The translations under genes and the position numbers were made by a program. From the NCBI RefSeq assembly GCF_013348805.1, contig NZ_CP054690.1, positions 1,488,001 to 1,552,000 of the forward strand: a stretch of DNA of 64,000 nt, in the 5' to 3' direction. Under the pieces are notes generated by a model. That model was given only the letters and a program-made list of their open reading frames with translations. It was not told the origin of the DNA and made no database searches. This document shows positions 1 to 64,000 of this stretch, piece by piece; within the stretch, counting starts at the first letter, position 1; each line of letters opens with the position of its first letter. The DNA comes from Rhodococcus sp. W8901 (GTDB taxonomy: Bacteria > Actinomycetota > Actinomycetes > Mycobacteriales > Mycobacteriaceae).

Positions 1-825
1 CGCGCCCTGCCCCAGCGGTGGGCGAGGCGCCTGTTCGACGCTGCGGCCGATCGCGCGGCCCGCAACGGAGGTCCGGATCAGTTGCGGCGCAATCTGGCCC
101 GAGTGCTGTCCGCCACGCCGGCGCAGGTGCCCGACGACCTCGTGCACGCGAGCCTGCGCTCCTACGCCCGCTACTGGTGCGAAGCCTTCCGGCTGCCGTC
201 GATGGATCCGGTGCGGTTGGCCGAGAGCATCGAATCCTCGGCCACCGGGCTCGAACACATCCACGAGGCGGTCGCGTGTGGCAGCGGGGCGGTGCTGGCC
301 CTACCGCACAGCGGCAACTGGGACCTGGCGGGAGTATGGGTGGCGCAGCGGGTGGGCCCTCCCGTCGTCGTCGCCGAGCGGCTCCGTCCGGAATCGCTGT
401 TCAAGCGCTTCGTCCGGTTCCGTGAGCAGCTGGGTTTCGAGATCATCCCACTCACCGGCACCGAGACGCCGCCGATCGAGCAGCTGACCGCGCGGCTGCG
501 GCAGGGGCGGATCGTCGGGCTGCTCGCCGAACGCGACGTGACCGGCACGGGCGTGCCGGTCTCCTTCTTCGGCGAATCCGCCCGGATGCCGGCCGGCCCG
601 GCCCGGCTCGCGATCGACACCGGCGCACCACTGCTGCCGGTGAACTGCTGGTTCACCCCGGACGGCTGGGGCTTCCACGTCGGTGCCCCGGTCGACACCG
701 TCGGCGGGGTGCAGTGCACGACACAGGCATTGGCAGACCGCTTCGCCGCAGGCATCGCCGCGCACCCGGCCGACTGGCACATGCTGCAACGGGTGTGGAC
801 CGCCGACTTCGATCGCATCGAGTGA
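1..825 (+). CDS. PatA-like phosphatidylinositol mannoside acyltransferase (5' partial)
   Basis: The frame is open from base 1, so the start lies outside the window; 274 residues are visible. They fit the HtrB/LpxL-like acyltransferase family as represented by mycobacterial PatA, which acylates a mannose of phosphatidylinositol mannosides at the inner face of the membrane. The HxxxxD catalytic motif is visible as HSGNWD (bases 307-324), followed by the AERLRPE and RFREQLG blocks typical of PatA. In mycobacteria patA is followed by pimA. Here the next gene is a convergent transporter, so a PatA paralogue is possible. The family is clear; the exact substrate is inferred. Confidence 0.8.
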   Translation, partial: RALPQRWARRLFDAAADRAARNGGPDQLRRNLARVLSATPAQVPDDLVHASLRSYARYWCEAFRLPSMDPVRLAESIESSATGLEHIHEAVACGSGAVLALPHSGNWDLAGVWVAQRVGPPVVVAERLRPESLFKRFVRFREQLGFEIIPLTGTETPPIEQLTARLRQGRIVGLLAERDVTGTGVPVSFFGESARMPAGPARLAIDTGAPLLPVNCWFTPDGWGFHVGAPVDTVGGVQCTTQALADRFAAGIAAHPADWHMLQRVWTADFDRIE

Positions 826-836
826 CGCTGCGGGCG

Positions 837-1808
837 TCAGGTCAACAGCGCTGCCACGAGGGCGATCGCGGGAATCGACGCGAGGGTGGTGACGAAGGCG
901 GCGTCGCGGGCCAGGACCATGCCGCGTTGGTAGCGGCTCGCATAGACGAAGACGTTCTGCGCGGTCGGCAGGGTGGAGACGACCACGATCGCGAACAGCT
1001 CGTGCCCGTCGAGGCCCAGCAGGAAGCGGGCCATCACGTACGCGAGGACCGGTTGCACGCAGATCTTGAGGACCGACGCGAGTGCCACATCGCGGCGCGG
1101 ACTCGCACCCTTCTCGAGCACGCGCACGCCGTACAGCGACAGCCCGAACGCGAGCAGCGCGCCGGGGACCGAGGCGCCGCCGATGAGCCGGAACGGCTGC
1201 ATCAGTGCCTCCGGGGGCGTCCAGTTCGACACCGCGACAGCCAGTCCGGCGGCGCCGGCCAGCACGATCGGGTTCTTGAACGGCGCGGTGATCGTCTCGA
1301 GCCGGGAGCTGCCCTCGCGCATCGTGCTGACGTCGAGAACCGTCAGGGCGATCGGCGAGAAGATCATGATCTGGAACAGCAGCAGGGGTGCGACGAACGA
1401 CGCGTCGCCGAGGACGAACACCGCGATGGGAATGCCGAGGTTCGCCGAGTTCACGTACGACGACGCGAGCGCGCCGACCGTCAGTTCGGGAAGCGGTCTG
1501 CGTAGCCACAGCCTCGCGATGACGAGATAGATGCCCGCGACCGCGAATGCCGTGGCCGCGGCCACCGCGAGGGTCGGCGAGAAGACCACCGACAGGTCGG
1601 AGTTGGCGAGGGTGTCGAACAGCAGCGCCGGTGTCGCGACGAAGAACACCAGTCGGCTGAGGACGAACTGCCCGTGCTCGCCGAGCGTGCCGGTGCGCCC
1701 CAGGAAGAACCCGATAGCGATGACGACGAAGATGACCGTGAACCCTGCCACCACGCCCGACACGCCTACATCCTTCGCTTCAATTGTGGCGCCGACCTGC
1801 ATGATCAA
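837..1808 (-). CDS. AEC (auxin efflux carrier) family permease
   Basis: This 323-residue protein is almost entirely hydrophobic, with about ten membrane segments in two halves joined by a central polar stretch, as is usual for the AEC family of carboxylate or amino-acid exporters. The visible N-terminal segment is rich in V, I and F, and proline-containing half-helices occur in both halves (for example near FVATPALLFD and SANLGIPIAVFV). It faces the PatA-like gene tail to tail, 11 bp away, and no partner gene adjoins it. A second Met at residue 3 could be the start. The substrate cannot be read from sequence. Confidence 0.8.
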   Translation of the reverse strand: MIMQVGATIEAKDVGVSGVVAGFTVIFVVIAIGFFLGRTGTLGEHGQFVLSRLVFFVATPALLFDTLANSDLSVVFSPTLAVAAATAFAVAGIYLVIARLWLRRPLPELTVGALASSYVNSANLGIPIAVFVLGDASFVAPLLLFQIMIFSPIALTVLDVSTMREGSSRLETITAPFKNPIVLAGAAGLAVAVSNWTPPEALMQPFRLIGGASVPGALLAFGLSLYGVRVLEKGASPRRDVALASVLKICVQPVLAYVMARFLLGLDGHELFAIVVVSTLPTAQNVFVYASRYQRGMVLARDAAFVTTLASIPAIALVAALLT

Positions 1809-1897
1809 CCCAGTTCGAGAAGCTTACCGCCGCTAATCGCCGGTCGTGCGTCCGCCCGTCGAGTCACCGATTCGCCGGTCTGCGACACGACAACCGA

Positions 1898-1933
1898 GCC
1901 CCCACCTCATCGGCGCGCCGACGAGGTGGGGGC
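1898..1933 (-). terminator. Hairpin terminator downstream of the TGSLGS-repeat gene
   Basis: An 11-bp perfect GC-rich stem (GCCCCCACCTC paired with GAGGTGGGGGC) encloses a 14-nt loop. It begins 20 nt past the stop of the leftward secreted-protein gene and ahead of the AEC permease start. There is no strong T-run, as is common for actinobacterial terminators. Confidence 0.65.
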
Positions 1934-1953
1934 CTACTTGTCGCGCAATCGGA

Positions 1954-2805
1954 TCAGGAACCGAGCGAACCGGTGTTCAGCGAGCCGAGGTCCAGCGAAC
2001 CGAGCGAGCCGGTGCTGGTCGACCCCAGGGAGCCGAGCGAGCCGGTGTCCAGCGAGCCCAGCGAACCGGACGCGCTCGGCGCCGGATCCTCGAGCGCGAA
2101 GTTCGTGGTGCAGCCGTTGAACTTCACGGCGTCGACCAGTGTCGAGGTCGCCTCGGATCCGCGGCCGATGCTCACGCCGTAGTGGTCGACGACCGCGTTC
2201 GGGTTGGCCGCGGCGATCTCGGCGAGCGGCACCAGCGCGCGGTCCTTGGCGCCGGCGATGCTCTTCGTGCTCCACCACTTGCCGTCCTGCAGGTTCACGT
2301 GGGTGCCGCCGTCGGACGTGTCGACAGCGCCGGCGTCCGGGACCCAGACCAGGGTCGTGAAGCCGTTCGCGAAACTCGTGTTCTCGCTGGTCCCGGTCAG
2401 CCGGAGCTGGAACGCGGCCGTCGGGTTCTCGGCGCGTTCGGAGAAACCGATCTCGTGCTTGACGGCGTCGGACAGCTTGACGCCCCCGGCCTCGTGGTAG
2501 CTGACCGACCGGTCGGCGGGGCCGTTTACCTCGAGCTTCAGCGAGCCGTCGTCGTCGAGGACCTTCTCGGCGGAGTGGTAGGCAATCTGCCTCTTCTCGT
2601 CGTCGAACGGGATTCCCCAGCCATTGGGGGCGGTCGCGGTCGACAGCTCTGCGCAGGCGATTCCTTCCGGCGCCTCGCTCGAGCCGAGCGATCCGGTGGA
2701 GCCGAGCGATCCGGTCGACGAGGCGCCGGCGAGGGCGGGTGCGACGAGGGCGGCGGCGCCGAGGATCGCCGCAGCGGATCCGATGCGGAATGCGTTCTTG
2801 GACAT
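1954..2805 (-). CDS. Secreted protein with TGSLGS repeats at both ends
   Basis: The 283-residue product starts with a Sec signal peptide (MSKNAFRIG, an alanine-rich core, cleavage likely near ALAG-ASS). The mature N-terminus carries two TGSLGS units. A globular middle of about 190 residues holds two cysteines (CAELS near residue 51 and NGCTTN near 232), which could form a disulfide. The last 45 residues are low-complexity GSLGSL/TGSLGS units running to the stop. I do not recognise the middle domain. A hairpin terminator follows and an AT-richer promoter region precedes it, so it is probably monocistronic. The repeats may mediate assembly or wall association, which is inference. Confidence 0.75.
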   Translation of the reverse strand: MSKNAFRIGSAAAILGAAALVAPALAGASSTGSLGSTGSLGSSEAPEGIACAELSTATAPNGWGIPFDDEKRQIAYHSAEKVLDDDGSLKLEVNGPADRSVSYHEAGGVKLSDAVKHEIGFSERAENPTAAFQLRLTGTSENTSFANGFTTLVWVPDAGAVDTSDGGTHVNLQDGKWWSTKSIAGAKDRALVPLAEIAAANPNAVVDHYGVSIGRGSEATSTLVDAVKFNGCTTNFALEDPAPSASGSLGSLDTGSLGSLGSTSTGSLGSLDLGSLNTGSLGS

Positions 2806-3139
2806 ACTTCACTCACCTCTGTGGGAGTAGTGGACATGGTTCGACGCCCCGGTCGGATGCGGCCGAAGGCCGGTCCGGGATGTCATTAGTCGATGCGGCG
2901 TCGTCGCTGTCGAAAAATTACGACGCCACCCCTGTGATCCCCCCATGGGTACAGGCGTCGCCCCCTCGTCCATGTGCTGAACAGTTGAACGACTTTGCTG
3001 AGCGTAAACAGCCGGACAAGAAAATACAAGACCGGTCGGTTTGTTATCACCCGTACCTGTTGCTCTGACCTCGCGCATGCAAGTTAGCTATGCGAACCAC
3101 CTCAGATTCCTTGTGGGCGACGCTGATACCGTTCGTCGC
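2806..3139. other. Intergenic region between divergent genes (334 bp)
   Basis: This stretch separates the leftward secreted-protein gene from the rightward MerR gene. It has no credible gene and is noticeably AT-richer than its surroundings around 2910-3060, consistent with divergent promoters. A GAGGTGAGTG stretch on the minus strand just before 2805 serves as ribosome binding site for the secreted-protein gene. I see no clear palindromic MerR operator. Confidence 0.5.
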
Positions 3140-3469
3140 GTGGGAATCCAATCGCCGGATGAATCGACCCGGTCGAAGCGTGGTGTGTACGGCATCTCGG
3201 TGACATCCGAACTGGCCGGTATCGGCCCGCAGACGTTGCGTCTGTACGAGAGTCGCGGCTTGATCGCGCCTTCGCGCACCGGTGGCGGTACCCGCCGCTA
3301 CAGCGAGGACGACCTGCATCGACTCGCTCGGATCAGCGAACTGGTCTCCCTCGGTGTGAATCTCACCGGCATCGGGCGCATTCTCGAGCTCGAGGACGAG
3401 CAGGAGAAGTTGACGGCCGAGAACGCACGTCTGCGGTCGGCCGTCGAGGCGATCGGGTCGGCTGTGTAG
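3140..3469 (+). CDS. MerR-family regulator (HspR-like N-terminus)
   Basis: The protein has 109 residues if read from GTG 3140; the frame is open upstream to 3041, but that part looks non-coding. A MerR winged-helix domain starts with GVYGISVTSELAGIGPQTLR, then YESRGLIAPSRT and GGTRRYS, as in HspR-type MerR proteins. A short C-terminal coiled coil (ELEDEQEKLTAENARL) gives a dimer helix. There is no cysteine-based metal site, so it is unlikely to sense metals. The neighbouring genes give no obvious target. DNA binding is a family inference; the regulon is unknown. Confidence 0.75.
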   Translation: MGIQSPDESTRSKRGVYGISVTSELAGIGPQTLRLYESRGLIAPSRTGGGTRRYSEDDLHRLARISELVSLGVNLTGIGRILELEDEQEKLTAENARLRSAVEAIGSAV

Positions 3470-3521
3470 CGTTCAGTTTGCACCTCGTCTGAAGTTGCAC
3501 CTACCCGAAGGACGATCGCCA

Positions 3522-3904
3522 GTGCCACGCACGCAGGAATACTCCGACCGTTACGCCGACGCGATGACCGCGTTGGCGGCTGCGACGCATCGGCCGACCA
3601 GCGTCGTCAACATCGGCGGCGAGTACGCGATCCGCGTCGACTTCGCCTTCAGCATGTACGTGCTGGCCACCAATTCCGAGCACGGTCTGAACAACGACCC
3701 GGACGCCCAGGACATCTGGCTGGTGCGCTTCTTCGAGGAACAGACCGGCGGAGACGTCGCGCTCGTCGAGGCCCGGCACGAGTGGCTCGTCGACGCGTTC
3801 GACCTCGTGATCGAGGAACTCGTCCGCACCGGCAAATGGGTCACGTCCGACGCGATGCTGCACGAGATCGCGCCACGACCGGACGCCGAGAACGGTTCGG
3901 GCGC

Positions 3905-3908
<4 letters not shown>
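3522..3908 (+). CDS. Conserved hypothetical protein
   Basis: I chose GTG 3522 as start (128 residues) because GAAGGA lies 9 nt upstream and the sequence before it reads as non-coding. The product is acidic and soluble, without signal peptide or membrane segment. It shows a mixed fold with aromatic stretches (ALATNSEHG, DIWLVRFFEEQTGGDVA). It lies 52 bp after the MerR gene in the same direction and could be co-transcribed. Its stop codon overlaps that of the convergent ABC ATPase gene. No function is recognised. Confidence 0.65.
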
Positions 3909-4677
<769 letters not shown>

Positions 4678-4681
<4 letters not shown>

Positions 4682-5712
4682 GCCATGCCCGCCTTGGTCT
4701 GCCGCGATCGCATCAGGACGAGGATCACGACCGGCGCCCCGACCAGTGCCGTCACGACGTTGAGGGGCAGCACCCCGTCACGACCCGGCAACTGCGCCAC
4801 CACCGAGCACAACAGCGATACCGCGGCCCCCATCAGAACGGCGCCGGGCAGCAGCACCCGGTGATCGGACGTGCCGAGCGCGAGGCGCGCGAGATGCGGG
4901 ACCGCGATGCCGAGGAAGGCGATGGGCCCGCAGAATGCGGTGACGGCGCCGGCCAGCAGTGCGGCGGACGTGATCGCGACGGTGCGGGTGCGCAGTAGGT
5001 GCACGCCCATCGAGTTGGCGTAGTCCTCGCCGAGCAGCATCGCATTGAGCGGGCGCACCAGGGTGGCTGCCAACACGATCCCGACGGCAACGGCGGGGAT
5101 CAGCACGCGCAGATCGGACCACGACGCGCCGGAGTACGACCCCAGACTCCACAGGATGAACTGCTGCATCTGCGCGGGCTGCGAGAAGGCGACGAGCAGG
5201 GACACGACGGCGCTGGTGACCGAGCCGACCATGACGCCGACGATCAGCAGCGTCACGACCGATCGGATCCATCGCGAGATCGCCAGCACCACGAGCAGCA
5301 CCACGAGCGCGCCGATGGCCGCGGCCGCCGCGATCCCCAGGCGTCCGGTGCCGGCCACCGCCGCGAACACGCCCGCACCGGCCCCGGAGCCGAGCACGAC
5401 CAGCGCGACACCGAGACTCGCGCCGGATGACACCCCGAGGATGTACGGGTCGGCGAGCGGGTTCGCGAACAGCGTCTGCATCAGCAGGCCCGCGACGGCG
5501 AGCGCGGCGCCCGCGCACGCCGCGGTGACGACGCGGGGGAGGCGGATGTCCGCGATGAGCGTGGTCCAGCGCGCGTTGCCCGCATCCCCGGTGAACAGGT
5601 ACCGTGCGGTGGCGCCGAACGGGATGGTCACCGAACCCACCGACACCGCGAGCACGACCGCGACGAAGACGAACGCGGCCAGTGCGGTCAGCGCAGCTGC
5701 GGTGCGGTTCAC
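4678..5712 (-). CDS. FecCD-family ABC transporter permease
   Basis: This 344-residue inner-membrane permease has about ten hydrophobic segments. It carries the FecCD hallmarks: a long N-terminal helix, RLPRV near residue 58, GLLMQTLFANPLADPYILG, and the EDYANSMGV ... GPIAFLGIAVPHLAR coupling region. The GTG start at 5712 overlaps the stop of the binding-protein gene by 4 nt (GTGA). The frame stays open further upstream, but that part lies inside the binding-protein gene and is a shadow. With its neighbours it forms a complete importer. Confidence 0.9.
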
Positions 5713-6896
5713 TGCAGGCGGCTGTAGAAGGTGAACTCGTGGCCGGGCATCAGGTCCGGATGGGCGATCGCGATCAGGTCGGCCAGCACCAGGTCGGGGC
5801 GCAGGACGCCCTGCTCGTAGATGTCGATGGCGCCGGCGTCGGTGATCCGCTTCGACGACGTCCACACCTGCCCGTCGCGGAAGGCCGCGAACTCGGCGAG
5901 CCGCGGCTCCGCGGCGATCGCCTCGGCCTTGGTCCTGTTGGAGGAGTTGCTGATCGCGACCGGTGCGTCCCCGGCGCGGGCGAAGACCGTCTCGAGGTCG
6001 GTCTGCAGGCTGCCGGTGCCCGGATCGGTCATCCACGGGTGGGTGATGCGGGCCGTCGCGTACAACTCGTTGGAGTAGCTCGCGAGCGGCACCGACCACG
6101 CACCCTGGTAGGGCAGGCCCGGCACGATCGAGACCGGCGTCTGGTTCGCCGCCAGCGTCGTGTACTTGTCGTAGTCCGTGACGATCCCGTCGAACGTCTC
6201 GGTGGCCTGCTTCTCCGTGCCGGTCAGGGCCGCGAAGAACTTGATCCACTCGGCGTGGCCCCGCGGATCGGTCTCGAGCCAGTCGTAGTTGTCGAGGACC
6301 GGGATGCCTGCCCGCTCGATCACGGGAAACGCCGGATCCTCGAAACCGCCGGTGACGAACGCCTGCGGGCCCTGTGCGACCACGGCCTCGGCGTCCACCT
6401 GTCCGGCGGTCGCGAACTGGGTGACGTCGTCGTCGGCGATGTGAGCCCGGGCGGTCTCGCTGTAGACGTAGTCGGCGCTCGCGAAGCCGGTGAGGGCGTC
6501 GAGCTTGCCGAGGGCTTCGAGGCTGGGCAGGTGGGTCGTCGACTCGGCGAACAGGTCGGTCACCGGCGTCGCGATCTGCTGAGCGCCGGCGAGGTCGCCG
6601 GTCAGCTCCGGTTTCGGGGCGCCGCAGCGGGTGAGCACGTACGACTCGTCGGCTTGCCCGGGCTGGCGGACGGTGACCACCTGGTACGAGTTGTGGTACT
6701 CGATGTCGAAGTTCTCGGCGTAGTCGACAGTCTGCTTGTCGGGGAAGTAGTCGGTGTTCGCATCGAAGTCGGTGATGCAATCGGCACGGCCACCGTCGCC
6801 GGTGGTCGTCGACGAGTCGGACGAGCAGGCTGCGACACCACCCACGGTCAGGGCGGTCGCGGTGAGGAGAACGGCGGTACGGAGCGAGAACGACAC
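5709..6896 (-). CDS. ABC transporter substrate-binding lipoprotein (siderophore/B12 class)
   Basis: The 395-residue protein begins with a lipoprotein signal ending in the lipobox VAAC, with the cysteine near residue 24, so it is anchored on the outer face of the membrane. The body is a two-lobed class III binding protein with a long connecting helix. Visible landmarks are SLEALGKLDALTGFAS near the N-lobe and PVAISNSSNRTKAEAI plus HPDLMPGHEF in the C-lobe. It is first in the operon with permease and ATPase. Substrate identity cannot be read; iron-chelate or corrinoid is the usual range. No Fur or DtxR box was identified upstream. Confidence 0.85.
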   Translation of the reverse strand: MSFSLRTAVLLTATALTVGGVAACSSDSSTTTGDGGRADCITDFDANTDYFPDKQTVDYAENFDIEYHNSYQVVTVRQPGQADESYVLTRCGAPKPELTGDLAGAQQIATPVTDLFAESTTHLPSLEALGKLDALTGFASADYVYSETARAHIADDDVTQFATAGQVDAEAVVAQGPQAFVTGGFEDPAFPVIERAGIPVLDNYDWLETDPRGHAEWIKFFAALTGTEKQATETFDGIVTDYDKYTTLAANQTPVSIVPGLPYQGAWSVPLASYSNELYATARITHPWMTDPGTGSLQTDLETVFARAGDAPVAISNSSNRTKAEAIAAEPRLAEFAAFRDGQVWTSSKRITDAGAIDIYEQGVLRPDLVLADLIAIAHPDLMPGHEFTFYSRLQ

Positions 6897-6948
6897 CCGG
6901 AGAATCTAGCGCGGCCCCCGGACGGCGGTGCGACCACGCCGGAAACGA

Positions 6949-6987
6949 CGAAAGGCCGCACAGTCGCCTCGACTGCGCGGCCTTTCG
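6949..6987 (-). terminator. Long-stem terminator after rpsR
   Basis: Two 18-nt arms (CGAAAGGCCGC... and its complement) pair with a single mismatch around a 3-nt CCT loop. The hairpin lies just past the stop of the leftward S18 gene and before the binding-lipoprotein start, so it ends the zinc-responsive ribosomal protein operon and insulates the ABC operon. Confidence 0.8.
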
Positions 6988-7001
6988 GCAGAGCGGGTGT
7001 G

Positions 7002-7256
7002 CTACCGGTTGGTGAAGGGCAGCAGTGCCATCTCGCGGGCGTTCTTCACCGCGACGGCCACCTGACGCTGCTGCTGCGGGGTGAGGCCCGTGACGCGGCG
7101 GCTGCGGATCTTGCCGCGATCGGAGATGAACGTGCGGAGCAGGTTGATGTCCTTGTAGTCGACGGTCTCGACGCCCGCGGTGATCAGCGGGTTCTTCTTG
7201 GGACGGCGGCCCTGTTCGCTGCGCGCCTTCTTCGACGGTGCTCTCTTGACTGCCAT
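7002..7256 (-). CDS. rpsR2: 30S ribosomal protein S18, zinc-independent paralogue
   Basis: The 84-residue product is a clear bS18: basic N-terminus, then [27 protein letters not shown] split around the conserved core, ending PFTNR. It contains no cysteine, so it belongs to the C-minus class that replaces zinc-binding S18 when zinc is scarce. It is the last gene of a leftward rpmB-rpmG-rpsN-rpsR operon behind a Zur-like box, the same arrangement as in mycobacteria. Spacing to rpsN is 9 nt. A strong terminator follows. Confidence 0.93.
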
Positions 7257-7265
7257 TGCTCTTCC

Positions 7266-7571
7266 TTACCAGCTCGACTTGTGTACGCCTGGCAGTTCCC
7301 CACGATGTGCCATCTCGCGCATCCGCACGCGGGACAGACCGAACTTCCGCAGGTGACCGCGCGGACGTCCATCCGCAGCGTCTCGATTGCGCAATCTTAC
7401 CGGACTCGCGTCCCGGGGAAGCTGCCGAAGCCGGTACTGGGCTTCGGCGCGTTCCTCGGCCGAGCTGGACGGTCGGCGGATTGTCTCCTTCAGTTCGGCG
7501 CGCACCGGCGCGTACCGCGCGACGACGGCCCTACGGTGTTCGTTCCGTGCGATCTTCGACTTCTTTGCCAC
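7266..7571 (-). CDS. rpsN2: 30S ribosomal protein S14, long zinc-independent form
   Basis: This is the 101-residue long form of uS14, [14 protein letters not shown] at the start and [19 protein letters not shown] split at the end. The short zinc-binding form has two CxxC pairs; this protein has no cysteine, which marks it as the zinc-independent version. The conserved RLRNRD and GRPRG blocks are present. It lies 4 nt after rpmG and 9 nt before rpsR in the leftward operon controlled by the Zur-like box at 8021. Confidence 0.93.
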
Positions 7572-7575
7572 CGCG

Positions 7576-7740
7576 TCAGCGCTCCTCTCGGAAATCGACG
7601 TGCCGACGGATCACGGGGTCGTAGCGCCGCAGCACCATCCGGTCGGGGTCGTTGCGGCGGTTCTTGCGGGTGACGTACCGATATCCGGTCCCCGCGGTCG
7701 AGACCAGCTTGATGACGGGGCGGACCTCGTTGCCTGCCAT
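7576..7740 (-). CDS. rpmG: 50S ribosomal protein L33, zinc-independent
   Basis: The 54-residue product reads [20 protein letters not shown] at the start and continues with [13 protein letters not shown] and the basic C-terminus VDFREER. The two CxxC pairs of zinc-binding bL33 are absent; there is no cysteine at all. It lies 2 nt after rpmB and 4 nt before rpsN in the same leftward operon. Confidence 0.92.
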
Positions 7741-7742
7741 GG

Positions 7743-7979
7743 TCAGACCTTCTCTCCTGCGGCCCGCATGCGGGCGACGACGGCCTCGATGCCGTCCCGG
7801 TCGATGGTGCGGATGCCCTTCGGGGTCAGCGTCAATGTGATTCGTCGGCCTCGGCTGGGCACGAAGTACGTCTTCTTCTGGATGTTGGGGTTCCAGCGGC
7901 GGCTGGTGCGCCGGTGCGAATGGGACACGGACCTGCCGAATCCCGGGGTGCGTCCGGTGACCTGACAGCGAGCGGGCAT
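7743..7979 (-). CDS. rpmB2: 50S ribosomal protein L28, zinc-independent paralogue
   Basis: From ATG 7979 the 78-residue protein is a typical bL28: [15 protein letters not shown], then [17 protein letters not shown], then the [16 protein letters not shown] core. It keeps a single cysteine (Cys5) and lacks the paired cysteines of zinc-binding L28. An AGAGGAAG ribosome binding site precedes the ATG. The open frame continues upstream to 8489 but runs through the Zur boxes and the divergent gene, so that extension is not real. It is first in the leftward zinc-starvation ribosomal operon. Confidence 0.92.
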
Positions 7980-8020
7980 GGGACTTCCTCTCCGGTCCAT
8001 GAGGGCCGAACTCGAACGAT

Positions 8021-8040
8021 TAATGAAAACGATTGTCGAC
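8021..8040 (-). promoter_or_regulatory. Zur-like operator for the leftward rpmB-rpmG-rpsN-rpsR operon
   Basis: The core GAAAACGATTGTC occurs here on the plus strand and, inverted, at 8078-8090. Both copies sit in an AT-rich setting starting TAATGA, resembling the actinobacterial Zur box. Position is 40 nt upstream of the rpmB start, fitting repression by zinc-loaded Zur. Zur itself is not encoded in the window. Confidence 0.75.
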
Positions 8041-8070
8041 AAGCGCGTTCGAAGTGTAGCCTCGTGAATC

Positions 8071-8091
8071 GGTAATGACAATCGTTTTCGA
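8071..8091 (+). promoter_or_regulatory. Zur-like operator for the rightward MRF-like/rpmE/rpmF operon
   Basis: The sequence GTAATGACAATCGTTTTCGA contains the exact reverse complement of the core found in the box at 8021. It ends just before the AAGGGGG ribosome binding site of the rightward gene, so bound Zur would block that promoter. The two boxes face opposite promoters only 30 nt apart. Confidence 0.75.
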
Positions 8092-8102
8092 AGGGGGTGG
8101 CT

Positions 8103-9386
8103 GTGGCTGACGTGCCGGACGGCCGCACACCGTTGGTTCTCGTCGCGGGCTGGAGCGGGCCGGTCCATCGGACGGCCCTCTCGCTGCTGGGTGACGGTCG
8201 GGTGGGCACGGTCGTGATCCATCACGACCTCGGGCAGCTCCGCGAGGGGGTGGTCCGCCGCACCGTGACGACTGGATCGGTCGAGGCCCCCGAGGTGCGG
8301 ACCGAGATCCTCGAGCTCGCGCACGGGTGCGTGTCGTGCACGCTGCGTCACGACCTGTTGCCGCTGTTGCGCCGTCTCCACGCGCGCAGTTCGGTGGACC
8401 GGATCGTGCTCGAGCTCGACCACGCACTGGAACCGGAGGCGGTGTGTTGGGCGATCGAACACGTCCCGGTGGTCGGCGTGGTCGGACAACTCGACGGGCC
8501 CGCGGTCCGCGACGTACGCGTGGATGCGGTTGTGACGTGCCTAGACGCCGGGGAGTGGTGGCTTGCCGCCACCGGCGACGATGACCTCGACGATGACCGG
8601 ACCGTGGCCCAGGTGGCGGTCGGGCAGGTGGCGTTCGCTGACGCGCTCGTGGTCGACGACGACACCGGCGAGCCGTGGCTGTCGCACCGGCTGCGTGCAG
8701 TCCTCGCCCGTCTCGCACCGGGTGCGCCGATCTCCGGGACGCCCGACGCAGCTGCGTTGCTGCCGCTCATCCCGGCGGACGCCCGACGCGGCCGGATCTT
8801 CGGCACGCACGCGCCGCTGTTGCGGGGTGGCCCGCCACTGCACGCCGAGCACGGGGTGTCACTCGTCGAGTTCACAGCCCGACGTCCCTTTCATCCCGGG
8901 CGGCTGCACGAGGCGATCGACGTCCTGCTCGACGGTGTCGTCACGGCGCGTGGGCGCATGTGGCTCGCGACCCGATCCGACGTCGCGCTCTGGCTCGAAT
9001 CCGCCGGTGGGGGCCTGCGCGTGGCGAGTGCGGACCGTTGGCTGGCTGCGATGACGGAGGACGAACTCGCGGCCGCCGACGACGAACGGCGTGCGATGGC
9101 GGCGCTGGGCTGGGACGAGCGGTTCGGCGACCGGGACACCTCGCTCGTGGTGCTCGTACACGACGCCGACCCGGACGCGGTGACGGGCGCCCTCGACTGG
9201 GCGCTGCTCACCGAGCGGGAGCTGGCCGACGAGTCGGCATGGTCCACGTGGGAAGACCCGTTCGGGGAGTTCCACGAGGACCCGTGCGCGGACCCCGATC
9301 CGGTCGGTCGGATCGCCGGCGCGGGCCTCGGAACCGAACAACGAAGCGCCGAAAACCGAAACACGAACGGAGAAACGAAGCGATGA
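8103..9386 (+). CDS. mrf: COG0523/CobW-like protein resembling mycobacterial MRF (ribosome hibernation recruitment factor)
   Basis: From GTG 8103 (AAGGGGG 5 nt upstream; GTG 8097 is also possible) the protein has 427 residues. The N-terminal G-domain-like fold keeps the [16 protein letters not shown] block of the COG0523 family. The usual GxxGxGKT P-loop is replaced by [12 protein letters not shown], so nucleotide binding is doubtful. A CobW C-terminal domain follows ([13 protein letters not shown] near residue 261). In mycobacteria a Zur-regulated homologue next to the C-minus ribosomal genes recruits the hibernation factor Mpy to ribosomes. The same role is inferred from position here. Its stop overlaps the L31 start (ATGA). 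Confidence 0.8.
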
Positions 9387-9652
9387 AACCAGGTATCCAC
9401 CCCGAGTACCGGCCGGTGGTCTTCCAGGACTCGACGACCGGGCATGCCTTCCTCACCCGATCGACTGCGGCGACCGACCACACCGTCGAATGGGTCGACG
9501 GCACCGTCCGGCCGCTCGTCGTCGTCGACGTCACGAGCGATTCGCATCCCTTCTGGACCGGGACGAGTCGTCTGGTCGATCGGCAGGGGCGGGTCGAGAA
9601 GTTCGAGCGGCGGTTCGGCCGCCGTGTCGGCCGCGGACCCCGGGAGGGCTGA
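9383..9652 (+). CDS. rpmE2: 50S ribosomal protein L31 type B (zinc-independent)
   Basis: The 89-residue protein has the type B bL31 layout: [16 protein letters not shown], then [13 protein letters not shown], and a basic tail. Type A L31 carries a CxxC zinc site; this one has no cysteine. Its ATG overlaps the stop of the MRF-like gene by 4 nt, and L32 follows after 3 nt, so the three genes are one transcriptional unit behind the Zur-like box at 8071. Confidence 0.93.
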
Positions 9653-9655
9653 ACG

Positions 9656-9829
9656 ATGGCGGTACCCAAGCGGCGCATGTCGCGTGCCAACACCCGCAGC
9701 CGACGGTCCCGGTGGAAGGCGATCGCCCCGGACCTGGTGACGGTGACCGTCGACGGCCGGACTCATCGCGTCCCCCGACGTCTGGTCCGTGCGGTCCGGC
9801 TCGGCCGGATCGATCCCGGCCGACTGTGA
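9656..9829 (+). CDS. rpmF: 50S ribosomal protein L32 (zinc-independent)
   Basis: The 57-residue product begins [18 protein letters not shown], the conserved bL32 N-terminus, followed by [14 protein letters not shown]. The zinc-binding cysteine pairs of the standard L32 are missing. It is the last gene of the rightward zinc-starvation unit. With S18, S14, L33, L28 and L31 this makes six zinc-independent ribosomal proteins in one 2.8-kb island. Confidence 0.92.
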
Positions 9830-9863
9830 CCCCTGGCGCGCCGGTCCGTGCGACGCTGTCCGC

Positions 9864-10475
9864 GTGCTGCTGAAGATCCTCGAGCTCGCGGGCATCGCCG
9901 TGTTCGCCGCGTCCGGCGCGCTGGTCGGGGTCACCAAGCGGTTCGATGTCTTCGGGGTCTGTGTCGTCGGCGTGTTCACCGGCATCGGCGGCGGCATCGT
10001 GCGCGACGTGCTGCTCGGCATCCACCCGCCGACGTCACTCACGAGTTGGCCGCTGTTCGGGACCGCGGCGGCGACGTCAGTGATCGTGTTCTTCGTGCAT
10101 TCGGCGATCGGGCGGCTGCGACGCGAGATCCTCGTGCTCGACGCGCTGGGGATGGGACTGTTCGCGAGCACGGGTGCGACGATCGCGCTCGGGGCGGGCG
10201 CCGGTGCCCTCGCATCCGTGCTGATCGGTGCGACCGCGGCCATCGGCGGCGGCATCCTGCGCGACGTGCTCGTCAACGAGGTGCCGTTGCTGCTGCACCG
10301 CGACTTCTACGCGATTCCCGCGCTGCTCGGTGCGACGCTGGTGGTCGCCGGGTCCGAGGCGGGCCTGACCGGCAACACCGCGTTGGTGGTCGGCACCGTG
10401 GTCGCGACGACCGTTCGGTTGGCAGCGTTGTGGCGGCACTGGAGCCTGCCGGGACCGAGGCTGCCGCGTGACTGA
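9864..10475 (+). CDS. TRIC/UPF0126-family membrane channel protein
   Basis: The 203-residue protein (GTG 9864) shows two repeats of a three-helix unit plus a last helix, the architecture of prokaryotic TRIC cation channels (formerly UPF0126). The repeated signature is visible as GIGGGIVRDVLLG near residue 40 and AIGGGILRDVLVNEVP near 130, each followed by a helix pair. Upstream codons in the same frame look non-coding. It lies 34 nt after rpmF in the same direction and may be read through from that unit. Transport of K+ or other cations is a family inference. Confidence 0.82.
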   Translation: MLLKILELAGIAVFAASGALVGVTKRFDVFGVCVVGVFTGIGGGIVRDVLLGIHPPTSLTSWPLFGTAAATSVIVFFVHSAIGRLRREILVLDALGMGLFASTGATIALGAGAGALASVLIGATAAIGGGILRDVLVNEVPLLLHRDFYAIPALLGATLVVAGSEAGLTGNTALVVGTVVATTVRLAALWRHWSLPGPRLPRD

Positions 10476-10505
10476 CGCGACACGCCGGTCTGGTGAACGG
10501 GATCC

Positions 10506-10522
10506 TCTCAGCGGGATCTCAG
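10506..10522 (+). promoter_or_regulatory. MprA-type direct repeat upstream of mprA
   Basis: Two TCTCAG hexamers are separated by CGGGA, ending 22 nt before the mprA start. The same layout, TCTCAG-CGGCT-TCTCAG, recurs before pepD at 12757. Mycobacterial MprA binds tandem repeats of this kind before mprA and pepD, so autoregulation is likely. Confidence 0.6.
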
Positions 10523-10544
10523 TCGGTGGGGCCAAAATGGCCGC

Positions 10545-11231
10545 ATGCGCATTTTGGTGGTCGACGACGACCGGGCTGTTCGGGAGTCACTGCGGCGTTC
10601 CCTGAGCTTCAACGGGTACACGGTCGATCTCGCCGTCGACGGCGTGGATGCGCTCGAGAAGGTGTCCGCATCGCGTCCCGACGCCCTGGTGCTCGACGTC
10701 ATGATGCCGAGACTCGACGGATTGGAAGTGTGCCGGCGCCTGCGAAGCACGGGTGACGATCTTCCGATTCTCGTTCTCACGGCGCGCGATTCGGTGTCGG
10801 AGCGGGTGGCCGGCCTCGACGCGGGTGCCGACGACTACCTGCCCAAGCCGTTCGCGCTCGAGGAGTTGCTGGCTCGGCTGCGGGCCCTGCTGCGCCGCGC
10901 GTCCCCGGCTGCCGGTGAGGATTCCGAGGCGATGACGTTCGAGGATCTGACCCTGGACCCCGTCACCCGCGAGGTGACCCGCGCCGGTCGGTCGATCAGT
11001 CTCACGCGCACCGAGTTCGCGCTCCTCGAGATGCTCATGGCGAACCCCCGGCGGGTGCTCTCCCGCAGCCGCATCCTGGAAGAGGTGTGGGGATACGACT
11101 TCCCGACGTCGGGGAACGCGCTCGAGGTGTACGTCGGTTACCTGCGTCGGAAGACCGAAGCCGAGGGCGAGCCCCGACTGATCCACACGGTCCGCGGCGT
11201 CGGATACGTGCTGCGGGAGACTCCTCCGTGA
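10545..11231 (+). CDS. mprA: Response regulator MprA
   Basis: The 228-residue OmpR-type regulator has a receiver domain with acidic pair DD near residue 8, phospho-acceptor Asp51 (LVLDVMMP) and the KPF lysine near 104. A winged-helix DNA-binding domain follows ([31 protein letters not shown]). In mycobacteria MprA works with sensor MprB in the cell-envelope stress response, acting on itself, sigE and pepD. The downstream order mprB-pepD-moaB2-mscL matches that locus, which supports the name. Its stop overlaps the mprB start. Confidence 0.92.
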
Positions 11232-12694
11232 TGGTCACCCCCTTCGGGCGCGCGGGCGCCGACCCGAACCCGACCGGTCCGCAGATCGGTCCCATGCCCC
11301 CACCCCGGCACGAGATGCGGCCACCGATGCCGCTCACCCGGTCGGTGTCCCTGCGGTGGCGCGTGACGTTGCTCGCGGCGTCCGTCGTGGCCGTCGCGGT
11401 CGCCGTCATGGCGCTGGCGGCGTATGCCGTGGTCTCGCGCGCCCTGTACGCCGACGTCGACAACCAGCTGCGTTCGCGGGCATCCGCGATCGTCGACAAC
11501 GACCTCATCACCTTCGACCCGCGGTACATCGCCGGCGCGACGCTATACACCAGCGATATCAGTGTGGCGCTGATCTTTCCGGACCTGAACAAGTACATCC
11601 CGCCCGGCTCGGTGGTTCCGATCGGCCCGGCCGAGATGGCGGTTGCCCGAGGACAGCGCGACTTCTCGCTGCGCACCGTCGAGGGCAACCGGGTGCTCGC
11701 CGAGCGCACGCGTGACGGCAGCACCCTGGTGATCGCGCAGCGGCTCGAGCCGACCGAGGACGTGCTGGACCGGCTCGCCTGGGTGCTGTTCGTGGTGGGT
11801 GGATGCGGCGTCGTCCTCGCCGCGGCGGCCGGCACGACAGTGGGCCGAACGGGTCTGAGACCCATCGGACGACTGACCGCAGCGACCGAACGCGTGGCCC
11901 GCACCGACGATCTCACCCCGATTCCGGTCACCGGCAACGACGAACTGGCTCGCCTGACAACCAGTTTCAACACGATGCTGCGCGCCCTCGCGGAATCACG
12001 GGTCCGGCAGAGTCGGCTCGTGGCCGACGCCGGACACGAGCTGCGTACCCCGCTCACCTCGTTGCGGACCAACATGGAACTGCTCATCGCATCGAGTCGC
12101 CCGGGGGCTCCGAGCATTCCGGCCGAGGACATGGCGGACCTGCGCGCCGACGTCGTAGCCCAGATCGAGGAGCTCTCCACGCTCGTCGGGGACCTGGTGG
12201 ATCTCGCGCGCGAGGATGCCCCCGAGACCGTCTTCGAGCTGGTCGATCTCAGCGAGGTCGTGGAGCGGTCCCTGGAGAAGGCCCGTCGCCGACGGAACGA
12301 GATCGACTTCGAAGCCGTCACCACTCCGTGGTTCATCTACGGCGACCAGGCCGGGCTCTCGCGGGCCGTCCTCAACGTCCTGGACAACGCCGCGAAGTGG
12401 AGTCCGACGGGGGAGCGTGTGCAGGTCACGATGCGACAGATCGGTGACCGCCTGCTCGAACTCGTCGTCGACGACGCTGGCCCCGGCATCCCGTTCGAGG
12501 ATCGGGAGTTGGTCTTCGAACGGTTCTATCGGTCGACGGTGTCACGTTCGATGCCCGGATCGGGTCTCGGCCTGGCGATCGTCCGGCAGGTGGTCGTCAA
12601 GCACGGCGGCACCATCGCGGTGGAGACGTCCGACCGAGGCGGTGCCCGTATCCGAATCGTCCTGCCGGGCGAACCCGAGGCCGACAGCCGCTGA
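11228..12694 (+). CDS. mprB: Sensor histidine kinase MprB
   Basis: From GTG 11228 (GTGA overlap with mprA, GGGAG 8 nt upstream; ATG 11231 is the alternative) the kinase has 488 residues. A proline-rich N-terminal tail precedes the first membrane helix, then an extracytoplasmic sensor loop of about 130 residues ([15 protein letters not shown] onwards), a second helix, and a HAMP linker. The phospho-acceptor is in [14 protein letters not shown] (about His270), followed by N, G1 ([13 protein letters not shown]) and G2 (GSGLGLAIV) boxes. It senses envelope stress in mycobacteria; the ligand is not visible here. Confidence 0.92.
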
Positions 12695-12756
12695 TCCGAA
12701 CGTCCGGGATGTGATCCTGGCCACTTCGTCAGGAACACGGGAAACTGAAAGCAGCG

Positions 12757-12773
12757 TCTCAGCGGCTTCTCAG
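12757..12773 (+). promoter_or_regulatory. MprA-type direct repeat upstream of pepD
   Basis: TCTCAG-CGGCT-TCTCAG lies about 160 nt before the pepD start and has the same hexamers and 5-nt spacing as the repeat before mprA. It sits in the 237-nt mprB-pepD gap, so pepD probably has its own MprA-controlled promoter. Confidence 0.6.
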
Positions 12774-12931
12774 CCGTGCCGGGCAATCTGGATTCAGCGA
12801 CCGGACCGGATCCGGGATCTCGGTGAGTCGGATCGCCGCTGCAGTTTCTCGGCTTCTGCGGCAGCGGATCGACCACCGATCGAGACACTGCGACCGCCCC
12901 ATCCCCGGCGGTCACGAATGAAGGCGGTGCG

Positions 12932-14332
12932 ATGACCGACGACCGTAACCCCCACGGCGACCCCAATCCCAACCAGGGAACTCCCCGACACGGTGATCCC
13001 CAGCAGGGTGCGCCCTACCAGGCCGGACACCAGCCCGGCCCGCAGGACCAGTGGCGTTCGGGTGGCGGCTACTACTCCCAGAACCCCCAGAACCAGGGCT
13101 ACCAGGGCGCAGGACAACCCGGCTCGGGCTACCCCCAGCGCGGATACCAGGCCGGTTACCAGCCCACCGAGCAGATTCCGGGCATCGGCACGACGGGCAC
13201 GCTGCCCACGACCGGGGCGCCGTCGCACACCGAGCCGCGCAAGTCGGGTCGGTCCGCGCTGGTCGCCGGCGCAATCGCCCTCGCGCTGGTGAGCGGCGGC
13301 ATCGGCGGGGCGGTCGGATCGATCGCCACGTCGTCGAACGGTGGCAGCAATGCTCCGGTCTCGAATGCGCTCGACGTCCCCAAGCCCGAGACCAGTCCGG
13401 CGTCCAATGCGCCGGCGGGTTCGGTCGAGGCGGTCGCGAACAAGGTGCTGCCGAGCGTGGTGCAGATCCAGGTGGCCGGAACCCGCGGCGAGGGCGAGGG
13501 CTCGGGCGTCGTCATCTCGTCCGACGGCCTGATCATGACCAACAACCACGTGGTTGCCGGTGGCGGGCCGGACGGCAAGCTGCTGGTCGCGTTCGCCGAC
13601 GGGACCACCGCGCCGGCCACGCTGGTCGGCACCGACCCGACCTCGGACATCGCGGTCATCAAGGCGGACGGCAAGTCGGGTCTGACCCCCGTCGAACTGG
13701 GCACCTCCGAGAACATTCAGGTGGGTGAGCAGGTCGTCGCGATCGGTTCGCCGCTCGGACTCGCGGGCACCGTCACCTCCGGTATCGTCTCGGCGCTCGA
13801 CCGGCCGGTGTCGACCACCGGTGAGACGGGCAACCAGAACACCGTCATCGACGCCATCCAGACCGACGCCGCGATCAACCCCGGCAACTCGGGCGGCGCG
13901 CTCGTGAACATGGACGGCCAGCTCGTCGGCATCAACACCGCGATCGCGACCGCCGGCGGCCAGGGTGGCTCGATCGGCCTCGGCTTCGCGATCCCCGTCG
14001 ACCAGGCGCGCCGTATCGCGGACGAACTGGTCAAGACGGGCAAGGCCACGCAGGCGATCATCGGCGTGCAGGTCTCGGCCAAGGAGTCCACGGGCGGCGC
14101 GACTGTCGTCGACGTCACCGCGGGCGGCCCGGCCGAGAAGGCGGGCATCCCCAAGGGTGTCGTCGTCACCAAGGTCGACGACCGGATCATCACGAGTGGC
14201 GACTCGCTGATCGCGGCGATCCGCTCCCACGCGCCCGGTGACAAGGTGACCGTGACGTATCAGGACGCCTCGGGTAACTCGAAGACGGTCGACGTCCAGC
14301 TCGGCACCGCGCCGACCACGGGTGGACGATGA
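12932..14332 (+). CDS. pepD: HtrA-type membrane serine protease PepD
   Basis: The 466-residue protease has a long proline, glycine and glutamine-rich cytosolic tail of about 105 residues, one membrane helix (ALVAGAIALALVSGG), and an extracytoplasmic trypsin-like domain. The triad is readable: His206 in TNNHVVAG, Asp239 in SDIAVIK, Ser320 in NPGNSGGALVN. A C-terminal PDZ domain (VVDVTAGGPAEKAGIPKG) recognises substrate tails. In mycobacteria PepD is an MprAB-regulated quality-control protease at the cell envelope. The paired TCTCAG repeat upstream supports the same control here. Confidence 0.93.
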   Translation: MTDDRNPHGDPNPNQGTPRHGDPQQGAPYQAGHQPGPQDQWRSGGGYYSQNPQNQGYQGAGQPGSGYPQRGYQAGYQPTEQIPGIGTTGTLPTTGAPSHTEPRKSGRSALVAGAIALALVSGGIGGAVGSIATSSNGGSNAPVSNALDVPKPETSPASNAPAGSVEAVANKVLPSVVQIQVAGTRGEGEGSGVVISSDGLIMTNNHVVAGGGPDGKLLVAFADGTTAPATLVGTDPTSDIAVIKADGKSGLTPVELGTSENIQVGEQVVAIGSPLGLAGTVTSGIVSALDRPVSTTGETGNQNTVIDAIQTDAAINPGNSGGALVNMDGQLVGINTAIATAGGQGGSIGLGFAIPVDQARRIADELVKTGKATQAIIGVQVSAKESTGGATVVDVTAGGPAEKAGIPKGVVVTKVDDRIITSGDSLIAAIRSHAPGDKVTVTYQDASGNSKTVDVQLGTAPTTGGR

Positions 14333-14415
14333 TGATGACCGGAAACCGTCCGGTGCTGACACGGATTCTCCGCCGGGTCCCGACTGACTCGGATGCGGCC
14401 ATTACGGTAGGGACC

Positions 14416-14910
14416 ATGGAACTCGAAGCACCGTTGGCCGGACGAGCGCTGGTCGTGATCGTCGACGATCGGACCGCACACGGCGATGTCGACTCGACGG
14501 GGCCGCTCGTCACCGAACTGCTCACCGAAGCCGGATTCCTGGTGGATGCCACGATTGCCGTGACCGCCGACGAGGTGGAGATCCGCAACGCTCTCAACAC
14601 CGCGGTGATCGGTGGTGTCGACCTGGTGATCTCGGTCGGCGGGACGGGCGTCTCGCCGCGTGACGTGACGCCGGACGCCACCGCCGAGGTCCTCGACCGG
14701 GAGCTGCCGGGAATCAGTGAGGCGCTGCGGTCTTCCGGGCTCGCGGCGGGCGCTGTGGATGCGGTCATCTCGCGGGGACTCGTCGGGATCTCCGGCAGCA
14801 CCCTCGTGGTCAATCTCGCGTCCTCGCGGGCCGCGGTGCGCGACGGGATGGCGACGCTGACTCCGTTGGCTAGCCACGTCATCGGGCAGCTGTCGAGCAT
14901 CGACGAGTAG
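14416..14910 (+). CDS. moaB2: MogA/MoaB-type molybdopterin-binding protein MoaB2
   Basis: I place the start at ATG 14416 (164 residues) after GTAGGGA; the frame is open to 14329, overlapping the pepD end, but the earlier residues are not conserved in character. The MoCF-biosynthesis fold is visible: ALVVIVDDRTAHGDVDSTGP, DLVISVGGTGVSPRDVTPD with the GGTG loop, and LVVNLASSRAAVRDGM. Proteins of this fold bind molybdopterin for adenylylation. Its place after pepD matches mycobacterial moaB2, whose exact role is not settled. Confidence 0.88.
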   Translation: MELEAPLAGRALVVIVDDRTAHGDVDSTGPLVTELLTEAGFLVDATIAVTADEVEIRNALNTAVIGGVDLVISVGGTGVSPRDVTPDATAEVLDRELPGISEALRSSGLAAGAVDAVISRGLVGISGSTLVVNLASSRAAVRDGMATLTPLASHVIGQLSSIDE

Positions 14911-14930
14911 GAAGGGTGCACACCCCAGCC

Positions 14931-15146
14931 ATGTCGGACGAGACGGATACCGGGTCGACGTCGGAGGCGAAGGCCACGTCGGGGCCTCGTGGGCGGTCGC
15001 GAGTCGACCGGGCCCGACTCGAGGCCATCTTCGGTACCGTGCTGCCCGAGCAGACTTCGGACGAACGGTCCTCCGACGGGGCCTCGACGTCGAGTGGTGG
15101 TCAGGACGAATGGCTGCGGCGTCAGGTACCCCCTCACCACGGCTGA
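14931..15146 (+). CDS. Small acidic hypothetical protein
   Basis: A 71-residue product starts at ATG 14931 (GAAGGG 14 nt upstream; GTG 14916 is the alternative). It is low-complexity, rich in Ser, Thr, Asp and Glu, with a short helix RVDRARLEAIFGTVLPEQ and a distinctive end WLRRQVPPHHG. The compact conserved-looking tail suggests a peptide ligand or a recruitment motif, but I do not recognise a domain. It lies 20 nt after moaB2 in the same direction, with a hairpin after it, so it probably closes the mprA-pepD-moaB2 transcription unit. Confidence 0.6.
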   Translation: MSDETDTGSTSEAKATSGPRGRSRVDRARLEAIFGTVLPEQTSDERSSDGASTSSGGQDEWLRRQVPPHHG

Positions 15147-15192
15147 CGCGCCACCTTCAGTTCAATCAATAGATTGTTTTCGGAATAGTCCG

Positions 15193-15238
15193 GAATGCGC
15201 CGGGTATGTGTGATTCATCACGCATACCCGGCGCATTC
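15193..15238 (+). terminator. 16-bp stem hairpin after the small acidic gene
   Basis: A perfect 16-bp stem (GAATGCGCCGGGTATG with its complement) encloses a 14-nt loop. It lies 46 nt past the stop at 15146 and likely ends the unit running from mprA. No T-run follows. Confidence 0.65.
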
Positions 15239-15569
15239 TCGTGTGCGCGGTGAGCGTTCCGCGTTGCATCGGTCGTCGGCCGCCGGATCAGCTCACACGC
15301 AATGCGCAGCGTGATTTCGGCCCCTTCCCAGTTGAGGGGGTGTGATGCACCATAGCGATCTTGGTCCGAAGGGATTGGCTACGCCGTCGAACTGCCTTTA
15401 CAAACTGACCGGTTCAAATGTTCGTATGGTGAACCCGTTTCGACGGGAACTGGCGTCTGGCGGCCGGGCGACCGGTCCGTCCAATCTCGGCCGGGATCCG
15501 CTCGGAAATGCCGAAGTCCGAGTGCTTTCGGCGCAATTGGAGTGATCCCGGTGGCCGTTCGGATTTAGG
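15239..15569. other. Non-coding stretch ahead of the MspA remnant
   Basis: About 330 nt without a credible gene. A 67-codon frame at 15342-15545 has no ribosome binding site and no coding character. The stretch is AT-richer than its flanks around 15330-15440. It may be the former promoter and 5' part of the porin gene whose end survives downstream, now replaced by unrelated sequence. Confidence 0.4.
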
Positions 15570-15947
15570 GCCGCCGAAAAGATCGAGGGTTCCGGCGCCG
15601 ACAAGTACAAGGGCAGCGAGATCGTCGCCGGCTACCAGGTCGCGTACCCGGTCTCGCTGGGCGGCAAGCTCGAGATGAACTTCGTCCCCAAGCTCGAGGC
15701 GAGTGGTGCGGGCGTGTCGGTCGCGTTCGGTCCGAGCCTGGATCTCGAGCTCGCGCCGGGCGGGGGAGTGAAGACCGTCGAGGTTGCCAAGGGCAAGTTC
15801 GACGGCGCGGCCACCGAGATCCAGTTCGCGAATGCTCACGGCAGTGCCACGGGCGTCGTCGGTCCGGTGACGATCCGGCCGTACGTGACGGTCAAGAGCG
15901 CCGCCGGCGACGTCGTCACCACGTTCGGCAAGCCCTTGGTTCTCTGA
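15570..15947 (+). pseudogene. Truncated MspA-family porin (C-terminal part only)
   Basis: From base 15570 the frame encodes an MspA-type C-terminal half: EKIEGSGADKYKG, then GYQVAYPVSLGGKLEMNF (the family's GYQIGYPWSLGG region), a mixed middle, ANAHGSATGVVGPVTIRPY and the closing VTTFGKPLVL. The signal peptide and the first half of an MspA monomer are missing. The frame is open only back to a stop at 15543 and contains no ATG, GTG or TTG before ATG 15675, so no exported protein can be made. It ends at a normal stop before a strong terminator. An intact but divergent MspA gene lies at 23098-23835. Confidence 0.75.
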
Positions 15948-15988
15948 GCACTCCGAATCGCCTGACTTCCAACGGGGTTCGCTGACAG

Positions 15989-16028
15989 CACTCGAGCCCG
16001 CCCGGTTATTACCGGGCGGGCTCGAGTG
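15989..16028. terminator. Bidirectional hairpin between the porin remnant and mscL
   Basis: An 18-bp perfect stem (CACTCGAGCCCGCCCGGT and complement) with a TATT loop lies between two convergent units. It is among the strongest hairpins in the window and can serve both directions. Confidence 0.85.
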
Positions 16029-16042
16029 GTGATGATGTTGCT

Positions 16043-16067
16043 GTCCTGTTTCCCAGGGAAACAGGAC
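16043..16067. repeat. Near-perfect 25-nt palindrome next to the terminator
   Basis: Two 12-nt arms, GTCCTGTTTCCC and GGGAAACAGGAC, flank a single A. It lies 20 nt before the mscL stop. It could be a second terminator element for mscL, but the 1-nt spacer makes it poor as an RNA hairpin and more like a protein-binding palindrome. Confidence 0.55.
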
Positions 16068-16086
16068 GGAACGGGGTCGGAACGGG

Positions 16087-16527
16087 CTATTCCGGGACGC
16101 GGGAGTGCTTGCCGTCCGGATCGATCGAGTCGGCTGCCTCGCCGATCCGTCCCTCGGCGAGGATGTCGCGGATCTGGATGAGGAGATCGGCCTCGCTGGC
16201 CTTCGTGTCCTCTTTCTCCGTCGCGAAGCGAGCCTTGACGGCGTTCGCCGGCACGATCAGCACGAAGTACACGACGGCGGCGATGATGACGAAGTTGATG
16301 ATCGCGGTCACCACGGCGCCGACGTCGACGAACGTCGCGTCGTTGCCTGGAATCACCGGGAAGCCCCAGCCCAGTTCGTCGGATCCGCCGACTGCGGCCA
16401 CGAGCGGATTGATGATGTTGTTGGTGAACGCGGTCACGATCGCCGTGAAAGCCGCGCCGACGACAACGGCGACGGCAAGATCCAGAACGTTTCCTCGGAG
16501 CAGGAAGTCCTTGAACCCCTTCAGCAT
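16087..16527 (-). CDS. mscL: Large-conductance mechanosensitive channel MscL
   Basis: The 146-residue protein starts MLKGFKDFLLRGNVLDLAVAV split by the conserved first helix, whose GAAFTAIV face lines the pore. A periplasmic loop with FPVIPGNDATFV and a second helix (INFVIIAAVVYFVLIVP) follow, then a charged C-terminal bundle (ASEADLLIQIRDIL). It opens under membrane tension to release solutes at hypo-osmotic shock. It follows the pepD-moaB2 region in opposite orientation, as in M. tuberculosis. A GGGGATC ribosome-site-like stretch precedes the ATG. Confidence 0.95.
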   Translation of the reverse strand: MLKGFKDFLLRGNVLDLAVAVVVGAAFTAIVTAFTNNIINPLVAAVGGSDELGWGFPVIPGNDATFVDVGAVVTAIINFVIIAAVVYFVLIVPANAVKARFATEKEDTKASEADLLIQIRDILAEGRIGEAADSIDPDGKHSRVPE

Positions 16528-16700
16528 ATGGATCCCCTCTGATGTCGGTGTCTCGAGGTCGTGTCGAGACTAGCCTCGATCTTTCGTGAGCGCGGCGTGC
16601 CGGCCTGATCGAGTTCGGTTTTCTTGTCCCGGTGATGGTTCCGGTTTCCGGACGTGGCGGGGTGGCCGACGCGGTCGGGTTGCGTCGGGGTCCACGGCCC

Positions 16701-16716
16701 CGAATGATGGTGCTCC
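16701..16716 (+). repeat. Left terminal inverted repeat of the IS1380-type element
   Basis: CGAATGATGGTGCTCC matches the inverted right end at 13 of 16 positions. It lies 31 nt beyond the transposase stop. The GGTGCTCC core is shared by all three copies found in the element. Confidence 0.55.
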
Positions 16717-16746
16717 TTTCGTCCCGGCGGGGAAGATTTCCGCTGG

Positions 16747-18141
16747 TCAGGTCACTGTTTTTGGTGTCGTCACGCGTGTGATCGCGGCGACGAGCAGGTC
16801 GACGTGGGGTGCGTGGGCGGCGAGTTTGAGGTGGATGCGTCGGGCGTGACGGACGATGCGGCCGGCGATGTGGAACAGCCGGAGTCGGAGTCGTTTCGGT
16901 TCCCAGCGTCGGGCGGTTTCGGTGTCGAACGCGAGGAGTTGTGTCCAGGCGATCAGTTCGCCGGCGAGTTGCACGATCTGCAGCCAGATCCGGTTCTGGT
17001 CGAACCCGTGTAGCGGAAGGTTCTGCAGGCCAGTGTCTTTCGCGCCCCGGATCCGGTCCTCGCAACGGGCCCGGCGGCGGTGCCGCAGCTCGAGATCCGG
17101 GAGTTGGCCGCGGGTGGTGTTGGTGGCGAACGCGGTCAACCGCAGACCCTCGTGGTCGGTGAACCGCAGTTGCGCGCCGGGGTGCGGCCGCTCCTTGCGG
17201 ACGATGACCCGCATCCCAGCGGGCCAGGTAGACAGGTCGATCAGCCCGGTGAGCTCGGCGACCCAGGCGCCGTCACGGACCTTCCCGTCGGCGTCGTAGG
17301 CGGGCGTCCACACGGTCTTCGGGATCAGGTCGATCGCCGCGGTCATGGTGTCGGTGAGCCCGAACCCGATCGAGTACGCCAACCGCCGCTTGGTCAGGTA
17401 GTCGAGAAAGTCGTGCGTGCCGCCGGCGCCATCGGTGCGGATCAACACTTTCTTCCCGACCCGGTAGCCCGGATCGAACGGCAACTGCGCCAACGCATCC
17501 TTGACCACGGTCACATGGTCTGCAGCGGTGTTCGAGCCGGCATTTCCGGGCCGCAGGAGCATCGCCACCGGCTCACCGGTCCCGCCATCACCGTGGTCGA
17601 CGAACGCGCACAACGGATGAAACCCGAAGCCACGCTTGAATGTCGGGGCTGCGGATTCCTTCTCCGAGTGCGCGGTCACCAGGGTGGCATCGATGTCGAC
17701 GACCAGCGGATCCTTCTCGTCGATCCGATGATCGGGTGTCCGGTCTCCGGCCGCGGCCCATGCACGGCGTCGGGCCGCAGCGCGAGCACTCCCGATCGCC
17801 GCGAGTGCGGCGCCGGGGTCCGCGGCCAGCGCGGTGACCAGCCTCGATACGGTCGGGTCGGAGGCGACCGGACCGAACACCTGCGGGTGCGCCCGCAACT
17901 GCGCGATGTCGGCCAGGCAGTCACCGCCGAGCGCGAGCGTGACCGCGAGATCCAACACGATCTTGCCCGGGTCGTGCGTCGCGAGGGGCTTGCGCCACGG
18001 CTCGAGCGCGGCCGACAGGGCGGTGGTCAGGCCTGTTTTCTCGGCGGTACGCAGCAACAAGACCGTCCCGGCATGCGACACGACGCCGGTTCCGGTGGCC
18101 GATGCGGACAGGTGTGGGTACGGGGACGTAGACTTGGCCAC
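16747..18141 (-). CDS. IS1380-family transposase
   Basis: The 464-residue DDE transposase is complete and undisturbed, starting at GTG 18141. The first catalytic Asp is in VVDIDATLVTAHSEKE near residue 150, the second in VLIRTDGAGGTHDFLDYL near 230, and the C-terminal acidic residue is probably in RRARCEDRIRGAKDTGL, a block typical of IS1380. A basic tail follows. An inverted repeat (arms 18144-18155 and 18204-18215) spans the promoter region just upstream, which may limit read-through or expression. The gene appears capable of supporting transposition if the ends are intact. Confidence 0.9.
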   Translation of the reverse strand: MAKSTSPYPHLSASATGTGVVSHAGTVLLLRTAEKTGLTTALSAALEPWRKPLATHDPGKIVLDLAVTLALGGDCLADIAQLRAHPQVFGPVASDPTVSRLVTALAADPGAALAAIGSARAAARRRAWAAAGDRTPDHRIDEKDPLVVDIDATLVTAHSEKESAAPTFKRGFGFHPLCAFVDHGDGGTGEPVAMLLRPGNAGSNTAADHVTVVKDALAQLPFDPGYRVGKKVLIRTDGAGGTHDFLDYLTKRRLAYSIGFGLTDTMTAAIDLIPKTVWTPAYDADGKVRDGAWVAELTGLIDLSTWPAGMRVIVRKERPHPGAQLRFTDHEGLRLTAFATNTTRGQLPDLELRHRRRARCEDRIRGAKDTGLQNLPLHGFDQNRIWLQIVQLAGELIAWTQLLAFDTETARRWEPKRLRLRLFHIAGRIVRHARRIHLKLAAHAPHVDLLVAAITRVTTPKTVT

Positions 18142-18203
18142 CTGAAAGGTGCTCCTTGATCACGCGATTGTTCAACCTTAGACAAGTCGAATTATCGCAG
18201 GTC

Positions 18204-18219
18204 GGAGCACCTTTCTTCG
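18204..18219 (-). repeat. Right terminal inverted repeat of the IS1380-type element
   Basis: The inverted sequence CGAAGAAAGGTGCTCC is the counterpart of the left end. Twelve of its bases also pair with GAAAGGTGCTCC at 18144-18155, three nt above the transposase start, so the element carries a sub-terminal hairpin here. Confidence 0.55.
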
Positions 18220-18301
18220 TCAGTGACACAGGTGTTCAGCCGAATTACCGTGAAAGCGGCAGGCTAGTTCAGAGAGGCCGGGACCGGCGCGCCGTGCGCC
18301 T

Positions 18302-19009
18302 CTAGTGCAGCGTCACGGTGATCGCATCGGTCAGCGACGCCGCGGCAACCGCGCCCGCCGCGGGGGCCGGAAGCGCCAGCATCACGACGCGATCCCGTCG
18401 CTCGGTTCCCGATGACCGCTCCGGGGACACCAGGACGACGGTGGCGCCGGAGGCCAGGATCTCTGCCGAGGGTGGTCGTGAGTCGGTGGTCTGCCGCGAC
18501 TGGTCGACGGTGAGGACGTCCACCCGGTCGCCTTCACGGATGAGCGCGGCGAGTCCGGAGTCGGACAGTCGCACGGGCACGATCCGTGCGTCGGCGGATC
18601 CGACGGCGGCCTCCGCGAGGCGGGGACCCAGGAGTCGGACATCGGTGAGGATCTCGCCCTCCCGGACGGGCGACGACACCGTGCGTCCGAGTGCGGCATC
18701 TGGTGCGGGGACGGAGCCTGCAGGGGTGTCGGCTCCGGGGCGATCGACCGTGCGCAGGTCGTCGTCGGACAGGACTTGGCCGGGTGTGAGGTCCCGGGCA
18801 GCGACGACGACAGGTTCACCGACATCATCGGGATTGCCCCGGACCAGGAGTATCCCCGCGGCGACGACGAGCACCACCGCGGTGGTGCGCCGCGCGGCGT
18901 CGGTTCGTGCCCAGCCCGGACGCGTCATCCGGCCGAGTCGGTCACCGAGCGTCGGGGCCAGCGGTCCGTTGCGGTCGGACACGCGTCGGCGAAACGGGAT
19001 GGTCAGCAT
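18302..19009 (-). CDS. SAF-domain (CpaB/RcpC-like) membrane protein
   Basis: The 235-residue protein has a basic cytosolic N-terminus, one membrane helix (TTAVVLVVAAGILLV near residue 45), and an extracytoplasmic SAF domain (VVVAARDLTPGQVLSDDDLR, VSSPVREGEILTDVRLL). This domain resembles CpaB/RcpC proteins of Flp pilus assembly and antifreeze-like domains. No pilus genes adjoin, so a pilus role is not supported. It is leftward, 102 bp downstream of fmdB, near the right end of the IS. Function is unknown beyond domain assignment. Confidence 0.78.
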   Translation of the reverse strand: MLTIPFRRRVSDRNGPLAPTLGDRLGRMTRPGWARTDAARRTTAVVLVVAAGILLVRGNPDDVGEPVVVAARDLTPGQVLSDDDLRTVDRPGADTPAGSVPAPDAALGRTVSSPVREGEILTDVRLLGPRLAEAAVGSADARIVPVRLSDSGLAALIREGDRVDVLTVDQSRQTTDSRPPSAEILASGATVVLVSPERSSGTERRDRVVMLALPAPAAGAVAAASLTDAITVTLH

Positions 19010-19111
19010 GACGGGAAGGCTAGGCCGGGGTGCGGAGACCCGATCCCGTCACGACGGCGACGCGAACCCGCCTGTGGATGAGCGGCGGGCTGTGGACAGA
19101 CCGACCCCTGG

Positions 19112-19387
19112 TCAGCTGGCGGCGGCGGGGGCGCTGGACGGCGCGGGTGCAGCCGAGGACGACGAGGAAGACTCGGACTTCTTTGCGGGCTCGCTCGCCG
19201 TGCTCGATCCGCCGCGGCTGTCCGTGCGGTAGAAGCCACTGCCCTTGAAGACGATGCCGACCGAGTTGAACAGCTTGCGGAGCTTGCCGGAGCACTCCGG
19301 GCACACGGTCAGGGTGTCGTCGGTGAACGACTGCACGATGTCGAACCGGTTGTCGCATTCGGTGCAGGCGTACGAATAGGTGGGCAC
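19112..19387 (-). CDS. FmdB-family zinc-ribbon protein, homologue of the chaperone Ruc (Rv0991c)
   Basis: From GTG 19387 the 91-residue protein has two CxxC pairs forming a zinc ribbon (CTECDNRF near residue 8, CPECSGKLRK near 29), followed by VGIVFKGSGFYRTD and a disordered Ser/Ala/Pro tail. In M. tuberculosis the homologue next to the same folate cyclo-ligase gene is a redox-regulated chaperone that prevents aggregation when its cysteines oxidise. A CIRCE-like operator 37 nt upstream points to HrcA heat-shock control, matching that role. The frame is open much further upstream, but that part overlaps the cyclo-ligase gene and is a shadow. Confidence 0.85.
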   Translation of the reverse strand: MPTYSYACTECDNRFDIVQSFTDDTLTVCPECSGKLRKLFNSVGIVFKGSGFYRTDSRGGSSTASEPAKKSESSSSSSAAPAPSSAPAAAS

Positions 19388-19423
19388 TGGGTTCCTCCGC
19401 ATTGTGTAGTCAAACCGCAGGTG

Positions 19424-19450
19424 TTGGCACTCTACAGTCGACAGTGCCAA
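19424..19450 (-). promoter_or_regulatory. CIRCE-like HrcA operator upstream of fmdB/ruc
   Basis: TTGGCACTC-N9-CAGTGCCAA has the 9-9-9 layout of CIRCE (TTAGCACTC-N9-GAGTGCTAA); eight of nine arm positions pair. It is 37 nt upstream of the fmdB start and 18 nt below the stop of the folate cyclo-ligase gene. HrcA is not encoded in the window. Confidence 0.7.
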
Positions 19451-19467
19451 CAGTGCGAACCAGATGC

Positions 19468-20094
19468 CTATTCCTGCGCAGCCCCCGGATCCTCGGTATC
19501 GCGCGCGGCGAGGCGCACCAGGCCACGCCCCGGCGTGAGCGCCCACCCCATCGCGACATCGTGCGGATCGGCGGGCAGTCCGGCCACCAGTTCGCTGTCC
19601 CGGACCACGGCGACCAACGCCGCCGTGGGATCCGCGAGCCCGAGCGTCCGGTCGTAGAAGCCGGCCCCGCGACCGAGTCGGACACCGTGCTCGTCCACTG
19701 CCAACGCCGGTATGAACACCACCGAAGCGGCGCCGACCTCGGCCGACGGCAGAACGGGGCCGTTCGGTTCGCGGAGCCCGTAGCCGGCCGCGACGAGGTG
19801 GTCGCGGCCGGTGAACTCGGCCCACGCAAGGGGGCCGGGGTCGCCGGTAACCGGCACCAGCACTCGCGATCCCGCCTGCCGGAGGGCCTCGAGCATGTCG
19901 ACGGACCCGGGCTCCGTGCCGACGGGGACATACGCGCACACCGTGAGATCGGGCCGTGCCCCTGCCAGAGTCGACACGGCGGATGTGACGAACGAGACCA
20001 AGGACGCGTCCTCCGAGACTCGGGTTCGGTCGTCCACAGCTCGGCGTTCCCGGAGGATGTGGCTCCGCCATTCGGTCTTGGACAGCGATTTCAT
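19468..20094 (-). CDS. 5-formyltetrahydrofolate cyclo-ligase
   Basis: The 208-residue enzyme (start Met at 20094; ATG 20106 four codons upstream is possible) converts 5-formyl-THF and ATP to 5,10-methenyl-THF. Family motifs are visible: basic KTEWRSHILRERR at the start, the YVPVGTEPGSVDMLEAL loop, and the ATP/substrate motif GRGAGFYDRTL near residue 150. It lies divergent to galU with a 59-bp gap and upstream of fmdB, as in M. tuberculosis Rv0992c. Confidence 0.9.
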   Translation of the reverse strand: MKSLSKTEWRSHILRERRAVDDRTRVSEDASLVSFVTSAVSTLAGARPDLTVCAYVPVGTEPGSVDMLEALRQAGSRVLVPVTGDPGPLAWAEFTGRDHLVAAGYGLREPNGPVLPSAEVGAASVVFIPALAVDEHGVRLGRGAGFYDRTLGLADPTAALVAVVRDSELVAGLPADPHDVAMGWALTPGRGLVRLAARDTEDPGAAQE

Positions 20095-20153
20095 GATCGC
20101 CACCATAGGATCGTGCGACCGGCCGCGGGGGCCGGTGGATAGGGTGGTGAGTT

Positions 20154-21074
20154 ATGACAGATGCCGTCACCAACGACAACAGGTGCTTTCGGACGGCGGT
20201 TGTGCCCGCTGCAGGGATGGGAACGCGGTTCCTACCTGCCACGAAGACTGTTCCGAAGGAGTTACTCCCGGTGGTCGACACCCCGGGCATCGAATTGGTG
20301 GCGGGGGAGGCGGCCGACTCCGGAGCGAACCGACTGGTCATCGTGACCTCGCCGGGCAAGGACGGTGTCGTTGCTCACTTCGTCGAGGACCTGGTGCTCG
20401 AGAGCAAGCTCGAAGCCAGTGGCAAGTACCACCTGCTCGAGAAGGTGCGGAAGGCTCCGGGCCTGCTCGAGGTCGATTCCGTCGTGCAGGAGGAGCCGCT
20501 CGGGCTCGGGCATGCCGTCGGGTGTGCCGAGGCCGTCCTCGACGACGACGAGGATGCGATCGCCGTCCTGCTGCCCGACGATCTCGTGATGCCGCGCGGC
20601 GTACTCGAGACGATGTCGCGGGTTCGTGCGAAGCGCGGTGGTTCGGTGCTGTGCGCGATCGACGTACCGAAGGACCAGGTCAGCGCCTACGGCGTGTTCG
20701 ACGTCGAGACCGTCCCGGATGCCACCAACCCGGATGTCCTGAAGGTCGTCGGCATGGTGGAGAAGCCTGCGATGGAGGACGCTCCCTCCACGTTCGCCGC
20801 GGCCGGTCGCTACCTGCTCGATCGTGCGATCTTCGACGCGCTGCGCCGGATCACTCCCGGTGCGGGTGGTGAGTTGCAGCTCACCGATGCGATCGCATTG
20901 CTGATCGCCGAGGGACACCCGGTGCATGTCGTCGTCCACCGCGGATCTCGACACGATCTGGGAAATCCCGGCGGCTACCTGCGTGCTGCGGTTGACTTTG
21001 CGTTGAACAGCGAGGAGTACGGCCCCTCGCTGCGCGAATGGCTGGTCGAGCGGCTGAAGCCGGCCGGCGAGTAG
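20154..21074 (+). CDS. galU: UTP-glucose-1-phosphate uridylyltransferase
   Basis: The 306-residue enzyme makes UDP-glucose from UTP and glucose-1-phosphate, feeding glycan, trehalose and cell-wall polysaccharide synthesis. The nucleotidyltransferase N-terminus reads VVPAAGMGTRFLPATKTVPK, with the catalytic lysine region KELLPV, then GLGHAVGCAE, and LLPDDLVMP as acidic metal site. The C-terminal HDLGNPGGYLRA block is typical of GalU. It heads a rightward unit with glp (51-nt gap) and rimJ. Confidence 0.95.
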   Translation: MTDAVTNDNRCFRTAVVPAAGMGTRFLPATKTVPKELLPVVDTPGIELVAGEAADSGANRLVIVTSPGKDGVVAHFVEDLVLESKLEASGKYHLLEKVRKAPGLLEVDSVVQEEPLGLGHAVGCAEAVLDDDEDAIAVLLPDDLVMPRGVLETMSRVRAKRGGSVLCAIDVPKDQVSAYGVFDVETVPDATNPDVLKVVGMVEKPAMEDAPSTFAAAGRYLLDRAIFDALRRITPGAGGELQLTDAIALLIAEGHPVHVVVHRGSRHDLGNPGGYLRAAVDFALNSEEYGPSLREWLVERLKPAGE

Positions 21075-21125
21075 ACGTCAGCAGTACGCGGTCGGGTCGA
21101 CAGGGTCGGGAGGACGAGGAACCAC

Positions 21126-22385
21126 ATGCGCTCGGTTGAGGAGCAGCAGTCGAGAGTGACTGCTGCCGCGGTGGCGCCCCGGCCGGTCCGGGTGGCGATC
21201 TCCGAGGCACAGGGATTGCTGTGCGCCGAAGAAGTGGTGACCGAACGGCCACTGCCAGGCTTCGACCAGGCCGCGATCGACGGCTACGCAGTTCGAAGTG
21301 TCGACGTTCTCGCCGCGGGTACCGATATCCGCGGCGAGGACGGCGAGCCCACCGAACTCACCCTTCCCGTGGTCGGGGAGGTGACGGCGGGTTCGCGTCA
21401 GCCGATCCGGCTGCAGCCGCGTCAGGCCGTCCGAGTCGACACCGGTGCTCCGCTGCCGACCCTCGCCGACGCGGTCCTGCCGATGGACCGCACCGACGGC
21501 GGCCACGCCCGAGTCAAGGTCTACAAGCCGGTCCGCTCCGGTGACTACGTCCGCCGGGCCGGTGACGACGTCCAGCCGGGCGATGTCGCGGTGCGGGCGG
21601 GCACCATCATCGGCGCCGCGCAGGTGGGCCTGCTGGCCGCGGTGGGCCGCGACAAGGTCCTGGTGCATCCGCGGCCGCGTCTGTCGGTGATCTCGGTGGG
21701 CGGGGAACTGGTCGACATCGACCGCACCCCGGGACCGGGCCAGGTCTACGACGTCAATTCGTACGCGCTCGCGGCCGCGGCGCGTGACGCCGGCGCCGAC
21801 GTCAACCGGGTCGGCATCGCGACGATGGATCCGCGCCGACTGCGAGAGGTCGTCGAGGGCCAGCTGATCCGGTCCGAGATCGTCGTCATCGCGGGCGCGG
21901 TCGGTGGTGGGGCGTCGGACGAGGTCCGGGACGCGCTGGCCGATCTCGGTGACCTCGAGGTCGAGCGGGTCGCCATGCACCCGGGTTCGGTCCAGGGTTT
22001 CGGGCAGCTGGGGCGCGACGAGGTCCCGACCTTCCTGCTGCCGTCCAATCCGGTGAGCGCGCTCGTCGTGTTCGAGGTGATGGTGCGGCCGCTCATCCGG
22101 ATCGCGCTGGGGCGCCGTCAGCCCATGCGCCGGATCGTCACCGCCCGCACGGTCGCTCCGATCACATCCATCGCCAATCGCAAGGGATTCCTGCGCGGCC
22201 AGCTGATGCGTGACGAGTCGACGGGGGAGTACCTCGTGCAGGCGCTCGGCGGAGCGCCCGGAGCGTCGTCACACCTGCTTGCGACGCTCGCCGAGGCCAA
22301 CTGCCTCGTTCTCGTCGAACCGGACGTCACTGAGGTTCGCGCCGGTGAAGAGGTGGAAGTCGCTTTCCTTGCGCAGCGGGGCTGA
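21126..22385 (+). CDS. glp: MoeA/gephyrin-like molybdotransferase Glp
   Basis: The 419-residue protein has the four-domain MoeA fold: PLPGFDQAAIDGYAVRS near residue 43, the AVRVDTGAPLPTLADAV region, the MoCF domain LSVISVGGELVDID with EIVVIAGAVGGGASDE, and a C-terminal barrel. In M. tuberculosis the equivalent is moeA1 (Rv0994). In Corynebacteriales this subgroup is named Glp and acts in the divisome with the membrane receptor SepX/GlpR, which is encoded at 24374. The MoCF motif reads AGAVGGGASD instead of the usual TGG(V/I)S, so enzymatic activity may be altered. Confidence 0.88.
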   Translation: MRSVEEQQSRVTAAAVAPRPVRVAISEAQGLLCAEEVVTERPLPGFDQAAIDGYAVRSVDVLAAGTDIRGEDGEPTELTLPVVGEVTAGSRQPIRLQPRQAVRVDTGAPLPTLADAVLPMDRTDGGHARVKVYKPVRSGDYVRRAGDDVQPGDVAVRAGTIIGAAQVGLLAAVGRDKVLVHPRPRLSVISVGGELVDIDRTPGPGQVYDVNSYALAAAARDAGADVNRVGIATMDPRRLREVVEGQLIRSEIVVIAGAVGGGASDEVRDALADLGDLEVERVAMHPGSVQGFGQLGRDEVPTFLLPSNPVSALVVFEVMVRPLIRIALGRRQPMRRIVTARTVAPITSIANRKGFLRGQLMRDESTGEYLVQALGGAPGASSHLLATLAEANCLVLVEPDVTEVRAGEEVEVAFLAQRG

Positions 22386-22392
22386 AAGAACC

Positions 22393-23028
22393 GTGTCTGT
22401 GCATCCGGGGTGGCCGGCTCGGCTCGGACCGTTGGGGGTTGTCGGCGGTCGCGTGACGGTGCGGCCCGTTCGTCTGCGGGATGCTGCCGTGTGGAGTCGG
22501 CTCCGCATCGCCAACCAGGAACACCTCGAGCCGTGGGAGCCGACCGGTCAGGCTCCCTGGGCGGACCGGCATCACATCACGGCGTGGCCGGGGTTGTGTT
22601 CGAGTCTTCGCTCGGAGGCCCGCAAAGGTCGCATGCTGCCGATGGCCATCGAGTTGAACGGCAGCGTGTGCGGTCAGATCACCGTCGGCAACATCGTCCG
22701 CGGTGCGCTGTCGTCCGCGTGGATCGGTTACTGGGTCTCGAAGGACGTGGGCGGGCAGGGCATCGCGACGGCTGCACTCGCGCTGGGGCTCGACCATTGC
22801 TTCGGTCCGATGGGGTTGCACCGGGTGGAGGCCACCGTTCGTCCGGAGAATCTGGCGAGTCAGGCGGTACTGCGGCATGCAGGTTTCCGCGAGGAGGGAC
22901 TGCTGCGGCGGTACCTCGACGTCGACGGTCAGTGGCGCGATCATCTGCTGGTCGCGATGACCGTCGAGGAGGTACCCGGTTCGGTGTCCGATCGTCTGGT
23001 GCGGGCCGGACGGGCCACCTGGAGCTGA
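22393..23028 (+). CDS. rimJ: GNAT acetyltransferase of the RimJ type
   Basis: The 211-residue protein starts at GTG 22393, 7 nt after glp, with TGAAAG before it; longer readings run into glp. It has the GNAT fold: VRPVRLRDAAVWSRLR, the β4 strand AWIGYWVSKDVGGQGIATAALA with the acetyl-CoA loop, and RVEATVRPENLASQAVLRHAGF, as in RimJ/RimL N-acetyltransferases. These acetylate N-terminal residues, classically of ribosomal protein S5. Position after moeA/glp matches Rv0995. Confidence 0.88.
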   Translation: MSVHPGWPARLGPLGVVGGRVTVRPVRLRDAAVWSRLRIANQEHLEPWEPTGQAPWADRHHITAWPGLCSSLRSEARKGRMLPMAIELNGSVCGQITVGNIVRGALSSAWIGYWVSKDVGGQGIATAALALGLDHCFGPMGLHRVEATVRPENLASQAVLRHAGFREEGLLRRYLDVDGQWRDHLLVAMTVEEVPGSVSDRLVRAGRATWS

Positions 23029-23046
23029 TGGGCGAGCGCCCGGACA

Positions 23047-23091
23047 GCCGAACGGCCCCGCCGGGGCCCGAGCCCGACGAGGCCGTTCGGC
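23047..23091. terminator. Bidirectional hairpin between rimJ and mspA
   Basis: An 11-bp perfect stem (GCCGAACGGCC and GGCCGTTCGGC) closes a 23-nt GC-rich loop. It lies between the convergent rimJ and MspA genes, 18 and 6 nt from their stops. Confidence 0.75.
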
Positions 23092-23097
23092 CACAGG

Positions 23098-23835
23098 TCA
23101 CACGATGACCGGCGGACCGTAGCTGACGACGACGTCGTCCGCGACATCGGTGGATGCCGTGAAGATGGCGTAGGAGCGGACCGACACCGAGCCGAGGGCG
23201 TGGTTGACCTCGAGATGGACATCACGCAGCGTGATGGCGCACTGGGTGGACTTGCACTCCTTCTTCTGCACCGGAACCGTCGCGATGGTGCCTGGCGCGA
23301 CCTGCGTGGACAGGTTGCCCTCGACCGGGGTCTCGATACCCAGCTCGAGTGCCTGACCGTTGAACAGGTCGACGACCGGCGGGATGTTGGGGTCCGCGGT
23401 GAGGTGCACGGTCTCCGCCTGTTCCGGGATGTAGACCACGCCCGGGGTCAGCCCGGCATTGCCGGTGATGACGGCACCGTTGGAGACGTCGGCCTGGTAG
23501 CCGATCTGGTATCCCACCTCGAGCACGCCGCCGGTGTAGGGGGAGCCGCCGTTACCGCTGACAGTCGCGAGCGCTCGTCCGCTCGCGAAGATGTCGCGCG
23601 TGAACTGATTGCCGGACAGCGGGGCGACGCTGTTGAGCGATTGACCGGTCTGGTCGATGTGGAGCTCCCAGCCGTCGAAACTGACGGCGTGGGCGGAGGT
23701 GTCCTGCTGGAATGTGGCTTCGGCGCCCGCCGAACCGACGGAAACCGTGAGCATCACGGCGGCTGCTCCGGCAATGACGGCAGAAGCGGATCGCGTAAGC
23801 CTGCGGCGAAGAAAAGACCGGTGATTCACGTGCAT
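23098..23835 (-). CDS. MspA-family outer-membrane porin
   Basis: From ATG 23835 (GAGGAA upstream) the 245-residue protein has a signal peptide of about 37 residues (FLRRRLTRSASAVIAG, cleavage near SAGAEA). The mature part matches MspA-type porins of the mycolate outer membrane: HAVSFDGWELHIDQ, GGVLEVGYQIGYQADVS in the strand region, and the closing SYAIFTAS, VVVSYGPPVIV. Octameric MspA pores let hydrophilic solutes through. The frame extends upstream to 23946 without a good start. It stands between rimJ and sepX, where M. tuberculosis has no porin gene, with its own terminator. Confidence 0.88.
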   Translation of the reverse strand: MHVNHRSFLRRRLTRSASAVIAGAAAVMLTVSVGSAGAEATFQQDTSAHAVSFDGWELHIDQTGQSLNSVAPLSGNQFTRDIFASGRALATVSGNGGSPYTGGVLEVGYQIGYQADVSNGAVITGNAGLTPGVVYIPEQAETVHLTADPNIPPVVDLFNGQALELGIETPVEGNLSTQVAPGTIATVPVQKKECKSTQCAITLRDVHLEVNHALGSVSVRSYAIFTASTDVADDVVVSYGPPVIV

Positions 23836-24373
23836 GGGAATTCCTCGTCTTCGATTGTTCGCGACCGGAGCGCGCCGGCCTCGGGCAGAGTTCGGGACGA
23901 CTACGACAATCGTGGACGCCCGGTTGCAGTATTGGTTCTCTGTCACTGATCCGTAAGGTTTTGGCGACTTGTTTTCTCAAATTTGATAAAGAGACGCTAA
24001 CGATTCTGTTTCGACGGCGAATTGTCGCTGTTATCACTTTCGCGTGAACGGTCGGGAAAAGGCGGGTCCGGGTGTGTGCCCACGCGCCGGCCCGGTTCGG
24101 GCGCCGGGCGCAGTCGGTCGCCGGGGTCCGTATCGGGCGGCGTCGCAGGCGGCCGAGTGCCGGCGGCGACGCGGGTATGCGGGGAGTGGTCTTGGGCTCA
24201 CTTGAATCTCGAGGCTGCAATTTCCTTCTCGAGAGGTGATAATCGAGTGACGGGTGTGACACCTGCGAAACCTGAGTCGGCGCGCCTGCGACGGCAACGG
24301 TGCGGATGCCACTAGCCTGAGCAGGTCATTGGCGTCATCAGTGCTGGTAGACGAATGGGAGGAGGTCGTCGGT
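23836..24373. other. Intergenic region between mspA and sepX/glpR (538 bp)
   Basis: No credible gene. An AT-rich part at 23930-24050 probably holds the porin promoter, and a GC-rich stretch at 24050-24180 reads as low-value frames on both strands. A second AT-rich patch near 24210-24245 could be the sepX promoter. I saw no strong palindrome. Confidence 0.4.
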
Positions 24374-25204
24374 ATGCCGAGTTCCTCGATCATCTGGATC
24401 GCGCTGGTTGCCGTCTGGCTGTTCGTCCTTGTTCCGATGCTTGTCAGCAAGCGGCCCCGGATCCGGCAGACGACGGATGCGGCGCTCGCGACTCGAGTGC
24501 TGCATCGTGGCGACGCGGAACGCCCGGCACGCGGGCCCGCGGCCGGACATCGGAGCGATCCGAACTGGCGCCCGGCGTCGGTACGGCTGCGCGGTGACAC
24601 CTACGGCGACGACTCATACGGCACGGATGCGGAGGATCGAATGGACGCTCACGCCGACGAGAACATGATGGACGATGCGATCGACCGCACGCGCGGCACA
24701 GCCCGGGACTACGTCCCGAATCGGCGCGGCCGGGGTGGATTCGATCCCGAGGCCGACGCGATCGCCAGCGCGGCCCGGTACCAGTTCCGTCAGCGCACGG
24801 TGCTCGGGTTGATATTCGCGACGATCCTGACGGCCGCGCTCGCCGTGGCGTTGACCCCCGTGATGTGGTGGGTCTCCGCCTTCTCGGTGGTCGCCCTCGT
24901 GGGCTATCTCGCCTACCTGCGTCGGCAGGTCCATCTCGAGCAGGAGATCCGCGGTCGCCGCATGGCCCGCCTCGGTCGTTCGCGACTGGGCGTCGAATCG
25001 GACTCCGACGAGGAGCTGCGACTGGTCCCGGCGCGGCTGCGCCGGCCCGGCGCTGTGGTTCTCGAGGTCGACGACGGTGACCCGGCGTTCGATCATCTCG
25101 ACCACTACGACGCGGAGTTCGTCGAGCGTGGCGACCGTGGCCGGCACGACGACTACGAGGTGTCCTACCGCGACGACGGTATGAGGCGCGCGTCCGGGCA
25201 GTGA
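24374..25204 (+). CDS. sepX: Divisome membrane protein SepX/GlpR
   Basis: The start is ATG 24374, 8 nt after GGAGGAGG, giving 276 residues. An N-terminal helix (SSSIIWIALVAVWLFVLVPML) is followed by a basic stretch and a long charged, disordered region. A pair of hydrophobic helices lies near residues 142-180 (VLGLIFATILTAALAVAL), then an acidic cytosolic tail. This matches SepX/GlpR, the membrane receptor that binds the gephyrin-like Glp and links it to cell division and polar growth in Corynebacteriales and Streptomyces. Glp itself is encoded at 21126. In M. tuberculosis the equivalent is Rv0996. Confidence 0.83.
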   Translation: MPSSSIIWIALVAVWLFVLVPMLVSKRPRIRQTTDAALATRVLHRGDAERPARGPAAGHRSDPNWRPASVRLRGDTYGDDSYGTDAEDRMDAHADENMMDDAIDRTRGTARDYVPNRRGRGGFDPEADAIASAARYQFRQRTVLGLIFATILTAALAVALTPVMWWVSAFSVVALVGYLAYLRRQVHLEQEIRGRRMARLGRSRLGVESDSDEELRLVPARLRRPGAVVLEVDDGDPAFDHLDHYDAEFVERGDRGRHDDYEVSYRDDGMRRASGQ

Positions 25205-25231
25205 TTTCCCGGCAAATTCCCCTTCCGGCTT

Positions 25232-25274
25232 CAGGGCGCCCGATCACCACGGTGATCGGGCGCCCTGCCGTTTT
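25232..25274 (+). terminator. Rho-independent terminator of sepX
   Basis: A 17-bp perfect stem (CAGGGCGCCCGATCACC and complement) with a 2-nt spacer, followed by CCGTTTT. It lies 28 nt after the sepX stop. Confidence 0.88.
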
Positions 25275-25365
25275 CGACCATTTTTGCCGCTGGCCAGGCG
25301 ATTCGTTATCTCGGAGCATGTCCTGTTAGAGTTGCCGAGCGGTCAGCGAAAGCGGATCGTGGTTC

Positions 25366-25438
25366 GGGGCTGTGGCGCAGTTGGTAGCGCGCTTCGTTCG
25401 CATCGAAGAGGTCAGGGGTTCGATTCCCCTCAGCTCCA
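25366..25438 (+). tRNA. tRNA-Ala (anticodon CGC)
   Basis: The 73-nt sequence folds as a full cloverleaf: acceptor GGGGCTG with CAGCTCC (one G-T pair), D-arm GCGC...GCGC, anticodon stem CTTCG/CGAAG with loop TTCGCAT (anticodon CGC, reading GCG), and T-arm AGGGG-TTCGATT-CCCCT. The discriminator is A. CCA is not encoded. A terminator hairpin follows within 10 nt. Confidence 0.95.
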
Positions 25439-25443
25439 CAATG

Positions 25444-25482
25444 AAGAGGCCCTCTCCTTCGGGAGAGGGCCTCTTTCGTGTT
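25444..25482 (+). terminator. Terminator of the tRNA-Ala gene
   Basis: AAGAGGCCCTCTCC and its complement form a 14-bp stem around a TTCG tetraloop, followed by a short T-containing tail. It begins 6 nt after the tRNA end. Confidence 0.88.
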
Positions 25483-25516
25483 CCGGTACTTCTCGTGTCG
25501 CGTACCGCAGGTTCCG

Positions 25517-25933
25517 TCAGCGCGAGGCGTCCGGCGGGATCTCGGGCAGGCCTTCCGCCGCCCGCAGCTTCTCCGCGAGCGTGGTCAGCAGCGTCTGCGA
25601 TTCCTCGGACAGATCGAATGCCCGGGTCGCCAGCCGCCGCAGCCCGTAGCCCTGGAGCTGCGTGACCAGTTCGAGGTCATGGTCGACCTTCGAGGCGTAG
25701 ATGTCGTTGAAGAAGTACGCCGGCTTCACTTTGAAGAACTTCGCGAAGGCCGCGACGGTCTCGTCCGAGGGATTGCTTCTCTGGCCGGAGCGCAGCTGCG
25801 ATATGTACGGCTTGGATATCTTGTGGCCGTCCGCGATGAGGGCGTTCGCCACTTCCGCATTGGTATGCGGCTTCCGGCCCGGTGGATGGACGGTTTCGAA
25901 GAGCTTGTTGAGCCGTGCGGCGAAGTCAGACAT
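25517..25933 (-). CDS. XRE-family regulator resembling EspR
   Basis: The 138-residue protein starts at ATG 25933; longer readings lack coding character. An N-terminal helix-turn-helix begins FAARLNKLFETVHPPGRKPH, then the recognition part KPYISQLRSGQRSNPSDETV. A C-terminal dimer domain (ATRAFDLSEESQTLLTTLAEKL) follows. The layout matches EspR (Rv3849), a nucleoid-associated regulator of M. tuberculosis that controls ESX-1 and cell-wall genes. No ESX genes lie nearby. A 12-bp palindrome upstream at 25983 may be an autoregulatory site. Confidence 0.83.
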   Translation of the reverse strand: MSDFAARLNKLFETVHPPGRKPHTNAEVANALIADGHKISKPYISQLRSGQRSNPSDETVAAFAKFFKVKPAYFFNDIYASKVDHDLELVTQLQGYGLRRLATRAFDLSEESQTLLTTLAEKLRAAEGLPEIPPDASR

Positions 25934-25982
25934 CGCGACGATCTTAACACCGGAGATAACCGGCGGGTAGCTCGAATGTATT

Positions 25983-25994
25983 GATTGATCAATC
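25983..25994. promoter_or_regulatory. Palindrome upstream of the EspR-like gene (candidate operator)
   Basis: GATTGATCAATC is a perfect 12-bp palindrome 50 nt upstream of the regulator start, in an AT-richer patch. Self-binding by the XRE protein is inference. Confidence 0.35.
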
Positions 25995-26154
25995 GTTCGA
26001 AACCTGCCGCCGTGGCGCCGTTCGGGACGGTGGAACGCTGCCTTGGCATACGAATAACCTTGTGGTAGCTCACGGCCAACCGCTTGGTCTCGAATCGCTA
26101 CCACCAGCGCGCGACGCCTGGAAAATGGCGCCCGCGACGGGGAAACTGGGAGGC

Positions 26155-26310
26155 ATGGACCGCAGAATGAGCGACAACGAATTGCGCCGGGCGATTCACG
26201 TGCTGCGTGACCGGGCCGACGAGGCCCGCAGCCACGGTCGTCCCGAGGACGCGGAGGGGCTCGAGAAGACCATCCGCGACTACCAGGACGAGATGGCGCA
26301 GCGTCTCTGA
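26155..26310 (+). CDS. Small helical hypothetical protein
   Basis: A 51-residue product read from ATG 26155; ATG 26167 gives 47 residues and a better distance from GGGAGG at 26148. It is almost all charged helix (NELRRAIHVLRDRADEARSH, then DAEGLEKTIRDYQDEMAQ), a likely coiled coil, with no cysteine or membrane segment. It is separated by 124 bp from the dehydrogenase gene. Coding character is supported by its composition; function is unknown. Confidence 0.55.
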   Translation: MDRRMSDNELRRAIHVLRDRADEARSHGRPEDAEGLEKTIRDYQDEMAQRL

Positions 26311-26434
26311 CGCGGCTCCACCGAACCTGCCCGAATCGGCGCCGCAGATCGTCCGGCGCCGATTCCGGTGTGCGCCACGTACACTGCCGAAACGGACTGA
26401 ACCTGAACCGATCGAAGGCGGGGAACTGCAGGCG

Positions 26435-27274
26435 ATGGCGATCAAGACGCTCGACGGTAAGAAGTGCCTGATCACCGGGGCGGCCAGCGGAATCGGTCGG
26501 GCCACGGCTCTCGCGGCGGCCGCGGAAGGTGCCCGGTTGTTCCTCACCGACATCGACGCGGTGGGACTCGAGGAGACCGTCGGCCTCTGCGAGCACGCCG
26601 GCGGCACCATCGAGTGTTCGCGGGCCCTCGACGTGTCCGACTTCGACGCGGTCACCGCGTTCGCCGACGAAATCCACGAACAGTTCGGCAGCCTCGACGT
26701 CGTCATGAACATCGCGGGCATCTCGGCCTGGGGCACCGTCGAGAATCTCGAGCATCGCCACTGGAAGTCGATGGTGGACGTGAACCTGATGGGCCCGATT
26801 CACATCATCGAGCGGTTCGTGCCCCCGATGATCGCGGCCGGGCGCGGCGGACACCTCGTGAACGTGTCGTCGGCCGCCGGCCTGCTGGCGCTGCCGTGGC
26901 ACGCGGCTTACAGCGCCAGCAAGTTCGGTCTACGCGGGGTGTCCGAGGTCCTGCGGTTCGATCTCAAGCGGCACGGTATCGGCGTGAGCCTGGTGGTGCC
27001 CGGTGGCGTGAAGACGCCGTTGGTGGGCACTGTGCAGATTGCCGGTGTGGACCGCGACGATCCCCGCATCCGTAAGCTCACGCACCGATTCGAGAAGCGC
27101 GCCGTGACTCCGGAGAAGGTCGCCGACTGCATCATCGCCGGAATCGAGAAGAACCGGTATCTGGTGTACACGTCCAACGACATCCGATTCGGCTACTGGT
27201 GGGCGCGAAAGTTCGCTCCGCCGTACGAGTTCGTGATGCAGAAGGCGAACGACCAGTTCAGTAAGCTGCTGTAG
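26435..27274 (+). CDS. Short-chain dehydrogenase/reductase
   Basis: The 279-residue oxidoreductase starts at ATG 26435. The NAD(P)-binding motif is GAASGIGRA near residue 16, the NNAG-like motif reads MNIAGISAWG, and the catalytic set is Ser (NVSSAAGLL), Tyr and Lys (YSASKFG). A C-terminal extension with an amphipathic, aromatic end (IRFGYWWARKFAPPYEFV) suggests membrane contact, as in SDRs acting on lipids or long-chain alcohols. Its stop codon lies in the first unit of a CTGTAG tandem repeat and its last 17 nt overlap the convergent ABC ATPase gene. The substrate is unknown. Confidence 0.88.
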   Translation: MAIKTLDGKKCLITGAASGIGRATALAAAAEGARLFLTDIDAVGLEETVGLCEHAGGTIECSRALDVSDFDAVTAFADEIHEQFGSLDVVMNIAGISAWGTVENLEHRHWKSMVDVNLMGPIHIIERFVPPMIAAGRGGHLVNVSSAAGLLALPWHAAYSASKFGLRGVSEVLRFDLKRHGIGVSLVVPGGVKTPLVGTVQIAGVDRDDPRIRKLTHRFEKRAVTPEKVADCIIAGIEKNRYLVYTSNDIRFGYWWARKFAPPYEFVMQKANDQFSKLL

Positions 27275-27992
27275 CTGTAGCTGTAGCTGTAGCTGTAGCT
27301 GTAGCTGTAGCGATCCCAGCGCCGCGGGGACGCAATGCACCGCTGTGCATCTCGTAGGCGGCATCCACCAGGTCCAACTGGCTGAGATCGTGCGTCACCA
27401 TCACCGTCGCGACCGAACGCTCGCGGCTCAGCTCGGCGAGCAGCGCGACGATCTCGCGGCTGCGTTCCTCGTCCAGCGCCGACGTCGGCTCGTCGACCAA
27501 CAGGACCGCGGGATCGTTCACGATCGACCGGGCGATCGCGACGCGCTGACGCTGGCCGCCGGAGAGCTGGTTCGGGCGTCGGTCGAGCTGGCCCTCGAGT
27601 CCGAGGCTGCACAGGAGTTCCCGGGCCCGCTTGCGGCTTTCGCGCACCGAACCGCCGTTCAGGTGCGTGATCATCTGCAGCTGCTCGGTCGCGGTGAGCG
27701 ACGGCAGCAGGTTCGACTGCTGGAAGACGAAGCCGAGCTTCTCCCGGCGCATGTCGGTGCGCGCTGCGCGATCGAGGCCCGTGACGTCGGTGCCGTCGAT
27801 CGCGACGGTGCCCGACTCGGGCGAGATCAGCAGTCCGGCCACCGCGAGCAGGCTCGACTTTCCCGAGCCCGATGGCCCGGTGACGGCGACCAGTTCGCCG
27901 CGGTTCACGTCCAGGTCGACGTCGTCGAGGGCGCGCAGGCGGGTGTCTCCGTCGGGGTAGGTCAGTACGGCGTTGCGGAGCGAGATGCTCAT
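27258..27992 (-). CDS. ABC transporter ATP-binding protein (MacB/LolD type) with Ala-Thr repeat tail
   Basis: The 244-residue ATPase has Walker A GPSGSGKSSLL near residue 39, a Q-loop FVFQQSNLLP, signature QLSGGQRQRVAIA, Walker B VLLVDEPTSALD and switch VMVTHDLSQ. This is the MacB/LolD class that pairs with FtsX-type permeases, one of which follows at 28027. The last residues are seven Ala-Thr pairs plus AAY, encoded by a CTGTAG tandem repeat (read on the minus strand as ACA and GCT codons). The tail is not part of the usual fold and its length may vary by whole units. The gene overlaps the dehydrogenase by 17 nt. Confidence 0.9.
   Translation of the reverse strand: MSISLRNAVLTYPDGDTRLRALDDVDLDVNRGELVAVTGPSGSGKSSLLAVAGLLISPESGTVAIDGTDVTGLDRAARTDMRREKLGFVFQQSNLLPSLTATEQLQMITHLNGGSVRESRKRARELLCSLGLEGQLDRRPNQLSGGQRQRVAIARSIVNDPAVLLVDEPTSALDEERSREIVALLAELSRERSVATVMVTHDLSQLDLVDAAYEMHSGALRPRGAGIATATATATATATATAAY
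27269..27310. repeat. Seven-copy CTGTAG tandem repeat across convergent gene ends
   Basis: Seven uninterrupted CTGTAG units. On the plus strand the first unit supplies the TAG stop of the dehydrogenase. On the minus strand the array encodes (Ala-Thr)7 at the end of the ABC ATPase. Because the unit is 6 nt, gain or loss changes the tail by one Ala-Thr pair without a frameshift. Confidence 0.97.
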
Positions 27993-28026
27993 GGGAGGTC
28001 CTTTCGAGTTCTGTCGGACGCCGGGC

Positions 28027-29094
28027 TCAGCGCGCGTTCGCGAGCGCGGTCAGCGGATCGATCGAGACGATCCGGGCCAGTGCTGCCGTGGCGCCGATCA
28101 TGCCCATCACGATCAGTGCGACGAACGGGACGAGCGTGCCCGAGACGGTCAGCGTGAACGGCACGAACTTCGATGCGATCGTGCCCAGTCCCAGGGCGGC
28201 CAGGCTGCCGAGGCCGGCGCCGAGCGTCAGGACGATGAGGGACTGCCCGAGGGCGTCCTTGAGCAGGTACTTCGTGGAGGCGCCGACAGCCTTGAGGATG
28301 GCGAGGTCCTGGCTGCGTTGGATGGTCCAGACGGTGAAGAAGGCGCCGACGACGAGGGCGCTGACTGTCATCAGCATCGCCTGCATCAGCAGCAGGGATC
28401 CGCGCTCCGACGTGTAGGAGCCGATCGCGTTGAGGGCGCCGCCCTCGTCGGTGATCGACGTGCCGGTGGCGGCTGCCGCACTGTCGGCGTCGAAGCCGCC
28501 GGAGGTGCGCATCGCGATCACGGTGCCGTCGCTGCCGCCTGCGGCCGGGAGCTGTGTCCACACGTCGTGGTTCATCCACACGACCGGCTGGTGACTGTAG
28601 AGAGAGTCGTCGACGAGGGCGCTGATGGTCAAGGTGTCGGCGCCGATGGTGATCTGGCTCCCGACGCCCCAGCCGTTGTCCTTCGCCAGGTCGGCGTCGA
28701 CCGCGACCGAGGCGGCGTCGAGCGGCACGGGGGCGGCGAACGAGTGTCCGTCCACACCGAACGCCGAGGCCGCGACCTCACGGTCTCCCGCGGAGATCCG
28801 GACGGGGGCGATTCCGATGACGGCGGCCTCGTCGACACCGGCGGTCGCGGCGAGGGCGTCGCGCTGCTGCTCGGTTACGGTGGACTCCCCGAAAGACAGG
28901 GACTGCCCGTCGGCCGGCTCGCCGAACGCGAAGTTGTCGGCGCCGAGGTGCTTGACCGCGGCGATCGATTGGTTGCCCAGTCCCGTGGTGAGCCCCGACA
29001 GCATCACGACCATCAGGGAGATCAGGAACAGCGCCGAACTCATCAGGGTGAATCGGCCCTTGGCGAAGCGGAGATCTCGAATGCTGAGGAACAT
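28027..29094 (-). CDS. FtsX/MacB-type ABC transporter permease
   Basis: The 355-residue protein has an N-terminal membrane helix (TLMSSALFLISLMVVMLSG), an extracytoplasmic domain of about 190 residues (residues 40-230), and three C-terminal helices. The FtsX signature lies between them: WTIQRSQDLAILKAVGASTKYLLKDALGQS split around the coupling helix. It pairs with the ATPase whose start is 34 nt downstream. Such systems usually export or extract lipids and peptides at the envelope instead of importing solutes. A two-component system is divergently encoded next door. Confidence 0.87.
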   Translation of the reverse strand: MFLSIRDLRFAKGRFTLMSSALFLISLMVVMLSGLTTGLGNQSIAAVKHLGADNFAFGEPADGQSLSFGESTVTEQQRDALAATAGVDEAAVIGIAPVRISAGDREVAASAFGVDGHSFAAPVPLDAASVAVDADLAKDNGWGVGSQITIGADTLTISALVDDSLYSHQPVVWMNHDVWTQLPAAGGSDGTVIAMRTSGGFDADSAAAATGTSITDEGGALNAIGSYTSERGSLLLMQAMLMTVSALVVGAFFTVWTIQRSQDLAILKAVGASTKYLLKDALGQSLIVLTLGAGLGSLAALGLGTIASKFVPFTLTVSGTLVPFVALIVMGMIGATAALARIVSIDPLTALANAR

Positions 29095-29222
29095 GTCATC
29101 CAGCTTCGCGTGAAGGGGGTGGTTGGGGCATCGCGCATCGGTTGACTTCGCCGGTCCATCGAAAGTTGGAGACAGCGGTTCACGGCGGCGGCGGGTGGTG
29201 CCGCGGTGTTAGCGTGAATGCA

Positions 29223-30422
29223 ATGCAGACCCACGACGTGTCCCTTCCCGGTGGCGTCGCGCCGGTGTTGCGCGCGATGCAGATCGGCGCCCACGTCCTG
29301 TTCGTTCTGCTTCTCGCGGTGGGTATCGGCCGGGTCCTCGTGTCGCAGGGCGCGCACGAGGCCTGGATTCTGGTGCTAGCGCTCGCGGAGCTCGCCTGGT
29401 ACATCGGCGGCGTGTCGTTCGTGCGCCGCCGCGGTGTCGTGCAGCGCTCGACGGGCCAGGTCTGGCTGGCGGTGCTGGTGGCGGGCTGGCTGGCTCTGGT
29501 GGCGTCGAATCCCAACTTCGTGTGGGTCGTCTTCGCACTGTTCTTCCTGTGCTTCCACCTGCTGTCGGTCCCGGTGGCGCTGATCACGACCGTGGTGCTC
29601 ACGGTCGTCTCGATCGCCGCGAGTCTGCTGCACGGCGACAGCAACACGGTGGCGTCCATCCTCGGTCCGACCTTCGGTTCGGCTGTGGCCGCGGGCATGG
29701 CGATGGTGTACCAGCAGTTGGCCCGTGAGGCGGCGCAGCGTCAGCAGTTGGTCGACGAGCTCACCGACGCGCACCGCGAGCTGCTCGATGCACAGGACGA
29801 ACTGGTCGCGTTGCAGCGCGAGTCCGGCGCCGTCGCCGAGCGCGCGCGCCTGGCCCGCGACATCCACGACACATTGGCACAGGGTTTTTCGTCGATCCTT
29901 CTGCTGGCTCGTGCGGGCCTGCGTGGCACCGATACGGCCCCGACCTTCACCCAGATCGCCGACACGGCACAGCAGAACCTGGTGGAGGCGCGACGGGTGG
30001 TGGATGCGCTGCGGCCGTCGGATCTCGAGTCCGCGCCGCTCGAGTCGGCGCTGCGGCGACAGCTGGAGCAGCTGGAACAGCACACCGGGATCGTCGGAGA
30101 ACTGTTCACCGACGGCGATCCGGTCCCGCTGCCGATGGACTACGATGTCGCGTTGTTGCGGGTGGGGCAGAGCGCTCTTGCGAACGTGCGCCTGCACTCG
30201 CATGCTCGGCGCGTGCGGCTGACCCTGACGTACGCCACCGACGAGGTACGTCTCGACATCGTCGACGACGGCATCGGATTCGACGAACGCGAGGCCGGCG
30301 GATTCGGGCTGCGGGCGATGCGCGATCGTCTTGCACTGTTAGGAGGAACACTGGTGGTCGAATCGGCTCCGGGCGACGGAACTGCCGTGGCTGCAACACT
30401 TCCCGTCGGGCGTCCCCTGTGA
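29223..30422 (+). CDS. NarL-type sensor histidine kinase
   Basis: I take ATG 29223 (399 residues); GTG 29214 or 29208 could start a leaderless message, since no good ribosome site is visible. About five membrane helices fill the first 160 residues, with no large outside domain, so sensing is probably within the membrane. A coiled linker leads to the HisKA_3 motif RLARDIHDTLAQGFSSILLL with His215, and the ATP-binding domain ends with DIVDDGIGFDEREAGGFGL. Its stop overlaps the regulator start (GTGA). It is divergent from an ABC exporter, which it probably controls. Confidence 0.88.
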   Translation: MQTHDVSLPGGVAPVLRAMQIGAHVLFVLLLAVGIGRVLVSQGAHEAWILVLALAELAWYIGGVSFVRRRGVVQRSTGQVWLAVLVAGWLALVASNPNFVWVVFALFFLCFHLLSVPVALITTVVLTVVSIAASLLHGDSNTVASILGPTFGSAVAAGMAMVYQQLAREAAQRQQLVDELTDAHRELLDAQDELVALQRESGAVAERARLARDIHDTLAQGFSSILLLARAGLRGTDTAPTFTQIADTAQQNLVEARRVVDALRPSDLESAPLESALRRQLEQLEQHTGIVGELFTDGDPVPLPMDYDVALLRVGQSALANVRLHSHARRVRLTLTYATDEVRLDIVDDGIGFDEREAGGFGLRAMRDRLALLGGTLVVESAPGDGTAVAATLPVGRPL

Positions 30423-31045
30423 GCGTCGTGCGGGTCCTGCTGGTCGACGATCACCCGGTGGTCCGCGCCGGGCTGCGCGCGCTGCTCGCGTCGCACGACG
30501 ATGTCGAGGTGGTGGCCGAGGCGTCGTCGGGCGAGGAGGCGGTGGCGTTGGCCGCGACCGCGAAACCCGATGTGGTGCTGATGGATCTGCGTCTGGGCGC
30601 CGGGATCGACGGCGCCGGTGCGACCGCCGAGATCGTGGCGCGCCCGAACCCGCCGCGGGTGGTGGTGCTCACGACGTACGACACCGACGCCGACATCCTG
30701 CGGGCCGTGGAGGCGGGCGCCGCGGGGTACCTGCTCAAGGACACCGCCCCGCACGTGCTGATCGACTCGGTGTTCGCGGCGGCTCGCGGCGAGACGGTGC
30801 TCGATCCCGAGGTGGCGCAGCGGCTCTACCGGCGGATGCAGCAACCGCGCGCCGACCTCAGCGCGCGGGAGACCGAGGTGCTGGCACTCGTGGCCGAGGG
30901 GCTGTCCAATCGGGCAATTGCGAAACAGTTGTTCGTCAGTGAGGCGACGGTGAAATCGCACCTGGTGCATGCGTTCACGAAGCTCGAGGTCGACAGCCGC
31001 ACGGCCGCGGTGGCCGCGGCCCGCGAACGGGGCTTGATCGCCTGA
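30419..31045 (+). CDS. LuxR/NarL-type response regulator
   Basis: The 208-residue regulator has a receiver domain with phospho-acceptor Asp56 (VVLMDLRLG), the DDH acidic pocket near residue 10 and the switch TTYD. A C-terminal LuxR helix-turn-helix follows (LSARETEVLALVAEGLSNRAIA, then FVSEATVKSHLVHAFTKL, read with breaks). It starts at GTG 30419 in a 4-nt overlap with the kinase gene. The ABC exporter encoded divergently upstream of the kinase is the likely target. Confidence 0.93.
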   Translation: MSVVRVLLVDDHPVVRAGLRALLASHDDVEVVAEASSGEEAVALAATAKPDVVLMDLRLGAGIDGAGATAEIVARPNPPRVVVLTTYDTDADILRAVEAGAAGYLLKDTAPHVLIDSVFAAARGETVLDPEVAQRLYRRMQQPRADLSARETEVLALVAEGLSNRAIAKQLFVSEATVKSHLVHAFTKLEVDSRTAAVAAARERGLIA

Positions 31046-31067
31046 GCGGTGCGGTAGCGTCGGCAGA

Positions 31068-31574
31068 ATGCCGAAGCGATTCGAGTTCTCGGCCGATTTC
31101 GACCACCCCGTCGACCGGGTGCACGCACTCCTGACCGACGAGGGCTACTGGCGTTCGCGGATGCCGCCGCAGTCGCGCGGATCGGTGCGGGTGGACCGGA
31201 CGTCCGACGGCGACGGGCAGTCGCTCGTCACCGTGACGATGACCGAGGCTGTCGATACCGACACGTTCCCCGCACTCGTGCGCAAGGTCATCCGCGGTGA
31301 GATGCGGATGGAGCGGATCGACACGTGGCGCGCCGTGCACGACGGCCGGGCGTCGGGGACACTCGCCGGGTCCGCCACCGGCATTCCCGTCACGATCGAC
31401 GGAGAATACACGCTACGTCCGGGCACCAGCGGCTCCGTGCTCGATGTCCGCGGCACGGCCACAGTGCGAATTCCGCTGGTGGGTAGCCAGATCGAGCTGT
31501 TGGTGCGTCAGATGGTGTCACAGGTGGTCGAGCGGGACCGGGCCGAGGCCCACCGTCGGCTCGACAACGGCTGA
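31068..31574 (+). CDS. DUF2505 domain protein
   Basis: The 168-residue protein matches DUF2505, a START/SRPBCC-like actinobacterial family: RFEFSADFDHPVDRVHALLTDEGYW at the start (broken here as two blocks), DTWRAVHDGRASGTLAGSA in the middle, and ELLVRQMVSQVVERDRAEA as the C-terminal helix closing the cavity. Such folds bind hydrophobic ligands; the ligand is unknown. It lies 22 nt after the response regulator and is probably co-transcribed. The convergent soxR gene ends 7 nt away. Confidence 0.82.
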   Translation: MPKRFEFSADFDHPVDRVHALLTDEGYWRSRMPPQSRGSVRVDRTSDGDGQSLVTVTMTEAVDTDTFPALVRKVIRGEMRMERIDTWRAVHDGRASGTLAGSATGIPVTIDGEYTLRPGTSGSVLDVRGTATVRIPLVGSQIELLVRQMVSQVVERDRAEAHRRLDNG

Positions 31575-31581
31575 CCGGGCG

Positions 31582-32037
31582 TCAGTCGATCTCGACGTCG
31601 ATCACCCGTGCGCCCGGACCCTCGGTTCCCAACTCGTCGTGCGGGTTGGCCAGCGTGCAACTCGCGAGGGACAGGCACCCGCATCCGATGCAGTTGGTGA
31701 GGTCGTCACGCAACCTGGTGAGCTGCTCGATCCGCCGGTCGAGATCGGCGTGCCACCGGCTCGACAGCCGCGCCCAGTCGCTGCGCGTCGGGGTGCGGCC
31801 GTCCGGCAGCGTGGAGAGCGCGTCGCGGATCTCGGCGAGGGGGATGCCGACCTTCTGCGACAGCCGGATGAACGCCACCCGGCGCAGCACGTCGCGCTTG
31901 TAGCGTCGCTGGTTCCCGCTGGTACGTCGGCTCGAGATCAGGCCCTCACGCTCGTAGAAGTGCAGCGCGGAGACCGCCACACCACTGCGCTCGGAGAGCT
32001 GTCCGGGCGTGAGTTCCCGGGTGTTCCAATCGGGCAT
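31582..32037 (-). CDS. soxR: Redox-sensing MerR-family regulator SoxR
   Basis: From ATG 32037 the 151-residue protein has a MerR helix-turn-helix ([20 protein letters not shown], then [18 protein letters not shown]), a dimer helix, and the [2Fe-2S] motif [12 protein letters not shown], the C-x2-C-x-C-x5-C pattern specific to SoxR. Oxidation of the cluster by redox-cycling compounds activates transcription from promoters with long spacers. Actinobacteria lack SoxS and SoxR acts directly on few genes. A candidate site is in the gap to the divergent arcA gene. Confidence 0.92.
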
Positions 32038-32069
32038 GTCCACGGTGCTCGCCTTCCCTGAGCCGACAA

Positions 32070-32087
32070 CCTGAACAATACTCGAGG
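32070..32087. promoter_or_regulatory. Candidate SoxR box between soxR and arcA
   Basis: CCTGAACAATACTCGAGG resembles the 18-bp SoxR box CCTCAAG-N4-CTTGAGG: the outer CCT/AGG match while inner positions are degraded. It lies 33 nt upstream of soxR. Weak evidence. Confidence 0.3.
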
Positions 32088-32135
32088 ATCTGGGTGCGGG
32101 GTGCCGACCGTCGTCCACGGGACTACCGTTTACGC

Positions 32136-33362
32136 ATGAGCGTGCGGGAGCCGTCCGAACTGGGTGTCGACACCGAGGTGGGTGCGCTGCGGTCGGTGCT
32201 CCTGCATCGCCCCGGCGACGAGCTACGGCGTCTCACTCCCCGCAACAACGATCAACTGCTGTTCGACGGTCTGCCCTGGGTGGATCGTGCGCAGGACGAG
32301 CACGACGCGTTCGCGGACGTCCTACGCGGCCGCGGCATCGAGGTGCTGCTCGTGTCCGACCTGCTCACCGAGACCCTCACGACCAGCGGCGCCGCCCGGA
32401 TGCAGGGCATCTCGGCTGCTGTCGACCCCCGCAAACTCGGGCACGTCCTGGCGCAGGACCTGGCGGCGCACCTGCGCGGCGTCCCGGCCGCCGAGCTGTC
32501 GACGATCCTCACGTCCGGGATGACGTTCGACGAGTTGCCGATCGGGACCGGTGCGGCCACCCCGTCGCTCGTGCGGCTGATGCACCACGGCGCGGACTTC
32601 GTGATCGACCCGTTGCCGAACCTGCTGTTCACGCGGGATTCGTCGTTCTGGATCGGCGGCCGGGTCGCGATCACATCGCTCGCACTGCCGGCGCGGGTGC
32701 GTGAGGCGTCACTGACCGACCTGATCTACGCGCACCATCCGCGGTTTCGTGGGGTGCGGCGGGCCTACGAGTCCCACACCGCCCCCGTCGAGGGCGGCGA
32801 CGTCCTGCTGCTCGCGCCGGGGGTCATCGCGGTCGGGGTGGGGGAGCGGACCACCCCGGCAGGTGCGGAGGCGTTGGCGCGCAGCGTGTTCGAGGACGAG
32901 CTGGCGCACACCGTCCTGGCTGTACCGATCGAGCAGCGGCGCGCGTCGATGCACCTCGACACCGTACTGACGATGGTCGACTCGGATGCCGTCGTGATGT
33001 ATCCCGCGGTGCGGGACACCTTGTCGGCGTTCACTATTCGACGTGAGGACGGCGTCGTCGGGATCGGGGGACCGGAACCGTTCCTGGACGCCGCGGCGGC
33101 CGCGATGGGGATCGGCAAGCTACGGGTGATCGACACCGGGTTGGATCATGTGACCGCAGAACGTGAGCAGTGGGACGACGGCAACAACACCCTCGCGCTG
33201 GCCCCCGGCGTCGTGGTTGCCTACGAGCGCAACGTCGAGACGAACGCGCGGATGGAGGCGGCAGGCATCGAGGTGTTGCGCATCTCCGGGTCCGAGCTGG
33301 GGTCGGGTCGGGGCGGACCGCGCTGCATGTCGTGTCCGCTCGCGCGCGGTCCGCTGGACTGA
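32136..33362 (+). CDS. arcA: Arginine deiminase
   Basis: The 408-residue enzyme starts at ATG 32136; the frame is open 14 codons further up without a ribosome site. It hydrolyses L-arginine to citrulline and ammonia. Family landmarks are present: [50 protein letters not shown] with the catalytic His/Asp, DDGNNTLAL, and the nucleophile Cys in [10 protein letters not shown] near the end. No arcB, arcC or antiporter gene adjoins, so it is not part of a standard ADI energy operon here. Confidence 0.93.
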
Positions 33363-33369
33363 CCGGGAA

Positions 33370-33717
33370 CTAGAGGATCTCGCGCACCTTCTCGTACGGC
33401 CGCGCCAGGACGGTGCCGCGGTCGGTGACGACGATCGGCCGCTCGATGAGGATCGGGTTGTCGACCATCGCGTCGAGCAGTTCGTCCTCGGACGCCTCGG
33501 CCAGCCCCAGTTCCTTGTACAGCGCCTCCTTCTTGCGGATCGCCTCGCTCGGGCGCAGGCCCGCGTCGTCGAGCAGCTTGCGCAGGCCGTCGCGGGACGG
33601 CGGCGTCTCGAGGTACTTGACGACGGTCGGCTCGATGCCGGCCTCCTCGATGAGCTTCAACGTGTTCCGCGACGTGCTGCAGCGGGGATTGTGATAAATC
33701 GTTGCGGTCTTCGCCAT
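33370..33717 (-). CDS. ArsC-family (glutaredoxin-type) arsenate reductase-like protein
   Basis: The 115-residue protein has the thioredoxin-like ArsC fold with the catalytic cysteine in HNPRCSTSRNTLKLI near residue 13, VKYLETPPSRDGL, and the conserved basic end PILIERPIVVTDRGT, where ArsC enzymes place substrate-binding arginines. It lies tail to tail with arcA, 7 nt apart, and no arsR, arsB or acr3 gene is near, so a role in arsenic resistance is uncertain. Spx-like regulators share the fold but lack this set of arginines. Confidence 0.85.
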   Translation of the reverse strand: MAKTATIYHNPRCSTSRNTLKLIEEAGIEPTVVKYLETPPSRDGLRKLLDDAGLRPSEAIRKKEALYKELGLAEASEDELLDAMVDNPILIERPIVVTDRGTVLARPYEKVREIL

Positions 33718-33799
33718 GAGAGCCATTCTGCACGGGGACAATGGCAGGGAACGCGTATGCATGTCGAATCCGAGTCGAATCGAATGCGAGGAGTCCGCA

Positions 33800-34486
33800 A
33801 TGACAGGTCGACGCATCGTCATCGCCGGAGGGCACGGCAAGATCTCCCGGCACCTGACCAAACTGCTCACCGCATCGGGAGACCGCGCGGTGGCGCTGAT
33901 CCGAAATCCCGACCACGAGGGGCCGGTGCGCGCGCTGGGCGCCCTGCCGGAGATCGTCGATCTGGAACAGGCGACGGCCGACCAGGTCGCCGAGTTGCTG
34001 CACGACGCCGATGCGGTCGTGTTCGCCGCGGGCGCGGGTCCGGGCAGCGGTGTCGCACGAAAGGACACCGTCGACCGCGGTGCGGCGGTTCTCCTGGCCG
34101 ACGCCGCCGAACTGGCCGGTGTCAGACGGTTCGTCCAGATCAGCTCGTTCGGTGCGGGCGAGCCCGTGCCTCCGGGTACGGACGAGGTCTTCGCTGCGTA
34201 TCTGGCGGCGAAGACGGCCGCCGAGGACGACCTCCGGCGGCGGGAGGGGCTGGACTGGACGATCCTGCGACCCGGCGGGCTCACCGACGACGACCCGACC
34301 GGGGAGGTGACGCTCACCGACCCGCCGCTCGAACGCGGCACCGTTCCGCGCGCCGATGTCGCGGCGGTGATCGCGGCGTTGCTGGAGCCCGGTGCGGACG
34401 GCCGCGCACCTCGGGCGGTCGGCCGCACGTTGATGCTGACGAATGGCTCGATTCCGATCAGGGACGCTGTAGCCGCGTTACCGTGA
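33800..34486 (+). CDS. NAD(P)-binding SDR-like protein (atypical extended)
   Basis: Start ATG 33800 with GAGGAG 6 nt upstream; 228 residues. The Rossmann motif is AGGHGKISRHLTKLL near residue 9, followed by DADAVVFAAGAGPG and FVQISSFGAG, and a lysine in YLAAKTAAEDDLR matching the catalytic Tyr-x3-Lys position. The protein is short and resembles the NAD_binding_10 group, which act as reductases or as NmrA-like redox sensors. It stands between the ArsC-like and GntR genes; no pathway can be named. Confidence 0.8.
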   Translation: MTGRRIVIAGGHGKISRHLTKLLTASGDRAVALIRNPDHEGPVRALGALPEIVDLEQATADQVAELLHDADAVVFAAGAGPGSGVARKDTVDRGAAVLLADAAELAGVRRFVQISSFGAGEPVPPGTDEVFAAYLAAKTAAEDDLRRREGLDWTILRPGGLTDDDPTGEVTLTDPPLERGTVPRADVAAVIAALLEPGADGRAPRAVGRTLMLTNGSIPIRDAVAALP

Positions 34487-34529
34487 GTTCAACCAGCGTG
34501 AACGGCCGCAGGGCGATGAAAGGGATGCA

Positions 34530-34889
34530 GTGGACATCGAGATCGACCACGACTCGACGACGCCGCCGTTCGAGCAGCTGCGGGTGCGCATCCTCGAACT
34601 CGTGCGGAACGAGGAGTTGGTGGCCGGCGCCAAGATTCCGACGGTCCGCAAGCTCGCGTCCGATCTGGGCATAGCGCCGAACACGGTGGCCCGCACCTAC
34701 CGTGAGCTCGAACAGCTCGGCGTCATCGAAACCCGCGGACGGCTCGGTTCGTTCATCGCGGCATCCGGGGATCCGACGCGGACGAAGGCGCAGCAGGCAG
34801 CCACGGAGTACGTCGCAGCCATTCGCCGCATGGGGATTTCCGACACCGATGCCGCGGCGTTCGTGGCGACGGCGCTGAGGGGGGCGTGA
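34530..34889 (+). CDS. GntR-family regulator, YtrA type
   Basis: The 119-residue protein is a GntR winged helix with only a short tail, as in the YtrA subgroup: PPFEQLRVRILELVRNEELV, then KIPTVRKLASDLGIAPNTVA and TYRELEQLGVIETRGRLGSF. The GTG start at 34530 follows AAAGGGATG. YtrA-type regulators usually control an adjacent ABC transporter, but none lies here. The neighbours are an SDR-like gene and a DoxX gene. Confidence 0.88.
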   Translation: MDIEIDHDSTTPPFEQLRVRILELVRNEELVAGAKIPTVRKLASDLGIAPNTVARTYRELEQLGVIETRGRLGSFIAASGDPTRTKAQQAATEYVAAIRRMGISDTDAAAFVATALRGA

Positions 34890-34898
34890 CCCGGTTTG

Positions 34899-34912
34899 GT
34901 TGACGCTTCAAC
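34899..34912. promoter_or_regulatory. Short inverted repeat before doxX (candidate operator)
   Basis: GTTGA-CGCT-TCAAC lies in the 102-bp gap between the GntR gene and the DoxX gene, next to an AT-rich ACTTAAACC. It could be an operator for the doxX promoter. Only the symmetry supports this. Confidence 0.3.
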
Positions 34913-34991
34913 TTAAACCTGTCAGAGTGGGACTACCCGAGAGCGCGTGATCCTGTTCTTCTCGCGCGTCCCACCACCTCCGAGGACCCTC

Positions 34992-35423
34992 ATGAATTCC
35001 ACCGCATTCCGCGACGCCACCCTGCTCATCGCCCGGATCGGCATCGGTGTCATCTTCATCGCCCACGGCTGGCAGAAGTTCTTCGACTGGGGCATCGACG
35101 GCACGCAGGCCGCGTTCGCGGGCATGGACATCCCGCTCGCCGACGTCTCCGCCATCGCGGCCGCCACCATCGAACTGGTCGGCGGTATCGCGCTGCTCAT
35201 CGGCTTCGCAACCCGCATCGCCGGTGTGCTGCTGTTCCTGGACATGGCCGGGGCGTTCTTCCTCGTCCACGCCGACAAGGGAATCTTCGTCGGCGACGGC
35301 GGCTTCGAACTGGTCCTCGCGCTCGGTGTCGCGTCGCTGCTGATCGCGGGTGTCGGCGCCGGGCGGCTCAGCGTCGACGCGGTGGTCGGCAAGAACTCGC
35401 GGGGCGTGCTGTCCGCCGGTTGA
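34992..35423 (+). CDS. DoxX-family membrane protein
   Basis: The 143-residue protein (ATG 34992, GAGGA 7 nt upstream) has four membrane helices: LLIARIGIGVIFIAHGWQKF with the family's HG.QK motif, AIAAATIELVGGIALLIGF, AGVLLFLDMAGAFFLVH, and LVLALGVASLLIAG. DoxX-like proteins in mycobacteria form a membrane complex with superoxide dismutase and a thiol oxidoreductase; no such partners are encoded here. A good terminator follows. Confidence 0.87.
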   Translation: MNSTAFRDATLLIARIGIGVIFIAHGWQKFFDWGIDGTQAAFAGMDIPLADVSAIAAATIELVGGIALLIGFATRIAGVLLFLDMAGAFFLVHADKGIFVGDGGFELVLALGVASLLIAGVGAGRLSVDAVVGKNSRGVLSAG

Positions 35424-35437
35424 TCCGTCTACTACAG

Positions 35438-35469
35438 GCACCCGGGACGTCGCCACGACGCCCGGGTGC
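35438..35469 (+). terminator. Terminator after doxX
   Basis: GCACCCGGG pairs with CCCGGGTGC around a 14-nt loop, followed by TTGCTTTT. It begins 15 nt past the stop. Confidence 0.8.
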
Positions 35470-35505
35470 TTGCTTTTGCCGGTCCGGGTGAGCACCGTGT
35501 GAGGA

Positions 35506-37061
35506 ATGGCAGGCGCACGCGAGCTGTCCGGGACCGATCGTGTGGTGTTCGGCGTGGCCGCGAGCGCCGTCGCCGCCATCGTCGTATGGGGGCTCGTAGC
35601 CCCCGACAACCTCGAATCGGTCACCGGCGCCATGCTCGAGTGGCTCGTCACCAACCTGGGCTGGCTGTTCGTCATCGCCGCCTCCGGGTTCGTGATCTTC
35701 ACCCTGTGGCTCGCCGCGAGCCGGTACGGGCGCATCCCGCTCGGCAAGGACGGTGAGAAACCCGAGTTCACCACCGTCAGCTGGATCGCGATGATGTTCA
35801 GCGCCGGCATGGGCATCGGATTGATGTTCTTCGGTGTGGCCGAACCGCTGGCCCACTTCGTCGATCCGCCGCCGGGGACCGACGGCGGAGTCGGAACGGC
35901 CATGGCCACCACGATGTTCCACTGGAGCCTGCACCCGTGGTCCATCTACGCGGTGATGGGTCTGGCCATCGCGTACGGCACCTACCGGCGGGGCCGACCG
36001 CAGCTGATCAGTGCGGCCTTCTTCCCGCTGCTGGGCAGGCGGAGCGACGGGCCGATCGGCCGCGTCATCGACATCCTCGCGATCTTCGCCACGATGTTCG
36101 GCACCGCCGCGTCCTCGGACTGGGCGCCCTGCAGATCGGATCCGGGCTCGAGGTGGTCGGCTGGATGGGCGAGGTCGGCACGCTGCTGCTCGTCGCGGTG
36201 GTCGCCGTCCTCACTCTCGCGTTCGTCGCGTCGGCGGTGTCCGGGGTCGCGAAGGGAATCCAGTGGCTCTCCAACACCAACATGGTGCTGGCGCTGATCC
36301 TCGCGGTGTTCGTGTTCGTCCTCGGGCCGACCGTCCTGATCCTCAACCTGATCCCGACGACCATCGGTAACTACGCCGCCGACCTCGCCGCGATGTCCGC
36401 CCGCACCGCGGCGTCGAGCAATCCCGAGACGGCGGAGTGGCTGTCGTCGTGGACGATCTTCTACTGGGCGTGGTGGATCTCCTGGACCCCGTTCGTCGGG
36501 ATGTTCCTCGCCCGGATCAGCCGCGGTCGCAGTATCCGGCAGTTCGTCGTGGGGGTGATCCTGATCCCCAGCCTGGTCAGTCTGCTGTGGTTCGCGGTGT
36601 TCGGCGGTGCCGGAATCAACGAACAACGCGAAGGCATCGACCTCGCCGGCCGCGACACCACCGAGAGTCAACTGTTCGGGATGCTCGAGAACCTGCCGCT
36701 CTTCGGCATCACGACGGTCCTCGTGATGGTCCTGGTCGCGATCTTCTTCGTCTCCGGGGCGGACGCCGCCTCGATGGTGATGGGCACCCTGTCGCAGCGC
36801 GGTTCGCTCGCGCCCGCGCGCTGGGTGGTCGTCTTCTGGGGCATGCTCACCGGTGGTGTCGCCGCGTTGATCCTCTGGACCGGGGGCGCCGACGCGCTGA
36901 ACGGACTGCAGACCATGACGATCATCGCCGCCGCGCCCTTCGTGATCGTGATGATCGGGCTGTGCATCTCGCTGTACCGGGACCTGGCCCGCGATCCGCT
37001 GATCCTCGCCGAACGGCAGGAACGGCGACTGTCGGTGCGGGCCCGTCGGCGCTGGACCTGA
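35506..37061 (+). pseudogene. BCCT-family (betaine/choline/carnitine) transporter, frameshifted
   Basis: Two overlapping frames together form one 518-residue BCCT transporter. The first (35506 on) gives the N-terminal helices and MMFSAGMGIGLMFFGVAEPL. It derails after FGTAAS, where the family continues LGLGALQIGSGL; that continuation is found one frame over. Adding one C in the TCC/TCG run at about 36112-36116 restores the frame. The rest is intact, with IFYWAWWISWTPFVGMFLAR and the C-terminal helices to 37061. It is either a recent single-base loss or a sequencing error. If real, a truncated, non-functional osmolyte importer results. Confidence 0.85.
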
Positions 37062-37072
37062 CCGCCCGGCCG

Positions 37073-38128
37073 TCAGGACCGATCGACGACCATCGACAGC
37101 ACCTGCGGAAGTGGCGTCCAATCCGTGGACACGACGCTCGCCGAACGCGCCGCGAGTTCCGTGACGCGCCCGCGCGCGGCGTCCTCGGCCGGCGCGACCG
37201 GGTCGAGTGCCGGTGCCACGTTGTGGGCATCGGTCATCACCACCAGGTACCCGTTGTCCCGGTACCAGCGCATGTCGATCCCGTCGGCGGCGAAAGCGCT
37301 CGCGTCACCGTCGAACACGACGAACCACGGCCGCAGATCCGCGTCGTACCGGGCCACGCGGGGATCGCCGGGCTGCGCCTTGTGGACCGCCGGGAACGCG
37401 GTCGCCAGGCCCAGGCCGCCGACGCGTGCCAGGTCGCGCAGGTGGGTCGCGTACGCCCGGTCGGTCCACCAGTGGTCGAGGGGGTTCACTTCCTGCACGG
37501 TGCCGGGGATCAGCTCGAACAGGAACTTGCCGCTCAGTTCGCTGCGGTCCGGCCAGCCGCCGGTGCGGACGGCGTCGTCGAGGGTCGTCGATCCGGCTCG
37601 GTCGGCGAGGTCCGCCGGCCCGAACACCGCGTCGCCGAGATGGCTGCGCACCAGGGCGTCGAACTCTCGGGGACCCCGGCCCAGCGGCGCGGTGAAGCCG
37701 TCCTTCATCTCGACCTTGACCATGACCGGCGGATGCGCGGGGTTCGCGTCGTGCCACGCGCGCAGATCTGCGAGACAGCCACCGAGGAACTGGTCGCGCG
37801 GGCCGGTCCGCAGCTGTGCCGCCGACGTCGCGCCCGCACAGTTGTTGTCGTTGCCCACCGGATTCGAGTGCGACACGCGCCAATCCGGTCCGACGGCGTT
37901 GGTCCACACGTCGAGTTCGATCATGCCCGTGCCGGCGTCCAACGCGTCCGCGAGGAACGCGTAGCGATGCTTCTCGAACGTGTTGTGCACACCCACCGAC
38001 GTGACGTCGGAGTATCGCGGGTGGCTCGCCTGGCCGGAATCCGCCTGCGCGATCGGTGCGGCAGCCGGAAACAGCATGGCGACAACGGCAAACACGGTCC
38101 CGGCGAGGGATATCCGAAACCTGGACAT
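37073..38128 (-). CDS. Secreted PI-specific phospholipase C-like protein
   Basis: The 351-residue protein has a signal peptide (FRISLAGTVFAVVAMLFPAA, cleavage near AQADS). The TIM-barrel phosphodiesterase core shows the HN motif in SVGVHNTFEKHRY, the acidic pair ELDVWTN, and a second histidine in DWRVSHSNPVG, as in calcium-dependent PI-PLC of Streptomyces. Later blocks PPVMVKVEMKDG and GKFLFELIPG fit the same fold. It would act outside the cell on phosphoinositides or related lipids; the substrate is inferred. It is tail to tail with the BCCT gene. Confidence 0.85.
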   Translation of the reverse strand: MSRFRISLAGTVFAVVAMLFPAAAPIAQADSGQASHPRYSDVTSVGVHNTFEKHRYAFLADALDAGTGMIELDVWTNAVGPDWRVSHSNPVGNDNNCAGATSAAQLRTGPRDQFLGGCLADLRAWHDANPAHPPVMVKVEMKDGFTAPLGRGPREFDALVRSHLGDAVFGPADLADRAGSTTLDDAVRTGGWPDRSELSGKFLFELIPGTVQEVNPLDHWWTDRAYATHLRDLARVGGLGLATAFPAVHKAQPGDPRVARYDADLRPWFVVFDGDASAFAADGIDMRWYRDNGYLVVMTDAHNVAPALDPVAPAEDAARGRVTELAARSASVVSTDWTPLPQVLSMVVDRS

Positions 38129-38193
38129 TCGGTGCACACTACCGATCCGTGCGCGTGTGCGGACGTCATTTGCGGGAACGAAGAATCCGGAGG

Positions 38194-39753
38194 TCAGCGC
38201 CAGCTCGGCAGCCACAGCTGCTGCTGCCACAACTCCGGGCTGATCGGCACGGCCGTCAGGATCGGCCACAGCCACACGAAGTTCGCGACCACCAGGCCCA
38301 GGTACAGACAGACCGCGAGCAGTCCGGTGCCGCGGCGTTCGGCGGAATCCTTCGCGGTGCCGAGGATCTCGCCGAGTATCAGGGCGATCGCCATGACGAG
38401 GAACGGTGCGAGCGCCACCGCGTAGAAGTAGTACATCTGCCGGTCCAGGGTGACGAACCAGGGCAGGAACGCGGCCGCGTAGCCGGTGAGCACCGTCGCG
38501 TACCGCCAGTCGCGGCTCACGAACGTCCGCCACATCGCCCACGCGAGAACAGGCAGCGCGAGCCACCACATCGCGGGGGTGCCGATCAGCATGACGGCCT
38601 TGACACACGTCGGGCCACCGCAGCCGGACACCTGCTCGCCCTCGGCGTAGTAGTAGAGCATCGGCCGCAGGCCCATCGGCCACGTCCACGGCTTCGACTC
38701 CCACGGATGGTGATTGCCCGCCGAATTCGTCAGTCCCGAATGGAACTCGAGGACCTTGGCGCTGTAGTACCAGAGCGATCGCAGCGCATCGGGCACGAAC
38801 GAGAACGTGCTGCCCGTGCCGATCTGATTGCCCGTCGCGTGCCGGTCCACGCCGGTCTCGCTCGCGAACCACGCCCAGTACGTCGCGAGATACACGCCGA
38901 TCGGGACGACCACCAGCGCATAGAGAGACGGGCCGATATCGCGGACCGCCGTCCCGACCCACGGCCGACGAACCCCGTACGCGCGCCGGGCCGAGACGTC
39001 GAACGCCACGCAGAGCAGGCCGAAGAAGGCGATGATGTAGAGCCCGGACCACTTGGTGCCGCACGCGAGTCCGAGCATGATCCCCGCTCCGAACCGCCAC
39101 CAGCGCACCCCGAGACGAGGACCGAGGTCGCTGACACCGATCCGGCCCTCCGCCCGCACCCGGGCCATCCGCTCGCGCACCTGGTCGCGGTCGACCACAA
39201 GGCAGCCGAGGGCCGCGACGGTGAACAGGGCCAAAAAGATGTCGAGCATGCCGAGTCGGGACGACACGAACGACACGCCGTCGACGATCATCAGGAGGCC
39301 GGCGATCGCGCCGACCAGTGTGGAGCGGGCCATGCGCCGCACGATCCGGACCACGAGCAGCACCAGGATCGTTCCGGCGACCGCCGACGCGAACCGCCAT
39401 CCCCACGCGTTGTAGCCGAAGATCGCCTCGCCCAACGCGATCAGCTGTTTGCCGACGGGGGGATGCACGACCAGGCCGTAACCGGGGTTGTCTTCGATGC
39501 CGCCGCCGGTGAGGACCTGCCAGCCCTGGGGCACGTAGTGCTTCTCGTCGAACACGGGCGTGCCGGCGTCGGTCGGGTAGTTCAGCATCGTGAACCGGGT
39601 GATCGCCGCGAGCGCGGTGATCACCAGCGACACGACCCAACCCCGCAGTCGATCCGTCGGACCGAAGTCCGGGTCCGGCGCGAGCGGCGCCGGACTCACG
39701 GAGCGGACACTGCCGGACGGCGGCGTGGGGCGCTCGTCCGTCAGTTGGGTCAC
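38194..39753 (-). CDS. pmt: Polyprenyl-phosphate-mannose protein mannosyltransferase
   Basis: From GTG 39753 the 519-residue enzyme is a GT39 family integral membrane protein with about eleven helices. The catalytic acidic pair is in PVFDEKHYVPQGW near residue 75, and the large loop with FHSGLTNSAGNHHPWESKPW and the conserved GNP-like region follows. It transfers mannose from polyprenyl-phosphate-mannose to Ser/Thr of secreted proteins, as Rv1002c does in M. tuberculosis. It is divergent from rsmI with a 23-nt gap, the same arrangement as in mycobacteria. Confidence 0.92.
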   Translation of the reverse strand: MTQLTDERPTPPSGSVRSVSPAPLAPDPDFGPTDRLRGWVVSLVITALAAITRFTMLNYPTDAGTPVFDEKHYVPQGWQVLTGGGIEDNPGYGLVVHPPVGKQLIALGEAIFGYNAWGWRFASAVAGTILVLLVVRIVRRMARSTLVGAIAGLLMIVDGVSFVSSRLGMLDIFLALFTVAALGCLVVDRDQVRERMARVRAEGRIGVSDLGPRLGVRWWRFGAGIMLGLACGTKWSGLYIIAFFGLLCVAFDVSARRAYGVRRPWVGTAVRDIGPSLYALVVVPIGVYLATYWAWFASETGVDRHATGNQIGTGSTFSFVPDALRSLWYYSAKVLEFHSGLTNSAGNHHPWESKPWTWPMGLRPMLYYYAEGEQVSGCGGPTCVKAVMLIGTPAMWWLALPVLAWAMWRTFVSRDWRYATVLTGYAAAFLPWFVTLDRQMYYFYAVALAPFLVMAIALILGEILGTAKDSAERRGTGLLAVCLYLGLVVANFVWLWPILTAVPISPELWQQQLWLPSWR

Positions 39754-39776
39754 GGGTCGATCGTAGGCTGTCTCCC

Positions 39777-40616
39777 ATGACTGGTCGCCTCGTCCTTGCC
39801 GCAACTCCGATGGGCGACGTCGGTGACGCCTCCGAACGACTGCGCGGGGCGCTCGGCTCCGCCGACGTCGTCGCAGCGGAGGACACACGACGGACCAAGT
39901 CGTTGGCCTCCGCGCTGGGAGTCACGATCACCGGTCGGGTGGTCAGTTTCTACGACCAGGTCGAGGTCACCCGGCTGCCTGCGCTCGTTGCCGACATCGA
40001 GGAGGGGAAGACGGTCCTGCTGGTGACCGACGCCGGCATGCCGTCGGTCAGCGACCCCGGCTACCGACTGGTGGCGGCGTGCGTCGAGAAGGACCTGCCG
40101 GTGACGTGTCTGCCGGGTCCCTCCGCCGTCACCACCGCGCTCGCGTTGTCCGGGTTGCCGGTGGAACGGTTCTGCTTCGACGGGTTCCCGCCGCGCAAGC
40201 AGGGACAGCGACGCACGTGGTTCGAAGGACTCCGCACCGAGGCTCGCGCGTGCGTCTTCTTCGAGGCGCCGCACCGACTGGCCGCGTGTCTGGCCGACGC
40301 CGTGGCGGTGCTCGGCGGCGAGCGCCGGGCGGCGGTGTGCCGCGAACTGACCAAGACGTACGAGGAGGTTCGTCGCGGCACCCTCGCCGAACTCGCGGAA
40401 TGGGCGATCGACGGCGCGCGTGGTGAGATCACCGTCGTTCTGGAGGGTGCACAGCCGGTGTCGGCGGATCCGGAGGACCTCGTCGCGGAGGTGGAACGGC
40501 TCGTCGCCGACGGGATCCGACTCAAGGATGCGTGCGCGCAGGTCGCCGCGGAGACGTCGCCGGGAGTGTCGAAGCGAGAGTTGTACGAGACGGTGCTCGC
40601 GGCCCGGCGGGACTGA
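39777..40616 (+). CDS. rsmI: 16S rRNA (cytidine(1402)-2'-O)-methyltransferase
   Basis: The 279-residue enzyme methylates the 2'-O of C1402 in the decoding centre with SAM. The tetrapyrrole methylase fold is visible: LVLAATPMGDVGDASERLR at the start (TPMGD for the usual TPIGN), VAAEDTRRTKSLAS, LVTDAGMPSVSDPG and CLPGPSAVTTALALSG. The C-terminal helix-turn-helix-like part is present. Position matches Rv1003 next to pmt. Confidence 0.93.
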   Translation: MTGRLVLAATPMGDVGDASERLRGALGSADVVAAEDTRRTKSLASALGVTITGRVVSFYDQVEVTRLPALVADIEEGKTVLLVTDAGMPSVSDPGYRLVAACVEKDLPVTCLPGPSAVTTALALSGLPVERFCFDGFPPRKQGQRRTWFEGLRTEARACVFFEAPHRLAACLADAVAVLGGERRAAVCRELTKTYEEVRRGTLAELAEWAIDGARGEITVVLEGAQPVSADPEDLVAEVERLVADGIRLKDACAQVAAETSPGVSKRELYETVLAARRD

Positions 40617-40679
40617 GTCCTACCGCCGGTCACGCGGGGTGAGGAATCCGAGCTGCCCCCGCCGACCCCCGACGGGCCC

Positions 40680-40853
40680 TTACCTGTGGGTGGGAGCTTC
40701 GACCGAAGTCGAAGTCCCACCCGACAGGGTCGCGGCCGCATCGGCGGGGGCCGCACCCAACAGCACCATCAGGCCCACTGTTGCGCCGATGATCAGACCT
40801 GCGGCGATTGCAGGCGGCGTCTTCGCCGTCAATCTCGTCGCTCGTTCGATCAT
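40680..40853 (-). CDS. Small single-helix membrane protein
   Basis: From ATG 40853, with AAGGAG 6 nt upstream, the 57-residue product reads MIERATRLTAKTPPAIAAGL and continues as one hydrophobic helix (IIGATVGLMVLLGAAPADA), then a short Ser/Thr tail. It might be a signal-anchored or secreted small protein, since APADAAA resembles a cleavage site. Located between rsmI and the STAND gene on the opposite strand. No function is recognised. Confidence 0.6.
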   Translation of the reverse strand: MIERATRLTAKTPPAIAAGLIIGATVGLMVLLGAAPADAAATLSGGTSTSVEAPTHR

Positions 40854-41132
40854 CTCGCGCTCCTTCACCGTGGCGTGCACCGGCAGGGACTACCCCTCGT
40901 CAAACTCAGCCCCAACCGGCGACCGCGCCGCCGGCGCAGGGCCGTTGTGCGTCGATGTCGACTTTGCCCCGCTTCGCCCTACAGGAAAACCGAAGGGTCC
41001 GCATTTGGGGCTATCATCGCAGTTCGCGGGTGGTGAGGAATTAATCCGCAGCGGAATTCCGCAGGCCCGCGGAAGCGGCAAACAGGTCGAATAGGTGGAA
41101 GCGGTCGGGGACCGAGGGAGGGTGCACGGGCG

Positions 41133-44100
41133 ATGACGTCCGAGACGGGACAGACGCCGGACGCGGAGCGGTCCGGTGCGCAGGCACGGCTGTTCTTCGC
41201 CGACCAGCTGCGTTTGTTGTTCGCGACCGCGGGCGGCCCCCCGCTCAAGAAGGTCGTCACGGAGGCATCCACCCTGACGCGGTCGTTGGGGGGCGACAAG
41301 CCCGCTTCCGTCCAGCGCGTGAGCGACTGGCGTTCGGGCAAACGAATGCCCGCCACGTTCGAATCCGTGCGCCCGGTGCTGGCGGTGCTGATCCGGATGG
41401 CCCGACCACTCCACGGGGGACCGCCGCCGACCGACGGGCTCTTCTCGATGCGTCAGTGGGAGACGTGGTGGCGTAGCGCGAACGCGGTCCAGCAAGGACG
41501 CGCGACCGGCGCCGGCACCGAGTCGTCGGCGCCCGCCCTGCCCGCCGGTGTGCGTCCCTACCGCGGTCTGGCGCCGTACCGCGAGAAGGACGAGCGGCTG
41601 TTCTTCGGTCGCCGCCACAGCGTGAGTGCACTCGTCGGGGCGGTGCTGTCGGCACAGGGCCAGGGACTGGTCGTCGTCACCGGGGCCTCGGGTGTCGGCA
41701 AATCGTCGTTCGTACAAGCGGGGCTGATCCCGGAGTTGCGGGGTCACGATCGCGAGGGCGGCAGGGCCACCTTCGCGCCGGTGGTCTTCACGCCCGGCGC
41801 CCATCCACTCGCGGCACTGGTCACCGCGGTTCCGGAGCTCGGCGACTGGGGGGAGGAGCCGGACCACCAGCACATCGAGTCCGCGCTCGCGCGAGCCGCG
41901 GTTCGGATGCAGGCGAACCAGCTTCTTCTCGTCGTCGACCAGATCGAGGAACTCTTCACGCAGTGCGCGGATCCGGGCGAGCGGGCGCGGTTCCTCACGA
42001 TTCTGGACTTCGCGGCCACTGCTCGTGCCGGCGCGGAGCCGTCCGAGACCGCGTCGGTGGTCGCGACGATGCGTTCCGACTTCTACGCTCAGGCGCTCGC
42101 CTACCCGGTGCTCGCACGAGCACTGGAACAGCGCAGCAAGGCGGTGTCGCCGCTGCTGCGGGAAGACGTCGTCGAGGTCATCACCCAGCCGGCGCGGATG
42201 ATCGGGCTCAAACTGGAGCCGGGACTGGTCGACCTGATCCTCAACGACCTCGGGGTGCTGACCGCCGGTGAGGGCAGCGGCACCGTCCTGCCACTCGTCT
42301 CGCACCTGCTCGACACGATGTGGGAGCGGCGGCGTGGTGGTCAGCTGACGATCGCGAACTACCGGGCCACCGGGGGAGTGTTGGGCTCGATCGCCGCGGC
42401 CGCCGAGCGCGCCTGGGGACAGCTCGACGAACAGGGCCGCGTCCTGGCGCGGGCGATGATGGTCCACCTCGTGTACGTCACGAGTACCGGCACCGACGTC
42501 AAGATCCGACGGACCCTGAGCCAGCTCGTGGCGTTCGAGAGCAACGACACCGGGGCCGCGCGGCGCGTCATCGACCACTTCGTCAACGCGCGGGTCCTCG
42601 TGGTCGACGGCGACGATGTCGAGCTCATCCACGACGCGGTCATCGACACGTGGCCCCGGCTCAAGACCTGGATCCAGGAGGACCGGTCGTACTCGGCGCT
42701 GCGGCAGCAGGTCGAGACCGATGCGGTGCACTGGGAGCACGCCGACCGCAATCACAGTCTGCTCTACCACCGTGGTCGTCTCGACCTGCTGGCCGAACAC
42801 GCGGCCAACCGGGCGGACAGCGCCGCCGCTGCGGAAGCCGGTGGGATCGCGGCGGTCGCGGCGTCGTTGACGCCCGCGGCCGAGGACTTCCTCGAGTCGT
42901 CGGAACGGCAGGTCCGTCGACAGGCGTGGATGCAGCGGACCGTGATGGCCGCGCTCGCGTTCTCCACCGTCGTCGCCATCGTGATGGGTGCGATGGCGCT
43001 CGGGGCGAAGTCCCGTGCCGAGAACGAGCGCAGCACCGCCCAGTTCCAGCAGGTGGTGGCGTTGGCGGATGCCCTGCGGGACACCGATCCGACGACTGCG
43101 GCGCAGTTGTCCCTCGCGGCCTGGCAGATGCGGCCCGACAACGCCGACGCGTTCACCCGACTGGTCGCGACGGAGAACACGCCGATCTCCCGGGCCCTGC
43201 CCGGTCACGCCGGTCCGATCTACGGAGTCGCGATCTCGTCCGACGGGCGCACACTGGCCACCGCGAGCGACGATCGATCGGTGCGGCTGTGGGACTTCAC
43301 CGATCGCTCTGCGCCGGTGCAGCTCGGCGCCGAACTCACCGGGCCCGAGCAGTACATGTCGTCGGTGTCGTTCAGCCGCGACGGCCGGCTCCTCGCGGCG
43401 GGCAGCGGTGACGGCACCATGTGGATCTGGGACGTCAGCGACCGCGCGGCGCCGCGGCCCCTGGTCTCGGGACTGCGAACCGCGCCGGGTGCCGTGCACA
43501 ACGTGCGCTTCAGTCCCGACGGTCGGCTCCTCGCGGCGCCGCACGACGACGGCACCGTCACCCTCTTCGACACGTCGGCGCCGGATTCCGGACAGTTCCC
43601 GGCGTGGACCCTGCGGGGGCATTCCGGCGCCGTGCGGACGGTGTCGTTCCGCGACAACGCGGTGCTCGCGACGTCGAGCGACGACCGCACCGTCAAGGTG
43701 TGGGACATCGCCGATCCCGCCAAACCGGTCCAGCTGGGGGCCGAGCTGTCGGGCTTCGACGACGTCGTGCACTCGGTGGCCTTCAGCCCGGACGGCCGAA
43801 ATCTCGCGGCCAGCAGTGACGACGGGCTGATCCGGATGTTCGATGCGACCGACATCGCCGCGATCCGTCCGGTCGGCGCTCCCGTCCAGGCGCACACCGG
43901 TGGCATCTGGACCATCGCCTTCGCGGCCGACGGCGGAACACTCGCGAGCGCGTCGTGGGACGGGACGACGAAGTTGTGGTCGGTGGACCCGAGCACCCGG
44001 ACTCTCCACGAGCTGCGGCCCGCGCTGAGCGGGAACGGCGGCGGGGTCCCGGCGCTGGCGCTGTCGCCGGACGGCGGCACGATCATCACCGGCGGACAGG

Positions 44101-45188
44101 ATTCGCTGGTGCGGGTGTGGACGCTGCCGGGCGGCACGGTCCCGGTGTCGGACTCGTCGATGACGTTGCCGTCGATGAATCGTGACGGATCACTGCTCGC
44201 CACCGCGGGATACGACTCGGCGGTGCGGCTGTGGTCGGTGGACCGGCACGGTCAGATCGAGCGGGCGGGGACGATCGACGTGCCGCGCCCGTTGGGCGGT
44301 GCCAACGTCGCGGTGCTCTCTCCGGACGGTCGGGTCCTCGCGACCACGCAGACCGCGGGCGGGCGCGTCCAGCTGTGGGACGTGCAGAACCCGGCGCGGC
44401 CGGTGCCGATGGGCCCGCCGATCGCGACGGCGACCCGTTTCACGTGGGAAATGGCGTTCAGCCCCGACGGCCGGACCCTCGCGATCGGGGACGACGACTT
44501 CCGGGTCGCGTTGTGGAACATCCAGGATCCGTATGCCCCCGTGCTGCGGGGGCCGAGCCTGCCGGGCCCCCACAACCTGGTGCGCAGCGCGGTGTTCAGT
44601 CCGAGCGGTGACGTCCTCGTCGTGGCCAGTGCCGACGGCGAGATCCATGCGTGGGATGTCACCGATCCGTCGGTGCCGCAGTCTCGTCCGGTCGGCGAGG
44701 GCGGTCACGACGGCGGCGTGAACTCGCTCTCGTTCAGTCCGGACGGCTCCACGTTGGTCACCGCGAGCGACGACCACACCCTGCTGCTGTGGGACAGGAA
44801 CGCCGAGGGTGGGTTCAACCCGCGCGGCACGGCGATGAGTGGGCACACCGGGACGGTCTACAGCGTCGCGTTCAGCGCGGACGGTACGCACGTCGTCAGC
44901 GGCAGCGACGACGGTTCGGTCCGGCTGTGGAGCGTGGACGGGGACAACGGCGGCGAGGCGGTCGGTGGTCCGCTCACGACGATCGGAACGGGTCGCTGGC
45001 AGGTCAACTTCCTGCCGCACTCGTCCATCGTGGTCGCGGGTGGAGGCGACGGTGTGCTCCGCACGTGGCGACTCGACGCGGACGCGGTGACCGAGCGGAT
45101 CTGTTCGGCTACTTCGGAACTGACTCAGGACCGGCCGGCACACTTCGAGATGCCGGAGTCCGGTCGGGGTGCGTGCGCGACGTCGTGA
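41133..45188 (+). CDS. HTH-nSTAND NTPase-WD40 signalling protein (1351 residues)
   Basis: A large, intact gene. Residues 1-110 hold a predicted helix-turn-helix (SVQRVSDWRSGKRMP near 60). The STAND NTPase follows: FFGRRHSVSALV, Walker A GASGVGKSS at 184-192, Walker B LLLVVDQIEELF at 264-275, then the helical and winged-helix parts with ELIHDAVIDTWPRLK. A single membrane helix spans about 603-625 with positive residues before it. From 692 to about 1317 there are 14 WD40 repeats, enough for two seven-bladed propellers. By the positive-inside rule the NTPase is cytosolic and the propellers outside. Such proteins act as ligand-triggered switches, some in defence. The end overlaps pabB by 80 nt on the other strand. 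Confidence 0.88.
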   Translation: MTSETGQTPDAERSGAQARLFFADQLRLLFATAGGPPLKKVVTEASTLTRSLGGDKPASVQRVSDWRSGKRMPATFESVRPVLAVLIRMARPLHGGPPPTDGLFSMRQWETWWRSANAVQQGRATGAGTESSAPALPAGVRPYRGLAPYREKDERLFFGRRHSVSALVGAVLSAQGQGLVVVTGASGVGKSSFVQAGLIPELRGHDREGGRATFAPVVFTPGAHPLAALVTAVPELGDWGEEPDHQHIESALARAAVRMQANQLLLVVDQIEELFTQCADPGERARFLTILDFAATARAGAEPSETASVVATMRSDFYAQALAYPVLARALEQRSKAVSPLLREDVVEVITQPARMIGLKLEPGLVDLILNDLGVLTAGEGSGTVLPLVSHLLDTMWERRRGGQLTIANYRATGGVLGSIAAAAERAWGQLDEQGRVLARAMMVHLVYVTSTGTDVKIRRTLSQLVAFESNDTGAARRVIDHFVNARVLVVDGDDVELIHDAVIDTWPRLKTWIQEDRSYSALRQQVETDAVHWEHADRNHSLLYHRGRLDLLAEHAANRADSAAAAEAGGIAAVAASLTPAAEDFLESSERQVRRQAWMQRTVMAALAFSTVVAIVMGAMALGAKSRAENERSTAQFQQVVALADALRDTDPTTAAQLSLAAWQMRPDNADAFTRLVATENTPISRALPGHAGPIYGVAISSDGRTLATASDDRSVRLWDFTDRSAPVQLGAELTGPEQYMSSVSFSRDGRLLAAGSGDGTMWIWDVSDRAAPRPLVSGLRTAPGAVHNVRFSPDGRLLAAPHDDGTVTLFDTSAPDSGQFPAWTLRGHSGAVRTVSFRDNAVLATSSDDRTVKVWDIADPAKPVQLGAELSGFDDVVHSVAFSPDGRNLAASSDDGLIRMFDATDIAAIRPVGAPVQAHTGGIWTIAFAADGGTLASASWDGTTKLWSVDPSTRTLHELRPALSGNGGGVPALALSPDGGTIITGGQDSLVRVWTLPGGTVPVSDSSMTLPSMNRDGSLLATAGYDSAVRLWSVDRHGQIERAGTIDVPRPLGGANVAVLSPDGRVLATTQTAGGRVQLWDVQNPARPVPMGPPIATATRFTWEMAFSPDGRTLAIGDDDFRVALWNIQDPYAPVLRGPSLPGPHNLVRSAVFSPSGDVLVVASADGEIHAWDVTDPSVPQSRPVGEGGHDGGVNSLSFSPDGSTLVTASDDHTLLLWDRNAEGGFNPRGTAMSGHTGTVYSVAFSADGTHVVSGSDDGSVRLWSVDGDNGGEAVGGPLTTIGTGRWQVNFLPHSSIVVAGGGDGVLRTWRLDADAVTERICSATSELTQDRPAHFEMPESGRGACATS

Positions 45189-46404
45189 GCGTGACGATGC
45201 TCGCGGCCTTGTCGAGGCATTCCTGCCATTCGGCGTCGGGATCGGAGTCGATGGTGATGCCGCCGCCCACTCCCAGTCCGACGCCGCCGGTCGCGTCGAA
45301 CTCGACGGTGCGGATCGCGACGTTCAGTTCGAGCCCGGCGATCGGGCTGTGCATGCCGACCGTGCCGCAGTAGACGCCGCGGGGTTCGGGTTCCCAGCCG
45401 CGGAGTAGTTGTCGGGCAGAGTGTTTGGGGCAGCCGGTGACGGAGGCCGGGGGGAAGGCCGCGTCGAGCAGTTCGGGGGTGCCGACCGTCTCGGGCAGGG
45501 CGGCCGACACCGTCGAGACCAGGTGCCACACGCCGGGCGCCGGCTTGACCCGCAACAGGTCGGTGACCCGTACCGAGCCCGGCTCGGCCACCCGGCCCAG
45601 GTCGTTGCGGACCAGGTCGACGATCATCACGTTCTCGGCGACATCCTTGACCGAACGGCGAAGCGCGGCAGGGTCTTCGCTCAGCGGGAGGGTGCCCTTG
45701 ATGGGGCTCGACGTGACGGTGCCCGAGCGGCGGGACAGGAACAGTTCCGGTGACAGCGACGCGACAGCGCCCCACGTTCCCTCGACGAACGCGGCCCGGC
45801 TGGGTCGCGTCTGGTCGACGGCGTCGGCGAAGAAGTCCACGGGGGCACCTGAACTCGTCCCGTGGAATCGCGCGCACACGCACGCCTGGTAGACGTCACC
45901 GCGCGCGATGGCGTCGAGGCAGGCCTCGACGCCGTGGCGGTGCGCGCGCCGATCCGGGTCGATCCAGTCGATCTGCCACGGCTGCGGTTGCGCGACGGGC
46001 TCACGCACCGCCGCGGTCAGGTCGTCGGGGCAGGACAGGTCGGTGAGGCTCTCGAACCACCAGCATCCCGAGGTGTCCAGCCGCAGAACGTGATCCGTCC
46101 AGCCACCGGCGGCCGCCGGCAACGCGCCCGATCGGTCCGGGTAGGCGCGGTAGCCGATCCAGCCGCCGCCGATCAGCAGACCGTCGGGTACGGGTGTTTC
46201 ACGTGAGACGGACGCCGGGAACGTGAATGCGTCGTCGGGCCGACACGAACTCGCGTGCACGCTGGGTGCGATCACGGCGGCGGCGTCGAACCAGCTGCCG
46301 ATCAGGCCGGCCGGCGGTGGAAGCTGCCGCGTGACAGCCCGCCGAGCCAATGCGCGGAACACGGCGGCGGCGGTGCCGCCGCTTCCGAGTCGCTCGATCC
46401 GCAT
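45109..46404 (-). CDS. pabB: Aminodeoxychorismate synthase component I
   Basis: The 431-residue chorismate-utilising enzyme makes 4-amino-4-deoxychorismate for folate synthesis. The catalytic core is clear: GDVYQACVCARFHG, AAFVEGTWGAVASLSPELFL, SSPIKGTLPLSEDPAALR, IVDLVRNDLGRVAEPGSV, PASVTGCPKHSARQLL, and GVGGGITIDSDPDAEW. The SPIKGT and GGGIT blocks separate it from TrpE. The glutaminase partner PabA is not adjacent. Its last 80 nt overlap the convergent STAND gene, so the C-terminal 26 residues share DNA with it. Locus matches Rv1005c. Confidence 0.92.
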   Translation of the reverse strand: MRIERLGSGGTAAAVFRALARRAVTRQLPPPAGLIGSWFDAAAVIAPSVHASSCRPDDAFTFPASVSRETPVPDGLLIGGGWIGYRAYPDRSGALPAAAGGWTDHVLRLDTSGCWWFESLTDLSCPDDLTAAVREPVAQPQPWQIDWIDPDRRAHRHGVEACLDAIARGDVYQACVCARFHGTSSGAPVDFFADAVDQTRPSRAAFVEGTWGAVASLSPELFLSRRSGTVTSSPIKGTLPLSEDPAALRRSVKDVAENVMIVDLVRNDLGRVAEPGSVRVTDLLRVKPAPGVWHLVSTVSAALPETVGTPELLDAAFPPASVTGCPKHSARQLLRGWEPEPRGVYCGTVGMHSPIAGLELNVAIRTVEFDATGGVGLGVGGGITIDSDPDAEWQECLDKAASIVTLTTSRTHPDRTPASRSVPAGPESVPK

Positions 46405-46492
46405 TGGTCCAGCTTTCCATGGGGCCGTGCCTCAGACGACATCGGTCCGCGGTGATCTGTATCCGGTCGGCACCGGGGGTGTGGGCGGTGCC

Positions 46493-47728
46493 TCATCGCG
46501 CGATCGCCCGGTCTGCGGGCGACAACGAGGCGTCGTCGGCGGCGGACTGTCCGGCATACCAGCCGTCGGCATCGACGGATCTGCTCCGCGATGCCTTGGT
46601 GCTCGGGAACAGGCGCTCGAACTCGGCGTCGACGGCCTCCGATCGCGCGGCGAGGACGGGCAGCAGGTCGTCGATGCGCACGTCGGCGTCGACCGCGGCC
46701 TCGGCGGTGGCCCGGCTGTCGGTCTCCTTGAGTCGCTGCCCGATGCGGACCGCGAACCCGAACAGGAATGCCTTGCGGAAGGACGTGGTGCGCGAGCCCC
46801 TGAAATTGTCAGCGTCGTCAGCGTCGCGCGCACCCGCCGACTGCATCGCCCGGGTGGCCTGGATCAGCAGGGACGTGAACAGCAGGTCGACCTGCTCGAG
46901 GTTGAGCGGGCTGCCGACGACGGTCGCGATCGCGAACCTGTCGAACCACACCGTCCGCGACCGGTTGGCCTCGCCGATCGCGGTGAGGAGGTGGACCTTT
47001 TCTCGGACATACGGGTTGTCGAGGTGGATGCGGCGGCTCGAGACCGCGGTATTCGCACCGTCGGTCGGCCCGGTTCCCTGCAGCAGGGCCGAGTTGATCG
47101 CGTACCGGGTCATGAGGGCCTGGGCCTTGGCGGTGAACGTCTCGGCCTCCTCGACGAAATCGGTGGCCTCCGCCTTGGCCAGCAACCCGCGGATCCTGTT
47201 GAGTACCTTCGGGTCCGCGCACCGTGCGTCGTCCACCACATCCGTGGTCTCGGGTCGGGTGCCGCCACGCGGCCACGTCGACGGCGGATCGCACAGCCGG
47301 GTCAGGCGGGGGAGTTCGAGCCACTGCACCGTGAGCGCGACCCACTCGCGCACCCCGATCTGCCAGCCCACCGCGTCCAGCGCCGTCGCGAACTCGTCGG
47401 GGTCGCAGTAGGCCGGGAGCCCGGCAGCGAATCGCCCCGCTTCGGATTCGCGGTCGGCGATCTGCTCGAGCTGTGCCCGCCACTCGCGCGGCGCGCGTCC
47501 GTCGACGTCCGTCGCGCGTGCCTGGTAGAGCACGGCGGCGGCGGCCGTGGGCACGGCGCCGGAGCCGAGGGCCCGACGCGTCACGTGCATGACGTCCGCG
47601 GGCTGCCAGCCGCGCTCGTACGCGTCCGCGAGTGCCGTGATCAGCCCGGCCGCCGACCGCTGCCGTGGAGGCATGCAGTCGCCGGCCAGGCGGTCCTGCG
47701 TTCGAAAGTATGTTCTATTGCTCCCCAT
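46493..47728 (-). CDS. DUF2786 domain protein
   Basis: The protein has 411 residues from ATG 47728; ATG 47674 is an alternative and neither has a good ribosome site. The DUF2786 helix pair is visible as KVLNRIRGLLAKAEATDFVE and AQALMTRYAINSALL near residues 175-215. A large helical C-terminal domain follows (RSRTVWFDRFAIATVVGSP, QVDLLFTSLLIQATRAM). This family is common in actinobacteria and some phages, with no established function. It lies 43 nt after metG in the same direction and 88 nt before pabB. Confidence 0.78.
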   Translation of the reverse strand: MGSNRTYFRTQDRLAGDCMPPRQRSAAGLITALADAYERGWQPADVMHVTRRALGSGAVPTAAAAVLYQARATDVDGRAPREWRAQLEQIADRESEAGRFAAGLPAYCDPDEFATALDAVGWQIGVREWVALTVQWLELPRLTRLCDPPSTWPRGGTRPETTDVVDDARCADPKVLNRIRGLLAKAEATDFVEEAETFTAKAQALMTRYAINSALLQGTGPTDGANTAVSSRRIHLDNPYVREKVHLLTAIGEANRSRTVWFDRFAIATVVGSPLNLEQVDLLFTSLLIQATRAMQSAGARDADDADNFRGSRTTSFRKAFLFGFAVRIGQRLKETDSRATAEAAVDADVRIDDLLPVLAARSEAVDAEFERLFPSTKASRSRSVDADGWYAGQSAADDASLSPADRAIAR

Positions 47729-47771
47729 GGCGTGCAGTGTGCACCAGGGGGCCGACAACTTTCGGTGGGCG

Positions 47772-49367
47772 CTACTCCTCGACCGTCTCCTCGACGTATC
47801 GCGGGAACACGCCGACCGGCTTCGGGAGCGGCGTACCTGCGACGATGCGGGTCTCGAGGTCGGTGAACGTGCGCGCTTCGGGCGTCTGCCCCAGGAGGTC
47901 GAGGATCTTCTCGGCCGAGCCCGGCATCACCGGCTGGACGAGGATGCCGACGATGCGGACCACTTCGAGGGTGACGTACAGGACCGTGGCCATCCGAGCA
48001 GGATCGGTCTTGCGCAGCACCCACGGTTCCTGCTGTGAGAAGTACCGGTTGGTTTCGCCGAGCACGTGCCAGATCGCCTCGAGCCCGAGGTGCAGCGCCT
48101 GCACGTCGAACTCGGCGCGGACCTTCGCGAGCAGCGCGTCGGCCTGCGCGAGCAGCGCACGGTCGTCGTCGGTGAGTTCACCCGGCGTCGGCACCTGGGC
48201 ATCGCAGTTCTTGGCGACCATCGACAGTGAGCGCTGTGCCAGGTTGCCGAGCTCGTTCGCGAGGTCGGTGTTCATGCGGGTCACGATGGCCTCGTGGCTG
48301 TAGCTGCCGTCCTGGCCGTAGGAGATCTCGCGCAGCAGGAAGAAGCGGACCGCGTCGAGGCCGTACTGCTCCACCATCGCGAGCGGGTCGACGACGTTGC
48401 CGACAGACTTCGACATCTTCTCGCCCTTGTTGTAGAGGAAGCCGTGCACGAAGACGCGCTGCGGCAGCTCCACACCTGCGGACATCAGGAACGCCGGCCA
48501 GTACACGGTGTGGAACCGCGTGATGTCCTTGCCGATGATGTGCAGGTTCGCCGGCCAGTACTTCCGGAACTCGTCCGAATCGGTGTTCGGGAATCCCGCG
48601 CCGGTGAGGTAGTTGGTGAGCGCGTCCACCCACACGTACATGACGTGCTCGGGGTCGCCGGGCACCGGCACGCCCCAGTCGAACGTCGTGCGCGAGATGG
48701 ACAGGTCCTTGAGTCCGCTCTTGACGAAGCTGAGGATCTCGTTGCGGCGGGTGGACGGTGCGATGAAGTCGGGGTTCTCCTCGTAGTGGGCGAGGAGTCG
48801 GTCCTGGTACTTCGAGAGGCGGAACGTGTAGTTCGACTCCTCGGTCCACTCGACCGGCGTGCCGGTCTCGGTGGCGATGCGGGTGCCGTCCTCCTGGAGG
48901 GTGGTCTCGTCCTCGGAGAAGAACGCCTCGTCGCGCACCGAGTACCAGCCCGAGTACGTGTCGAGGTAGATATCGCCGGACGCCTTCATCCGCTCCCAGA
49001 TCGCCTCGCTGGCCTCGAGGTGGTCGGCGTCCGTGGTCCGGATGAACCGGTCGTACGAGATGCCCAGGACCTTGTCCATGGTCTGGAAGACATCCGAGTT
49101 GCGCGCGGCGAGGTCGCGGACGTCGATGCCTTCCTTGGCCGCAGTCTGCTGCATCTTCAGGCCGTGTTCGTCCGTGCCGGTCATGAAGAACACGTCGAAT
49201 CCGTCGAGACGCTTGAAGCGCGCGATCGCGTCCGACGAGATGTACTCGTAGGCGTGCCCGATGTGCGGGGCGCCGTTGGGGTACGCGATCGCGGTCGTCA
49301 GATAGAACGGGGTCCGGGAGGGCTGGGCAGGCCCGGCCGGCGGAGTAGGCGAGGAAGGCACAGTCAT
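47772..49367 (-). CDS. metG: Methionyl-tRNA synthetase
   Basis: The 531-residue class I synthetase charges tRNA-Met. The HIGH motif is PHIGHAYEY near residue 34 and the KMSKS motif is [13 protein letters not shown] near 316. The editing/connective region lacks CxxC zinc knuckles, which places it in the short zinc-free class also used by mycobacteria. The tRNA-binding helical domain ends the protein; no EMAP-like extension is present. Divergent from tatD by 20 nt. Locus matches Rv1007c. Confidence 0.95.
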
Positions 49368-49387
49368 GGTGCGCCTACTCTATCGAC

Positions 49388-50227
49388 GTGAGTAAGGATC
49401 GTCCCGCCCCGGACCTGCCCGAGCCGCTTTTTCCACTCGTCGACGCCCACACCCACCTCGATGCGTGCGGCGCGACGGACGCCGCGAGCGTGCGCGAGAT
49501 CGTCGACCGCGCGGCGTCGGTCGGTGTCGAGCGGGTGGTCACGGTGGCCGACGACCTGGACGCCGCGAAGTTCGCGGTCGACGCCGCGAACTGGGACGAC
49601 CGTGTTTTCGCCGCCGTCGCGATCCACCCCACGCGTGCCAACGTCCTCGACGAGGCCACCAAGGCGGAGATCGGGCGTCTGGCGTCCGATCCGCGCGTCG
49701 TCGCGGTCGGTGAGACCGGGTTGGACCTGTACTGGCCCGGCAAGCTCGACGGCTGCGCCACCGTCGAGGAACAGGAAGACGGCTTCCGCTGGCACATCGA
49801 CCTCGCGAAGCGGCTCGGCAAGCCGCTGATGATCCACAACCGGGACGCCGACACCGACCTGCTGCGCGTCCTGCACGACGAGGGTGCGCCGGAGACGGTG
49901 ATCTTCCACTGTTTCTCGTCCGACGCCACGATGGCGCGGGCCTGCGTCGACGCCGGCTACGTGCTGAGCTTCTCCGGCACGGTGAGCTTCAAGAACGCGA
50001 AGGCGCTGCGTGAGGCGGCGCCGCTCGTCCCCGCCGGACAGCTGATCGTCGAGACCGACGCGCCGTTCCTCACGCCGCACCCGTTCCGCGGTGCACCCAA
50101 TCAGTCGTACTGCCTGCCGTACACGGTCCGCGCGCTCGCGGAGCTGCGCGGCGAGGATCCGGCGGAGCTGGCCAAGTCGTCGACCGTGACGGCCGAGCGC
50201 GTCTACCGCCTGCCGGCCCGCGACTGA
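49388..50227 (+). CDS. tatD: TatD-family metal-dependent hydrolase
   Basis: The 279-residue amidohydrolase-fold protein has the metal ligands of TatD nucleases: HTHLDA near residue 22, GETGLDLYW with Glu, MIHNRDADTDL, and FHCFSSDATMARACVD, ending with the catalytic Asp in IVETDAPFLTPHP. TatD enzymes are Mg-dependent DNases implicated in repair and DNA turnover. GTG 49388 is the start. It is divergent from metG, with a terminator after it; in mycobacteria rpfB follows directly, while here a pirin gene intervenes on the other strand. Confidence 0.93.
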   Translation: MSKDRPAPDLPEPLFPLVDAHTHLDACGATDAASVREIVDRAASVGVERVVTVADDLDAAKFAVDAANWDDRVFAAVAIHPTRANVLDEATKAEIGRLASDPRVVAVGETGLDLYWPGKLDGCATVEEQEDGFRWHIDLAKRLGKPLMIHNRDADTDLLRVLHDEGAPETVIFHCFSSDATMARACVDAGYVLSFSGTVSFKNAKALREAAPLVPAGQLIVETDAPFLTPHPFRGAPNQSYCLPYTVRALAELRGEDPAELAKSSTVTAERVYRLPARD

Positions 50228-50252
50228 CCTCGGCCGCAGCGCCCACTCCCGA

Positions 50253-50282
50253 CCCGGGTGCGCGGGATCCCGCGCACCCGGG
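50253..50282. terminator. Bidirectional palindromic terminator between tatD and pirin
   Basis: CCCGGGTGCGCGGGA and its exact complement abut with no spacer, a 30-nt perfect palindrome. It lies 25 nt after the tatD stop and 15 nt after the pirin stop on the other strand. Confidence 0.75.
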
Positions 50283-50297
50283 CCGAGGAATGGTCAC

Positions 50298-51302
50298 TCA
50301 GGCCGACGGCGGATTCGTCCGGGGCTTGATCCGCGCGTTCGGCAGCGGCGGTGCCGGCAGCCGCGCCACGTCGCCGGTGTAGCCCTGCACCGCGCCGAAC
50401 CGCTCGGACTCGGCCTGCCACGCGTCGCGGAACGCCTCGATCTCCTCGTGGCTGCGGCCGACGAAGTTCCACCACATCACGATCTCCTCGCCGAACGGCT
50501 CGCCGCCGAGCAGCACGACGCGGGCTGGTTCGTCGGTGAGGTTCGTCAGGGTCAGCTGCGACGCCCCGATGCCGGCGTAGCCGAGGTCGGCGCGGGCAAG
50601 ATCGACGCCGTCGATGTCCTCGAGCCGCACCGATCCGGTGTCGACCAGGACGCCGTGCTCGAACGTCGGATCCACGTCCAGCCGGACCGAGGCCCGCGGT
50701 TCGAGCGTCAGTTCCGCGCCGAGCAGCGGAGTGAAGGTGTGCACCGGTGACGACGAACCGGCCACCGAGCCGAGGAAGACCCGAGCCGACCCGCCGTCGA
50801 CGGACACGACCGGCGGTACGTAGTGCTCGAAGTTGCGGGGCGCGTCGCGGGCCGCGTCGGGCAGGGCCACCCACAGCTGGACGCCGTGCAGGATCGTGGT
50901 CTCCGGGGTGGAGACCTCCGAGTGACAGATGCCGTGGCCGCCGGTCATCAGGTTGACCTCGCCGGGGCGGACCATCGCGTGCACGCCCTTGCTGTCGCGA
51001 TGCTCGATCTCGCCGGTGAACAGCCAGCTGACGGTCTGCAGCCCGGTGTGCGGGTGCGGCGCGACGTCCATACCGCCGGTGAGCGCGACGTCGTCGGGGC
51101 CGTAGTGGTCGGCGAAGCACCAGGCGCCGATCAGCGACCGCGCACGCTGCGGCAGGGTGCGGCGCACCGGCATCGCGCGCGGCCCGCCCAGCGGCACCTC
51201 GCGGGAGGAGATGACCTCGAGCAGAGGACGGCCCGCGGACCCCGGTGCATCGGGGCCGTGCTCGCACTCGATCTCGACGGGCTGGGTTTCGACATTGCTC
51301 AT
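50298..51302 (-). CDS. Pirin family protein
   Basis: From ATG 51302 (GGGAGGG upstream) the 334-residue protein is a bicupin. The metal-binding set of pirins is visible in DVAPHPHTGLQTVSWLFTG and GHGICHSE. The second cupin and the C-terminal PFGEEIVMWWNFVGRSHEEI block are typical of the family. Some pirins have quercetin 2,3-dioxygenase activity, others are redox-sensitive regulators; the role here is unknown. It splits tatD from rpfB, which are neighbours in mycobacteria. Confidence 0.9.
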   Translation of the reverse strand: MSNVETQPVEIECEHGPDAPGSAGRPLLEVISSREVPLGGPRAMPVRRTLPQRARSLIGAWCFADHYGPDDVALTGGMDVAPHPHTGLQTVSWLFTGEIEHRDSKGVHAMVRPGEVNLMTGGHGICHSEVSTPETTILHGVQLWVALPDAARDAPRNFEHYVPPVVSVDGGSARVFLGSVAGSSSPVHTFTPLLGAELTLEPRASVRLDVDPTFEHGVLVDTGSVRLEDIDGVDLARADLGYAGIGASQLTLTNLTDEPARVVLLGGEPFGEEIVMWWNFVGRSHEEIEAFRDAWQAESERFGAVQGYTGDVARLPAPPLPNARIKPRTNPPSA

Positions 51303-51443
51303 GGAACCACCCTCCCACGCGGCGGCAACACGCCCGGGCGGACATTCTTTTCCACTGGGCCCGTGACCGATTCGTGATCGACCAGCGGCGATTCCGAGAT
51401 GATTGTCGCAGCGTATGTGCTGATCGACACGTTGTAGTTGCCA

Positions 51444-53768
<2,325 letters not shown>

Positions 53769-53797
53769 TCGCGACCCGCGTGCGTTAGGTTCTTCAG

Positions 53798-54691
53798 GTG
53801 TCAGACGCCGTGCCGCCCCCCATTCGCCCACGAGGCCAGGCTGCCCTCCTGGGCCCCGCCGAGGTCCGCGCCCTCGCCGAAGAGTTCGGGGTGCGCCCCA
53901 CCAAGCAGCTCGGTCAGAACTTCGTGCACGACGCCAACACGGTGCGTCGCATCGTCACGACCGCCGGCGTCGGCCCGCAGGACACCGTGCTCGAGGTCGG
54001 TCCGGGTCTGGGATCGCTGACGCTGGCGCTGCTCGACGTGGTCGACAAGGTGATCGCCGTCGAGATCGACCCCAAGCTGGCGGCGCGGCTGCCCGCGACG
54101 GTCGCGGACCGCGCGCCCGAGTTGGCGGACCGGCTGTCGGTCGTCGGCGCCGACGCGATGCGCGTGATGCCCGACGAGGTGCCGGGCGAGCCCACCGCGC
54201 TGGTCGCGAATCTGCCCTACAACGTCGCCGTTCCAGTGCTGCTGCACCTGTTCGCGGAGTTTCCGAGCCTGCGTACCGCGTTGGTGATGGTGCAGTCCGA
54301 GGTCGCGGACCGTCTCGCGGCGGTTCCGGGCAACAAGGTGTACGGCGTGCCGAGTGTGAAGGCCAACTTCTTCGGTACCGTCCGGCGCGCCGGACACGTC
54401 GGTCGCGCGGTGTTCTGGCCGGTGCCGCAGGTCGAGTCCGGTCTGGTGCGGGTGGACCGCTACGAGAACGCGCCGTGGCCGATCGACGCCGACCACCGCC
54501 GCAAGGTCTTCGCGGTCATCGATGCGGCATTCGCGCAGCGCCGCAAGACGCTCCGCGCGGCGCTGGCCGGCTGGGCCGGATCGCCCGCCGAGGCCGAGCG
54601 ACGCCTCGTCGCCGCCGGCATCGAGCCCTCCACGCGCGGTGAGAAGCTCGACGCTGCCGCGTTCGTGCGGTTGGCATCCGTGCAGCCCTGA
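53798..54691 (+). CDS. rsmA: 16S rRNA dimethyladenosine transferase KsgA (RsmA)
   Basis: The 297-residue enzyme dimethylates A1518 and A1519 of 16S rRNA with SAM. Motifs: [18 protein letters not shown] near the start, the SAM loop [28 protein letters not shown], and the catalytic NLPYNVAVP. The C-terminal helical domain ([15 protein letters not shown]) is complete. GTG 53798 is the start. In mycobacteria ispE follows in the same operon; here it does not. Confidence 0.95.
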
Positions 54692-54862
54692 CCAGCCCAC
54701 GTCCGGTCTGCTCCGGAGCGTGATTGGCGGCACCGTTTCGGGCGATCGGTCGGTCTGTTTTCGCGGCGTCCAGTCCAGTGGGACAGAATGCAACGGTGGT
54801 CCGGCCCGTCGGGCCACCGGGAGATCGCTCCCGGACAATCGATTGCTTCGAGGAATGTGGTT

Positions 54863-55477
54863 GTGAACAAGGGAATTCGGGCGGTAGTGCGGCGGTCCGG
54901 TGCTGTCGTGGTCGCGCTTGCGGCGTTGACGGTGGCTGGATGTGGATCCTCGGTCGAGGGCAGCGCTGCCGCTGCCGACGCCACGTCCTCGACGGTGGCT
55001 TCGACCTCGGTCTCGGCCCCGACATCGGTGGCTGGTCAGCAGGGTAGCGACCGCGGTGGGTCGGTCGACATCGACGTCGAGATCGGCGACTGCGTGCGGC
55101 TGGGGGGGACCACGGACGACGCGACCATCGACGAAGCAGTCTGCGGCAGCGAGCAATCCAACTACCGAGTGGTCGCCAAGGCGGCGAAGAACGCGCAGTG
55201 CGCGTCGGACGTCGACCAGGTGTACTACGAGACCAAGTGGGGCAGCGAGCGTGGGGCGCTGTGCCTCGACATCGACTGGGTGATCGGCGGATGCATGAGT
55301 CTGCCGGACGGCGAGGACGAACCGCAGCGTGTCGACTGCGACGACTCGACGGCCGTGAGCGTCGAGCGTGCGGTGGAGATCATCGAGGGCGCGACGGATG
55401 TCGACCAGTGCTCGGAGGGCGGCTTCGTCCACGACGAGCGACTGTTCACGGTGTGCACGGAGACGGTGCGCCCGTAG
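54863..55477 (+). CDS. LppU-like lipoprotein
   Basis: The 204-residue protein starts at GTG 54863, 7 nt after GAGGAA. The lipobox LTVAGC puts the lipid-bearing cysteine near residue 27. A Ser/Thr/Ala linker follows, then a domain with spaced cysteines (GDCVRLGG, EAVCGSEQSNYRVVAKA, CASDVDQ, CLDIDWVIGGCMSL, VDCDDST, DQCSEGG, TVCTE) likely forming several disulfides outside the cell. This pattern resembles LppU/SCO3897 proteins of actinobacteria. Function is unknown. Confidence 0.75.
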   Translation: MNKGIRAVVRRSGAVVVALAALTVAGCGSSVEGSAAAADATSSTVASTSVSAPTSVAGQQGSDRGGSVDIDVEIGDCVRLGGTTDDATIDEAVCGSEQSNYRVVAKAAKNAQCASDVDQVYYETKWGSERGALCLDIDWVIGGCMSLPDGEDEPQRVDCDDSTAVSVERAVEIIEGATDVDQCSEGGFVHDERLFTVCTETVRP

Positions 55478-55489
55478 GGCGGGTTCCGT

Positions 55490-55527
55490 GACGGCCGGCC
55501 GGGTCTGTCGGGAATCCGGCCGGCGTC
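55490..55527 (+). terminator. GC-rich hairpin after the LppU-like gene
   Basis: GACGGCCGGCCGG pairs with CCGGCCGGCGTC apart from one bulged base around a 13-nt loop, 13 nt past the stop. No T-run follows. Confidence 0.6.
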
Positions 55528-55658
55528 GCTGACACGGTCGAAGTTCCTGCTCGAGGCAAATTCTCACTCAATGGGAACGGGCATTCCGTGCGTTCCGTCA
55601 CCGGTTAACGTCTGCGCCAATGTGTGGCGGGCGTCACACCTGGGTGACTGGAGGGTGC

Positions 55659-57260
55659 GTGGGTAGCAGGACGAGGTTCGGCAAGAGCCTGACAGCGGTG
55701 TTGATTGTGGGTGCGCTCGCTCTCGCGGGCTGTGCGAGTGCGGAGAGCAGCGGCGAGAGCGGCGACACCCGAACCCCACCCGCGGTGGGCATGGTCGGGG
55801 AGCAGGCCTCGGACACCACGGGGTCGGTGGCGCAGCTGACGTTCAGCGTGCAGGCGCTCGCGGCGGTCCTGGACCCGACGAAGACCGCGGCCCGTGGCGG
55901 AAGCGGCGGCGACGAACTGGCGGCGGTCTACGACGTGCTGCTGCGCTACGACGGAGACAGCAACGAGTATGAGCCGCGGCTGGCGCAGTCGTTGACGGCG
56001 AACGACGCCGGCACGGTGTGGACGCTGAAGTTGCGTCCGGGCGTGACGTTCAGCGATGGCACGCCACTCGACGCGAACGCGGTGGTGGCCAGCATCGACC
56101 GATACAACAACGGCCGCGGCAACGGTGCCGCCGTGTGGCTCGAGGCTGTCGAATCGACGACGGCGGTGGATCCGCAGACTGTCGAGTTCCGCCTCCGCAC
56201 CGCGTGGCCGACCTTCCCGTCGATGCTCGCGCTGGGGCACGGCATGATCGTCGCCCCCGGCGCCGGTGAGGGCGAGGCCTTCAAGCCGATCGGTGCCGGC
56301 CCGTTCGTGCTCGACCGTTACGCCCCCAACGAGGAGCGGGTGCTCACCGCGCGCGCCGATTACTGGAACGGCAAGCCGAGCGCCGAGAAGCTGAAGTTCG
56401 TCGCGCTCAGCGGTTCGCGCGAGAACCTCGAGTCGATGAAGACGAACGGCATCGACATCGGCTTCCTGCGCGGTAACCCGTCGGCCATCTACGACGCGAT
56501 CGACGCCGGTTACCCCGGCTACTTCAGCATCCTCGACAGCGGCGGCGCCGAACTCGTGAACAACCGCGAGGGCCGCCCCGGCGCGGATGTCCGGGTGCGC
56601 AAGGCGATCGCGCTCGCGATCGATCCGGAGCTCGTCGGCCAGCGCGGCGACGACGGTCTGGGTCTGCCGGGCAAGGCGTTGTTCGACGAGCGTTCGCGGT
56701 GGGCCACCGACGTGGATGCCCTGCCGTACGACCCGGATGCTGCACGCAAGCTGCTCGACGAGGCGAAGGCTGACGGCTACGACGGCCGCCTCGATTACGT
56801 CGTGCTGCAGGTGCCGAACGAGCAGGCGATCGGCCTCGCGGTGCAGTCGCTGCTGCAGGCGGTGGGCTTCACCGTGAACATCATCAACGCGAACAACGCG
56901 GGCGACATCGTCAAGCAGGTGTACGTCCAGCACGACTACGACATGGCACACGCGGGAATCGGTCTTTACGAGTCGATTCCGTTCCTGGGCCTGCAGACGA
57001 CGCTGGACGGCAGTTCCACGTCGAACTTCTCCGGCTACTCGAACCCGGCCATGGATGCGCTGCTCGACAAGCTGCAGGCCGCGGACGGCGACGATGAGAT
57101 CCGGGGCGTGCTGGGCGAGATCCAGACGGAGTGGAACGAGACGATGCCGAGCGTGCCGACCAGTTCGGTCATGATCTACGTGTCCTGGCAGAAGGACGTG
57201 CACGGGGTGGTCCCGACCGCCACCGGCATCATGCTGCTCGACAAGGCCTGGCGAGGCTGA
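55659..57260 (+). CDS. Family 5 ABC substrate-binding lipoprotein (peptide/opine/nickel class)
   Basis: Read from GTG 55659 (GGAGGG just upstream; GTG 55644 possible) the lipoprotein has 533 residues. Lipobox LALAGC is near residue 25. The family 5 body shows EPRLAQSLTANDAGTVWTLK, LRPGVTFSDGTPLDANAVVAS in two blocks, GAGPFVLDRYAPNEERVL and the C-terminal KDVHGVVPTATGIM. These proteins bind peptides, nickel-chelates or sugars for import. No permease or ATPase genes adjoin, so it is an orphan binding protein in this window. A hairpin terminator follows. Confidence 0.88.
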   Translation: MGSRTRFGKSLTAVLIVGALALAGCASAESSGESGDTRTPPAVGMVGEQASDTTGSVAQLTFSVQALAAVLDPTKTAARGGSGGDELAAVYDVLLRYDGDSNEYEPRLAQSLTANDAGTVWTLKLRPGVTFSDGTPLDANAVVASIDRYNNGRGNGAAVWLEAVESTTAVDPQTVEFRLRTAWPTFPSMLALGHGMIVAPGAGEGEAFKPIGAGPFVLDRYAPNEERVLTARADYWNGKPSAEKLKFVALSGSRENLESMKTNGIDIGFLRGNPSAIYDAIDAGYPGYFSILDSGGAELVNNREGRPGADVRVRKAIALAIDPELVGQRGDDGLGLPGKALFDERSRWATDVDALPYDPDAARKLLDEAKADGYDGRLDYVVLQVPNEQAIGLAVQSLLQAVGFTVNIINANNAGDIVKQVYVQHDYDMAHAGIGLYESIPFLGLQTTLDGSSTSNFSGYSNPAMDALLDKLQAADGDDEIRGVLGEIQTEWNETMPSVPTSSVMIYVSWQKDVHGVVPTATGIMLLDKAWRG

Positions 57261-57274
57261 CCTCCGACGGCCAA

Positions 57275-57310
57275 GGGGCCCGGCGCGTCTCGATGACGGC
57301 GCCGGGCCCC
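57275..57310. terminator. Bidirectional terminator between the binding protein and copA
   Basis: GGGGCCCGGCGC and its exact complement form a 12-bp stem around a 12-nt loop between convergent genes. Confidence 0.8.
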
Positions 57311-57329
57311 TGTCGTGGGCGGGGTGCGT

Positions 57330-59588
57330 TCAGCTCGACGGACGGAACCGTCGCAGCCGCAGGCTGTTGCTGACCACGAACACGCTCGAGAACGCCATCG
57401 CGGCACCGGCGAGCATCGGGTTCAGCAGGCCTGCCGCGGCCAGCGGGATCGCCGCCGCGTTGTAGGCGAAGGCCCAGAACAGGTTTCCCTTGATGGTGCC
57501 GAGGGTCCTGCGGGACAACTCGATCGCGTCGGCGGCCGATCGCAGGTCGCCGCGCACGAGGGTGATGTCGCTGGCCTCGATCGCGACGTCGGTGCCGGTG
57601 CCCATTGCCAGACCCAGGTCGGCCTGGGCGAGTGCTGCGGCGTCGTTGACGCCGTCGCCGACCATCGCGACCACCTTGCCGCGCGCCTGCAGGTCCTTGA
57701 TGGCGTCCACCTTGTCGCCGGGCAGTACCTCGGCGATGACGGTGTCGATGCCGACCTGTGCGGCGACCGTGCGGGCCACCGTCTCGTTGTCGCCGGTGAG
57801 CAGGACCGGGGTCAGCCCCAACTCCTTGAACCGCCGGATCGCGTCGGCGCTGGTGTCCTTGACCGCGTCGGCGACCACGAACACGGCGCGAGCCTGTCCG
57901 TCCCAGCCGGCCGCGATCGCGGTCTTTCCCAGTTTCTCCGCACTCTGCTTCGCTTCTGCGAGATCCTCCGACAGGTGCAGCGACCAGTCGGCGAGCAGGC
58001 TCTCGCGTCCGGCGACCACGGCGTGACCGTCGACGACGCCCTGCACGCCCTTGCCTTCGACGTTGACGAAATCCTCTACGCCGGGCAGGGTTCCGACCGC
58101 ATCGGCGGCACCGGCGGCGACCGCCTGTGCGATCGGGTGCTCGGACGCGTTCTCGAGCGCACCCACCAGACGCAGGGCCTCGTCGCGGTCGACGCCGTCG
58201 GCGGTCACCACGTCGACGAGGGTCATCTTGCCGGTGGTGACGGTGCCGGTCTTGTCGAGCACGATCGTGTCGACACCGCGGGTGGTCTCGAGGACCTCGG
58301 GTCCCTTGATCAGCACGCCCAGTTGGGCTCCGCGGCCGGTGCCGACCAGCAGTGCCGTCGGCGTCGCCAGGCCCAGGGCGCACGGGCACGCGATGATGAG
58401 CACCGCGACGGCCGCGGTGAACGCCACCTGCAGCGGGTTGCCGGTACCGATCCAGTAGCCCAGGGCGGCAACGGAAATCGCGATCGCGATCGGGACGAAC
58501 ACGCCGGCGATGCGGTCGGCGAGCCGCTGGACGTCGGCCTTGCCGTTCTGCGCGTCCTCGACGAGGGCGGCCATCTGCGCGAGCTGGGTGTCACTGCCGA
58601 CGCGGCGGGCGCGCACCACGAGGCGTCCGCCGGCGTTGACGGTGGCGCCGACGACGTCGTCGCCCGCCCCCACCTCCACGGGTACCGATTCGCCGGTGAG
58701 CATGCTCATGTCGACCGCGGAGCTGCCCTCCACGACGACGCCGTCGGTCGCGACCTTCTCTCCCGGGCGGACGACGAACAGGTCGTCGACACGCAATTGT
58801 TCAGCGGGGATGCGGGATTCGACACCGTCGCGCAGTACCGAGACCTCCTTCGCGCCCAGCTCGAGCAGGGCACGCAGCGCGGCTCCGGCGGTTCGCTTGG
58901 ACTTGGCTTCGAAGTACCGTCCGGCGAGGACGAACGTGATGACACCGGCCGCGACCTCGAGATAGATGTTCGCGGCGCCGTCCATCCGGCCTATGGTCAG
59001 CTCGAAGGCGTGCGTCATGCCGGGGGTGCCGGCGGTGCCGAAGAACAGTGCGTACAGCGACCAGAGGAAGGCCGCCGCGGTGCCGAGCGAGATCAGCGTG
59101 TCCATCGTCGCGGCGCCGTGGCGAAGGTTGGTCCAGGCGGCGCGGTGGAACGGCAGTCCCGCCCACACGATCACCGGCGCGGCCAGGGTCAGCGAGAGCC
59201 ATTGCCAGTTGGTGAACTGCAGGGCCGGGATCATCGCCATCGCGATCACGGGGACCGACAGCACGGCCGAGACGATCAGTCGGGTGCGCAGCGAATCCAG
59301 TTCGCGGTCCCGCGGATCCTCCGCCGGCCCGGATCCGTCGGAGGTCGGGGGAGTCGGTAGCGTCGCGGTGTAGCCCGCCTTCTCGACCGCGCCGACCAGA
59401 TCGTCGGTGCTGACCGAGCCGTCGAAGGTCACCTTGGCCTTCTCGGTGGCATAGTTGACGGTCGCGGTCACGCCCTCGATCTTGTTGAGGCGCTTTTCGA
59501 TTCGCGCGGCGCACGACGCGCATGTCATGCCGCCGATAGCGAGTTCGACGGTGCCGTCACGGCCGGTTGCGAGATCTGCCGTAGTCAT
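57330..59588 (-). CDS. copA: Copper-translocating P1B-type ATPase CopA
   Basis: The 752-residue pump exports Cu(I). An N-terminal metal-binding domain carries GMTCASC at residues 20-26. Transmembrane segments flank the actuator motif LTGESVPVE, the ion motif CPC at about 400-402 in [11 protein letters not shown], the phosphorylated Asp445 in [19 protein letters not shown], and [10 protein letters not shown] near 643. These define a P1B-1 copper ATPase. Its start overlaps the stop of the upstream membrane-anchored gene by 1 nt, so the copZ-59588-copA genes are one operon behind two copper-type operators. Confidence 0.95.
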
Positions 59589-60499
59589 CAGTGCCCTCCT
59601 TCGTGGCCGTCGGTTGTGGGTGCGGGCTCGCTGGCGCCTACCGGCACGGTGAAGTCGGCGGTGTGGACGGTGCCCTCGTGCTGGAAGTCGAGGAACAGTC
59701 GGTAGGTGCCGCTGCTCGGGGCTTGCGCGTGGAATGTCACGTCCGGCCCGGGCGCGGTGACGCCGTCGCCGGGTTCGCCCTCGGGATGCACGTGCAGATA
59801 GGCGAGGTCGCCGGTGCGCAGCGCGACCAGGTGGCCGTAGGCGCCGAGGTACGGATCGAGGTCGGTGACGGGGACGCCGTCTTGCGTGACGGTCAGCGTC
59901 AGCGGGCCGCCCGCGGTGGTGAGGTCGCCGTCCAGGGTTACCGTGTAGCCGTCGACGGTCGCGGCGCGCGACGCGGTCGGCAGCGGCGCCGGCTGCAGTT
60001 CGCCGGCGACGTCGACGTCCCGCCCCAGTGTCAACTGTGCGGGGGCGCCGCTGGCCTGGAAGTCGGCGAACACCCGGTAGGTGCCGCCGGTGGGCCACGT
60101 CCAGTCGATCGACCACGTGCCGTCGGCGCCGAGCGTGGGATGGACGTGCCGGAACTCGCTGGTGTCCGAGCGGACGACGATCAGGTGGAGCTGCTTCTCG
60201 TGCAGGTCGTCGTACTCGGTGACCGGGGCGCCGTCGGCGTCCTCGATACGGAAGCTGAGCGTGCCGGCTTCACCGGCGCGGGTGGGAGAGGCGATCTCGC
60301 CGAGGGTGTAGCCGTCCTGCGAGACCTGCAACCCCGCGGGGAGGCTCGGCGCCGATTCGGTGTCGGCGGCCGCGTGGCCGCCGGTGTGTGTGCTCGTCAT
60401 GTCGATCGGGCTTCCCGTGACGGTCCCCACGCCGAGGGCCGCAGCGAAGACGACCGCGAGACCCCCGGCGTAGGTGATGAGCGTGGTGGACGTGCGCAT
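59588..60499 (-). CDS. Exported protein with duplicated HVHP domain, in copper operon
   Basis: The 303-residue protein starts at ATG 60499 with a signal anchor ([17 protein letters not shown]). A His-containing segment (HTGGHAAAD) precedes two similar β-rich domains. Each has a HL.VVR/HLVALR strand, an HVHP motif ([12 protein letters not shown] and [13 protein letters not shown]), and a GTYRVF.DFQ / [10 protein letters not shown] end. The tail is TTDGHEGGH. The paired histidine motifs and position between copZ and copA suggest extracytoplasmic copper binding or handoff. I do not recognise a named family. The reading extends upstream to 61093 only through the operator and cold-shock leader, which is a shadow. 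Confidence 0.78.
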
Positions 60500-60507
60500 C
60501 GGATTCC

Positions 60508-60717
60508 TCAGATCGGCTGGGCTGCGTATCCCGCTTCCTCGACCGCGGCGGTGACCACGGCGTCGGCGAGCGGGGCGGCGGACGTGACGGTGAGGCGGCC
60601 CGAGGGCAGATCGACGGCGACGTCGGAGACGCCGTCGATCGCGCCGACCTCCTCCTTGACCGAGGAGACGCAGTGTCCGCAGGTCATGCCCGTGACGGTG
60701 TATTCGGCGGTGCTCAT
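60508..60717 (-). CDS. copZ: CopZ-like copper chaperone
   Basis: The 69-residue heavy-metal-associated domain has the metal motif MTCGHC at residues 11-16 and the βαββαβ pattern (VSSVKEEVGAIDGVSDVAVD in the first helix and strand). It would deliver Cu(I) to CopA. First gene of the leftward copper operon, 8 nt before the HVHP-protein gene, just behind two TACCC-N5-GGGTA boxes. Confidence 0.92.
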   Translation of the reverse strand: MSTAEYTVTGMTCGHCVSSVKEEVGAIDGVSDVAVDLPSGRLTVTSAAPLADAVVTAAVEEAGYAAQPI

Positions 60718-60741
60718 GGTGGTCTCCCTCTGTGGTACCAC

Positions 60742-60756
60742 TACCCCCTGTGGGTA
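60742..60756 (-). promoter_or_regulatory. Copper-type operator A (TACCC-N5-GGGTA)
   Basis: TACCC-CCTGT-GGGTA lies 25 nt before the copZ start. An identical half-site layout occurs at 60778, 36 nt away. Such palindromes are bound by CsoR/RicR-type copper repressors in actinobacteria. No csoR gene is in the window. Confidence 0.7.
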
Positions 60757-60777
60757 TTGGTCGAACAGTTCGAAAGG

Positions 60778-60792
60778 TACCCCTAGGGGGTA
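60778..60792 (-). promoter_or_regulatory. Copper-type operator B (TACCC-N5-GGGTA)
   Basis: TACCC-CTAGG-GGGTA, a perfect palindrome core, repeats the operator A pattern. The 36-nt centre-to-centre spacing puts both sites on about the same DNA face, fitting cooperative repressor binding over the copZ promoter. Confidence 0.7.
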
Positions 60793-60829
60793 TGGATGGC
60801 AAGGGGCTGATTCGAGATGTGCGACACGT

Positions 60830-61040
60830 CTGGGCCGAGCCGATGCGTATCGGCGCTGGTTGTGGTTGACTGATGGCGGTCGTAGTTTTTGTGTTTGTGT
60901 TAGTCCACGCTCGCAAATCCTGAAGTTGCGGGCGGACGAGTTCTCTCCTGAGAGCGACGTAGCCGCCGAGTAACACCGGCCCGGGAATCCCTGACCTGGA
61001 GTTTCCCGAGTTTGCACTGTGTAAGAGGAGAGAAAGAAAC
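60830..61040 (+). other. Promoter and long 5' leader of the cold-shock gene
   Basis: The 323-nt gap between copZ and the cold-shock gene holds the copper operators at its left and then about 200 nt without a gene. A T-rich stretch at 60880-60905 (TTTTTGTGTTTGTG) may be the promoter or the start of a structured leader, as cold-shock genes often have. AGAGGAGAGAAAG precedes the start codon. Confidence 0.5.
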
Positions 61041-61244
61041 ATGGCAGAAGGCACCGTGAAGTGGTTCAACGCTGAAAAGGGCTTCGGCTTCATCGCGCCC
61101 GACGACGGCTCCGCCGACGTCTTCGTCCACTACTCGGCCATTCAGACCAACGGCTTCCGCACCCTGGAAGAGAACCAGCGCGTGCGCTTCGAGGTCGGCC
61201 AGGGCAACAAGGGCCCGCAGGCCACCGACGTCACCGCTGTCTGA
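61041..61244 (+). CDS. cspA: Cold-shock protein
   Basis: The 67-residue protein is a single cold-shock domain: [20 protein letters not shown] with RNP1 (KGFGFI), DVFVHYSAI with RNP2 (VFVHY), and the closing [10 protein letters not shown]. It binds single-stranded RNA and DNA and melts structures at low temperature. AGGAG lies upstream at a good distance. A strong terminator follows, so it is monocistronic. The long leader suggests post-transcriptional control. Confidence 0.96.
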
Positions 61245-61285
61245 GCTGACTCGGATCTGCCCGGCTGAGCCGGGTTGACGACGAG

Positions 61286-61321
61286 AACGGGGCCCCACAC
61301 CTTCGGGAGTGGGGCCCCGTT
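61286..61321 (+). terminator. Terminator of the cold-shock gene
   Basis: AACGGGGCCCCAC and its complement form a 13-bp stem enclosing ACCTTCGGGA, with TCCGTGTG following. It begins 42 nt past the stop. Confidence 0.85.
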
Positions 61322-61406
61322 CCGTGTGTCCGGGCCCGAATCGTCGCCTCGGCACCGAATCGGAAGTAAGGTTCGGCAACCGCGCCCGCGCGACGGAAGG
61401 ACCGAG

Positions 61407-61898
61407 GTGACGCCCTACGAGTTTCGTGCGCTCAGCGATCGAGCCGAGATCGGTGATGTGCTCCACCGCTACTATCGCGGCGTCGACCGGCGCGATTGGG
61501 CCCTGGTGCGCTCGTGCTTCTTCGACGACGCCCACAACGACTACGCCCCCTTCTACCAGGGCGGGGTCGACGAATTCATGGACTTTCTCCGTGACCCTGC
61601 CGGCTTCGGCCTGTTCGACCGGACGTTCCACTTCGTCGGGAACATGCTGATCGAACTCGCCGGTGATTCGGACCTGGACACTGCAGACGCCGAGACGTAC
61701 GTCATGGCGCAGCACACCAGCGCGGCCGACGCCGGCAACACCACCCGCAACTTCCTGACCGTGTGGCTGCGGTATCTCGACCGCTTCGAGCGCCGGGAGG
61801 GCCGGTGGGCCATCGCGGACCGGCGGATCGAGGTCGAGTGGATCCGCAACGATGTCGGTGGCATGTGGATGGACGTGCCCGGTCAGGCGCCGCGGTAG
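61407..61898 (+). CDS. NTF2/SnoaL-like protein
   Basis: From GTG 61407 (GAAGGA 5 nt before) the 163-residue protein has the cone-shaped NTF2 fold of SnoaL-like proteins: IGDVLHRYYRGVDRRDWALV, CFFDDAHNDYAPFYQGGVDE, FHFVGNMLIEL and TVWLRYLDRFERREGRWAI. The Tyr/Arg-Asp pattern of the first helices is typical of polyketide cyclase or dehydratase relatives, but no pathway adjoins. Its last 16 nt overlap the convergent WYL regulator gene. Confidence 0.85.
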   Translation: MTPYEFRALSDRAEIGDVLHRYYRGVDRRDWALVRSCFFDDAHNDYAPFYQGGVDEFMDFLRDPAGFGLFDRTFHFVGNMLIELAGDSDLDTADAETYVMAQHTSAADAGNTTRNFLTVWLRYLDRFERREGRWAIADRRIEVEWIRNDVGGMWMDVPGQAPR

Positions 61899-62851
61899 CG
61901 CTCGGCGACCAGGGCGTGCCGTTCGGCTCGGCGCCGGCACTCGTCGCGCAGCTCGGGCGGATCGAGCACGGTGAAGTCGACGTCGAACGCGCTGAGCCAT
62001 CGCGCGATCGAGGCCAGCGAGTCGCCGCCCAGCGCGACGACGCAGCGGTTGTCCGGCGCGTGCTCGAGCGTGCCCCACGCGGCGTCCACCATCGGGGCGA
62101 TCTCGTCGATCGGCGCATCGAGCAGTACCCGCGCCCGGACCTGCGTTACGGCCCGGCTGACGCCGCGCGCGACGAACTCCGCGGCGCCACCCGGCGGCAG
62201 TTCGCGGGGCGTGAATCGCGGGCCGGTCGGAATCTTGGGTTCCATACGGTCGACGCGGAACGACCGCCAATCGTCGCGCGTGACATCCCACGCGACCAGG
62301 TACCAGCGCAGCCCGGAGCGGACCAGCCGGTAGGGCTCCACCTCACGGCGGCTCTCGCTGCCGCCGTGGGCGCGGTAGTCGAACCGGAGCCGCTCGTGGT
62401 TGTGGCACACCGACGCGATCGCCGACAGCACCGATGCGTCGACGGCGCTCGGTGCAGGCTCGCGGTGCACCACGTCCACCTGCAGTGACTCGAGGCGGTG
62501 CCGCAGCCTCGACGGCATCACCTGCCGCAACTTGGTCAGTGCCCGCACCGACGATTCGCCGATCCCGACGACCGACCCCGTCGCGCCGGACTGCAGGCCG
62601 AGGGCAACTGCGAGGACCTCGTCGTCGTCGAGTAGCAGTGGCGGCATCTCGGCGCCCGCGCCGAGGCGGTAGCCGCCCCCGACGCCGACCGTCGCGTCCA
62701 CCGGGTAGCCGAGGCCGCGCAGCTTGTCGACGTCGCGCCGCACGGTGCGCGGCGTGATGTCGAGCCGTTCGGCCAGTTCCTCGCCCGACCAGTCCCGGCG
62801 GGTCTGGAGCAGGGACAGCAATCGCAGCAATCGTGCCGATGTTTCCCGCAT
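61883..62851 (-). CDS. WYL-domain transcriptional regulator (YafY/PafB type)
   Basis: The 322-residue protein starts at Met 62851 (ATG 62863 possible). An N-terminal winged helix (SARLLRLLSLLQTRRDWSGE, then ITPRTVRRDVDKLRGLGYPV) is followed by the WYL domain, whose motif appears as GLRWYLVAWDVTRDDWRSF near residue 180, and a C-terminal WCX domain. WYL proteins bind nucleic acids or small ligands and often regulate the genes beside them. It is divergent from the DrrAB-like exporter by 101 bp, a likely target. Confidence 0.9.
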   Translation of the reverse strand: MRETSARLLRLLSLLQTRRDWSGEELAERLDITPRTVRRDVDKLRGLGYPVDATVGVGGGYRLGAGAEMPPLLLDDDEVLAVALGLQSGATGSVVGIGESSVRALTKLRQVMPSRLRHRLESLQVDVVHREPAPSAVDASVLSAIASVCHNHERLRFDYRAHGGSESRREVEPYRLVRSGLRWYLVAWDVTRDDWRSFRVDRMEPKIPTGPRFTPRELPPGGAAEFVARGVSRAVTQVRARVLLDAPIDEIAPMVDAAWGTLEHAPDNRCVVALGGDSLASIARWLSAFDVDFTVLDPPELRDECRRRAERHALVAERYRGA

Positions 62852-62952
62852 GCATCGCAGCATCCCATCGATTGCGGACGTTAGGTGTCCGCAATTGCTC
62901 CTAGTTTTCGTGGCGAGAGGGAACGAACCACGAAAACGGGGAGGTACGGACC

Positions 62953-63921
62953 GTGCACGCGATGATCCGCACGGAGGCGTTGACCAAACGCTTCAAGCAG
63001 GGCAAGAACACGGTGGACGCGGTGGTGGACGTCGATCTCGAGGTCGCCGACGGCGAGTTGGTGGCGCTGCTGGGCCCGAACGGGGCCGGCAAGTCGACGA
63101 CACTGCGGATGCTGACGACACTGCTGGCGCCCACGTCGGGCCGCGCGAGCGTCGCCGGATTCGACGTCAGCGCCGACCGCGACGAGGTCCGCCGCCGGAT
63201 CGGCTACGTCGGGCAGGGCAGCGGGGCCGGCCACAACCAGCGGGTGCGGGACGAGTTGGTGACCCAGGGCCAGTGCTACGGCATGACGAAGGCGGCGTCC
63301 GGGATCCGGGCCGACGAACTGCTCGACGCCCTGGACCTCGCGGACCTCGCCGTCCGCAAGGTGAGCACGCTGTCGGGCGGTCAGCGCAGGCGCCTCGACA
63401 TCGCCCTCGGGCTGGTCCACCGGCCGCCGCTGCTGTTCCTGGACGAGCCCACCACCGGTATGGACCCGCAGAGCCGGGCCAACCTGTGGGAGCACATCCT
63501 GCGGCTCCGGGCACAGATGGGCACGACGATCGTGCTCACGACGCACTACCTGGAAGAAGCCGACGCGATGGCCGAGCGGGTGATCGTCATCGACCGCGGC
63601 ACGGTGATCGCCGACGATACAGCGACCGCCCTGAAATCCGATCTCGCCGGTGACCTGCTGACGATCGGGCTGGACGAGCCGGCGGCGGCGAGCCGGGTCG
63701 CGGGTCTCGCGGAAACGCTCGTGACGGTCCGCGACGTCGAGGTGACCGGTGCCACCGTGCTGGTGCGGACACGGCAGGGCGACGTGACCCTGCCCGAGCT
63801 GCTGCGGGTCGCCGAGGAGCGCGGCCTGCGCGTCGCGACCGCGGAGATCACCCGCCCCACCCTCGACGACGTGTTCCTCGGCCTCACCGGCCGCAGCCTG
63901 CGCGAGACCGCTGCGGCGTGA
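62953..63921 (+). CDS. DrrA-type ABC exporter ATPase
   Basis: The 322-residue ATPase starts at GTG 62953, 8 nt after GGGGAGG. Walker A is LLGPNGAGKSTT near residue 39, signature TLSGGQRRRLDIALGL, Walker B LLFLDEPTTGMDPQ, switch TTHYLEEAD. The C-terminal extension (DVEVTGATVLVRTRQGDVTL, ITRPTLDDVFLGLTGRS) is the DUF4162-like tail of daunorubicin-resistance exporters. The permease begins 53 nt downstream at the edge of the window. It would export a drug or lipid. Confidence 0.93.
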   Translation: MHAMIRTEALTKRFKQGKNTVDAVVDVDLEVADGELVALLGPNGAGKSTTLRMLTTLLAPTSGRASVAGFDVSADRDEVRRRIGYVGQGSGAGHNQRVRDELVTQGQCYGMTKAASGIRADELLDALDLADLAVRKVSTLSGGQRRRLDIALGLVHRPPLLFLDEPTTGMDPQSRANLWEHILRLRAQMGTTIVLTTHYLEEADAMAERVIVIDRGTVIADDTATALKSDLAGDLLTIGLDEPAAASRVAGLAETLVTVRDVEVTGATVLVRTRQGDVTLPELLRVAEERGLRVATAEITRPTLDDVFLGLTGRSLRETAAA

Positions 63922-63974
63922 CCGCCGATCCTTCGACTCGATCCGACATCCAGACCCGACCAAGGAGACCACTC

Positions 63975-64000
63975 ATGCCCGGCATCGTCCGCGACAGCGG
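63975..64000 (+). CDS. Start of the DrrB-type permease gene (3' partial)
   Basis: Only eight codons (MPGIVRDS) are in the window, from ATG 63975, with AAGGAG 7 nt before. The position directly after a DrrA-type ATPase makes an ABC-2 permease the likely product, which is inference. Confidence 0.6.

Follow-up and report, generated by a model that had tools for sequence, protein, structure and literature searches.

Described systems and the proposed receptor

The DNA-binding domain of the ToxR/CadC regulators is an OmpR-like winged helix-turn-helix (HTH), and MalT is a soluble protein with a C-terminal LuxR-type HTH. ToxR/CadC regulators place the DNA-binding domain inside, followed by one membrane helix and an outside sensor with a cysteine pair (PMC3096576), and MalT, AfsR, and IniR couple a STAND switch to DNA binding (PMC6468293, PMC10936776, PMC5760070). 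Where STAND proteins sense through WD40 or LRR domains, the sensor at rest is described as being in contact with the NTPase core (PMC6468293). The IniR paper mentions no membrane helix and places a LuxR-like DNA-binding domain at the C-terminus, although its authors argue for periplasmic sensing of trehalose (PMC5760070). M. tuberculosis PknD is a membrane protein that joins an inside kinase to an outside, six-bladed beta-propeller sensor (PMC3322341), and bacterial WD40 domains are known from PkwA and other prokaryotic WD40 proteins, with no HTH or operator in the descriptions drawn on here (PMC6113231, PMC5587647).

The gene studied here lies at 41,133-45,188 (+) of the window, the whole 64,000-nucleotide stretch of Rhodococcus sp. 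W8901 DNA that we analyzed. Its product, according to the reading frame, Pfam, and AlphaFold2 models, is arranged as HTH-like head, nSTAND1 NTPase, transmembrane helix, and WD40 domain. This order of parts matches that of ToxR/CadC, the outside location of the sensor being deduced from charge and cysteines. The receptor instead has a putative XRE-like HTH, a STAND NTPase between HTH and membrane, a WD40 sensor, and apparently its own promoter as target. An OmpR-like winged HTH was not matched among the Pfam rows listed, and the N-terminal bundle is predicted to be all-helical; nor was a MalT-type C-terminal LuxR-type HTH found, the C-terminal half consisting of WD40 repeats and a short tail. 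The predicted DNA-binding head is N-terminal, unlike that of IniR, and the NTPase and HTH stand where PknD has its kinase. The receptor resembles nSTAND1 NTPases (PF20703) in its full-length profile and conserved NTPase residues, and differs from them by the membrane helix between NTPase and sensor and by a candidate operator before the gene. Within the literature searched, no description of this architecture together with an operator was found. In our view the protein is likely to act as a one-component autoregulator of the STAND type that spans the membrane, with predicted DNA binding.

Domain organization

The gene is one open frame of 1351 residues with an ATG start, intact as the sequence-only reading had stated. 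Pfam nSTAND1 (PF20703) covers residues 142-541 (41,556-42,755, +) with an E-value of 2.2e-108 and a score of 363.7 bits, against a curated cut-off of 27.1, and the match spans profile positions 1-378 of 379. The P-loop and acidic residues of nSTAND1 (G189, K190, and S192; D269 and E272) are invariant in an alignment of 43 homologues, as are R314, D316, and H500. The full NTPase proposed from the sequence is thus borne out by the near full-length match and the conserved motifs. A PDB search by sequence gave P-loop-only matches for the NTPase.

The N-terminal HTH-like bundle (residues 10-93; 41,160-41,411, +) is the weakest point of the domain reading, and its assignment draws on HTH_31-type relatives and the AlphaFold2 model. 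The model is all-helical, with helices at residues 10-32, 38-52, 60-68, 76-93, and 106-124, of which helix 60-68 takes the place of the recognition helix. hhalign matches the head (84%, E 7.6e-6) to a set of relatives, and in 11 of 11 of them Pfam assigns the N-terminus to HTH_31. The predicted HTH therefore stands as a helical bundle with a profile match to HTH_31 relatives, and not as a direct Pfam hit: Pfam recognized no HTH in this protein itself, and among 26 aligned relatives it assigned HTH_31 to only 2. A PDB search by sequence returned no convincing relative for the HTH.

A single transmembrane helix was proposed at about residues 603-625 (42,939-43,007, +), and hydrophobicity agrees: among 21-residue windows, those beginning at 603-604 score highest (mean 2.19), and the best elsewhere starts at 164 (1.48). 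The helix is Arg-rich on its N-side. Directly behind it lies a conserved helical segment (residues 626-682; 43,008-43,178, +), as seen in the alignment and the AlphaFold2 model, followed by the WD40 propeller region (residues 685-1313; 43,185-45,071, +). Pfam WD40 passes in 12 stretches of the protein. In the AlphaFold2 model of residues 590-1351 (pLDDT 90.6), a long helix and a helical hairpin are accompanied by 51 strands of at least 3 residues, predicted to form 13-14 four-stranded blades, a number that two full propellers fit. Two propellers are thus compatible with the model, and the exact count of 14 repeats claimed earlier was not confirmed. The C-terminal tail (45,102-45,176, +) carries cysteines C1324 and C1348, a pair kept in 48 of 52 homologues and lacking altogether in the remaining four; a third cysteine is seen in seven of the g27 proteins.

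Net charge is higher before the helix than after it in 49 of the 52 homologues, with three ties and no reverse case. Because of this bias and the kept cysteine pair, the NTPase and HTH are probably cytosolic and the propellers outside, which supports the topology first suggested.

Locus and distribution

The annotated neighbors are rsmI upstream (39,777-40,616, +) and, downstream, a pabB-like chorismate-binding gene (45,109-46,404, -) whose 3' end overlaps the receptor gene by 80 bp. The gene order is PMT, rsmI, receptor gene, pabB-like, DUF2786, metG-like, and tatD-like. The receptor gene is present in 14/14 genus genomes and lies between rsmI and pabB in 23/23 sampled genomes of three genera. 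The sample includes 72 further genomes, all of other genera, in which rsmI and pabB are likewise paired, and in each of them the gap is too small to hold the gene. No such gene is known between rsmI and pabB in M. tuberculosis, with which the 72/72 result agrees.

The receptor gene is old and vertically kept. The sequence-only reading proposed an insertion. The place is empty in the comparable genomes of other genera, and the outcome which that reading had named as contrary, presence of the gene here in almost all Corynebacteriales, was not observed. The gene does not look recent or mobile: a recent insertion or mobile element is ruled out by its single place in three genera and by GC and GC3 that resemble those of its neighbors. 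Plasmids also carry distant homologues: there are 181 such records, and in 44 of them a single place covers 80% of residues 1-662. Three phage records matched, with coverage of about 62% of the same residues.

A candidate operator and a possible residue-71 code

Conservation in homologues marks a candidate operator, TCCGCAGCGGA, at 41,045-41,055, 77 nt before the ATG; TATCAT, a -10-like box identified by eye, lies 27 nt ahead of it (41,012-41,017, +). The inverted repeat TCCGC-A-GCGGA is exact within 400 bp upstream in 32/32 close orthologues (mean 0.23 and maximum 2 in 200 shuffles). TCCGS-N-SCGGA occurs within the same distance in 38 of 66 distant homologues whose heads match the HTH profile at E<1e-15 (shuffle mean 0.37, maximum 3). 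Site density per 400 bp is 1.03 (close) and 0.61 (distant) upstream, compared with 0.011 and 0.010 over the rest of these loci. Exact operator-type sites were found in 10 of 23 HTH clusters, before only 2 of 25 homologues with weakly matching or other-type heads, and before none of the ten nSTAND1 homologues in L129-L149 that have an HTH_31-type head.

Residue 71 (41,343-41,345, +) tracks the operator type and is the sole HTH column without any residue common to both site classes. It is Arg in 34 TCCGC proteins, and Asn (26), His (8), Thr (2), or Ser (1) in 37 TCCGG proteins; the homologues are related by descent, and these operator and residue counts are not independent events. Arg71 with TCCGC appears in two separate places on the NTPase tree, which carries no support values. 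The exact site is missing within 400 bp in 28 of the 66 distant homologues, including two with Arg71 (L111 and L127); the pREL1 homologue, with Asn71, lacks a site, and the L087/L211/L212/L214 group has a 12-bp rather than an 11-bp repeat.

None of the 14 genus genomes has more than one copy of WTTCCGCAGCGGA, and eight of its ten matches lie before the receptor gene (those in G002 and G003 lie away from it); it misses four genomes, including that of W8901, because the base before TCCGC differs. TTTTCCGGTCCGGAY has five matches in five of six Streptomyces-like genomes, all before the homologue. Part of these genome scans, including the Streptomyces-like ones, scored at most 16 candidates per genome, so that absence there carries little weight. 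Since the strict forms are nearly unique per genome, the HTH probably targets its own promoter. For the looser WTCCGCNGCGGAW, nine places were found in the W8901 genome (reversed-pattern control, one). Further targets are possible, because the other eight places overlap open frames of undecided coding status; one lies, by eye, in a hairpin. We set aside an own-genome regulon on the basis of these overlaps and the near-uniqueness of the strict sites in a non-exhaustive check. A literature search for five exact operator strings found no publication. The conserved candidate site supports the earlier proposal of a link from receptor to DNA.

The control region is shared with a divergent 57-residue ORF (40,680-40,853, -) that has one predicted membrane helix and a Shine-Dalgarno-like sequence ahead. 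In ten g1 loci this microprotein looks coding: pN/pS is 0.115/0.350 in frame versus 0.206/0.119 and 0.206/0.132 in the shifted frames; the g21 value, into which an incorrect ORF for L063 had entered, was left out. It was found in 10/12 g1, 6/6 g21, and 4/14 g27 loci. The same ORF filter found no similar microprotein before the 66 distant homologues; a candidate at L122 was rejected as a lone, unlike ORF 588 nt away. The shared intergenic region also holds the conserved element ACTACCCCTCG (40,889-40,899), and ACTACCCCT is exact in 23 of 31 orthologues; Rfam has no family for it. The leader contains other conserved blocks besides the operator. As for known RNA elements there, Rfam gave two chance-level matches far under the gathering scores.

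Proposed mechanism

In our model, the double propeller would lie outside the cytoplasmic membrane, detect a signal from the envelope or the cell surface, and pass it via the single helix to the cytosolic nSTAND1 switch. By analogy with STAND proteins such as MalT, the switch would then alter the oligomeric state or the DNA affinity of the HTH. Conservation, distribution, and residue-71 covariation suggest that the HTH recognizes the inverted repeat ahead of its own start codon. Most likely the protein at rest keeps its own promoter repressed and the signal lifts this repression, because the site lies downstream of the -10-like box here and starts about 7 nt after a TAGAGT-like box (by eye) in Streptomyces-like homologues. 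The divergent microprotein, which shares the control region in most home-genus loci, may be co-regulated.

Alternative explanations

The charge bias and the cysteine pair also speak against propellers that stay in the cytosol and, like those of Apaf-1-type STAND proteins, serve as a sensor or scaffold inside the cell. That arrangement, which we regard as quite unlikely, would suit the residues after the helix, which are also partly basic (K+R alone is higher on the C-side in 4/52 homologues). It would also suit the direct sensor-NTPase contact of WD40-sensor STANDs (PMC6468293), which counts against our model because an outside sensor could not touch the NTPase. We hold it improbable that the protein serves in defence, with membrane-anchored propellers that detect an invader, an NTPase head that oligomerizes to kill or arrest the cell, and an HTH that only tunes expression. 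nSTAND1 is named among predicted counter-invader systems (PMC8195603), autoregulation would suit a dangerous protein, and distant homologues reside on plasmids. However, no known effector domain appears among the best 25 of the 61 Pfam families listed, the gene is not patchy in the genus and keeps one locus across three genera, its annotated flanking genes are housekeeping, and propeller 1 is conserved about as well as the NTPase. PADLOC gave only a 21-residue mads_3 match (E 0.06) over the NTPase; it also gave a HEAT-ARM_XIII match with its best stretch in the WD40 part. The antiviral role raised earlier thus found no support in PADLOC, presence in the genus, or propeller 1 conservation.

Two further explanations concern the DNA. 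The palindrome could belong to another regulator or form a leader RNA hairpin, with the HTH not binding it; the site does lie in a probable 5' leader where a short stem is possible, among further conserved blocks. Its tracking of this HTH type and residue 71 across genera, its absence before the ten HTH_31-type homologues, and the lack of a fitting Rfam family make this improbable as well. The microprotein could instead be the real output, kept in check by the receptor until the signal arrives, as its coding signature and the common control region would allow. The operator, however, stands in 32/32 loci, including the g27 loci, in most of which the microprotein was not detected, and no similar ORF precedes the distant homologues; we therefore regard this role as unlikely.

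Implications

Beyond this locus, we lean slightly towards a family of transmembrane STAND receptors whose members are dispersed over the class Actinomycetes, each with its own DNA-binding head and private operator, a residue-71 code (Arg for TCCGC; Asn, His, or Thr for TCCGG), and an activation step that crosses the bilayer. Such a step would be required because switch and WD40 sensor would lie on opposite sides of the membrane, unlike in STAND proteins where sensor and NTPase are in contact. STAND switches have central roles in immunity and transcription control, and a STAND protein that reads a signal across a membrane would, if this is true, raise an immediate question of mechanism. With the predicted operator and residue-71 code, the DNA side could be tested directly in laboratory actinomycetes that are harmless, and a promoter fusion could serve as a reporter to find the receptor's signal.

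Domain architecture and predicted structure

The receptor gene is a single open frame (41133-45188, + strand) with an ATG start and 1351 residues, as the sequence-only reading had described. The NTPase and the membrane helix at about 603-625 that it proposed are also recovered: Pfam places nSTAND1 at residues 142-541 (E 2.2e-108), making the receptor an nSTAND1 member, and residues ~603-625 are the sole strongly hydrophobic segment. For the WD40 part, in which it had counted 14 repeats, Pfam gives 12 stretches. The two full propellers it described fit an AlphaFold2 model of residues 590-1351 (43 aligned sequences, mean pLDDT 90.6), where a long helix and a helical hairpin are accompanied by 51 strands, as expected for two propellers with some seven blades each.

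For the N-terminus, a model of residues 1-662 (AlphaFold2, mean pLDDT 82.6, pTM 0.58) predicts a bundle of five helices, in which helix 60-68 takes the position that a recognition helix would have. Pfam called no HTH in the receptor itself and HTH_31 in 2 of 26 aligned relatives. The N-terminus, which we call QRISDW-type, aligns with those of nSTAND1 relatives, all 11 of which are HTH_31.

These parts, in the order given, are conserved among the close orthologues of genera g1, g21 and g27. Median identities to the receptor, in that order of genera, are 86/76/67% for the HTH, 80/68/62% for nSTAND1, 80/67/60% for propeller 1 and 75/58/56% for propeller 2. Conservation is highest in the HTH, which a short post-membrane segment equals in g1; propeller 1 evolves no faster than the nSTAND1 switch, and propeller 2 is somewhat looser.

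Membrane topology

We compared 52 aligned full-length homologues (12 from g1, 6 from g21, 13 from g27, one paralogue and 20 distant proteins picked from the better-scoring rows of a family search with residues 1-650). All 52 have the membrane helix, followed by ~670-740 residues. Net charge is higher over the 15 residues on its N-terminal side than over the 15 on its C-terminal side in 49, with 3 ties, which upholds the earlier remark on positive residues before the helix; by K+R count alone, the N-terminal side is higher in 47, the C-terminal side in 4, and one is tied.

A pair of cysteines in the C-terminal tail is present in 48 of the 52 and provides the only tail cysteines in 40; seven homologues, all from g27, have a third, and one (L099) has six. 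The four homologues without the usual pair form two pairs of similar sequences, two with no cysteines and two with a different close pair. Because both tail cysteines are lost together, a disulfide, and hence a tail outside the membrane, is suggested; CadC and ToxR carry such periplasmic cysteines (PMC3096576). From these sequence features, we infer that the propellers lie outside the cell membrane.

A candidate operator associated with the HTH

A candidate operator occupies 41045-41055, with 77 nt separating it from the ATG and 27 nt from a TATCAT box on its upstream side. Its sequence, TCCGCAGCGGA, is found upstream in all 31 full-length close orthologues, and in 32/32 when the split gene of L075 is added; many distant homologues carry the related TCCGG-N-CCGGA upstream. 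An HTH-domain profile matched 86 of 92 loci and was also applied to 41 that came from searches of the order and class; four duplicate loci were removed before sites were counted. The site is associated with the HTH: an exact TCCGS-N-SCGGA lies no more than 400 bp upstream in 32/32 core loci (shuffle mean 0.23), in 38 of 66 other loci with a head match at E<1e-15 (0.37) and in 2 of 25 with weaker or other-type heads (0.12). It is ~60 to 90 times as dense there as in the other parts of these loci. All ten strongly matching loci of g116, a class-level genus that we guess to be Streptomyces, carry it.

The QRISDW-type head is not universal in the order and class; with no more than 16 candidates scored per genome, it was matched at E<1e-5 in at least 24/298 order genomes and at least 21/296 class genomes. 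By eye, several homologues that are otherwise distant (L068, L086, L180, L190 and others) share a CAGGTCA element ~18-20 nt upstream of the candidate operator. In L211, L212 and L214, the public annotation begins the WD40 gene 255 bp past the start of the HTH match, omitting the HTH.

Position 71 is the only HTH column without a residue shared between site types, with Arg in 34/34 TCCGC proteins and Asn, His, Thr or Ser in 37/37 TCCGG proteins; the AlphaFold2 model puts it in the loop that follows helix 60-68. A FastTree phylogeny built on the NTPase groups L086 and L087 (Arg, TCCGC) with the TCCGG proteins L085 and L091. Since they branch apart from the core clade, residue 71 and the site appear, on that tree, to have changed together at least twice. 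Homologues on plasmids pR8C2, pCP3 and pdjl-6-3, close relatives of one another (the pdjl-6-3 protein is L087), combine Arg71 or its equivalent with TCCGC half-sites and a 2-bp spacer. Of two further plasmid homologues, that of pREL1 has Asn71 and no site upstream, and that of S. mirabilis matches only a profile fragment and has no site. A TCCGC site is also missing for two Arg71 proteins, L111 and L127.

Likely main target and the shared control region

None of 14 genomes of the genus has more than one copy of the strict pattern WTTCCGCAGCGGA: eight of ten matches precede the receptor gene, two lie elsewhere, and four genomes have none. Because strict matches are few and mostly precede the receptor gene, its own promoter is likely the main target. 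The copy in the window's own genome differs from WTTCCGCAGCGGA at the base preceding TCCGC; the looser WTCCGCNGCGGAW matches it and is found at 9 places in that genome, versus 1 for a reversed-pattern control. TTTTCCGGTCCGGAY has five matches in six g116 genomes, all before the homologue.

A divergent 57-residue ORF (40680-40853, - strand), a putative microprotein with a predicted membrane helix, is present in 10/12 g1 loci. There, its in-frame pN/pS (0.115/0.350) has pN below pS, unlike the shifted frames (0.206/0.119 and 0.206/0.132), so the ORF probably codes for a protein. ORFs related to it occur in 6/6 g21 loci (L065 by hydrophobic frame alone) and 4/14 g27 loci; the same filter found none before distant homologues. 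One g27 locus, inspected closely, has by eye a symporter-like gene in this space. The element ACTACCCCT (40889-40899) recurs unchanged in the 480 bp upstream of 23 of 31 orthologues, and its region has no Rfam match; by eye, in g21 and g27 it sits where an inverted repeat would form its loop.

Genomic context and history

In the window's own genome, a single nSTAND1 match reaches E 1.6e-109; five others score no better than E 3e-5, and one of these passes the cut-off only together with its neighbours. All 14 searched genomes of the genus have the receptor gene, as a single frame in 12; it is in pieces with stops in G003 (assembly 79% complete) and in two frames in G004 (G004:C2:201240-205302). 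Another assembly, G118, also has the gene in two frames (G118:C4:46271-48138), and both two-frame splits may be either real breaks or sequencing errors. Residues 1-650 match somewhere in 174/301 family genomes and 24/31 genera; among the matches listed, only g1, g21 and g27 reach at least 58% identity over most of that region.

Synteny across 141 sampled genomes, with rsmI in 141 and pabB in 103, does not place the gene here in nearly all of them: it lies between the two in only 23 (9 g1, 6 g21, 8 g27), every sampled genome of these genera. In 72 others, rsmI and pabB are convergent and within 20 kb, and no receptor match is listed between them; the largest gap between match ends there, 3838 bp, is shorter than the receptor gene, and 49 have 200 bp or less. 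The remaining 46 were not comparable, as pabB had no match there or the two genes were on different contigs, on the same strand or far apart. The proposed insertion is in line with the 72 genomes, whose gap is too small for the gene; a recent or mobile-looking insertion is not supported, and GC and GC3 resemble those of the neighbours. The simplest reading is a single arrival before g1, g21 and g27 split, followed by inheritance.

The receptor gene and pabB share 80 bp at their 3' ends (45109-45188). A single stop interrupts the pabB match in each of the six g21 genomes sampled. In g27, L074:1484-2890 is a symporter-like membrane-protein ORF between rsmI and the receptor gene, and other g27 genomes have similar-sized gaps.

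Proposed mechanism and comparison with known systems

We propose that, with the propellers outside, the membrane helix would pass a signal to the STAND switch, while the HTH would bind the candidate operator directly and the receptor would repress its own promoter. The receptor resembles CadC and ToxR as a membrane-tethered one-component regulator, MalT or IniR as a STAND switch coupled to DNA, and PknD in its putatively outside propeller; we file it with none of them. Where STAND proteins have WD40 sensors, the sensor of the resting form touches the NTPase core (PMC6468293). A sensor outside the membrane would have to work differently from these, and this placement across the membrane from the NTPase would be the receptor's chief mechanistic tension as well as its chief novelty.
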